From: a virus
IMG/VR virus record: IMGVR_UViG_3300042335_000092
Span: 1 to 31,487 of that record
Strand: one strand, 5' to 3'
Length of the DNA stretch: 31,487 bases
Shown here: piece after piece, positions 1 to 31,487 of the stretch
How the letters are laid out: each line of letters opens with the position of its first letter
Position numbering within the stretch: position 1 is the first letter of the stretch
Notes under the pieces: model-generated
Seen by the model: only the letters and a program-made list of their open reading frames with translations
Told to the model about the DNA's origin: nothing
Database searches by the model: none
Program-made: the position numbers and the translations under genes

Positions 1-193
1 AATCAAATCCAGTAAAAAGAGCATTCGGCCTAACTTCTGCCATGTAATTAATAGACCTGCCATTCCATACGCCAAACTCAAATGCGTTACCATTGGTAAT
101 TCCAGTGAGGTATCTGTGCCATATTTCACCACGCGTTTTGCATTTCATGGGAGCCGCCATAACACGGTCGCGTAGTTCGTAAAATGTTATCAT
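1..193 (-). CDS. Partial TylF-like SAM-dependent methyltransferase (N-terminus)
   Basis: The first 64 residues are visible before the window edge cuts the gene. The start ATG (193-191) overlaps the TGA of the upstream Ser-Pro-repeat gene in an ATGA junction, the usual coupling here. The segment [19 protein letters not shown] (residues 38-56), followed by a hydrophobic strand ending in GFD, matches the glycine-containing SAM-binding loop of the TylF/Methyltransf_24 class, in which E-F/Y-G-V-x-x-G-x-S begins the Rossmann fold. The family methylates small molecules or sugars; the phage substrate is unknown. Its position at the end of a structural operon suggests virion or glycan modification, which is inference. 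The missing C-terminus leaves the exact family open. Confidence 0.6.
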
Positions 194-717
194 GGAGACG
201 GAGATGGACTCGGAGACGGACTTGGCGACGGACTTGGCGTAGGCGTAGGTGTCGGGCTAGGAGACGGAGTTGGGCATGGAGTTGGACATGGAGACGGACA
301 AGGTGACGGAGAAGGACTTGGAGAAGGACTTGGAGAAGGACTTGGACTCGGAGAGGGGGAAGGAGATGGTGTTGGGGATGGACTCGGCGTAGGCGTAGGC
401 GTCGGAGATGGTGACGGAGATGGTGACGGTATCGGCGGAGGAGTTCCAGGACCAATGTAACTTACAGATCCAGTAAAAAAACCTGGAGTTCCATCCTTAA
501 ATTTTCCAAATATCTGAATATTTGACCCAGCGGCAAATGGTGGACCTGAGTTATTGATACTATCCATCTGCACATTCGACCTTGGCAGATTGGCAATCAC
601 CGTTGAGGTTCCGTCACGGCTCACATTCGAGCCAATTCCAGACATTCCCCATACCCAATTACGTTGAGCAAATGGGCTGTTCTCAGATGCAAATTCTCCG
701 TTGCCAGTATTAATCAT
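190..717 (-). CDS. Virion-associated protein with long Ser-Pro/Thr-Pro C-terminal tail
   Basis: The protein has 175 residues when started at the ATG that overlaps the upstream TGA (ATGA, 714-717); a longer frame runs 19 codons further into the neighbour but is less likely. Residues 1-91 form a Gly/Asn/Ser-rich domain with no recognised family. From about residue 92 to the last residue the protein is an almost unbroken series of S-P, T-P and a few C-P dipeptides. Such tracts form extended polyproline-like linkers. Here the tract is terminal, so it is a stalk or tail, not a linker between domains. Its place after two structural genes suggests a virion surface or tail component. Function unknown. 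Confidence 0.7.
193..444 (-). repeat. Hexanucleotide-type repeat tract encoding (S/T/C-P)n
   Basis: On the plus strand this is a run of units such as GGAGACGGAGATGGA and GGCGTAGGCGTAGG, read on the minus strand as TCN-CC and ACN-CC codon pairs. About 39 consecutive X-Pro dipeptides run from residue 97 to the stop, with three C-P pairs near the middle. Synonymous variation between units shows it is not a recent perfect expansion. Length change by slippage in multiples of six bases would keep the frame. Confidence 0.85.
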
Positions 718-1559
718 TGGATAACCTCGTCTGGAGGTGATGGAGGATAGATCGTGATTCGTTCCCTCAACCAAAGTCCGTTAGTATTCTGTTGGCGGTC
801 CTCAATGATGAACGGTGCCCAATCTAAGAAGTTTGTAGCTGGGAAAATCTGTGAAGATGAATTTCGATTTATCGGCGCTGGATATACACCAACTCCAAAA
901 ATAGGTGTTTCTGGCTGAACCTTCGGAAACACGCAAGTTGGATGCAAGCACCTCTCATAGTTTACGCTTAAACCAATGTAGTTACCATTAACATCCGTTG
1001 GAACTGGCTGAACATGCGTCAATTCACCAGCAGGATAGGCTACATCTGACAAGAATTGCTCAACTAAAATAGTGCTATTATACGAGATTCCAGGACGGTA
1101 TCTGTACCTTGGCAGAAGCCTATCAGCCGTCTGAGTATCTGGACCATTATTAACAACTTGCGGGAATCCTACTGCTTTAGCGACGAACAAGTCCTCAAGC
1201 ACGGAAGGCCAAGTGTATTGCCTTGTATCGTAGTAGCTGTTGAATGGCACCCTGCGCTGCGCTGGAGTTCTTGGCCTGCCAAAAAACAATGTAACGTGGT
1301 CAGCGTCAGGCTTTTCAGATTTTAGATAGACGTAGTCTCCGTAAGCAGGAAACTTTGAAAGCATCTCACGTCCAACTGTCCAGCCGCATTGCTTGAATGA
1401 TGTTGGCTTCCTGCCAACAAGCGCAGCACTTTGAGCGGAGATCAACGTAGAACCATCTGGAAACACCAATCCAGGCCCGATGTAGTCCTGTGGCACTCGG
1501 ACAGAGAACATAAACTCCTCTTCATGCGGAGTTGGTAACAGTTGAAAATTGCTAGCCAT
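714..1559 (-). CDS. Hypothetical structural (tail region) protein
   Basis: This encodes 281 residues. The start ATG shares one base with the TAA of the upstream gene (TAATG), and its TGA overlaps the next ATG, so it is the middle gene of a coupled structural operon. The sequence is soluble, rich in Pro, Tyr and Arg, with no signal peptide or membrane segment. I do not recognise a family. Beta-rich composition, lack of catalytic motifs and position between two likely virion proteins make a tail or adaptor role the best inference. Confidence 0.7.
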
Positions 1560-2278
1560 TAGACAGTTTCAGGTGGTTCGTTAGAGATTTGATCGCCATC
1601 TGCCCATGTGGCATACAAATATGTTGGTGTGGCGCTATTAGCCTGACGGAATCTCCAATGAGTCTTTTTGATAATGGATTGGCGAAGATCAGTATGGCTA
1701 ATTTCATCAGAGATGGAGACCGATAGATCGGTTGTTCCAAGAACCGAAAGACCTCCAGCATTCACAGACCCAGTGACCACTACACCTCCACCAGCAAAAC
1801 TTGATGGAACTGCGGCGGCAGCGGCGCTAAAAGTCGATAAGCCAACATAAGGGACCCCTGTTGGAGTATCTATTCCTAATTGAGTGAATAGATCAGTCGT
1901 ATTCCCAAAAATGTCGCGATACTCGCTAGACCAGACGTTCATGTCTGGCTGCGTTTGAACAAGAGTGCCCGCTGTTATATCCGAGCCAAGGTTTAGCGCA
2001 GAGCCTCCTACTGTGGATGCAAGCTGAAAATTATTTCCACTCTTGTTGATGACGTAATAGGTGACGTTGACTGACAAAGCAGAACCGCCAGTGATCGCTT
2101 GGAAATAAACCGCATCTCCGTTAAACAACCTGTTGCTGGCGATTGTCAGTTCATCCGATGAATTTGAACCAGTAACACCTTGGTAAACTGCTTGCACTCC
2201 AGTCAGAACAATCTCATCAATTTTGGAGAATTTCTGCCAGCGGCGGTCTTTACGATAGAGATAAATGTCCGTTCCCAT
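1559..2278 (-). CDS. Virion structural protein with beta-rich repeat-type domain
   Basis: This encodes 239 residues if started at ATG 2278, which follows GGTAAAAAAT, an A-rich leader like those of other operon-head genes here. The frame is open back to 2389, and an ATG at 2290 is the main alternative. Residues about 35-90 contain the pattern NRLFNGDAVYF ... VTYYVINKSGNNFQLAST, a small beta module common in phage tail and virion proteins (motif of the type G-x-x-V-x-F ... T-x-Y-Y-V ... F-x-L). A Ser/Ala/Gly-rich middle and a C-terminal segment with HWRFRQANS follow. It heads the left structural operon, downstream of a terminator-bearing spacer. Exact role unknown. Confidence 0.65.
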   Translation of the reverse strand: MGTDIYLYRKDRRWQKFSKIDEIVLTGVQAVYQGVTGSNSSDELTIASNRLFNGDAVYFQAITGGSALSVNVTYYVINKSGNNFQLASTVGGSALNLGSDITAGTLVQTQPDMNVWSSEYRDIFGNTTDLFTQLGIDTPTGVPYVGLSTFSAAAAAVPSSFAGGGVVVTGSVNAGGLSVLGTTDLSVSISDEISHTDLRQSIIKKTHWRFRQANSATPTYLYATWADGDQISNEPPETV

Positions 2279-2390
2279 ATTTTTTACCATATCCGCTTGA
2301 CGTAATGGTGCAAGTGGGATTATGGTTATCACAGCTTGAAAAAGCTGGCTTCGGGTGCAACTGGAGCAATCCACGGTAATCCGAAGCAAA

Positions 2391-2430
2391 AGCCCGAATT
2401 ACCGCCTGCACCCCGGTATTCGGGCTTTTT
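2391..2430. terminator. Bidirectional intrinsic terminator
   Basis: AGCCCGAATtACC (2391-2403) pairs with GGTATTCGGGCT (2415-2426) with a single bulged T and an 11-base loop. TTTTT follows on the plus strand and TTTT on the minus strand. It lies between two divergent gene sets, where it would stop transcripts crossing from either side. Neither side has an annotated gene ending here, so its client transcript is unclear. Confidence 0.75.
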
Positions 2431-2621
2431 CATGTTCTGATTTTTAGCCTACTCAGCAAAAGAGGCTACTCAAACCGAGAGGAATGAAACGCTCGACATG
2501 CAGGCCGTGAGAACGTCATGTGCTCCCCGTAGCGCCAAAACGGGGGATTTCGTGGGGGTCTAGCTCAAAATGAGTAATCATCAGAGTTGGCGGTGCGAAT
2601 CAAAACAAGACTGCCGGGTTG

Positions 2622-2667
2622 CCCTCCCATACCTAACCATTGCTTAGTGCATGGGGAGGTGGGAGGG
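2622..2667 (+). promoter_or_regulatory. Nested inverted repeat in leader of the plus-strand island
   Basis: CCCTCCCA (2622-2629) is perfectly complementary to TGGGAGGG (2660-2667), and inside the loop CTAA/TTAG can also pair. The 3' arm and the purine run before it (GGGGAGG) are the most Shine-Dalgarno-like sequences near the downstream start codons, so folding would hide them. This suggests a translation-control leader; no known riboswitch class was recognised. Confidence 0.4.
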
Positions 2668-2715
2668 GTTATGCCTGAGAGAGGATTCCCAACTGATACT
2701 GAAGCCAATCCCGTT

Positions 2716-2940
2716 ATGATCCTGACCAAGAAAACCATTGAAGCCCTTTTTAACTGTGGATCGCCTAATTCACGCCAGCTAGCAACACTGAGAATACGCC
2801 AAACAAAAGGCTGGATGCAGCGCCTTATCGGAATAGAAATCAGCGAGGCTCTTTATGCTGAACTGATTGCCTGCAAAGGTCGAAGGCCATCAGGATTGCC
2901 AAAAGCCCAATGGAAAAAGCCATGTATCCCAACTGAATAA
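2716..2940 (+). CDS. Small basic phage protein, function unknown
   Basis: This encodes 74 residues from ATG 2716, starting MILTKKTIEALFNCG and ending in a Lys/Arg/Pro-rich tail. An upstream in-frame ATG at 2671 would give 89 residues and sits 3' of a purine-rich stretch. I prefer 2716 because the added segment looks non-conserved and because a 22-codon leader frame ends in an ATGA overlap at 2716. The K-G-W-x-x-R-L-I-G-x-E-I-S-x-x-x-Y segment resembles small phage proteins from various hosts, but no function is known to me. First gene of the plus-strand island. Confidence 0.6.
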   Translation: MILTKKTIEALFNCGSPNSRQLATLRIRQTKGWMQRLIGIEISEALYAELIACKGRRPSGLPKAQWKKPCIPTE

Positions 2941-3117
2941 ATGATGATCCGCTACTATCGACTCACCAACGGTTCAATCTTTCGCTACCACGGCGTCATG
3001 ATGCTCAAGAAGTCTGTATTCAAGGCGGTGACGCACTCGTTCGCACTTGGGAAGAATAAAACCATCAGCGTCCTCATGCTTCCATTCGTTAAAGTTGAAG
3101 TCGTAAAAGCGAAATAA
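2941..3117 (+). CDS. Small basic hypothetical protein (58 aa)
   Basis: ATG follows directly on the TAA of the preceding gene (2938-2940), so the two abut with no spacer, and both run toward the regulator gene. The product is basic and beta-prone (IRYYRLTNGSIFRY ... ISVLMLPFVKVEVVKAK), with no cysteine pair and no clear membrane helix. An overlapping minus-strand frame covers part of it but has no supporting context. Function unknown. Confidence 0.5.
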   Translation: MMIRYYRLTNGSIFRYHGVMMLKKSVFKAVTHSFALGKNKTISVLMLPFVKVEVVKAK

Positions 3118-3118
3118 T

Positions 3119-3147
3119 TTGCATCGCGTTAAATAACGTGATAAGAT
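3119..3147 (+). promoter_or_regulatory. Candidate promoter with palindromic operator for the Cro/CI-type regulator
   Basis: TTGCAT (3119-3124) and TAAGAT (3142-3147) are 17 bases apart, a sigma-70-like layout with weak hexamers. The spacer holds CGTTA-AA-TAACG (3127-3138), a perfect inverted repeat of the size a small HTH dimer would bind. Transcription would start only a few bases before ATG 3158, giving a very short or leaderless mRNA. Autorepression is inferred. Confidence 0.45.
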
Positions 3148-3157
3148 TGGTGACCAT

Positions 3158-3415
3158 ATGAAACCAATACAAGTAAAAACCACGCAAGGTCAACGCTATC
3201 GCATCCTCCGAGAGATCAACTGCTTGAGTCAGCAGGCAGTGAATGAGCACATGGGACGTGCCTCAAGTTGGTGCTCGCAGCTAGAAAAAGACTGCTTTGA
3301 ACTGACTGTTGATGCCGCCTTAAAGATGGCAAGGATGTATAAAGTAACTCTTGATCAGCTTATTGGAGAAGAAGCGATAGAGGTTGTGCTGATGCCGAAG
3401 GTGAACGGATTTTGA
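3158..3415 (+). CDS. Cro/CI-type (XRE family) helix-turn-helix transcriptional regulator
   Basis: This encodes 85 residues. Residues about 13-70 form the five-helix XRE domain: RYRILREINCLSQQAV (helices 1-2), a recognition-helix region around GRASSWCSQLEKD, and ALKMARMYKVTLDQLIG, the typical end of the fold, in which a helix is followed by V-x-x-x-x-L. Only a short C-terminal extension follows, so there is no peptidase or oligomerisation domain, as in Cro and small phage repressors. It is on the plus strand between opposing operons, right behind a palindromic operator-like site, so self-regulation or control of the minus-strand late genes is plausible. Whether it acts in lysogeny cannot be told, because no integrase is in the window. 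Confidence 0.85.
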   Translation: MKPIQVKTTQGQRYRILREINCLSQQAVNEHMGRASSWCSQLEKDCFELTVDAALKMARMYKVTLDQLIGEEAIEVVLMPKVNGF

Positions 3416-3423
3416 TTAAAAAA

Positions 3424-3519
3424 ATGAACAATAAAACAGAACTGATCGAGGCAATCCATTCAGGCACACGCTTGAGGCTTTTGGACATTAAGCAGCCCAC
3501 AGGCCAGCCAACTGCTTGA
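3424..3519 (+). CDS. Possible 31-residue protein downstream of the regulator
   Basis: ATG 3424 lies 8 bases after the regulator's TGA in an A-rich leader. The frame reads MNNKTELIEAIHSGTRLRLL and ends at TGA 3517-3519. It overlaps the 3' end of the convergent terminase gene by 32 bases. The amphipathic, charged composition and tight spacing suggest a real small gene, but its length gives little statistical support. Confidence 0.35.
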   Translation: MNNKTELIEAIHSGTRLRLLDIKQPTGQPTA

Positions 3520-5296
3520 ATCTCTTCTGCAATTGGTTTGGTTTGTCTGGTGTGTGATTTCCAGGCTTGTCGATACTTGAGAGGCCGTGCTTCTCGCGGC
3601 AAAGCTCAATTAGAACGCAGGCGCTATCATAAACGTCCGGCGACTTACCTGTTCTGCGCTTCATATCGACTTTGGACTCAACCTTGATGCGTGATCCTCC
3701 ATCAAGCGCCTTGTTATCCTTGTACTTACGAACAGTCATCTCGTCAGCCATCTCCTTTGTGATGTTGCGTAGCTGATCGCAGCGAATCATTTCTTTACCG
3801 ACCGACCAAAGTTCGCTAACTCTGTTAGCATACCTTACGCTTGATTTCTCACGATCCGCAGCAGACACAGGACGATCCGAAGCCTTGCCACCGAAGTCCA
3901 CACGCAAGAAGGTGTTGCCCCACTTGCTCCACATGGCATCAGCAAAAGTCTTGCCACCACCAGCAGACGCATCAATTGCCACATCCTTGATGTCGATTCC
4001 ATCCTTCTTGCAGATGTCTTTGATTTGGTCAATAAGCTGCGTAGTGCGGTCAACGTCGCGTTTGCTGGCGTCGTCATTGAGAAGGATATGGCGCTCAAAC
4101 TTGAGTCGTTTCTTGCCATCAGTGCAGATGCCAATGGAGCCAATAGTCATCACCGTTTTGTCACCACCACTGGTATAGGAAAGGTCGATGCCACACACCT
4201 TCGTTGGAATCCCTTGCCACACGCAATCCTTGGGCGTCTTGATGATTTCAGCTGGCGAATAAATATTGTCATCGTCTCCATCAAGCAAGAACGCACCAAG
4301 GACACCACGCCAGTAAGCTCTTGTATGCTGACCTAGCTTCTCTCGCTTTTCTTCCAACATCTCACGAGTCATCAAGAACGGGTATATCGTTTTACCCTCA
4401 ATGATGTTTGGCGATGTCTCGTTATTGATGCGGATGACGTGAGCGCCCTTCCCTTTCCATTCATCCCAATCTGGGTTGTAGCTGTCCCATCCTCCAGGAA
4501 CAGGTTCACAAAGCTGCCCAAAGGTATCAAATGGCGAATTGGCGTTGGCTAGAGCGATAAGCTGGACGTTCGGATTCTGCGTCAAGTTTTCCTCAAACGT
4601 ATTGATGATGGATGGCGAAAGTTCAGCGCACTCGTCCAGAACAACAATGAGTTTACCGCCAGGGCCATGCTTCTGACCTCGAATGGCGCGTGAGGATTCA
4701 GCGGCTTTGCTTTGCTCACCTGGAAACAAACGGATGCCGTATTCGTCCATTACAACGCCAGTGTTCAAGTCCATCGACTTGATGCAGTGAGAAGACTCAA
4801 CCAGCTTTCCAGGAGGCGCTCCTGCCATACCGTTGAAGTAACGAGTGATCTGGCCCCAGATACGCCCCATCGAGTCCTTGATAGTCGTAGTATTGACGAG
4901 AACGACGTTCTTGTATGGATTTGACAGCCACAAAACGAGGCAATAAACGGCAAACAAACCAGTCTTACCGCCGGAACCACCGGATGAGATCGCGAGACGC
5001 TTATTCTCAAATGCAGCCTTTGCCATCTTGATCGCCCAAGGATGCCACATGAACGGAGTTCGACTGCCTGGGTAGTTCCAGATGAGATTTACCGCGTTGA
5101 CGAAATGAATCCACGCAGGTTTCCCCTGTGGATTTTTATCGCCTTTCCAACCGAATAACGAACCCGTTGGACACTTGAGGAAGATCAACTCGACATCCAG
5201 TTGATTGCCGAATTGATGATCAAACTTGATGCCGTATGTCTCGATTGGTCCTCGCGTTAGTTGGACTACGCGAGATTTTTGGGGCTTCTGCTTCAT
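3488..5296 (-). CDS. terL: Terminase large subunit (ATPase and nuclease)
   Basis: This encodes 602 residues, a normal length for the family. It pumps DNA into the prohead at the portal and cuts the packaged DNA. The N-terminal ATPase shows a Walker A-like loop SSGGSGGKT (104-112) and Walker B LIVVLDE (216-222, catalytic Glu 222). The C-terminal RNase H-like nuclease shows Asp 371 in GIDLSY, Asp 442 in VAIDASAGGG and Asp 554/557 in SPDVYDSA, the expected acidic residues. It is separated from the portal/capsid genes by the tail and lysis modules. No small terminase gene is recognised nearby. The start ATG lies in a short spacer divergent from a plus-strand gene. Confidence 0.95.
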   Translation of the reverse strand: MKQKPQKSRVVQLTRGPIETYGIKFDHQFGNQLDVELIFLKCPTGSLFGWKGDKNPQGKPAWIHFVNAVNLIWNYPGSRTPFMWHPWAIKMAKAAFENKRLAISSGGSGGKTGLFAVYCLVLWLSNPYKNVVLVNTTTIKDSMGRIWGQITRYFNGMAGAPPGKLVESSHCIKSMDLNTGVVMDEYGIRLFPGEQSKAAESSRAIRGQKHGPGGKLIVVLDECAELSPSIINTFEENLTQNPNVQLIALANANSPFDTFGQLCEPVPGGWDSYNPDWDEWKGKGAHVIRINNETSPNIIEGKTIYPFLMTREMLEEKREKLGQHTRAYWRGVLGAFLLDGDDDNIYSPAEIIKTPKDCVWQGIPTKVCGIDLSYTSGGDKTVMTIGSIGICTDGKKRLKFERHILLNDDASKRDVDRTTQLIDQIKDICKKDGIDIKDVAIDASAGGGKTFADAMWSKWGNTFLRVDFGGKASDRPVSAADREKSSVRYANRVSELWSVGKEMIRCDQLRNITKEMADEMTVRKYKDNKALDGGSRIKVESKVDMKRRTGKSPDVYDSACVLIELCREKHGLSSIDKPGNHTPDKPNQLQKRFKQLAGLWAA

Positions 5297-5347
5297 ATCT
5301 GTTGAATGGGTAGTTCAGAACTGGTAAGTTTCAAGATTATATGATCT
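5297..5347. promoter_or_regulatory. Divergent spacer between terminase and plus-strand gene
   Basis: These 51 bases lie between two genes transcribed away from each other, so promoters for both would be expected in or near here. The only structure seen is the short palindrome GTTCAGAAC and an A/T-rich stretch (ATTATATGAT) just before the plus-strand ATG. No hexamer pair is strong enough to call. Confidence 0.3.
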
Positions 5348-5557
5348 ATGAACATCTGCCAAACTTGTTATAAAAACGGGCGATCTCTGTGGCAAGGTTG
5401 TTGTCTATGCAGCAAAGACGTTATGACATCCAGCCAATTCCATGCTTGGAACGCAACTCGCAGGGTTCATCACAACATATCTCAACCAAAGATTGAGGTA
5501 AAGCAGGTGGTCTTTAGAAAGCCAAGGCCGGTCTTTGGGCAGAGGTTGCAGAAGTGA
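5348..5557 (+). CDS. Small Cys-rich, possibly zinc-binding protein
   Basis: This encodes 69 residues. Cys 4, 7, 18 and 21 (plus Cys 19) form a C-x2-C ... C-x2-C spacing typical of a minimal zinc ribbon at the N-terminus; the remainder is basic, with three Val-Lys/Arg-Pro stretches. It is transcribed away from terminase and followed by another plus-strand gene, forming a two-gene island. The context suggests a host-interaction or regulatory protein, but no family is recognised. Confidence 0.5.
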   Translation: MNICQTCYKNGRSLWQGCCLCSKDVMTSSQFHAWNATRRVHHNISQPKIEVKQVVFRKPRPVFGQRLQK

Positions 5558-5597
5558 CTTGCGATAAGTCAATTTACGATGTCATATCTGCAAAATT

Positions 5598-5822
5598 ATG
5601 AACCATGAAGTTGAGACTATTGAGGATGCGCTGACAATGCTGCAAGCGACTGTATTTGAGCCAGAGTTTGCCGCTCCTTTGATCAGGCGAAATTTGGAGC
5701 ATGGGTTATGCTCTAGCTATGAGGTTCAGTTTTTTAAGGGAACGAATGGCGTATGTATGTCAGCAAAGATGACACCATGTTACAAAAGTAAGTACCTTGG
5801 GAAGCACGAAGGTCTGGAGTGA
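5598..5822 (+). CDS. Hypothetical protein of the plus-strand island (74 aa)
   Basis: The product begins MNHEVETIEDALTMLQATVF, acidic and helical, and ends in a more basic half with three cysteines. Its TGA (5820-5822) abuts the minus-strand TGA of the next gene (TCA 5823-5825), so the two genes meet stop to stop in the palindrome TGATCA, with no room for a terminator. That tight fit supports both genes being real. Function unknown. Confidence 0.5.
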   Translation: MNHEVETIEDALTMLQATVFEPEFAAPLIRRNLEHGLCSSYEVQFFKGTNGVCMSAKMTPCYKSKYLGKHEGLE

Positions 5823-6017
5823 TCAACCAAACCTCTCTACCCACTCAGCTAGAAAACGGCTAAGTGCAATGCCATCTCCATCTGCTGTCATGCACTTGCA
5901 GCCTTCTGGCTTGCATTCAATCCAGGTGCAGCCGTCGTGATTGATCTTTGGCGAGTTGCCATGACGGCACTTAGCGCGTGACTCAAACTGGTTTTTGATG
6001 ACTTCAAAGTCAGTCAT
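5823..6017 (-). CDS. Small Cys-rich protein, loosely like Lar-type restriction alleviation proteins
   Basis: This encodes 64 residues. Cys 17, 30, 35, 40 and 42 with His 19 and 27 could bind one zinc. The end of the protein (ALSRFLAEWVERFG) resembles the terminal aromatic helix of Lar-type phage proteins, which protect phage DNA from type I restriction, but the cysteine spacing does not fit the canonical C-P-F-C-G start, so this is only a weak similarity. The ATG overlaps the endolysin TGA (ATGA), making it the last gene of the lysis operon. Confidence 0.55.
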   Translation of the reverse strand: MTDFEVIKNQFESRAKCRHGNSPKINHDGCTWIECKPEGCKCMTADGDGIALSRFLAEWVERFG

Positions 6018-6508
6018 ACCATGATGCGGATTCGACTGCGAATCTTTGAGATGTGGCGAGTCTTTTTGAGAACAGCGCCACCTTCACGGCTTCCAGCACC
6101 ATCTGTATTCCCCTCAATACTTTTGATGTTGCCATTTTTGTCAGGAGATGAGAGAGCAATTCCAATGTGGCTGAATGTAAAAATCAAAATATCACCAGCC
6201 TGAATGTCGCCTTTATGCGGCTTCTTCGTGTGTGTTGATTCGTCTTGTTCACGACTCCAATTCTCGAAGTCCCATGCTCCTGCTGTCCTTGGACGCTTAA
6301 ATGTCTTGGTTTCCTTGATTCCAGCTAGCGCCAGAGCCTCGCGGAAGCACCAACAAACGTAAGCTGCACACCACGGCCAACCAACCTTAGGATTAAGCCA
6401 AGTGGACGCCTTGTACTCATCAACGCGAGGTCCGCAGTTTGTGCCATTGACCTCTGTGACTCCGACCTCTTTGAGTGCTACTTGAACGAGTGCTTCTGAT
6501 AGTTTCAT
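6014..6508 (-). CDS. CHAP-domain endolysin (peptidoglycan amidase/endopeptidase)
   Basis: This encodes 164 residues covering a single CHAP domain. It would cut peptidoglycan cross-links or the amide bond to release progeny. Catalytic Cys 47 lies in VGWPWCAAYVCWCF, His 114 in FTFSHIGIAL, and the third site near Glu 132/Asn 134 in IEGNTDG, matching the Cys-His-Glu/Asn layout of the family. The N-terminal ALKEVGVTEVNGTNCGPRV is the usual entry helix and substrate loop. There is no signal peptide and no cell-wall-binding domain, so export would rely on a holin-type partner. Start and stop overlap neighbours by ATGA junctions, with a tiny membrane peptide directly upstream. Confidence 0.9.
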   Translation of the reverse strand: MKLSEALVQVALKEVGVTEVNGTNCGPRVDEYKASTWLNPKVGWPWCAAYVCWCFREALALAGIKETKTFKRPRTAGAWDFENWSREQDESTHTKKPHKGDIQAGDILIFTFSHIGIALSSPDKNGNIKSIEGNTDGAGSREGGAVLKKTRHISKIRSRIRIMV

Positions 6509-6606
6509 ACTTTTGGATAGCTAACAATAATGATGCCCCAAACAAGCAGGCAGATGGCGGTTATCGCAAGAATAGAAACCTGCGCGATAGAGAAATCTTG
6601 GATCAT
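6505..6606 (-). CDS. 33-residue single-helix membrane peptide (possible small holin or lysis accessory)
   Basis: The frame starts at an ATG that overlaps the TGA of the HExxH gene and ends in a TGA that overlaps the endolysin ATG, so it is coupled on both sides. After a short polar start (MIQDFSIAQ) there is one long hydrophobic helix with VWGIIIV near its end and a short YPKV tail. Small membrane proteins next to endolysins are often holins or antiholins, but 33 residues with one helix is short for known classes. It resembles the 31-residue peptide at 9386-9481 (shared V-W-x-x-I-V-S near the end of the helix). Confidence 0.65.
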   Translation of the reverse strand: MIQDFSIAQVSILAITAICLLVWGIIIVSYPKV

Positions 6607-6860
6607 GGATATTTGTCTTCCTCAATCATACGGGCGTTGTGCTTGTGAAGGAATTTAGCCAGATCGCTGCTGAGTGTATCAACAACTTCCTCTGGCAGAA
6701 TCCATTCCCACTCATGGAGGAATTCATGGATGAGAATGCGGAGATGATGCTGCCCGCATAAACGCTCGTCAATCTCAATATTACCGTTGCCGTAAGCAAG
6801 ACCTAAAGCCTTGTGACGGCCCAGCTTTCGCTTTTTAACGGTTATTGAAGTAACCTTCAC
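6603..6860 (-). CDS. Minimal HExxH putative zinc metalloprotease
   Basis: This encodes 85 residues with a GTG start that overlaps the upstream TGA (GTGA). HEFLH (45-49) inside the helix LRILIHEFLHEWEW is the zinc-binding HExxH signature, and Glu 57/58 a few residues on could be the third ligand. Before it, GNGNIEIDERLCGQHHLR resembles the strand-loop that precedes the helix in SprT/ImmA-like zincins. At 85 residues this is close to the smallest possible zincin fold, so it may be an inactive relative or a structural domain. It sits between a DNA-binding-like gene and the lysis genes; its substrate is unknown. Confidence 0.65.
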   Translation of the reverse strand: MKVTSITVKKRKLGRHKALGLAYGNGNIEIDERLCGQHHLRILIHEFLHEWEWILPEEVVDTLSSDLAKFLHKHNARMIEEDKYP

Positions 6861-7225
6861 TGTTTTTGGCGGATGCTATCAACCATTGCTATGGTGGCCC
6901 CACGAATATTATTTTTGATTTGATAGCTTGTTTTATTCGGGTTGCGAGCAAGTGAAGCCTTAATTCGATCTTCAAGTGAAGAATCAGCATTGGTTTCAAC
7001 CTTCTGGCGGTAACAACGAACGCGAGTTGTCATGCGACGTTTAGCATCCCAAACTGGGAAGTCTTGCGCCTCAAATGCTCCAGATGAGACACCGCTTTTC
7101 AGCATGTCATGTACTCTTTCTGGAGAGCATTGAAGTTCATCGGCAATATGCTCCTTGGTATCCCAACCATGGGGAATGCAATACTTTTCAGCGTTGATCT
7201 TGTCGATAGCCTTTTGCCATTTCAT
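6857..7225 (-). CDS. Winged-helix-like DNA-binding protein (hypothetical)
   Basis: This encodes 122 residues. Residues about 18-55 (GWDTKEHIADELQCSPERVHDMLKSGVSSG) fit a helix-turn-helix, and VWDAKRRMTTRVRCYR fits the following beta wing. A second helical region, SLARNPNKTSYQIKNNIRGATIAMVDSIR, looks like another small HTH. The charge is basic overall. This suggests DNA binding; no known family was recognised. It sits downstream of the metallophosphoesterase and overlaps the HExxH gene by four bases. Confidence 0.6.
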   Translation of the reverse strand: MKWQKAIDKINAEKYCIPHGWDTKEHIADELQCSPERVHDMLKSGVSSGAFEAQDFPVWDAKRRMTTRVRCYRQKVETNADSSLEDRIKASLARNPNKTSYQIKNNIRGATIAMVDSIRQKQ

Positions 7226-7245
7226 TTGGTTTTGTGGTATGATTG

Positions 7246-9231
7246 TTAATCGACAAAGATTGGGAACGTGACCGTTCTTCCGTATCGCTTGTCAAAGATA
7301 AAGCCAGTCTGTGATGGTGGCTCGTAAGGTGCCTTGATAGCGATGGAGTAAGCATTGAATCCAATTAGACTCCCGTTGCATACCCACTTTGGATTCTGCT
7401 GGCTTTGATGCCAATGACCAAAGATGTCTAGGTCTGCTGGAACACCCTTGTTCCACGAAGAAATGGCCTTCTCAACTGGGATGGTCAATCCACCAACGCC
7501 ACCTTGGTATTGTAAGCCGTCTCCGTGATGAATACGGAGCGTCTTGCCATAGAGGTCCAGAAGCAAATGGTAGCCGTCAGAAACGTGCCAAGAAGCCTTG
7601 TCGGCAAGATGCTTCGCCATTGTTTTGTAAAGCATCCATTCGTAGCTGTTGGCAGCGCCTGTAGCATGACGTGGCTTGCGAGTCGTATTGCCACTGATAA
7701 ACGGAATGCCGTTACGTCGTGTAATTAAAGCTCCGTTTTTTACAGTACCGCACCAAATCACGCCGCTATAATACTCTTGCTTGATAGAGTCTGACCATTT
7801 GTTGATTTGATATGGCCTATTATTAGAGCGAACGCTCAACACATAATTTCCGCGATTATCAATTCTCAAACGCGAAGAAATTCCATTCATCATCAATAAT
7901 GCCTGAAGGCTTTCCAACGATGTTTTATCTTTATAAATTTGACCAAATCCAGATTTGCACAAGCTGCCATCAGCCTGAAATACAGTTTGAAGAAAAATCT
8001 CCACCTGTCTCTGGGAGAGATTGAACATCCAGTCTGGTAATTGACCCTTTGATGGAAGTAATAAAGAAAGTTCTGGGCTGTGTTGTAAAGAAATATTAAA
8101 CACATGTTCAGCTTTTGACGTTAAGCATTGAACTCCATTAATAACTGGCGGTGGCCTATGTCTAGTATATTCCGTGTACAATAAATCAACAGATTTAAGT
8201 AGTTTGGTTATTTCTTCAATTCCATCTTCTTTAGATTGATAAATTCTGTAATAAGTACTTCCTTTTTGACTTGCAATAGAACCATCTGTCCAAATCCAAG
8301 CTAAAATACGAAGCATATCATCAGATACACTATTTAGATCTTCTTTAGATCCAGTCGCTGTCTTTGGAAATCCCCTCCAGGCAAAGCTGTCAGACGCAAC
8401 CGGCTTGAGGTCTTTCATTTCCTCAAAATGGCGCTTTCCAGTTTTGAGCGATTCAACAACCATCCTATGACCTGGAGTAACTTTAAAATCCATTGTGGCA
8501 GTTTTACCAACAAACATATATCCATCCCACAGATCTACATAAACATCATCAAGTGGTTGCCATTCTGCGGCACCGGTTTCCATGTTGTATGTTGCAGCAA
8601 TGTCTCCAACCTCAATTTCATTGTATTTCTTCCACCCATTTCTTGTTAGAAGCTCTGTTTCTGAATCATGACAACGACCATGGTTGCCGAATACACATGG
8701 AATCACAATTTCTCCAAAGTGCTTGGACAGCAATTCAATCCCACTGGCGATCTGATCTTGAAGCCACAACACTGTCTGAGTTGGAGACAAGGCGTTATTT
8801 TCCAACAGTTCCTCGTGGATGTAGCCAGTCATTAAATCGCCACCCAAAATCAGTACAAGACGATCAATTTTGGCACCATGGCGTTGAATCTTCGCCATGC
8901 GAATAATCGAGTTCCAGAAGCGATTGATTCGCTGTTCAGCAATATCAAGATTGAACTCGTTGAGGTTGTTGATGGTTTTTCCTTCAACCGTTTCCTCGAC
9001 ATGCCAATCTGATGCAACGGCTACAAAAGTTGCTTCGGAGTCAAAATCGCTTACCGCATTGATCTTGGAAGCAACAGGCTTAACGCCACCGATTCCAAGT
9101 GCGATATTAAGCTGATTGTCCTTTTCTGAAATGACGTTGAGCAGCTTTTTACGCTCACTCTCAAAGTCGGCCACAGTCCTCTTGTGGCGAATCTCCTGGG
9201 TTTCATGAACAGCGGTGGACCAGTTTTTCAT
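7246..9231 (-). CDS. Calcineurin-like metallophosphoesterase interrupted by an intein
   Basis: The precursor has 661 residues: N-extein 1-186, intein 187-515, C-extein 516-661. The spliced product would have 332 residues and carries all metallophosphoesterase metal motifs: D-x-H (Asp 75, His 77 in SDWHVEE), GGD (130-132 in LILGGDLM), GNH (182-184 in FGNHGR), a His pair in RIHHGDG (568-569) and GHWH (605-608). The enzyme would use two metal ions to cut phosphoester bonds; relatives include SbcD/Mre11-type nucleases and nucleotide phosphatases, and several phages carry such genes of unproven role. The first 45 residues form a charged helical segment before the catalytic fold. The intein sits right after the GNHGR active-site loop, so activity should require splicing. 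Confidence 0.9.
   Translation of the reverse strand: MKNWSTAVHETQEIRHKRTVADFESERKKLLNVISEKDNQLNIALGIGGVKPVASKINAVSDFDSEATFVAVASDWHVEETVEGKTINNLNEFNLDIAEQRINRFWNSIIRMAKIQRHGAKIDRLVLILGGDLMTGYIHEELLENNALSPTQTVLWLQDQIASGIELLSKHFGEIVIPCVFGNHGRCHDSETELLTRNGWKKYNEIEVGDIAATYNMETGAAEWQPLDDVYVDLWDGYMFVGKTATMDFKVTPGHRMVVESLKTGKRHFEEMKDLKPVASDSFAWRGFPKTATGSKEDLNSVSDDMLRILAWIWTDGSIASQKGSTYYRIYQSKEDGIEEITKLLKSVDLLYTEYTRHRPPPVINGVQCLTSKAEHVFNISLQHSPELSLLLPSKGQLPDWMFNLSQRQVEIFLQTVFQADGSLCKSGFGQIYKDKTSLESLQALLMMNGISSRLRIDNRGNYVLSVRSNNRPYQINKWSDSIKQEYYSGVIWCGTVKNGALITRRNGIPFISGNTTRKPRHATGAANSYEWMLYKTMAKHLADKASWHVSDGYHLLLDLYGKTLRIHHGDGLQYQGGVGGLTIPVEKAISSWNKGVPADLDIFGHWHQSQQNPKWVCNGSLIGFNAYSIAIKAPYEPPSQTGFIFDKRYGRTVTFPIFVD
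7687..8673 (-). mobile_element. Intein with LAGLIDADG homing endonuclease
   Basis: The element has 329 residues. Cys 187 starts block A (CHDSETELLTRNGWKKY), and block B contains the T-x-x-H motif as VTPGH. Two LAGLIDADG-type helices are seen: LRILAWIWTDGS (intein positions 121-132) and VEIFLQTVFQADGSL (224-238), each with its Asp. Block F/G is WCGTVKNGALITRRNG ... FISGN, ending in Asn before extein Thr 516. The penultimate residue is Gly instead of the usual His, a known variant. The DNA between about 7.7 and 8.4 kb looks more A/T-rich than the flanking exteins, consistent with separate origin. Whether the endonuclease still cuts is not known. Confidence 0.93.
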
Positions 9232-9255
9232 ATCGCGAGGATAGGTGTTGATGGT

Positions 9256-9375
9256 TTACTTATTCATTCCTTTGGGGATCTTCCCGTATGGGATGCCAAG
9301 GAAGGACAGTGTATCTTTGCCCTGTGTTTTGACGGCTTTCTTGACTGTTTTGGCTGGCTTTGTTGGTTTTTTCAT
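9256..9375 (-). CDS. Small very basic protein (39 aa)
   Basis: The start is ATG 9375, in the leader context TACCAAATGAAA, and the end TAA 9256-9258. The product begins MKKPTKPAKTVKKAVKTQGK and ends IPYGKIPKGMNK: a Lys-rich N-terminal half reminiscent of nucleic-acid-binding tails, then a short hydrophobic stretch SFLGIPYG. It fills most of the gap before the metallophosphoesterase. Function unknown; likely binds nucleic acid or a membrane surface, which is inference. Confidence 0.55.
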   Translation of the reverse strand: MKKPTKPAKTVKKAVKTQGKDTLSFLGIPYGKIPKGMNK

Positions 9376-9385
9376 TTGGTATATT

Positions 9386-9481
9386 TTATGGTTTTACTGA
9401 AACTATTAGCGCCCAGACTGATATGGATACCACTGCAAAACTGAATCCTATAAACTCATTAGCGGTTAAATATAAACTCAT
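9386..9481 (-). CDS. 31-residue single-helix membrane peptide
   Basis: The ATG overlaps the TGA of the lipoprotein gene (ATGA, 9478-9481). After MSLYLTANEF comes one hydrophobic helix (FAVVSISVWALIVSV) and a two-residue basic tail KP. Placed directly after a lipoprotein in a lysis-type gene group, it could be part of the lysis machinery. Its helix end, VWALIVS, resembles VWGIIIVS of the peptide at 6505-6606, suggesting a duplicated gene pair. It is too short for confident family assignment. Confidence 0.6.
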   Translation of the reverse strand: MSLYLTANEFIGFSFAVVSISVWALIVSVKP

Positions 9482-9672
9482 GGTTGAATATTGCGAGGGG
9501 ATTTTGCGCTGGTTCTGCTAAACTCGGCAGTGGCGGCGGAAATTGCCCCAGCTTTGCCACCAGTAAGATAACCGACTCCTCCAGCCACAGCAATGCGCTT
9601 TACGTTGGATGAGTCTGTAATCGAGCAAGAAGACAGCGTTGAGACGACAAGGATAAGTGAGAGGTATTTCAT
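9478..9672 (-). CDS. Small lipoprotein with glycine-zipper-like segment
   Basis: This encodes 64 residues. A signal peptide (MKYLSLILVVSTLSSC) ends in lipobox LSSC with Cys 16 as the lipidated residue and Ser at +2, which in Gram-negative bacteria favours the outer membrane. The mature part has VAGGVGYLTGGKAGAISAATA, a Gly/Ala zipper that could oligomerise or insert in a membrane. Small phage lipoproteins of this size include Rz1-type outer spanins, but the usual proline-rich body is absent, so spanin is only one option. ATGA overlaps on both sides tie it to the papain-like gene and a tiny membrane peptide. Confidence 0.75.
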   Translation of the reverse strand: MKYLSLILVVSTLSSCSITDSSNVKRIAVAGGVGYLTGGKAGAISAATAEFSRTSAKSPRNIQP

Positions 9673-10148
9673 GGTGCGGCAACTTGAACAAGTAGTGGTG
9701 AAATGCCCAAGTGGGCGGGAGAAACTTCTGCGGATGGAATGCGAAGAAGGAGACGAGTTCCAGCATCCGCTAGCATTTTATGAACTGCCTCGGAGCAGAA
9801 CCATTTGCCATTCTCTCGCGCTGGCTTTTTGGTGACGAATCGAGCAACGCTCCAGTAGTCGTATGGCATGCCAAGCTGGCCCAAGAATAGGCTAATGGCG
9901 TGATTGTAATCCTCATCGCTCATGCTTGGGATGGCAAACCAGTCGATCAGCCGGTTATCTGATTCGTCCAGAGTGTGGAGTCTGACGCCTTTGAACTCTC
10001 GCGATTCAATAATGCGGTTTGTGGTGCCTGGAATAAGCATCGCCGCATGTGAATACTTTGAGCGCGTCTGCTTTTTGATAAGCCAGGACACCACTCCATC
10101 GCCATTGAATAAGGCAATGCGTGGCTTCATGTTTGGTTCCATATTCAT
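9669..10148 (-). CDS. YiiX/NlpC-P60-like permuted papain-fold hydrolase
   Basis: This encodes 159 residues. His 34 in KYSHAAM, Glu 48 in RIIESREFKGV and Cys 118 in KWFCSEAV are in the His-first, Cys-last order of the circularly permuted NlpC/P60 (YiiX/YaeF) group, and GMPYDYWS before the Cys matches the G-x-x-Y-D motif of that family. These enzymes hydrolyse amide or thioester bonds in peptidoglycan or lipids. No signal peptide is seen. An ATGA overlap links it to an upstream gene that may also be papain-like. It could help degrade the cell wall at infection or lysis; a virion enzyme is equally possible. Confidence 0.75.
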   Translation of the reverse strand: MNMEPNMKPRIALFNGDGVVSWLIKKQTRSKYSHAAMLIPGTTNRIIESREFKGVRLHTLDESDNRLIDWFAIPSMSDEDYNHAISLFLGQLGMPYDYWSVARFVTKKPARENGKWFCSEAVHKMLADAGTRLLLRIPSAEVSPAHLGISPLLVQVAAP

Positions 10149-10597
10149 GTCAGTGCGTAATCAACGCCAGAAAGATCAGGCACATCAGCCCAGTCATCGG
10201 CAGTAGGGTCAAACAAAGTAAATTGCAGACCTTCTGGCAAATCAAGGATAGCCCAGACGAACACATGGAGATCGTGGCTTGAGCCTTCAGGAGCATTCGC
10301 ACGCAGCGTTCCAACGGCCCAAGAGCATCCTTCTTTAGCGGCAGCAAGCTGTGCTTGATGAACAACTGCACGAGCTTGGTCCTCGCATTCCCACAATTCG
10401 CTTTGCCAAGGTCTATAGGCTTGATCTGCTACCTTACGCAGCATTGGCTTAGACGGGCAAGCCATGATGCCCTTCTGCATAAAGAATCTGAAATTAGATA
10501 GCGTTTTTCCCTCAAGTGCTCGCACTACTAGCGAATGAACCGTGGCCCCGTTTAGGCAGCGAAGTTGTCGCTTAGGTTTTGAGGTGAAAGGCCACAT
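10145..10597 (-). CDS. Hypothetical protein with transglutaminase-like Cys-His-Asp arrangement
   Basis: This encodes 150 residues. Cys 71 in LWECEDQARAVVHQA starts a helix, His 111 lies in SHDLHVFVW and Asp 130 in TLFDPT. This is the order and spacing of catalytic residues in small transglutaminase-like/papain-fold proteins, in which C-x-D-x-A leads the helix and H-x-x-V and D-P follow on strands. No family is recognised for certain. The basic N-terminus (KPKRQLR) is not a signal peptide. It is coupled to the YiiX-like gene by ATGA, giving two adjacent papain-like-fold candidates in the lysis region. Confidence 0.55.
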   Translation of the reverse strand: MWPFTSKPKRQLRCLNGATVHSLVVRALEGKTLSNFRFFMQKGIMACPSKPMLRKVADQAYRPWQSELWECEDQARAVVHQAQLAAAKEGCSWAVGTLRANAPEGSSHDLHVFVWAILDLPEGLQFTLFDPTADDWADVPDLSGVDYALT

Positions 10598-10600
10598 AAG

Positions 10601-10912
10601 TTAAGGTTTTTTCATGGACTCCTTAATCTCCGTCACTGCCTCGCGAATGTATTGCAGATCTCGCGACTGAACGGCTGAATCTTTTTGGATGGCATTGATG
10701 ATGGATGAATGCGCCCTCAGTTCTCCGCGCATTTCAGAACGATCTGTGCTGGAGATTCGATCAGCATCGGCAAGACTGGAGATCCGGCCTTCTTGCGTTG
10801 CTACCCATCCGCCCACGGCAGCGGCACCACTTAAAAGTCCAATGACGCCACCAATGAGCCATCGGATGGTTTTGCGAAGTTCATCAATGGCGAGGGATTC
10901 GTCGTGGCTCAT
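10601..10912 (-). CDS. Membrane protein with coiled-coil tail (holin or spanin-like candidate)
   Basis: This encodes 103 residues from ATG 10912; the longer frame back to 10954 overlaps the previous gene and adds an unlikely Cys/Asn-rich start. Residues about 18-38 (WLIGGVIGLLSGAAAVGGWV) form one Gly-rich transmembrane helix, followed by a long polar helical region with heptad-like spacing (SEMRGELRAHSSIINAIQKD, then IREAVTEIKESM). One N-terminal membrane anchor plus a coiled coil is the layout of inner-membrane spanin subunits and some holin-like proteins. Next to lysis-type genes this supports a role in host lysis. The class is not certain. Confidence 0.6.
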   Translation of the reverse strand: MSHDESLAIDELRKTIRWLIGGVIGLLSGAAAVGGWVATQEGRISSLADADRISSTDRSEMRGELRAHSSIINAIQKDSAVQSRDLQYIREAVTEIKESMKKP

Positions 10913-10922
10913 GGTTTGTGAA

Positions 10923-11315
10923 TTAGTTTTGTTCCTCAAGCAACCCAGCAGCAACCATTTGCTCGTAGGTTTTGCCCATGTTTTTGAAGAACTGCGGGAA
11001 AGCGTCGTAAACGACTAAACGCTGCCCACGCTTGGACTCAATGAACGCGGCTAGTTGCGCGTTCGTGTCACTTGGCAAATCACCAGCGTCGATCCACGGT
11101 TGGAGGATGTTTGCGATGCCGCCAAGCTCTGCGTCTGGATGAATGATGATTGAAAAATCGTCATACACTTCGATCCATCGCTGGCCATTCACATCGTCAA
11201 TCCAGCCAAACATGAGTCCAGTGTTTCCCACTGGACGAATTGCTGGAGGGCTTGACAAGTCCCAAAGCGCACGGCTCAAGTCTTCAGCGGCAGAGGATGG
11301 AATGTAAAAGATCAT
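10923..11315 (-). CDS. Hypothetical tail-region protein
   Basis: This encodes 130 residues from ATG 11315, which shares one base with the upstream TGA (TGATG); a TTG one codon earlier is a less likely start. The sequence is soluble and acidic, with beta strands at the start (MFGWIDDVNGQRWIEVYDDF) and helices at the end (WIDAGDLPSDTNAQLAAFIE). No family recognised. Its coupling to the arabinofuranosidase-like tail gene suggests a chaperone or accessory for tail assembly, by context only. Confidence 0.6.
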   Translation of the reverse strand: MIFYIPSSAAEDLSRALWDLSSPPAIRPVGNTGLMFGWIDDVNGQRWIEVYDDFSIIIHPDAELGGIANILQPWIDAGDLPSDTNAQLAAFIESKRGQRLVVYDAFPQFFKNMGKTYEQMVAAGLLEEQN

Positions 11316-12223
11316 CAAGAGAAGCGTGCGAGTTGATTGGCCTCAAAGGCGCTCCATCCAGCAAGCCCGGTTGGGTCCATACTGAAAAGGACAAATTCTA
11401 AAATTGCATTTCCCGCTGTGTTTAAGAAGGCCGTGGAGCCACCCGACGATGCGCCAATGCGTCCGCTTGACATATCGTTTAAAGTGCCATTTGTGTTGCC
11501 AGTGAGTAACACTGTTCCATCGAGAATGTTTTTTGAGTTTGCGCCGTCTGCCAAGAATCCAAGCAGGCGAAGCCCGTTTGTGACTTCATTACCTGTTCCG
11601 GTAATAGTTGATCCCCAGGATTGTTGCATTGCCCCCCCGCTAAATACCCGCATGTAACGCGACGTTGCGGATGCGCTTGTGCCAAGCAAAATTCGCGACA
11701 AAGGCGGCGTAACGATTTTGACGACAGCAGAGAGGTAGATGGGGAATGTTACTGTTCCCAGGTTTAAGTCGAAATACGTTGCACTTGCTGACCCATTACC
11801 CCATCCGCCCTTCGCATTTAGCGCCGTGCTGAACGGCATCCGGCTTGCTGCTGTTGCCTGTGTGGCATTCGTGCCACCCGCTTGATTATACCACGTTACA
11901 CCGAACGCGGCGGTGCCGCCGGAGTCCGCTGCGATGGCTGCCGCTGCTGCGAGGTCAAGCTGTCCATTAGCTAGAAACCCTATTTCAGCCTCAGGGCTTC
12001 CGGTTCCATTGCCTTGCAATCTCGATGCACCTCCAGCGTAACTGGAGAGTAGTCGATAACTCGACGCGGCATACAAAAGCGTAGCACCTTGAGCCACTAA
12101 AGCATCAAGCGGACCCACAAATGGTGCATTTCCACCGCCAATAATCTGCAAATAGGTATTGTAAAGCATCGTTTGAATGCTCACAGGTGGCGGTATCTGC
12201 AATGTCTGTGGAACGCCAGCCAT
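11315..12223 (-). CDS. Tail protein with arabinofuranosidase-B-like domain
   Basis: This encodes 302 residues. Residues about 50-130 follow the pattern of the alpha-L-arabinofuranosidase B catalytic-type domain often found in phage virion proteins: SYRLLSSYAGGASRL, then EAEIGFLANGQLD, then VTWYNQAGGTNATQATAA. The rest (about 140-302) is a beta-sandwich of the LamG/concanavalin type. In phages this module probably binds or cuts host surface sugars; hydrolase activity is not shown by the motifs alone. The N-terminus carries a PPPVS-x2-TML motif shared with the gene upstream, likely an attachment peptide. Start ATG 12223. Confidence 0.75.
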   Translation of the reverse strand: MAGVPQTLQIPPPVSIQTMLYNTYLQIIGGGNAPFVGPLDALVAQGATLLYAASSYRLLSSYAGGASRLQGNGTGSPEAEIGFLANGQLDLAAAAAIAADSGGTAAFGVTWYNQAGGTNATQATAASRMPFSTALNAKGGWGNGSASATYFDLNLGTVTFPIYLSAVVKIVTPPLSRILLGTSASATSRYMRVFSGGAMQQSWGSTITGTGNEVTNGLRLLGFLADGANSKNILDGTVLLTGNTNGTLNDMSSGRIGASSGGSTAFLNTAGNAILEFVLFSMDPTGLAGWSAFEANQLARFS

Positions 12224-12225
12224 AA

Positions 12226-12429
12226 TTAGGATTGAATTTCTCCTCCTGCTGCATTGTAGATGGCGTAGTAAAGCGTCTGCTCACTCACTGGAGGCGGCGG
12301 AACAGCCAGTGGATCATAAGTGATCGTTCCTGGATTATTAAGGTTTACCAATCCCACACGAATAGCATTCAGCAGCGTTGGAACGCTAACAGGAGGCGGA
12401 ACCGACAGTGTTTGTAATTGTCCAGGCAT
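12226..12429 (-). CDS. Small tail protein with two PPPVS adaptor motifs
   Basis: This encodes 67 residues and contains two copies of a motif: LSVPPPVSVPTLLNAIRVGL near the start and AVPPPPVSEQTLYYAIYNAA near the end. The same motif (QIPPPVSIQTMLYNTYLQII) begins the next gene product. A proline turn followed by an amphipathic helix fits a docking peptide that lets several proteins attach to the same site. No known family. It lies in the receptor-binding part of the tail module. Confidence 0.7.
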   Translation of the reverse strand: MPGQLQTLSVPPPVSVPTLLNAIRVGLVNLNNPGTITYDPLAVPPPPVSEQTLYYAIYNAAGGEIQS

Positions 12430-12478
12430 TGTGAATAAATTGTAGTGTTGAGTTCACAAATCAATCAAAATTCAATTC

Positions 12479-12934
12479 TCACTGAGAAGCCAATGCTGAT
12501 GCGAAAATGGCATCTAACTGCTCAGGTGTTTGACCGATAGCAGCGCCAAGTGCAATGACGAAAGGATGATCACGATGAACAGTGGTGCTTTGCGCCGTAT
12601 TCCACCAGATTTCTCCTTCAGGAGTTGCTAAAGCAGCGGTCTTGACTTGCTCGTAAAGTCCGGCCTGTAATAGGGCAAAGGCTAATGATCGAAAACTAAC
12701 GGCGGCTGGAATGTCTGGGTAATTATTGACCTGCCACCCAAATGTCAGTGTCTTGGCCTCATGATCTGGAGTTTCTGTTCGCGTGAGGTATTGACCACTT
12801 GTTATCTCTGGCTGTGGAATTTGAATCACATTATAGATGTGCAGTGTTGGATCGAGTCCGATGATTTCTGCATCGTCATCGCGAGGATAATTCGGAAGAA
12901 ACTGCTGAGTGATGGTGTTGTAGAGTCGCTTCAT
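12479..12934 (-). CDS. Hypothetical tail-fibre-associated protein (possible assembly chaperone)
   Basis: This encodes 151 residues, with an ATGA overlap to the LamG-like gene. The N-terminal half is beta-type (TLHIYNVIQIPQPEITSGQY ... TLTFGWQVNNY), the second half helical (FRSLAFALLQAGLYEQVKTA, and QTPEQLDAIFASAL at the end). Small two-part proteins placed right after fibre genes often chaperone fibre folding, but no specific family is recognised, so this is a positional inference. Confidence 0.6.
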   Translation of the reverse strand: MKRLYNTITQQFLPNYPRDDDAEIIGLDPTLHIYNVIQIPQPEITSGQYLTRTETPDHEAKTLTFGWQVNNYPDIPAAVSFRSLAFALLQAGLYEQVKTAALATPEGEIWWNTAQSTTVHRDHPFVIALGAAIGQTPEQLDAIFASALASQ

Positions 12935-13617
12935 GAGTCTGGAAATGGTGCAGTTGGCGGCGTGAAGTCGGCGGAATAACGAGAAACTCCATTTGTAATT
13001 CTTATATCATCAAGTCGTCCATTAACTGAATAAAGAGTAGTGGCGGCATAAGCACCAATGCTCAGTAAAGATGTCGATGTAATGTTCGTTGACGAGGTGC
13101 CAGTAGCGGTCTGTACGCCATCACGAAAAATCCGCACCGTTGTTCCTGTTCTGGTAAACGCATAAAAATACCACTGGTTGGTATTTGCCGCCAATGATGG
13201 CTCTTGCGCTACTAAAGCGCCAGATAAATAGAATAATATTCTGCCATTATTAATGTTGGTCTGTATAATTAATCCTCCAGCAGAAACCCACCCACGTTCC
13301 ATAATTACCTGATAACCAGATATTGATGTATAACGTATCCAAAATTCTATGGTGAAATTTCCTGTGCCAAAATTATAAGAGGAATTAGAAGGAGTTGTCA
13401 CATAGTCGCCAAGACCGTCCAATAACATTGCGCCAGTGCCGAATTTTGAGTTAGAAGTCGTGACTTGTGCGTTTCCTAGAGCAGTAACGGTTTTTGGCGA
13501 TGGAGAATTATCTGGAAAAGATGTGCTACCGTTGGTGCCGTCGCAATGTAAAAGAAGCGAAACATTTGCGTAAAACGGATCTCTTGCTGAAAACCAATAT
13601 GGATTTACGAGATTCAT
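12931..13617 (-). CDS. LamG/concanavalin-like receptor-binding tail protein
   Basis: This encodes 228 residues. The fold is recognisable from VSLLLHCDGTNGS, KFGTGAMLLDGLGDYV, FTIEFWIRY, QWYFYAFTRTGTTVRIFRDG and GRLDDIRITNGVSRY in order, the standard strands of the LamG/jelly-roll lectin module. Such modules bind host surface sugars. The C-terminal end FTPPTAPFPDS matches the usual ending of phage LamG proteins. The start overlaps the large fibre gene by four bases (ATGA), so it may sit on or near that fibre. High confidence in the fold; sugar target unknown. Confidence 0.85.
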   Translation of the reverse strand: MNLVNPYWFSARDPFYANVSLLLHCDGTNGSTSFPDNSPSPKTVTALGNAQVTTSNSKFGTGAMLLDGLGDYVTTPSNSSYNFGTGNFTIEFWIRYTSISGYQVIMERGWVSAGGLIIQTNINNGRILFYLSGALVAQEPSLAANTNQWYFYAFTRTGTTVRIFRDGVQTATGTSSTNITSTSLLSIGAYAATTLYSVNGRLDDIRITNGVSRYSADFTPPTAPFPDS

Positions 13618-16208
13618 GACCGTGTGCCGATTAGAGTTACTTTCAACCCGGCTCCAGCAATAGTGCTTCCAATTTGGTCGATGTCGATGGTGATCTCTGC
13701 ATCATCGGCGAGTGCTGAATCTGAAATGACAGCCGGAACGGCGGCAGTGGTTGAAGTCTTTTCCGTTGCGTCGATACTGAGCTTGGTACTCAGGATGGAG
13801 GTTCCGTTTTCATTAATGTCCACGATGATAGTTGAGCCTGTTGGCGCGGTTCCAACACTAGCGCGAACAGACGTAACCGTCATCGCGCACGGCATGCGGA
13901 AGGTTAGCTTGGCGGTGCCTGCGGTGAGTGCGGTAGTTTCGTCTGAAACCGCCGCTGAATACTCAAATGGCAGTCCGCCCCACTTCACGCCGCTGGCCTC
14001 GGCGCTATCAACAATCAGCACATGACCGTTAGTAGCACCTACAGCAACTCGGATATTATCGGTGCCATTGTGAGCAATAAGATCGCCTTTTGTCGTGGTT
14101 GGCGCAAGCGCGTCAAACGCAGCGACTGCGGTTGTTTGACCTGTGCCGCCGTTGGCGATAGCAATGGGTGTAGAAAGATAACCAAGTTGAACAAGTCCGC
14201 TTGATACGCTTGCAATATTTAGCAATTGACCAGCAGTACCTGGACCTGTTGGTGTGATGAGCGTGTAAGAGTTTGTTGCTCCGCTGTCGATAGTAGTTCT
14301 ACTACCGACTTGACCAAGCTCAATGAAGCCTTGGTAAGTGTCGATATTTCCTCCGCCATTGCTCGTAATAATATAGCCACCTGGATTACCGTTTTGACCG
14401 TCTGATGCTTCACCGCCAGATGTGTCAATGTAACCACCATTTCCTCCACCATAGTCACCGCCAGGATCTCCACTTGTAAATCCGTTTCCGCCAAAAGTAC
14501 GGATATATCCTCCGTTACCACCAGAACCACCTCCTGGACTTTGTGGTGTTGGTCCACCGTTGCCTCCGTAGGTCGATAAACTGCCAGCACTCGCTGTGAA
14601 AGCGCCGTTATCAGCACCAGATTGCATCCCTATTTTTGCCCTTGTCGCAACGGTTCCATCAATTGGCATCTCCAAATATGGATCAACCCAACGAATATCC
14701 GCACCTCCAAAGGCTCCTGAGTTGTTGAATTGCAACTCGGTGTTAACTCCTCCAGGTGTTCCGCCTCCTCCTGGCAAATCACCAACGTCAAACTTGCGAA
14801 TGCCGCCTCCTGATTCCCAGCCTAACAAGAAATCTCCTGCTGCCGGTGCCGTTTCTTCGGTTAGCGAAGCTGGCGTAATATCTTCAGGAGCGCCTGTTGA
14901 TGCGGTAACACGACCTTTGATCGTGTTAGCAGCCATGTTAGCTAACCTTGCGTTGGTTATTGATCCATTTGCTATTCTAGCCTGAGAATTAACAACAATG
15001 ATGCCAGTGGAAGCATGAACGCGAGAAACAACAGCAATTGATTGGGCTTCTCCAGTTGTTGGTAGTGCTCCAAGCAGTCCAGATGTTCCAACAAAAAGCT
15101 CTTGATTGATTGCGTAGCTGTTAGTTGCTAGTCCTGTGACTTCTCCAACTATGACGGCATTACCATTTGCGTTTGCGATTAATTCAGTATCAGTAATCCC
15201 GATAGCTGGCATCTTAGCTGAGTTGGTATAATCAGCCGCTGATACTTCAATTCTGCCACTAACTCCAACGCTGCCTGTCGCATAAACTGGCGTTCCTTTT
15301 GCTATGGTAACTCCACTGGTATTCTTGACATGGATGTAAAGATTGCCAGCAATAGAACCATGGATGTGAGCTAATGTCGAAAGTCCGCTAACCGTCAGAT
15401 TTGTCGCTGAAAGCGTGTCTGTAGTTTTGTTGTAAGTAAGTCCTGAATCACCACCGAAATTACCGCCATCGTTAAACTGAACCTGAGTATCTAATCCGCC
15501 GGGTGTTCCTCCGCCAGATGCAGTGCTGTTAATAGTGATGCTGTCGGTAGCATCGTTAGTGGTAATTGTGATGTTGGTCCCAGCTACCAATGTCAACGTG
15601 TCGCTCGTAGAATCAGCCACAACATTTGACTGTCCAGCTACGGCAATGGTGCCAAATAGGTTTTGATCACCTGTGTTGGTTCCGCTGAGTGATCCTGATG
15701 CACCGTCAGCGATAGTGATTCCTGAGTTCTGAATCAACTTGCCAGTAGTTTGATCGTATCTTGCAATCGCATTATCAGTTGCTGAAGCTGGTCCAACAAC
15801 ATCACCTGAGCCACTGGCTGTCGAGTTAATCGTGATTGAATCCGTTGAGGCATTCGTCGTGATGGTAATATTGCTACCGGCAACAAGTGTGAGTGTATCA
15901 CTGGTGGAATCTGCCACTACGTTGCTTTGACCTGCAACAGCAAACGTGCCGAAAAGGTTTTGATCTCCGGTATTCGTGCCAGAAAGCGTTCCAGTAGCGC
16001 CATCAGCAATTGTGATTCCAGAGTTCTGGATAATTTTGCCACTTGTCCCATCAAAACGGACAATCTGGTTATCTACCGAAGAGCTTGAGCTAGTCACATC
16101 TCCAGTTCCACTGACCGGATTGGCAACATTGATTACAATGCCTCCGTCACTTAGAACTTCAATTGTTGGACCAAGTGTGGAATTAACTGAAATGTTTGTC
16201 TGGCTCAT
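13614..16208 (-). CDS. Large repeat-containing tail fibre protein
   Basis: This encodes 864 residues. Residues 33-131 and 132-230 are a tandem duplication of a beta-rich unit (ITIADGA-x-G-x-LSGTNTGDQN and VVADSTSDTLTLVAG occur in both). Residues about 240-510 have two GG-V/L-x-T-x-x-QFN-x-x-G segments and fibre-type strands. Residues 548-627 are glycine-rich with three GGYI units. TTTKGDLIAHNGTDNI leads to a compact C-terminal domain (about 740-864). This is the layout of a trimeric fibre: N-terminal shaft, Gly-rich adhesive or loop region, C-terminal knob. It starts with a TGATG overlap and is followed by LamG and AraF-like proteins that may share the fibre. Confidence 0.85.
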   Translation of the reverse strand: MSQTNISVNSTLGPTIEVLSDGGIVINVANPVSGTGDVTSSSSSVDNQIVRFDGTSGKIIQNSGITIADGATGTLSGTNTGDQNLFGTFAVAGQSNVVADSTSDTLTLVAGSNITITTNASTDSITINSTASGSGDVVGPASATDNAIARYDQTTGKLIQNSGITIADGASGSLSGTNTGDQNLFGTIAVAGQSNVVADSTSDTLTLVAGTNITITTNDATDSITINSTASGGGTPGGLDTQVQFNDGGNFGGDSGLTYNKTTDTLSATNLTVSGLSTLAHIHGSIAGNLYIHVKNTSGVTIAKGTPVYATGSVGVSGRIEVSAADYTNSAKMPAIGITDTELIANANGNAVIVGEVTGLATNSYAINQELFVGTSGLLGALPTTGEAQSIAVVSRVHASTGIIVVNSQARIANGSITNARLANMAANTIKGRVTASTGAPEDITPASLTEETAPAAGDFLLGWESGGGIRKFDVGDLPGGGGTPGGVNTELQFNNSGAFGGADIRWVDPYLEMPIDGTVATRAKIGMQSGADNGAFTASAGSLSTYGGNGGPTPQSPGGGSGGNGGYIRTFGGNGFTSGDPGGDYGGGNGGYIDTSGGEASDGQNGNPGGYIITSNGGGNIDTYQGFIELGQVGSRTTIDSGATNSYTLITPTGPGTAGQLLNIASVSSGLVQLGYLSTPIAIANGGTGQTTAVAAFDALAPTTTKGDLIAHNGTDNIRVAVGATNGHVLIVDSAEASGVKWGGLPFEYSAAVSDETTALTAGTAKLTFRMPCAMTVTSVRASVGTAPTGSTIIVDINENGTSILSTKLSIDATEKTSTTAAVPAVISDSALADDAEITIDIDQIGSTIAGAGLKVTLIGTRS
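14328..14567 (-). repeat. Gly-rich repeat segment of the fibre
   Basis: This encodes residues 548-627, in which about half are Gly, with GGYIRT, GGYIDT and GGYIIT at irregular spacing and PGG/SGG turns between. On the plus strand it shows repeated TCCACC/ACCACC-type stretches. Packed polyglycine-II helices occur in some phage adhesins with similar sequences; this is only a resemblance here. Confidence 0.65.
15519..16112 (-). repeat. Tandem duplication of a 297-base unit in the fibre gene
   Basis: Copy 1 is 15816-16112 and copy 2 is 15519-15815, 99 codons each. The proteins are nearly the same, but many third codon positions differ, so the duplication is old and has been kept under protein-level selection. 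Confidence 0.8.
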
Positions 16209-16576
16209 CAGGTTGTGGTCGTGTAGTTGGAGAGTACTTCTCCGATGCCTTCCATCAATGTTTCGACATAAGCAGGGGTGCTGTCGTCAGTCGTTTCAAT
16301 CTGCCAGACATATTGCCCAATTGGCAATTCGTATCGACCTGGATTGATGGTGAATACCCAATTCGACGGATCACTAATGGTGATGTCTGCATTGCCGCTA
16401 GTAAGTTCCAGCGTTGGCATTGTGCTCTTGGGATTGAGCTTGAATGCCATCTTAACTGAGGCCAGATCTCCAGGTGCAATGCGATTTGACACGGTGATGG
16501 ACGGAAATCCATTCCATGTGTCTCCGGCAACGAAGACAACCATTGCGTTTACTTCATCAGAAAATGCTGGCCTCAT
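16208..16576 (-). CDS. Beta-sandwich structural protein upstream of the fibre
   Basis: This encodes 122 residues. Its strand pattern (VAGDTWNGFPSITV, then NADITISDPSNWVFTI, then LPIGQYVWQIETTDD and a final AYVETLMEG) is typical of small Ig-like/beta-sandwich proteins in phage neck and baseplate regions. There are no catalytic motifs or cysteines. The TGA shares a base with the fibre ATG (TGATG). Likely a fibre-attachment or head-tail protein, by context. Confidence 0.65.
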   Translation of the reverse strand: MRPAFSDEVNAMVVFVAGDTWNGFPSITVSNRIAPGDLASVKMAFKLNPKSTMPTLELTSGNADITISDPSNWVFTINPGRYELPIGQYVWQIETTDDSTPAYVETLMEGIGEVLSNYTTTT

Positions 16577-16588
16577 AAGATGAGATGT

Positions 16589-16861
16589 TTATTTGAAGAC
16601 GCCCATTTTCTTAGCGCGATCCATCATGTCTTCTTCTTCAGACATTTCTTTTTCGGGCATCGTCACTTCGACTTCAACTCCTTCATCTTCCATCTCCATC
16701 TCGTCGTCTTCCATCATTGGAATCTCAGTTCCATCAATGGCGGTCAGAGTGAGATTGCCGTCTTCATCGGCAAGGAATGTTCCAACAGCTTGAAAAGGCT
16801 GTCCAGGTGTTGCGTCTTCTGGCATTTGCCAGCCTTCAGGTGAGGTAAAAGAGAGTTTCAT
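16589..16861 (-). CDS. Acidic Met-rich hypothetical protein downstream of the capsid gene
   Basis: This encodes 90 residues from ATG 16861; an in-frame TTG at 16867 is less likely. The N-terminal half (FTSPEGWQMPEDATPGQPFQ) is globular-like; the second half is very acidic with clustered Met, Asp and Glu (MMEDDEMEMEDEGVEVEVT) and ends in a basic KK segment. Acidic tails on small proteins near capsid genes may mark head decoration, scaffold or DNA-mimic roles; none can be singled out. It lies behind the capsid terminator, so readthrough or its own promoter is needed. Confidence 0.65.
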   Translation of the reverse strand: MKLSFTSPEGWQMPEDATPGQPFQAVGTFLADEDGNLTLTAIDGTEIPMMEDDEMEMEDEGVEVEVTMPEKEMSEEEDMMDRAKKMGVFK

Positions 16862-16903
16862 AAGCAATTAGCTATTAGCAGAGTTTTGGTGTGTATGCAA
16901 GAA

Positions 16904-16936
16904 AGGCGGGGCTAGTTTTTTAGACTAACCCCGCCT
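16904..16936 (-). terminator. Hairpin terminator after the major capsid gene
   Basis: On the minus strand AGGCGGGGTTAG and CTAGCCCCGCCT form an 11-12 bp stem (one G-U pair) with a loop of about nine bases (TCTAAAAAA), followed by TTCTTG. The U-tract is short, so termination may be partial, a usual way to set a high capsid to tail protein ratio. It starts 18 bases after the capsid TAA. Confidence 0.75.
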
Positions 16937-16953
16937 CAAGTAATTCTACTCGA

Positions 16954-18132
16954 TTAAGAGCAGGCGGTGTTCACAACCCAGTTGGTTGGGCAGCGACGGA
17001 AGCGGAGGATTGCACCGTATTCAGGAATCACTGGCTGAGCACCGTAGGCGAACTTGCCACGGAAGAAGCCAATGTTTTCGTCCACGTTGCAAGTGCGGTC
17101 ATACTTGTTGATCCAGTTGAATCGGCCAAGGTAGTCCTGAGGAGCGAATTTCATTTCCCCAGCGGAAAGCTGAGAATCAGGAATCGCAAACTTCACAACC
17201 TGCTTGGTGGCGATGATCGCATCTTCGTATTGAGCCGTGAAGTAGGCTGGATTGACGTTCGCAGGATCACCCTTGTTGGTAGCAGGGAGCATGAAGGGAA
17301 CGCGCACCCAAGCACCACCGACAAGATTCCAGCGAGCAGCAGCGATGTCGATGGTCATCTTGAAGCCGTTGAGGCTGTCAAAGGAACCAGGGGCATTGTT
17401 GAGCGCACGGACCTTTTCGGAGTCCCAGCGGATGTTCTGGATGGTCACGCCATCGGTAGCGAGCGTCTGCTGAGCTTCATCGGAGAGGACGAGTGGCAGA
17501 AGAGGCTGACCCATCTTGTTGACGGAGAGGCCGTTCTGAATGTCTGCTCCATTGCGGATGAGGCTGTAGCGGATGTAATCAAGCATCTCGCGCTTCAGGG
17601 TGCCAATCGTTCCAGTGGCGAACGAAGCGGAGTTGACCGTAAGGCCAGCGTCAGCGACGTACTTGTTGGAGCAGATGGAGGTGAACTGATCGCGGCGTTG
17701 ATTTTCCCACAGGTAGCGGGAGTATCCACGAAGGTTACGGATGAAGGCAGCAGCCTGCTGAACGATGTTGTAGCTCATACGAGCATCTTCGATACAGAAG
17801 GGAGGGCTTTCGACAGCCGCAATCTTGAGTTCCATCGAGCGGCGAGTCTGCGAAGGATAGATTGTGGACACAGGAGGCTGGCAAGAACCGCCTTCGTCAC
17901 CGCTACCGCCGTCATTGAAGCCGTAGGTAGTGAACGTGACATCGGAACCGAACGGCATCGCACGCTCAAATGTCAGGAAGTTCGGGGTATCGCCCATACC
18001 ATTGGGCCAGCGGGAACGCGGAACAATAGAATCGTTCTGCCAAGGATTGCTGATGAATTGCTTCTCGCTCGGATCGTCGACGATCCGGTTCGATTCTGCT
18101 TCCAAAAACTGATTAATATCTGTACATGCCAT
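16954..18132 (-). CDS. Major capsid protein
   Basis: This encodes 392 residues, a common size for HK97-fold capsid proteins. The identification rests on position (portal, scaffold, then this gene), size, absence of enzyme motifs, and the general pattern: N-terminal arm (MACTDINQFLEAESNRIVDD), a long helix around FIRNLRGYSRYLWENQRRDQF comparable to the spine helix, a central domain with QPLLPLVLSDEAQ, and a C-terminal beta segment (IPEYGAILRFRRCPTNWV). Seven or more cysteines are present. No leader cleavage site can be predicted. Base composition looks more G/C-rich and more regular than in neighbours, consistent with high expression. It is closed by a terminator. Confidence 0.85.
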   Translation of the reverse strand: MACTDINQFLEAESNRIVDDPSEKQFISNPWQNDSIVPRSRWPNGMGDTPNFLTFERAMPFGSDVTFTTYGFNDGGSGDEGGSCQPPVSTIYPSQTRRSMELKIAAVESPPFCIEDARMSYNIVQQAAAFIRNLRGYSRYLWENQRRDQFTSICSNKYVADAGLTVNSASFATGTIGTLKREMLDYIRYSLIRNGADIQNGLSVNKMGQPLLPLVLSDEAQQTLATDGVTIQNIRWDSEKVRALNNAPGSFDSLNGFKMTIDIAAARWNLVGGAWVRVPFMLPATNKGDPANVNPAYFTAQYEDAIIATKQVVKFAIPDSQLSAGEMKFAPQDYLGRFNWINKYDRTCNVDENIGFFRGKFAYGAQPVIPEYGAILRFRRCPTNWVVNTACS

Positions 18133-18136
18133 AATC

Positions 18137-18301
18137 TTAAGTGAGTTTAGTTGTTTTGCCTATTAGGCGGGTGTTGGAACGGGTTGCTTGTTTGAACGAA
18201 ATAGATCGTAGCGGAATGCCACGACACTTGTTCTGCTTCCATTCTTGAGCCTGGAATGCCCCATTGCTGGGTTTGCCCCGTGTAGGGCGCTCAGTCACCA
18301 T
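18137..18301 (-). CDS. Small basic protein upstream of the capsid gene (54 aa)
   Basis: The frame runs from ATG 18301 to TAA 18137-18139, four bases before the capsid ATG, so the two would be co-translated. The product is strongly basic (about 12 Lys/Arg in 54) and begins MVTERPTRGKPSNGAFQAQE, with one Cys in NKCRG. AGGAGG (18315-18320) and AGGTGA (18303-18308) lie upstream, one of the few Shine-Dalgarno-like leaders in the window, though their spacing is not ideal (13 and 1 bases). Function unknown; a head protein or DNA-binding protein is possible. Confidence 0.5.
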   Translation of the reverse strand: MVTERPTRGKPSNGAFQAQEWKQNKCRGIPLRSISFKQATRSNTRLIGKTTKLT

Positions 18302-18305
18302 TTCA

Positions 18306-18372
18306 CCTAGAGAGCCTCCTAGGAGCGTTGATACACGCTTTTTAGCTCATGGCGATGATGTCACCATAAGCT
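18306..18372. other. Cluster of three short hairpins between HNH gene and capsid operon
   Basis: CCTAG/CTAGG (18306-18310/18319-18323) overlaps the AGGAGG leader of the small basic gene on the minus strand. AGCGT/ACGCT (18324-18328/18335-18339) is followed by TTTTT on the plus strand, so it looks like a weak plus-strand terminator. AGCTcATGG/CCATaAGCT (18344-18352/18364-18372) has a single internal mismatch. Together they form a structured 5' leader for the capsid transcript. Confidence 0.4.
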
Positions 18373-18398
18373 CAACAGTCAAGATTATTTTACTGAAA

Positions 18399-19325
18399 TT
18401 ATGCGGAGTAAGGCATTTTATCCCTTTTCTCTCTATTTTCCCACCACCACATCGGACGCAAATTGGAAAAATGAGCAAGTCTTATCACATCCTCTTCCGT
18501 TTTTGCAGAAGAAATTGGAATGATATGATCAATCTCAACCATTGAGGTTCCGGTATGATTCTTCTCTTGAAATGATTCCCACGTCATTCCGTTATAAAAT
18601 TGCGACTCAATATGAGCTTGGAGAGTTTCCCAATCACAACCAAGAATAATAGAAGTTTTGCAGTTTTTTCTAAATCCAAAACGAGAAATAGCATATAATG
18701 TTGATCTGCGCACTTTGCTAATCAGAGCATATTTTGGATCAGATGCATATTTGGCCTTTGCCCATTTTTTCAGCTTTTCACGGTCTCTAGCCCTGTTGGC
18801 TTTGTTGTATGCTTTGAGGTGCTCCTTACTTTGTTCTCTCCAATCACGAGTGGCCTGATAACGCTTCTCCTTGTGCTTCTCCCTGCTGGCTCGATGAGAC
18901 GCCTTAAATTTTTCAGGATTCTCTTCCTGCCATTTCTTCGCTCTCAACCTCTCAGCCTCTACATTATCCTTGGCGTACCTCTTTCTAGCCTGAGTCTGTT
19001 TATCACAACGTCGCTTAAACTCGTCAGTAGTCACCCAAACCTCACTGCCGACATTGGAATACGAGAAAAAGATCATTCCGTCATCTCGCGTCTCCCCGCG
19101 TTTCCGAGGATTCTCCGGTTTAACAGCTTTTGCCAACTTGCGCTTTCTGTAATCGTCATTGCGACGATCTGAATCTGCCTGCCGCTTCTTGGCGGTTTCC
19201 ACTGGTAGCCATATTTCACGGCCATCTCCTCTCATTCCCCAAAAGACCTTACCATCTTCGCGGGTGTCCCAACGCTTCTTCTTGACCTTATCGTCCCCAT
19301 CAGTGATAATAATTTCATTCTGCAT
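18399..19325 (-). CDS. Free-standing HNH homing endonuclease
   Basis: This encodes 308 residues. The C-terminal HNH domain has VEIDHIIPIS (Asp 266, His 267), FSNLRPMWW (Asn 288) and ENREKRDK (Asn 297 and following basic residues). The N-terminal half holds two related beta modules (WDTREDGKVFWGMRGDGREIW and TRDDGMIFFSYSNVGSEVW), probably DNA-binding repeats, then a long Arg/Lys/Glu-rich helix. Such enzymes cut phage genomes lacking the insertion and spread by repair. It splits the scaffold-capsid pair, a common target. The DNA looks more A/T-rich than the head genes, pointing to separate acquisition. No intron boundaries are evident around it. Confidence 0.88.
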   Translation of the reverse strand: MQNEIIITDGDDKVKKKRWDTREDGKVFWGMRGDGREIWLPVETAKKRQADSDRRNDDYRKRKLAKAVKPENPRKRGETRDDGMIFFSYSNVGSEVWVTTDEFKRRCDKQTQARKRYAKDNVEAERLRAKKWQEENPEKFKASHRASREKHKEKRYQATRDWREQSKEHLKAYNKANRARDREKLKKWAKAKYASDPKYALISKVRRSTLYAISRFGFRKNCKTSIILGCDWETLQAHIESQFYNGMTWESFQEKNHTGTSMVEIDHIIPISSAKTEEDVIRLAHFSNLRPMWWWENREKRDKMPYSA

Positions 19326-19352
19326 GACTAGTTCTTTTAGTTGTGTTGATAG

Positions 19353-19392
19353 ATGCCGCTCGGAACGCCAATTCCAGCGGCATTGCTTTTTT
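19353..19392 (+). terminator. Strong intrinsic terminator oriented on the plus strand
   Basis: ATGCCGCT-c-GGAA (19353-19365) pairs with TTCC-AGCGGCAT (19372-19383), a 12 bp stem with one bulge and a six-base loop, followed by TGCTTTTTT. On the minus strand the hairpin has no U-tract. No plus-strand gene lies upstream, so it would stop antisense transcripts crossing the capsid and HNH genes before they enter the plus-strand gene at 19546. Confidence 0.75.
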
Positions 19393-19495
19393 AACCCAGT
19401 ATCGCTCTCTTTTCAAGAGATTCTTGACGAATCCAAATCCATCTGCGATGTTTTCTCACGCACAAGGTTTTGTTTTCATGTGTCCCTAGTGCCAG

Positions 19496-19527
19496 ACGCC
19501 GTGGCGAGTTGGTTGCTCCCACGGCGT
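19496..19527. other. Perfect 9 bp hairpin in the scaffold/HNH spacer
   Basis: ACGCCGTGG (19496-19504) and CCACGGCGT (19519-19527) are exact reverse complements with a 14-base loop. No U-tract follows on either strand, so it is not a standard terminator; an RNA processing site, mRNA-stabilising stem or protein-binding site are options. It ends 18 bases before the plus-strand ATG at 19546. Confidence 0.6.
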
Positions 19528-19545
19528 TGCCAATTTCAATCCTAT

Positions 19546-19845
19546 ATGACAACCCCATCCATCTACATCCGCATCGACCAACTGCCAGTCGGCTCAAACT
19601 CCCGTTTTGAGGCACAACTCGTTATTGGCGACGACGAAACAGGCCAAGTGGCAGGCTTCAAATCTCCCGTATTTGAGTCAGAAGACGAGCATGAGCCATT
19701 CGTTGGCATGATGCAGCGAATCACGCAGGCGCTTCTTCAGGTGCGCGACTTCAAGAAAAGGGCAACTGTTGAAGACCTTCATATTCTCAACAAGCAAAAT
19801 CAGGAAGTTAAACCTGACGATGCCCCGTTGATTATTATGCCGTAA
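19546..19845 (+). CDS. Small acidic protein on the opposite strand inside the head module
   Basis: This encodes 99 residues from ATG 19546; the same frame is open upstream to 19159, but that part is the antisense shadow of the HNH gene and crosses two hairpins. The product starts MTTPSIYIRIDQLPVGSNSR, with beta strands, and has the helix FVGMMQRITQALLQVRDFKK. It converges with the scaffold gene, with three bases between their stops. A separately transcribed gene in the middle of the head operon suggests a later insertion or a differently timed product. Function unknown. Confidence 0.65.
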   Translation: MTTPSIYIRIDQLPVGSNSRFEAQLVIGDDETGQVAGFKSPVFESEDEHEPFVGMMQRITQALLQVRDFKKRATVEDLHILNKQNQEVKPDDAPLIIMP

Positions 19846-19848
19846 GCA

Positions 19849-21009
19849 TCACCCTTGCCGCTGGTGCGCTTGGAATCGAGCCATAATCGAATCCACGTCG
19901 TAGCCAGTAGGCAGGTTATCATTCGTGCTCACAGGCGTAGAAGTGCTAGAAGGACGAGGTGAAGCTGCAATGCGCGACTTCAGCGAAGTCTCAAGCTCAG
20001 AAATCTTGGCATTCCGTTCGTCAAGCTGACGCAACAAATGTGGAAGAATCACGCTTGCACGCGCTGCTACAGCCATGCTAGCAGGGTCTTTTCTGATCTC
20101 AGCCTTTGAGACTGCCTCCATGAGATCTTTGTTATCCTTGAGGAAGGGAATCTTCTCTTGGAGCAGCTTATTTGCAGCTTCGGTAGCAGACGAGAATTGT
20201 TTGTCTTCATCCTCTTTGGCTCTGCGAGCTTTCTCTTGCTCCATGAATGAAAGCTCTTGCTTTGCCCTGTCAGCATTCTCAAGCATGTCGGACGACTTCC
20301 TGAGAAGCGACTGAGTATTGCGGGCATGCTCCATGAGTTCAGCGGCATCTGTTGGGTGCCAGCCTTCGGTCACTTCACGCAGTTTTTTACGCTGCTCAAT
20401 AGGATCGCTAATCTCCAAAACGCCTTGAAGCGTCTTTGCATCAACATCATTTGCTCCTGCCAGAACTTCAATTGCCTGACCAATAGCGGCAGCAGGTTCA
20501 AGGATGGACTCATAGTAGGCAGTGGAGTTCTGAACATCGTGAATGGAGCGGAACTGCTCATGCTCACCAAGTTTCGACTCCATCTCTGAAATGCGCCTCT
20601 CGTAAGCGGAAATATCCTTGCCTTCAAATTCGGCAATCTTCTTCCGCATCTCTTCGATTTCGATCATCTTCTCCTGAACGGTCTTATCCTTTTCAGGAAG
20701 CGTGTTCCTCAAGCTGTCGCGTTCTTCACGAAGCTGTTTCAACTCAGCCTTCATGTCCTTCCATGTGGAAATGGCTTCAGGAGTAGCTTTAGATCCTTTT
20801 GGAAGATCGTTTTCAGTGACTTCCTCAATCTTTTCTCCAGGCTCATCACGCTTCACATCTTCCTTGGATGGTTCTGGATCAGTAGGTGCAACTTTATCCT
20901 CAACCTTGGCTTCGTTCTCTGTAGGAAGGAACGATTGGGCGCGATCCCACATGGCTTGAGCTTCTGCTGTTGCGTCGTATTCTGGTGGCTGTGTGTTTTC
21001 GGTGTCCAT
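19849..21009 (-). CDS. Head scaffolding protein (coiled-coil)
   Basis: This encodes 386 residues. Position between portal and capsid genes, no enzymatic motifs, an acidic Pro/Glu/Lys-rich N-terminus (residues 30-70), a coiled coil (about 84-150, heptads in KAELKQLREERDSLRNTLPE and EKMIEIEEMRKKIAEFEGK), more helix (NADRAKQELSFMEQEKARRA), and a C-terminal Ser/Thr/Pro linker plus short helix are the usual design of scaffolds, where the C-terminus binds the capsid protein. It would guide prohead assembly and then leave. The start follows the leader TAAAATATATG. No protease gene is seen nearby. Confidence 0.75.
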   Translation of the reverse strand: MDTENTQPPEYDATAEAQAMWDRAQSFLPTENEAKVEDKVAPTDPEPSKEDVKRDEPGEKIEEVTENDLPKGSKATPEAISTWKDMKAELKQLREERDSLRNTLPEKDKTVQEKMIEIEEMRKKIAEFEGKDISAYERRISEMESKLGEHEQFRSIHDVQNSTAYYESILEPAAAIGQAIEVLAGANDVDAKTLQGVLEISDPIEQRKKLREVTEGWHPTDAAELMEHARNTQSLLRKSSDMLENADRAKQELSFMEQEKARRAKEDEDKQFSSATEAANKLLQEKIPFLKDNKDLMEAVSKAEIRKDPASMAVAARASVILPHLLRQLDERNAKISELETSLKSRIAASPRPSSTSTPVSTNDNLPTGYDVDSIMARFQAHQRQG

Positions 21010-21014
21010 ATATT

Positions 21015-21368
21015 TTACTGATGGGTCTGTTCGAGATATTTTTCGTCAATGTGGCTGTACGCTTCAAGAGTGAATGCGTCCATGTGTTGGTTGTCAGCTT
21101 GAGGTCTAAATGCCAACGCTTTCAACAATCGCAACGTGCGACGAATGCCAGCCTGTCCGGCGTGGATCATAGAGATAACCATAGGAGCTTCCGCCTTGTA
21201 ATCGCGCACAAGGCCAGTCAGAATCGAGTCGTTAGGCTCAGTTTTTTCTTCAATAATCGCTAGAGCTTCAATCATCACTGGGTCTTTGAGCAGCGTAGCA
21301 AGACGCCCAGGACCATCTCCATCTCTGAATTTTTCGAGTCGCGTTTTTTGTGTATTTGCTGGTATCAT
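21015..21368 (-). CDS. Small helical protein between portal and scaffold
   Basis: This encodes 117 residues, mostly helical, with an ATGA overlap to the portal gene. Segments such as GRLATLLKDPVMIEALAIIEE and RRTLRLLKALAF suggest a compact helical bundle. The C-terminus HIDEKYLEQTHQ is polar. In many phages a small protein at this place helps portal or head assembly, but no family is recognised here. Confidence 0.65.
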   Translation of the reverse strand: MIPANTQKTRLEKFRDGDGPGRLATLLKDPVMIEALAIIEEKTEPNDSILTGLVRDYKAEAPMVISMIHAGQAGIRRTLRLLKALAFRPQADNQHMDAFTLEAYSHIDEKYLEQTHQ

Positions 21369-23641
21369 AGAGAACTTCTAATGGATGCCTGTTGCGCTTG
21401 ATATGAAGCGCCCTTCAAGGCAATAGCGGCAGCGGCAGCGGTATCTTTTAGAGCGCGAGCTTGAGCAGCATCAGCTTGGCGTTGTTCCATTTTCATGCGG
21501 AACTCCTCGGCTCGTTGATCCATTTTTGCACGCCACTCAGCCATCTTCATTTCAATCTCAGACGGTCCTTGATCTTCTTGAGGTTGACCAGATGCCTCCG
21601 CCTCCATCGCCTGCTGTTTCTGTAAATGTCGCGAGCCATTGACAATGATCTCATTGAACTGTTGAAGTTGCTGACGGAATTGAGGAGCTTCTGGACCAGT
21701 GAACTGCTCAAGAGTCTGAGCAGCATGATCAAAGATGTTTGACATTGGCGGAACAATCTGAGCGTACATCTCAGGATTCTGACCTGCTTGGTCAAACTGC
21801 TGATAAAACTCAGTCAGTTTGGCAATGTGAGTCTGCAAATGAACGCTCTTGTTCTCGTTTGGCAGGATTGCTTGAGTAGCGCCTTGAGCAAGAATTGCAT
21901 TCTGAGCATCGGCAATAGCGGCATCAATCGGTGGGCGCTGATTGGCTCCAGCAGGAGTTGTAAGCTCATCAGCCATCTGCCAGCCAGCGATAGCGCCAGT
22001 GAAGTTGCGGATGAGAGTTTGCTTGCCGTATTCATCGTAATACGGATACATCGGCATCAGGTTTTCGTATGCCAAGCGACGTGCGGAAGGGCTACCAAAG
22101 CCAATGGAACGACTGGCTCGCGTATAGCGCAAGTCCATGTTCTTCAATGCCTCTTCTGGAATACCATCTTCAAGGCACATTTGACGGAACTGCCAAACTT
22201 CCTCACCTCCAGGTTCACCACGTTGGTATCCAGGACGGAAGAAACGACGGCCAACTTCATTCATCAGGCGGTCAAACGGCTGCATGAACAAGTTGATGGA
22301 AGTCACAGAGAGCTGTGATGCCATTTCCATGCGGCTCATCGCCTCAAACTTGGAAAGTTCCCTGCCGGTATCGAGCGTTTTGCTGCTCGTGTACTGAGCA
22401 ATGTTGTTGTAGAAAGTCTGACGCAGACTTTGAACGGCTGGCTCAATGTTCTGGATGATATTTGGCTGCTGAACCTGGACGAAGTTTGCTCCAGGAGTCA
22501 CAAGATAGCCAGCGCCATACGGAACGATGCGGAAGTTTTCGACTGCCTCTTCGCTTTCAACCTGCCAGTGTGGACCAGCGGTTTGTGCGACATCCACCTT
22601 CTTGTTTTCCAAGCGCATCAACTGCTGGAAAGCATTGAACATATCGGAGCCAAGGCCGCGAATGCCATGATAATTACCATTGGTGCCGATACCGCGAGTG
22701 AAGAAAGTAAACGCCTCGCTAGCATTGCGATAAAGGTGACGACGCTTGAAGAGGAAGTTCTCAGGAACGCCATCGGTAATCGGATAGCCATTCTCAGCAA
22801 AAGCGTACATGGAGTAGCTTCCATCAAGCTCCTGCACCCACATGTAAATCACCGAGATAGACGGACTTGTCTCGCCATAGGTGATGTCATTGTCTTTCCA
22901 GCGAGCTTCCCATTCCATCCAGTTGAGCATGTCTGGAATCTGCTCAGAGGCGTTCATAATCGCCTTTTTGAGTTGATCACGATCCCATCCTTGCTCATCA
23001 GCGATCTCGCCCATGTTGATGTACTTCATCAAGTCGGCAGGATTCTCCAACTTCTTGAGGCAAGCGTATTGAATTTCAGCTTCGTTGGCGCGTGTCTGAC
23101 GTGGAATCTTGAAGTAGGCAAGATTCGTCACGTCCCATTCCCAATTGAGAGGGTCTTGGAAGTAAGCAATACCAACACCGTGGAGCACCATGTAGTGCGG
23201 TATGTAGCTGTACTTGAAGTTGAACTGAGGCCAGCGACGAATGACGCGGCTCATATTCAGGCTCATCTTCTGCGACCATTCTTGACGTTCCTGTTCGGAA
23301 CCATATTTAGTGCGAAGGTCAATCAGGCTTTCGGTGCCAGAGATAAGGTCATAGAACGCAGCAAGAGATGTATCCAGAACGGCTTTGGCATCGCCTGGAT
23401 TGAAGTTGGACATGTATGCCAGACCCTGCTTGGCAAGCTGCATTTGGTCCAATGGAGGAGCGCCATCAACCATTGCCTGAACCTTTGCCATCTGCTGATT
23501 CGATTTCAAATCAGCCTGTTGGAGGCGGAACCAAAGACTTCGAGCAGCGCCAACATCCTTGATTCGCTCGTCAAGGAATTTGCCCCGGTCATCTACGACG
23601 GGAGGATTATAAGACTCAAGGGTATTTGTGGCGTCTGACAT
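21365..23641 (-). CDS. Portal (head-tail connector) protein
   Basis: This encodes 758 residues, in the range of podovirus-type portals. It would form the ring at one head vertex through which terminase pumps DNA. Support: size and position before the scaffold and capsid genes; long N-terminal wing with DLRTKYGSEQERQEWSQKM; the core with FFTRGIGTNGNYHGIRGLGSD and FNAFQQLMRLENKKVDVAQ; the stem/crown part MEMASQLSVTSINLFMQPFDRL, with a helix running through a typical portal stem; and a long C-terminal Gln/Ala-rich helical barrel (from about 640 to the end). The start is four bases from the upstream TAA. Confidence 0.88.
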   Translation of the reverse strand: MSDATNTLESYNPPVVDDRGKFLDERIKDVGAARSLWFRLQQADLKSNQQMAKVQAMVDGAPPLDQMQLAKQGLAYMSNFNPGDAKAVLDTSLAAFYDLISGTESLIDLRTKYGSEQERQEWSQKMSLNMSRVIRRWPQFNFKYSYIPHYMVLHGVGIAYFQDPLNWEWDVTNLAYFKIPRQTRANEAEIQYACLKKLENPADLMKYINMGEIADEQGWDRDQLKKAIMNASEQIPDMLNWMEWEARWKDNDITYGETSPSISVIYMWVQELDGSYSMYAFAENGYPITDGVPENFLFKRRHLYRNASEAFTFFTRGIGTNGNYHGIRGLGSDMFNAFQQLMRLENKKVDVAQTAGPHWQVESEEAVENFRIVPYGAGYLVTPGANFVQVQQPNIIQNIEPAVQSLRQTFYNNIAQYTSSKTLDTGRELSKFEAMSRMEMASQLSVTSINLFMQPFDRLMNEVGRRFFRPGYQRGEPGGEEVWQFRQMCLEDGIPEEALKNMDLRYTRASRSIGFGSPSARRLAYENLMPMYPYYDEYGKQTLIRNFTGAIAGWQMADELTTPAGANQRPPIDAAIADAQNAILAQGATQAILPNENKSVHLQTHIAKLTEFYQQFDQAGQNPEMYAQIVPPMSNIFDHAAQTLEQFTGPEAPQFRQQLQQFNEIIVNGSRHLQKQQAMEAEASGQPQEDQGPSEIEMKMAEWRAKMDQRAEEFRMKMEQRQADAAQARALKDTAAAAAIALKGASYQAQQASIRSSL

Positions 23642-23643
23642 AA

Positions 23644-24690
23644 TTAAACGAGGCTAACCCATTTAGGCGGTCCCGCAACCTTCAATCCACTTCCAGTTTC
23701 GGAACATGCTAAAACGATCTCTTCAATCTTAACGCCGAGTTGCTCTGCAATCTTTTTGGCTGTTAGGCGATCTTTACTAGCTTCCACAACTCCCTTGATG
23801 CGGAAGGCGAGGAATCCAACAGATGGAAGCTGACCCTCTTGTCCAGTAAGGCTTTTGGGTTCTTCAACCACCGTTTTTGGTTCAACCTTATTAGCTTCGA
23901 AAGCCTTAGTGGTGATCTTGTCAGCCAAAACCAGTTTCGCGAGACTTCCATCTTTGCAACCGTGAACGACTACTGCGTGACCGTCATAAGGCTTGGCATG
24001 GCTAAGGTTCACATCGCCAGAAAGATCATCACAGACAATTTGTCCATTTTCTACGCGGTAGTTACCCGTGTTCCAGTTGTGCTGGATGAGAATCGTATTG
24101 TGAGCGTGTGGAACAACCTCATAACGAAGTCGGATGTCAAAAGGCTCAAGCGGACCAGCCCAAGGCATAGAGCGGTCAAGTTGACCAATGTTTGGCGAAA
24201 GAGCGCCCATCGCATGATGGTAGATGCCAGTGCCAACCATGTGAGGATCGCCAAATGACGGCTTGAGTGATCCGTCCTGCATGATAGAAAATCCACGAGT
24301 TGGAACGATTGCACCCATGTGAGCTTTACCAGATTCGTGATGCTCACGTTGGAGCTTACTCAGCCAGCCAATTTGAATTGGCGTATTATCCAACTCATAG
24401 AAGTACCAAGGTCCAGCGGTATATTTCTCACTTACCGTCTGAGCAACAGCGCGGAAATGCTTAGCGGCAGCTTCCGTAGCTCCATTGGAGTGGAAGTCGA
24501 TAATGTGAATGTCTAGGTTGGAGAATAAAGGCTTAATCTGCTCAGCAAACACGCGAGCTTCATTCTCAATTTCTAAGCGGGCAAAGATTGCACACTGGAA
24601 ACCAGCATAAGGACCGAACTTCTTGAAGATTTCCGCCGTATGGGGCAGGTTTTTGGCGTCACTGGCACTAACAGGAATAGCTAAGAGCAT
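23644..24690 (-). CDS. Putative GT-A-like glycosyltransferase
   Basis: This encodes 348 residues. Residues 1-200 look like a GT-A-type nucleotide-sugar domain: hydrophobic strands at the start (MLLAIPVS), a helix-strand region, and WYFYELDNTPIQIGWL (95-110), in which E-x-D (99-101) takes the place of the metal-binding D-x-D; PTRGFSIMQDGSLKP and PHMVGTGIYH follow. The C-terminal 60 residues (DRLTAKKIAEQLGVKIEEIV) form a small HTH-like domain, perhaps for docking. Its core motif is repeated in the next upstream gene. Sugar donor and acceptor are unknown; targets could be host glycans, virion protein or DNA. Confidence 0.65.
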   Translation of the reverse strand: MLLAIPVSASDAKNLPHTAEIFKKFGPYAGFQCAIFARLEIENEARVFAEQIKPLFSNLDIHIIDFHSNGATEAAAKHFRAVAQTVSEKYTAGPWYFYELDNTPIQIGWLSKLQREHHESGKAHMGAIVPTRGFSIMQDGSLKPSFGDPHMVGTGIYHHAMGALSPNIGQLDRSMPWAGPLEPFDIRLRYEVVPHAHNTILIQHNWNTGNYRVENGQIVCDDLSGDVNLSHAKPYDGHAVVVHGCKDGSLAKLVLADKITTKAFEANKVEPKTVVEEPKSLTGQEGQLPSVGFLAFRIKGVVEASKDRLTAKKIAEQLGVKIEEIVLACSETGSGLKVAGPPKWVSLV

Positions 24691-24738
24691 AAGATTTCTT
24701 GGTTATAAGGGTTTGATTGAAAGTGGTCAAATAGAATT

Positions 24739-26418
24739 TCAAAGCAAATCTCCAATATTTCCACTCGTGAGAGTAAAGACTGGATGATCTGTGTAGCCAT
24801 TCTCACGAAGAGCATCCATCGCAGCAGTCATGTTTGACATGCGTAGATTGCCACTAAAAGAGTTTGGCGCGGCTTTAACAGTGGCTTTAACAACCTCTGC
24901 TTCGGCTTGCTCATGGCTGATTCCAAGTAACTTGGCTACCTTGGATGCCACCTTTCTCACAGTGCCTTCTTGAATCCGAATGCTGCCATGGTCATAGATC
25001 CAACCATATCCCCGTCCAACTTTTGGCACAATCGTTGTGTCGAAGTTTGACCAATGAATGGCGTTAGACTTGAGGCTTTTTGCTGGAACATGAGCGACGG
25101 CTGGAAGAGTCACCGTTCCATCAAAGACATACTGAGCGTTATGCGCTTTTGGATAAATGCAGTCTGGAATGATGAGCGATCCCTCAAGAATTCGAGGGTG
25201 TTTCAATCCTTCAGCAATTGTCATACACGAGCTTTGGTTGCCTATAAACAACTCACTTCCGGCAATCGCCTGTGCAACTTCCAGCATATCGTGTGTGACG
25301 ATGTAGCGAACCTTGCCAAAATGATACTCAAAATCAGCGTGCTCCTGCGGCAATCCAATGAAGCACAAAAGATTTCCATAGTGTTCAACTACCTCTCTCC
25401 ATGGAAAATGTGGATTATTGTAGCGAGGACTGCGATTGATGACTATGAGGCCGTTGAACTTCTTGTTTTGCTCAACTGTCAGCCACGGCTTGCTCATGTC
25501 TGGTAGCGTGTCGATGAAGTGCGTGTCAAGAGCATGCTGAGCATGGCAGGTAGCAAGATTACGTCTTCTGTCATGCCAACTTGGCCTGAAGCCTTCTGAT
25601 GCCCAAGCAATAGGCTCTCGCTTCCAGATTTTTACAGCGTTGATGTATGGCTGTGATTCGATCAGTGGCCTGATTAGCGGCAGTCTTGCAACAAAGCCCT
25701 TGGTTGATCCATTGTCGCGGGCGTAATAATCGAACATGCCGCCGTGGTGTTTGAGTGTTGCTAAGCTTACCACCGCATCACCCAAATCACCAACTCCAGA
25801 GACTCCAATAATCTCATCACGCTTCATGGATGGCATGATGTGGTCGATTAAACTCTGAGCGTTATCTTTGTGGAAGATCACAGAATCATCTCGCAGAATA
25901 TGCAAATCACGCGGGAACTCGTGGAGTGTGACATCACCCCTAGAATCATAGAAGCCATACGAGTGTTGAATCAAATCAGTGAGTCCAATTTGATCTGGAA
26001 AATTGGTAGAAATCCACTCATCAAATCCGCCCGTAGTATATCCAACTGGAGCTTGCTCGTATGCGTCCGGTCCTTGTACGCCAATGCCCGTAAAATTATC
26101 AAATGGTGGATTGCGAGTCTTTGGATAAAGATACGGCTTGCCCTGCTTCACATACTCATCAGTAATCGCTTTGAGCCATCCCTTCTGGATTGGAATAGAG
26201 TCACACTCAATCCACATAAAAGCCTTACCACGCATAGCTTTAGCGCACTGCTTGAACGCTAAATTTGCCACCTCTGGATAACGCATACCAAAAGGGTCTT
26301 GAAACGACATCGTAATTACCTCGGTGCCATCTAGTTCCTTCAAATATTGCGCCAAGCGTTCAGCCTGACGTTTTTCGTGAGGCGCTATATTGAGGACTAC
26401 TGGTAGCAGTGATGTCAT
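24739..26418 (-). CDS. Two-domain glycosyltransferase (GT-A-like plus GT-B/GT9-like)
   Basis: This encodes 559 residues from ATG 26418, which forms an ATGA overlap with the methyltransferase TGA; an ATG seven codons upstream is less likely. The N-terminal domain (to about 190) has MWIECDSIPIQKGWL (68-82), parallel to the E-x-D motif of the neighbouring GT. From about 200 a second Rossmann-type region starts (IIGVSGVGDLGDAVVS), with LIVINRSPRYNNPHFPW and LFIGNQSSCMTIAEGL, in the manner of heptosyltransferase-like GT-B enzymes. A short helical tail follows (RKVASKVAKLLGISHEQAEA). One protein thus joins two sugar-transfer modules. Substrates unknown. Confidence 0.7.
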   Translation of the reverse strand: MTSLLPVVLNIAPHEKRQAERLAQYLKELDGTEVITMSFQDPFGMRYPEVANLAFKQCAKAMRGKAFMWIECDSIPIQKGWLKAITDEYVKQGKPYLYPKTRNPPFDNFTGIGVQGPDAYEQAPVGYTTGGFDEWISTNFPDQIGLTDLIQHSYGFYDSRGDVTLHEFPRDLHILRDDSVIFHKDNAQSLIDHIMPSMKRDEIIGVSGVGDLGDAVVSLATLKHHGGMFDYYARDNGSTKGFVARLPLIRPLIESQPYINAVKIWKREPIAWASEGFRPSWHDRRRNLATCHAQHALDTHFIDTLPDMSKPWLTVEQNKKFNGLIVINRSPRYNNPHFPWREVVEHYGNLLCFIGLPQEHADFEYHFGKVRYIVTHDMLEVAQAIAGSELFIGNQSSCMTIAEGLKHPRILEGSLIIPDCIYPKAHNAQYVFDGTVTLPAVAHVPAKSLKSNAIHWSNFDTTIVPKVGRGYGWIYDHGSIRIQEGTVRKVASKVAKLLGISHEQAEAEVVKATVKAAPNSFSGNLRMSNMTAAMDALRENGYTDHPVFTLTSGNIGDLL

Positions 26419-27008
26419 ATTTTCTGGTAAATAATGCAAAGTTGAGCTAGCCCATTGTGCATAGTCGAGTCAAAATCAGGATCGTTCCACTTGTCCCAAT
26501 GGAAGCCGTCTAGTTCCATACGCAGATCAACAAGGTGCAATCCAGCATCCTTGCCCATTTTCACGATGCGTTTATAGTCGTAGTGATCGTGGTTCATCGG
26601 CTTGTCCACGCTAACAATATCCCATGATGTTTTGTGATCTGGATTGAATCGTGCTTGATGCGAACTGCCAAAGCGGAAGTCGCGGAACTTCTCATAAGCA
26701 CTATAGAGCGGAACTAGAATGTACACATATCCGCCCTCCTTGAGAACTCGGCTCCAGTTTTGAAGAGCTACTTCTGGATCGTTCATGTGCTCCAGGCAAT
26801 GGGCGCTCACTACACAATCAAACGACTTGTCATTAACGCCGGTCAGATATTGCGCATCTCCATCAGGCAAGTCCCAACCTCGAACGGTTGATGGCGGATC
26901 AAGTTTGATGGCGTCTGGACCACAGCCAATATCAAGGACTAATCCTTTAATAAACTGATAGTCTCCATGCCTGACTCGGCACTTGTGGGATTTTGTCATT
27001 TCGTCCAT
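26415..27008 (-). CDS. Class I SAM-dependent methyltransferase
   Basis: This encodes 197 residues. LVLDIGCGPDAIKLD (23-37) is the glycine-rich SAM-binding loop; FDCVVSAHCLEHM (63-75) is the motif after strand 4 of Methyltransf_11-type enzymes; WSRVLKEGGYVYILVP is the classic post-motif segment. The early DEMTKSHKCRVRHG is short, so there is no target-recognition domain as in DNA methyltransferases. Coupled by ATGA to the two-domain GT, it probably methylates a sugar or sugar-bearing substrate; this is inferred from the operon. Confidence 0.85.
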   Translation of the reverse strand: MDEMTKSHKCRVRHGDYQFIKGLVLDIGCGPDAIKLDPPSTVRGWDLPDGDAQYLTGVNDKSFDCVVSAHCLEHMNDPEVALQNWSRVLKEGGYVYILVPLYSAYEKFRDFRFGSSHQARFNPDHKTSWDIVSVDKPMNHDHYDYKRIVKMGKDAGLHLVDLRMELDGFHWDKWNDPDFDSTMHNGLAQLCIIYQKI

Positions 27009-27023
27009 ATTGATATATTGAAA

Positions 27024-27176
27024 TTAGCTGCCCGCCGCCGCAAGAGTCTCGATCCGAGGCTGAACCTCTTCACATAAGTTGTGTGCTCTCTTGCGCTTTT
27101 CCACCACTAGTTTCTCGCCGGTAATTACCAATCCGATTTGGCGATGTACTTCGGCCAGCACAGGCACGGCGGGCAA
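27024..27176 (-). CDS. Possible small helical protein with non-ATG start
   Basis: The 172-base gap between the DUF5872-like and methyltransferase genes has an open frame ending at TAA 27024-27026. It reads PAVPVLAEVHRQIGLVITGE, then a Lys/Arg-rich helix (KLVVEKRKRAHNLCEEVQ) and RIETLAAAGS, protein-like and amphipathic. There is no ATG; TTG 27176 (50 aa), GTG 27167 and GTG 27161 are candidate starts. The frame stays open further upstream only as a shadow of the neighbouring gene. Function unknown. Confidence 0.4.
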   Translation of the reverse strand: MPAVPVLAEVHRQIGLVITGEKLVVEKRKRAHNLCEEVQPRIETLAAAGS

Positions 27177-27180
27177 ATTG

Positions 27181-27519
27181 TTACTTAGCTGCACTGACTT
27201 TAGCACCCATGCCAACACGGGCTTTCTCGCGCATCTTGGTCTGAACCTTATTGCGCCCCAATTCGCTAGCCGTTTTAGGGGTGTCGGATGATACTCGCTT
27301 CGTTGGTCGGCAATACTCGTTATCGCCACCTGATCCGCAAGGCTTGCCAGTGCGCTGGTCTTTCCAGTTCTCCTTCTCCCATCGCTTGAGATTGGAGCCA
27401 GCTTCAGTCTTGCGAACATTGCCACTTTCCTTGCGGCATTTAGCAATGGCTTGAGAAGCGCGAGCCGATGGAAACACGTCGTAGCTTGCTTTGACCTTTT
27501 TGTAGCAGGAGTCTTTCAT
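27181..27519 (-). CDS. DUF5872-like basic protein
   Basis: This encodes 112 residues. The order KASYDVFPSARASQAIAKCR, RKTEAGSNLKRWEKENWKDQ, TGKPCGSGGDNEYCRPTKRV and SSDTPKTASEL is the pattern of the DUF5872 family, known from phages and large DNA viruses, of unknown function. Three or more cysteines and many Lys/Arg suggest nucleic-acid or metal binding. It has an ATGA overlap with the tiny membrane gene upstream. The similar 77-residue gene nearby shares the D-A-Y-C-A-R-S/E-Y-C-R type of motif. Confidence 0.8.
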   Translation of the reverse strand: MKDSCYKKVKASYDVFPSARASQAIAKCRKESGNVRKTEAGSNLKRWEKENWKDQRTGKPCGSGGDNEYCRPTKRVSSDTPKTASELGRNKVQTKMREKARVGMGAKVSAAK

Positions 27520-27614
27520 GGTAAATTGAGATTATGTTTCCCGATTTCAGTCAGGCATTTGACCAATAGAATGCAAATGAGAATGACTGACATCCAGACT
27601 GTTTCAGTATTCAT
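27516..27614 (-). CDS. 32-residue single-helix membrane peptide
   Basis: ATG 27614 begins MNTETVWMSVILICILLVKC, one hydrophobic helix (VWMSVILICILLV) followed by a polar CLTEIGKHNLNLP tail. Its TGA overlaps the ATG of the DUF5872-like gene (ATGA). It fills the gap left between two annotated genes. Third micro-membrane gene of the window, but away from the lysis group, so a single shared role cannot be assumed. Confidence 0.6.
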   Translation of the reverse strand: MNTETVWMSVILICILLVKCLTEIGKHNLNLP

Positions 27615-27619
27615 GGTGT

Positions 27620-27853
27620 TTACTTCTTCTTCACGCTTTTAGAACCTGAGCATCCCCATTTTTTACGAGACAGGGAATTTGGCGAATTGGAATCAGAACG
27701 CCAATCGCCTGCAATATTGTTGCTGCGAGCACAATACGCATCAGCACGCTTGCTGCCAATAGGACCAATTTTGCTGCCTTTTTGGCCGTATTTCACCGTC
27801 TTTTCACGGCCAGTATCAGGATTCTTGATCGTTTTAGAGAACTTCTTTTCCAT
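27620..27853 (-). CDS. Small basic zinc-ribbon-like protein related to DUF5872-type proteins
   Basis: This encodes 77 residues with about 19 Lys/Arg. KRADAYCARSNNIAGDWRSD and RKKWGCSGSKSVKKK contain two Cys, and TVKYGQKGSKIGPIGSK is the basic N-terminal part. Proteins with this A-Y-C-A-R-S ... G-D-W-R-S-D-P/S-N-S-P-N-x-L-S-R-K-x-W-x-C pattern are common in phages and in giant viruses; function unknown. It has a short gap to the next gene. Confidence 0.7.
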   Translation of the reverse strand: MEKKFSKTIKNPDTGREKTVKYGQKGSKIGPIGSKRADAYCARSNNIAGDWRSDSNSPNSLSRKKWGCSGSKSVKKK

Positions 27854-27857
27854 ATGG

Positions 27858-28316
27858 TTATTGATTTATATTTACTTGTTTCTTCTCTACCTTGTCAATG
27901 CTTTTTACAACCCAAGTAACTCTTGCCATTTTGTCAAACTGACGGCGAGCCTCCGCTTTTGTTTCTGCACATACAAGTTCAACATCTTCAACGCCGCCTT
28001 CTTTGAAGGTAATTTTCCACATTGATGTTTTTTCAGGGTCATCTTCTTCACGAAGTTCAAAGATGGGTAGGGCCACTCGTCCAAGTGACGCTTGCCATCC
28101 TGCAAAGGCTCTGGCATTTTTATTCCATGCGGAAGCCTCCATCACAGTAGCGGTGATCATTTTGCTGCATGGCTCATCTCCACTATACAAGCGCCACAGT
28201 TTACTATCATTGCAAATCTCCACGCCTTTTGATGACCAAGACGCAAGTTTTGCTGCGCTTATCTCAGGGTCTTTAGCTAGATTTCCAATCGCACATGTTG
28301 GGTCAATGATTCTCAT
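27858..28316 (-). CDS. Hypothetical protein (152 aa)
   Basis: This is soluble and not recognised. The start has MRIIDPTCAIGNLAKDPEIS; the middle contains WNKNARAFAGWQASLGRVALP; the second half is beta-type with FELREEDDPEKTSMWKITFK and VELVCAETKAEARRQFDKMA, and a Lys-rich end. The ATG follows the TAAAAATAT leader found at other gene heads. It has a 99-base spacer upstream, so a promoter may lie there. Function unknown. Confidence 0.6.
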   Translation of the reverse strand: MRIIDPTCAIGNLAKDPEISAAKLASWSSKGVEICNDSKLWRLYSGDEPCSKMITATVMEASAWNKNARAFAGWQASLGRVALPIFELREEDDPEKTSMWKITFKEGGVEDVELVCAETKAEARRQFDKMARVTWVVKSIDKVEKKQVNINQ

Positions 28317-28415
28317 ATATTTTTAGGTTTAGCAGTGGGTAATGTTTCCCATTGGATATCTTATGCTGTTTCTTGGGTGGAGGCAAGTGGTTGTTTTTGT
28401 TAGCTGGTAATTGTT

Positions 28416-28691
28416 TTAATCCATTGTGGATGTGGCTGGAATTTCATCTCTTGAATAATCAGGCGACTCAAGACCAATAAGTTCTCTGACTTTTTCAGCA
28501 TAAATTGAGGCGCTTAATACTTTCGACCAATCCTCATGTTCATTATCAATACTGATAAGTATTCCGTAGTTTGTCATGTATCCGCGCAAATTCCTGTCGC
28601 TCAAAACACCAAAAATCTTTGTTTTCTCATCTCTGACAGCAACTTCTTTGCGGCATTTTTCTTCCCATTCATCTTCTGTTTCTTCGTTCAT
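28416..28691 (-). CDS. Small acidic hypothetical protein (91 aa)
   Basis: This is acidic overall (MNEETEDEWEEKCRKEVAVR; LISIDNEHEDWSKVL; LIGLESPDYSRDEI), with one Cys. Its start overlaps the end of the preceding gene by 23 bases. No family recognised. Located in the early-type replication gene group. Confidence 0.55.
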   Translation of the reverse strand: MNEETEDEWEEKCRKEVAVRDEKTKIFGVLSDRNLRGYMTNYGILISIDNEHEDWSKVLSASIYAEKVRELIGLESPDYSRDEIPATSTMD

Positions 28692-28917
28692 AATTTACTC
28701 GGTCTAGTGGGGTTTGGTGTATTCTAGCAAATTTACCCCGCATCGTGTCCATCCAGTCTTGCCATTCGATACGGTCTAGCTTCCATTCTTGCTCTGAAAT
28801 GTTTTGAATAATCATCTTCTTGCGATGCTCAGAAGCGCCAGACTTTTCAGCAATGGCTAGTTCGCGAGCCGCTTTAATTTTGGCCGCTGATCTGAAGCTG
28901 GCGGGTATATCAATCAT
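28669..28917 (-). CDS. Small hypothetical protein in the replication region (82 aa)
   Basis: The start ATG 28917 overlaps the end of the replication gene by eight bases; a longer frame to 28962 is not needed. The product is helical and basic (SFRSAAKIKAARELAIAEK, then EWKLDRIEWQDWMDTMRGKF, then RVNYERRNRR). The helical, charged design and place directly after a replication initiator suggest a replication accessory role, such as a helicase loader, without sequence proof. Confidence 0.55.
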   Translation of the reverse strand: MIDIPASFRSAAKIKAARELAIAEKSGASEHRKKMIIQNISEQEWKLDRIEWQDWMDTMRGKFARIHQTPLDRVNYERRNRR

Positions 28918-29584
28918 ACAGAGCTTGGAAGTTTGGCGAGCGGTATCCAGCCAAAGCTGCACTATTCAGTTTGTCAGCAATCAGAACTGGATCACGGCTA
29001 ACCAATGCTGATCTGGTGGCATCAAATAGGGCATCAACCATTTCCTCTGTGAGCCTGATGGAATCATGCACTCGTGCGGATTTTGTCGCCAGGCCATAGC
29101 GGTATCGAAGGAAGGCATTGAGTCCATCTTCAACCTCAGCCGGAAATTCCAGCGGAATCTGTTTTAGCATGGCTGCGTCAGCTTCAATACGGCGCGATTC
29201 TCTCCAACCCATTTTTTCTTTTTTCTCAGCCCTGCGCTTCCGCATGTATTCACGCATGTACTTGGCTTTTTCGTCTGGCGACTTGGATTCCCGGTAGTTG
29301 AAGTAATTGAGGAGACGGTATCCGCCATTAACTCTCTCAATTCTGCGACCATCAAACTCTTGGCTTTTTGACTTTGGATCAGGAGAGGAAAGGACTCGAA
29401 GCGCATCTTCCGCCTCCTCCAAGGTAACATTAGCCATTCGATGTATAGCTGACTCTGAAGCCTCTAAAATCCCACTCAGTTTACATTTTGCCATCATTGC
29501 CGTCCAGACAATCCTAACATGGTAGGGTTCCTCCCAAACAGAGGATTCAGTCAGGCTGGAATGAAGTTTGATCCAAGTGCTCAT
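28910..29584 (-). CDS. Replisome organiser-like replication initiation protein
   Basis: This encodes 224 residues. The N-terminal domain (about 1-100) matches the phage replisome-organiser pattern: MSTWIKLHSSLTESSVWEEP, HVRIVWTAMMAKC, then RRIERVNGGYRLLNYFNYRE, a winged-helix fold that binds origin DNA. A long basic helix follows (KAKYMREYMRKRRAEKKEK), and a C-terminal helical part (LEFPAEVEDGLNAFLRYRYG; LTEEMVDALFDATR) that would contact helicase or loader. The leader is 145 bases without a gene and holds an inverted repeat. There is no polymerase or helicase in the window; they may lie outside. Good confidence in the domain, less in the precise role. Confidence 0.75.
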   Translation of the reverse strand: MSTWIKLHSSLTESSVWEEPYHVRIVWTAMMAKCKLSGILEASESAIHRMANVTLEEAEDALRVLSSPDPKSKSQEFDGRRIERVNGGYRLLNYFNYRESKSPDEKAKYMREYMRKRRAEKKEKMGWRESRRIEADAAMLKQIPLEFPAEVEDGLNAFLRYRYGLATKSARVHDSIRLTEEMVDALFDATRSALVSRDPVLIADKLNSAALAGYRSPNFQALYD

Positions 29585-29729
29585 TAGCTACATTCTGCGT
29601 TAAATCTGTAAAACATCAACAATTATTTACATTCCCTCTTATCTATTATGTTAGCTTTACACGTTTTGCGAAGCCGATTCTCCTACGTACAAAGTGATTT
29701 TTGACGTGAAAAAACGACTTCGCTGATTT
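29585..29729. promoter_or_regulatory. Spacer upstream of the replication gene with inverted repeat
   Basis: It contains GCGAAGCCG (29668-29676) and CGACTTCGC (29715-29723), complementary apart from one G-U pair, 38 bases apart, with A/T-rich sequence around it. ATTATG (29645-29650), read on the minus strand as CATAAT, could be a -10 box, but no matching -35 was found. Position next to an initiator gene makes an origin or operator conceivable; not proven. Confidence 0.35.
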
Positions 29730-29987
29730 TTACATGTTAAGTTTATTTGGTTTATGCTTGTGGCAGGTCCAACGATATTTATGTTCTTTGCACGGCGATC
29801 CACAGTCTGCCTCTTGATAGCATCCAGGCTCATCACAGAGCATGATAAAGCAGTCGATAGATTTGCAATCTGGACATCCGTAGCATTTCGCCGCACGCTC
29901 AAATGGATGATCTGCTTCAAGCCTCTCATTTCTGAGAAACTTGTGGTAGCACTCTTTGCATTGCAGTTTTTCTGTTTCCAGAATCAT
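29730..29987 (-). CDS. Cys-rich zinc-binding protein
   Basis: This encodes 85 residues from ATG 29987, in an ATGA overlap with the upstream gene; a GTG seven codons earlier is less likely. There are about 12 Cys: LQCKECYHKF (Cys 10, 13), AAKCYGCPDC (35-41), CDEPGCYQEADCGSPC (51-66) and WTCHKHKP near the end. This can hold two or three zinc ions in treble-clef or ribbon units. No named family. Likely contacts DNA, RNA or protein. Confidence 0.65.
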   Translation of the reverse strand: MILETEKLQCKECYHKFLRNERLEADHPFERAAKCYGCPDCKSIDCFIMLCDEPGCYQEADCGSPCKEHKYRWTCHKHKPNKLNM

Positions 29988-30280
29988 TTCTTCAACCTCC
30001 CAGCGCACTCGGCATATCCTATGATGTCAACCAGGGTGTCTCGCTTTTTGCTCGTCTTGGCTCGGCTGACTTTCAGAAGAATCATCATCTGTGCCACATC
30101 CCAAGGCTCAATGGTAGAGCCTGTGTAGGCGCTCCACAGATTTGCAATGCGAGCAAAAGATTCGTTCGCATCGCCGTAGTCAGATTGACGTTCTCCAGCG
30201 ACGATTGCTGCGGCCTCCTCGGAGATGGATTGCTGTGAATCTGGAGTCGCAGCGTCTGTTTCAGGTGTTGGTGTATTCAT
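29984..30280 (-). CDS. DUF6378-like phage protein
   Basis: This encodes 98 residues from ATG 30280, overlapping the upstream TGA (ATGA); the longer frame to 30397 is shadow. After a Thr/Pro-rich start, IVAGERQSDYGDANESFARI, NLWSAYTGSTIEPWDVAQMM and KVSRAKTSKKRDTLVDIIGY follow the well-known E-R-Q-x-x-Y-G ... D-V-A-x-M-M ... D-I-x-G-Y pattern of DUF6378, common in siphoviruses and podoviruses. The fold is all helical; function unknown. Confidence 0.85.
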   Translation of the reverse strand: MNTPTPETDAATPDSQQSISEEAAAIVAGERQSDYGDANESFARIANLWSAYTGSTIEPWDVAQMMILLKVSRAKTSKKRDTLVDIIGYAECAGRLKK

Positions 30281-30495
30281 AATTGTTTCTTGGAGCCAAT
30301 CTTCCTTCCCTTGGGTAAGCAGCCACAGGACTGCACACTTCCAGAGGTGAGATTTTGGTAATATACTTCGGTCTTGTTGCCGCACTCGCATTGGCACAGC
30401 CAGCGGCTATTGCCGTGGGTGTTGCGAGATACGAGTTCGACAACGATCAAGCTGCCGAAGGTTTCGTTGATAAGTGATTTTGGTGAGCGTCCCAT
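30277..30495 (-). CDS. Small zinc-finger protein of the AP2/HNH-associated type
   Basis: This encodes 72 residues. The pattern TFGSLIVVELVSRN, then RWLCQCECGNKTEVYYQNL, then SVQSCGCLPKGRKIG is the domain often found in front of phage AP2 or HNH DNA-binding/endonuclease domains and also alone. Five Cys (C-x-C-x-C-G and S-C-G-C) would bind one zinc; the Lys/Arg-rich end suggests DNA contact. No AP2 or HNH domain follows, so this is the stand-alone form. ATGA and TAATG overlaps link it to its neighbours. Confidence 0.7.
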   Translation of the reverse strand: MGRSPKSLINETFGSLIVVELVSRNTHGNSRWLCQCECGNKTEVYYQNLTSGSVQSCGCLPKGRKIGSKKQL

Positions 30496-30731
30496 TAAGG
30501 TGTTAGGTTTGGATGATTGTTGTCTGGCTCAATGAGGAACTCGCACTCGAAAGCGATAATCGCAGGCGGATGGATAAACGATATTAGCATCATATCTCCA
30601 CGTGGAGCAGTGCGGCGTAAACACGTCTCACAGCCTTCGCGCCAGTCCCAACTGCCGTTTTCATCGAATCCTACACCATCACATCGGGCCACATCATTAG
30701 GAAGCCGAATCAAGTCGCTGTTGGCCTTCAT
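30495..30731 (-). CDS. Small hypothetical protein (78 aa)
   Basis: This is not recognised. The core contains RCDGVGFDENGSWDWREGCE, CLRRTAPRG and a hydrophobic strand pair (MLISFIHPPAIIAFECEFLI). Three Cys and a C-x-x-C (CETC) suggest metal binding. The TAATG overlap with the next gene supports it being translated. Confidence 0.55.
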   Translation of the reverse strand: MKANSDLIRLPNDVARCDGVGFDENGSWDWREGCETCLRRTAPRGDMMLISFIHPPAIIAFECEFLIEPDNNHPNLTP

Positions 30732-30755
30732 TTCAGGTTATTCATTTCTATTACC

Positions 30756-31388
30756 TCAATAAGCCCATTTAGCATCGCCAAGGATTTCGTCCGAGTCAGA
30801 CCACCATTCATCCCATTGGCTATTTGTTGCAACGCTCCAGGGCGGAATGGTTGCGGCTGCATCTTTACCAGTCAATGAAACTGGCATCCACTTGATTCGG
30901 TTATTTGGATAGATTGCGATCTGCCCATTGCTGAGCTTGATGACGTTGCCCTCCTTGTGCTCCTCAAGCAACTCGGAGTCACCCACGTCCAAGAGGCCAG
31001 ATGATTGTCCTTCTGGCAGGTGGTCAATCGTGAACCAGTAGTGGCCTCCTATTGGAGGATTACCTTTGCCAAGGTTAACCAAAACTGGCACGTCGCTTAA
31101 CTGATCCTTGCGCCAAAGCTCAATGGAACCAGACAGGCATTCCCACATCTGAACTTTATGTAGCGGAAGAGGCTTGTGATCATCTTCCGGCTCATACCAA
31201 TAGACGCACTGCGGCGGAATCTTATCGAAGCATGCAGCGTATTTCTCCACCCATGCCTGGAAGCAGAATGGACGGTTACGCATCGCTCGAACTGAGACGA
31301 GCCAAGCTAGTTCAAATTCGTTATCTGGACCACCGAAGGCGTCACAGCGGATGTATATTTTTGTTTTGGGGAGGTTTATGTTTCTCAT
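30756..31388 (-). CDS. Hypothetical protein (210 aa)
   Basis: This is not recognised. It is Trp-rich (about nine Trp), with beta strands YIRCDAFGG, FELAWLVSVRAMR, HYWFTIDHLPEG and VIKLSNGQIAIYPNNRIKWM, suggesting a small beta-rich domain, and no membrane segment. The leader GGTAAAATATG is the A/T-rich type seen at other gene heads. Start ATG 31388; it lies just downstream of the partial gene at the right edge. Confidence 0.65.
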   Translation of the reverse strand: MRNINLPKTKIYIRCDAFGGPDNEFELAWLVSVRAMRNRPFCFQAWVEKYAACFDKIPPQCVYWYEPEDDHKPLPLHKVQMWECLSGSIELWRKDQLSDVPVLVNLGKGNPPIGGHYWFTIDHLPEGQSSGLLDVGDSELLEEHKEGNVIKLSNGQIAIYPNNRIKWMPVSLTGKDAAATIPPWSVATNSQWDEWWSDSDEILGDAKWAY

Positions 31389-31391
31389 ATT

Positions 31392-31487
31392 TTACCAGAG
31401 GTTGAGGGTTTTGCCGATTGCTTCGGCGCGTTGGGCTGCGGTGGCGTGCAAAATATTAAAGCAGGCATCATTGCTGAGTGGTTTCCA
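31392..31487 (-). CDS. C-terminal end of a hypothetical gene cut by the right edge
   Basis: The last 31 residues are open in one minus-strand frame from the edge to TAA 31392-31394: WKPLSNDACFNILHATAAQR followed by AEAIGKTLNLW. A short phage-type helix with conserved W-x-P-L start is plausible, but nothing more can be said from this part. Confidence 0.5.
   Translation of the reverse strand, partial: WKPLSNDACFNILHATAAQRAEAIGKTLNLW

Follow-up and report, generated by a model that had tools for sequence, protein, structure and literature searches.

Background

The closest tested relative of the element described here is the RDF intein in gp51 of mycobacteriophage Bethlehem, which has a phosphoesterase host and a glycine as its penultimate residue. 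Splicing has been shown experimentally for this intein, where it is complete and already done at time zero; with histidine in place of the glycine it is slower, taking more than 5 h to reach about 50% (PMC5050341). It and the RDF intein of mycobacteriophage MrGordo (L087) are, like the present intein, class 1 and LAGLIDADG-type, with Cys1 and a penultimate Gly, and both are inserted in the GNH loop of a phosphoesterase (GNHD/S in MrGordo, the slash marking the junction). The MrGordo intein likewise lacks a His at the corresponding position of block F. It is only 25% identical to the present one, however, and differs in its host (phrog_221 rather than phrog_284), its junction (GNHD rather than GNHGR) and its +1 residue (Ser rather than Thr).

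An intein in Rheinheimera phage Barba18A (L088) likewise interrupts a phosphoesterase GNH loop (GNH/C) and ends in TGN, but it is 24% identical, has a phrog_547 host and another junction, and is in a record that annotates the phosphoesterase only. The highest-identity full-length match in cultured phages, at 29.4% over 330 aa, is the intein of mycobacteriophage Bobi (H41), which has a DNA methyltransferase as its host, unlike the intein studied here. A parallel of another sort is provided by the haloarchaeal MCM-a and MCM-d inteins, where there are also two neighbouring inteins per gene and where the +1 residue of the empty allele also blocks splicing, so that for MCM-d co-conversion must change a +1 Pro to Ser (PMC10643990). 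That system differs in being an archaeal helicase with Pro rather than Asn at +1, and it has been tested in vivo (PMC10643990).

The interrupted phosphoesterase gene

The sequence analysed, referred to as the window, is the whole 31,487 base stretch of the IMG/VR virus record IMGVR_UViG_3300042335_000092. A megablast search with 25 kb of it against cultured phages gave no match. The gene and the features of its intein are as follows.

7246..9231, minus strand: precursor ORF of phosphoesterase plus intein, 661 aa; phrog_284 match, E 6.5e-37
8674..9231, minus strand: N-extein, aa 1-186, with a long N-terminal helix and motifs I (DWH), II (GGD) and III (GNH)
7687..8673, minus strand: intein, 329 aa (aa 187-515); precisely absent from L009-L022
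7246..7686, minus strand: C-extein, aa 516-661 and stop, with motifs IV (HHGD) and V (GHWH)
8674..8688, minus strand: motif III GNHGR (aa 182-186), abutting the junction; G182, N183, H184 and R186 invariant in 20 homologues
8635..8673, minus strand: intein block A, nucleophile Cys1; C1 invariant in the intein alignment
8455..8496, minus strand: intein block B, TPGH (T66, H69); T66 and H69 invariant
8278..8313, minus strand: LAGLIDADG motif 1, catalytic-type Asp130; PF14528; conserved in L006
7963..8001, minus strand: LAGLIDADG motif 2, catalytic-type Asp235; D235 and G236 invariant in 7 inteins
7687..7764, minus strand: intein blocks F and G, ending ISGN, penultimate Gly328; from the intein alignment
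7684..7686, minus strand: Thr (ACG) at +1; most near-identical empty alleles have Asn (AAC)
8674..8703, minus strand: hypervariable 30 bp tract beside the homing site; 21.4% diversity, gene median 5.1%
7371..7372, minus strand: second intein site b (CNG/S), empty in the window; occupied in L008, L023 and L024

The intein span agrees to the base with that of a preliminary description, between GNHGR and T, and taking out its 329 residues leaves a joined extein of 332 aa. The intein-free homologues that had been proposed as a check are plentiful: the uninterrupted gene is found in viral contigs L009-L022 and L037, which reach 97.0% DNA identity to the joined exteins, and in over 60 other homologues the sequence runs unbroken through the insertion site. 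Since intein-free alleles of the same gene exist with DNA 91.7-97.0% identical to the joined exteins of the window, the identification of the intein is not due to chance. The junctions first read, GNHGR/C and GN/T, stand, with the correction that the near-identical empty alleles have GNHGR-NTRK or GNHSR-TTRK at the site. The exact joined motif GNHGR-TTRK is present in L039, and GNHGR-TT in most of the more distant homologues.

Elsewhere in the window, an ORF at 18399-19325 (minus strand) resembles HNH-type nucleases, with a PF13395 match (E 5.8e-4) just under the cut-off. It is directly upstream of a 392-aa ORF (16954-18132), maybe a capsid gene, and is possibly a free-standing homing endonuclease. 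A 602-aa ORF at 3488-5296 (minus strand) has no PHROGs or Pfam match; it contains a P-loop-like SSGGSGGKTG motif and is likely to be the large terminase.

Motifs and class of the intein

All of the intein blocks and both LAGLIDADG motifs noted previously are present, and they are conserved in a same-site intein of 46% identity. Block A contains C1 (CHDSETELLTRNGW), the LAGLIDADG motifs read WIWTDG (D130) and VFQADG (D235), block F is GVIWCGTVKNGALITRRNG (GVIWCGTV), with no block F His, and block G is ISGN/T. The Pfam LAGLIDADG_3 family (PF14528) is matched at 29.8 bits against a cut-off of 22.5. In a model of the precursor, the LAGLIDADG domain is nearest to I-DmoI, TliVMA and PI-PfuI (Foldseek E 1e-7 to 1e-9); the splicing-domain part is modelled at low confidence, with pLDDT of about 20-35. 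The whole protein had no match among PDB sequences by phmmer. A profile search (A1) returned a single match, judged to be chance, and a two-intein profile gave a weak match to the AceL NrdHF intein (E 0.024) among chance TAL-effector matches; the sequences in the seven-intein alignment diverged too much for it to serve as a search query.

The Cys1 nucleophile, the block B TxxH (T66-P-G-H69) and the C-terminal N329 with a +1 Thr are class 1 features; the same-site inteins of L006-L008 have a +1 Ser. The usual class 1 penultimate His is replaced by Gly328. This His is usual and is no defining feature in phages, and Gly328 is not taken to exclude class 1, because the experimentally splicing RDF intein also has Gly. 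Most of the full-length relatives retrieved end in xGN, therefore a penultimate Gly is common in this group of inteins. It had been suggested that the glycine may slow splicing, but the RDF intein shows the opposite, splicing fast with Gly and slowly with His (PMC5050341). Class 3 inteins are defined by a WCT triplet and no nucleophile at position 1 (PMC5050341); class 3 splicing is ruled out here by Cys1, and while block F has WC, position 5 of block G is Ser rather than Thr. From its motifs, the insert is a class-1-type intein with a two-motif LAGLIDADG homing endonuclease, for which both splicing and cleavage are predicted.

The host enzyme

The host is a calcineurin-like metallophosphoesterase in which the five motifs DWH, GD, GNH, HHGD and GHWH are intact, all being invariant in 20 homologues. 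The intein-free protein of L010 matches the phrog_284 'exonuclease' profile over residues 15-331 (E 7e-42), a label that is an annotation, exonuclease activity being only predicted. A model of this L010 protein, with a mean pLDDT of only 67.7, resembles the archaeal phosphodiesterase 1s3l (Z 12.0, 155 residues aligned, 2.9 A), the PolD proofreading subunit DP1 (6t8h; Z 10.7, 214 aligned, 4.1 A) and Mre11/SbcD (Z 10-11). Together with the phrog_284 match, these likenesses of the model make DNA or another phosphodiester the likely substrate, and the enzyme is probably a DNA exonuclease or phosphodiesterase. An RDF role is conceivable; against it are the different PHROG family and the lack of a tyrosine-recombinase (PF00589) match in six related 62-68 kb records, a search directed at tyrosine recombinases only.

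Residues N183 and H184 of motif III sit 3-4 residues ahead of the junction, confirming the placement of the intein right after the metal-binding GNH motif. Because the intein directly follows this motif, we infer, as was first proposed, that phosphoesterase activity should depend on splicing.

Mobility of the intein

The intein is more conserved than the gene that carries it. Compared with the window, intein DNA is 99.4% identical in L001, 99.6% in L002 and 99.1% in L004, against 95.1%, 96.0% and 92.7% for the exteins. The same-site inteins of a second phage group, L006-L008, have 100% DNA identity, and the exteins 92.5-95.5%. Between the two carrier groups, the inteins share 46% of residues and the exteins 90%. 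GC content is 38.6% in the intein and 47.5% in the extein. Among close carriers there are 12 changes in the intein, of which 11 are synonymous and one is nonsynonymous (p 5e-6). On a tree of extein DNA, from which 60 bp on each side of the site were left out, intein presence requires at least five changes, with carriers and empty alleles interleaved; the window itself groups with the empty L010 and L012 (support 97/98). The greater uniformity of the intein, this interleaving and the 11:1 ratio of synonymous changes argue for recent spread with function maintained, and on these comparisons the intein is judged to be recently mobile and under purifying selection.

Between the window and the empty L010 there are 30 differences in 996 extein bases, and 10 are clustered in the 24 bp from -21 to +2 of the junction. 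On either side of that tract the two sequences are identical, over about 165 bp upstream and about 140 bp downstream. This clustering is as expected of a short co-conversion tract. L004 has an intein 99.1% identical to that of the window, yet its adjacent 60 bp upstream are only 80% identical, so either co-conversion tracts vary or the flanks were altered afterwards.

In the window's clade, no part of the gene varies more than the 30 bp ahead of the junction (21.4%, median 5.1%), even though these bases encode an invariant motif, and among empty alleles alone the figures are 14.0% and 5.5%. The simplest account is co-conversion of donor flanks, to which escape from cleavage may add. A re-coded empty site, AATCACTCAAGGACGAC (GNHSR-TT), is common to three otherwise different genes, L020, L021 and L036, as if the short tract moves alone or an intein was once present.

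Class 1 splicing needs a residue of the Thr or Ser kind at +1 and cannot use Asn. All carriers have Thr or Ser there. In the window's clade, 12 of the 17 alleles free of an intein at this site (site a) have Asn, against 2 of 68 outside it (Fisher p 4e-9, a value inflated by shared ancestry), and the Asn, Thr and Ser states need 11 changes on the tree. It is conceivable, if rather doubtful, that these features reflect an arms race in which empty alleles have re-coded GNHGR against cleavage (for example GGTCGT to TCAAGG) and repeatedly set +1 to Asn. Since the sister clade shows far less of this hypervariability (19-22% vs 15.4%), resistance is put forward only tentatively. If it were true, an intein arriving without co-conversion onto a +1 Asn would leave the enzyme dead.

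Explanations for the intein

The insert is very probably a mobile class-1-type intein that splices out of the GNH loop, homes by means of its LAGLIDADG nuclease and is kept for its own persistence. Having invaded the motif III loop of the phage phosphoesterase, it would be removed through an N-to-S acyl shift at Cys1, transfer of the acyl group to Thr+1 and cyclisation of Asn329. Judging by the motifs and the tested relative, the product would be a 332-aa enzyme with GNHGR-TTRK intact. The nuclease is predicted to cut intein-free alleles of co-infecting phages at the site, and repair on the intein-bearing copy would then spread the intein with short flanking DNA that includes the +1 codon, a spread shown by the population genetics. 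Its role would be its own persistence, the active-site location making imprecise loss harmful. Its presence can be explained without invoking regulation of the enzyme.

The region around the gene is mosaic among phages of this group, and general phage recombination with no nuclease cutting could give the patchy presence of the intein, although the identity of the intein over that of its flanks is less easily explained in this way. It is improbable that the intein splices with a dead endonuclease, its distribution arising from ordinary homologous recombination between co-infecting phages alone, as both LAGLIDADG Asp residues are conserved, purifying selection extends across the whole intein, and the intein is more uniform than both flanks, with differences concentrated at the junction.

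The preliminary description also held that the intein may delay or condition the enzyme. An insertion beside catalytic residues does tie activity to splicing, and some inteins are stress-responsive, for example that of mycobacterial DnaB (PMC6195587). Near-identical phages nevertheless manage without the intein, its gain and loss are frequent, and the tested Gly-type relative is fully spliced at time zero. No evidence for such a role was found, the data showing a mobile element instead, and it is very unlikely that the intein is kept to delay or gate phosphoesterase activity.

A pseudogene disrupted by an intein that is unable to splice, as the non-canonical penultimate Gly and missing block F His might imply, is scarcely credible given that the RDF intein splices with this Gly, that of MrGordo also lacks an aligned block F His, all active-site motifs are intact and the carrier exteins have 94 synonymous to 8 nonsynonymous changes.

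A second intein and a recurrent target

The gene has a second intein site that is occupied in some related phages. L023 and L024 have a different intein, of 339 aa, at CNG/S after motif V, with a canonical HN end, and L008 carries both inteins in a 994-aa ORF. The position of this second intein (HN/S, at CNG/SLIG) is as follows.

L008, 7846-8862: second intein, 339 aa
L023 and L024, 6874-7890: second intein, 339 aa

Related inteins are found in the same GNH loop of other phage phosphoesterases (MrGordo RDF, GNHD/S; Barba18A, GNH/C; L111, GNHD/C), at motif IV (L126:3001-3117, YIHH/C) and near motif IV (L120:3001-4056, QYAH/C). Others are in apparent tyrosine recombinases (L116:3001-3972 and L119:3001-3999), where they directly follow the active-site HxxRH motif (HTFRH/C and HLLRH/C).

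The intein itself belongs to a known kind, and it is the population pattern that is of interest, this being a clear natural case of such a mobile element caught spreading. The phrog_284 phosphoesterase family is an addition to the known phage intein hosts, and different phage phosphoesterases have repeatedly been invaded at one catalytic loop (GNH/, GNHD/ and GNHGR/). Related phages have empty, a-only, b-only and a+b alleles side by side, a natural population for measuring homing, resistance and the length of co-conversion; work on these questions has otherwise relied mostly on systems like haloarchaeal MCM and T4.
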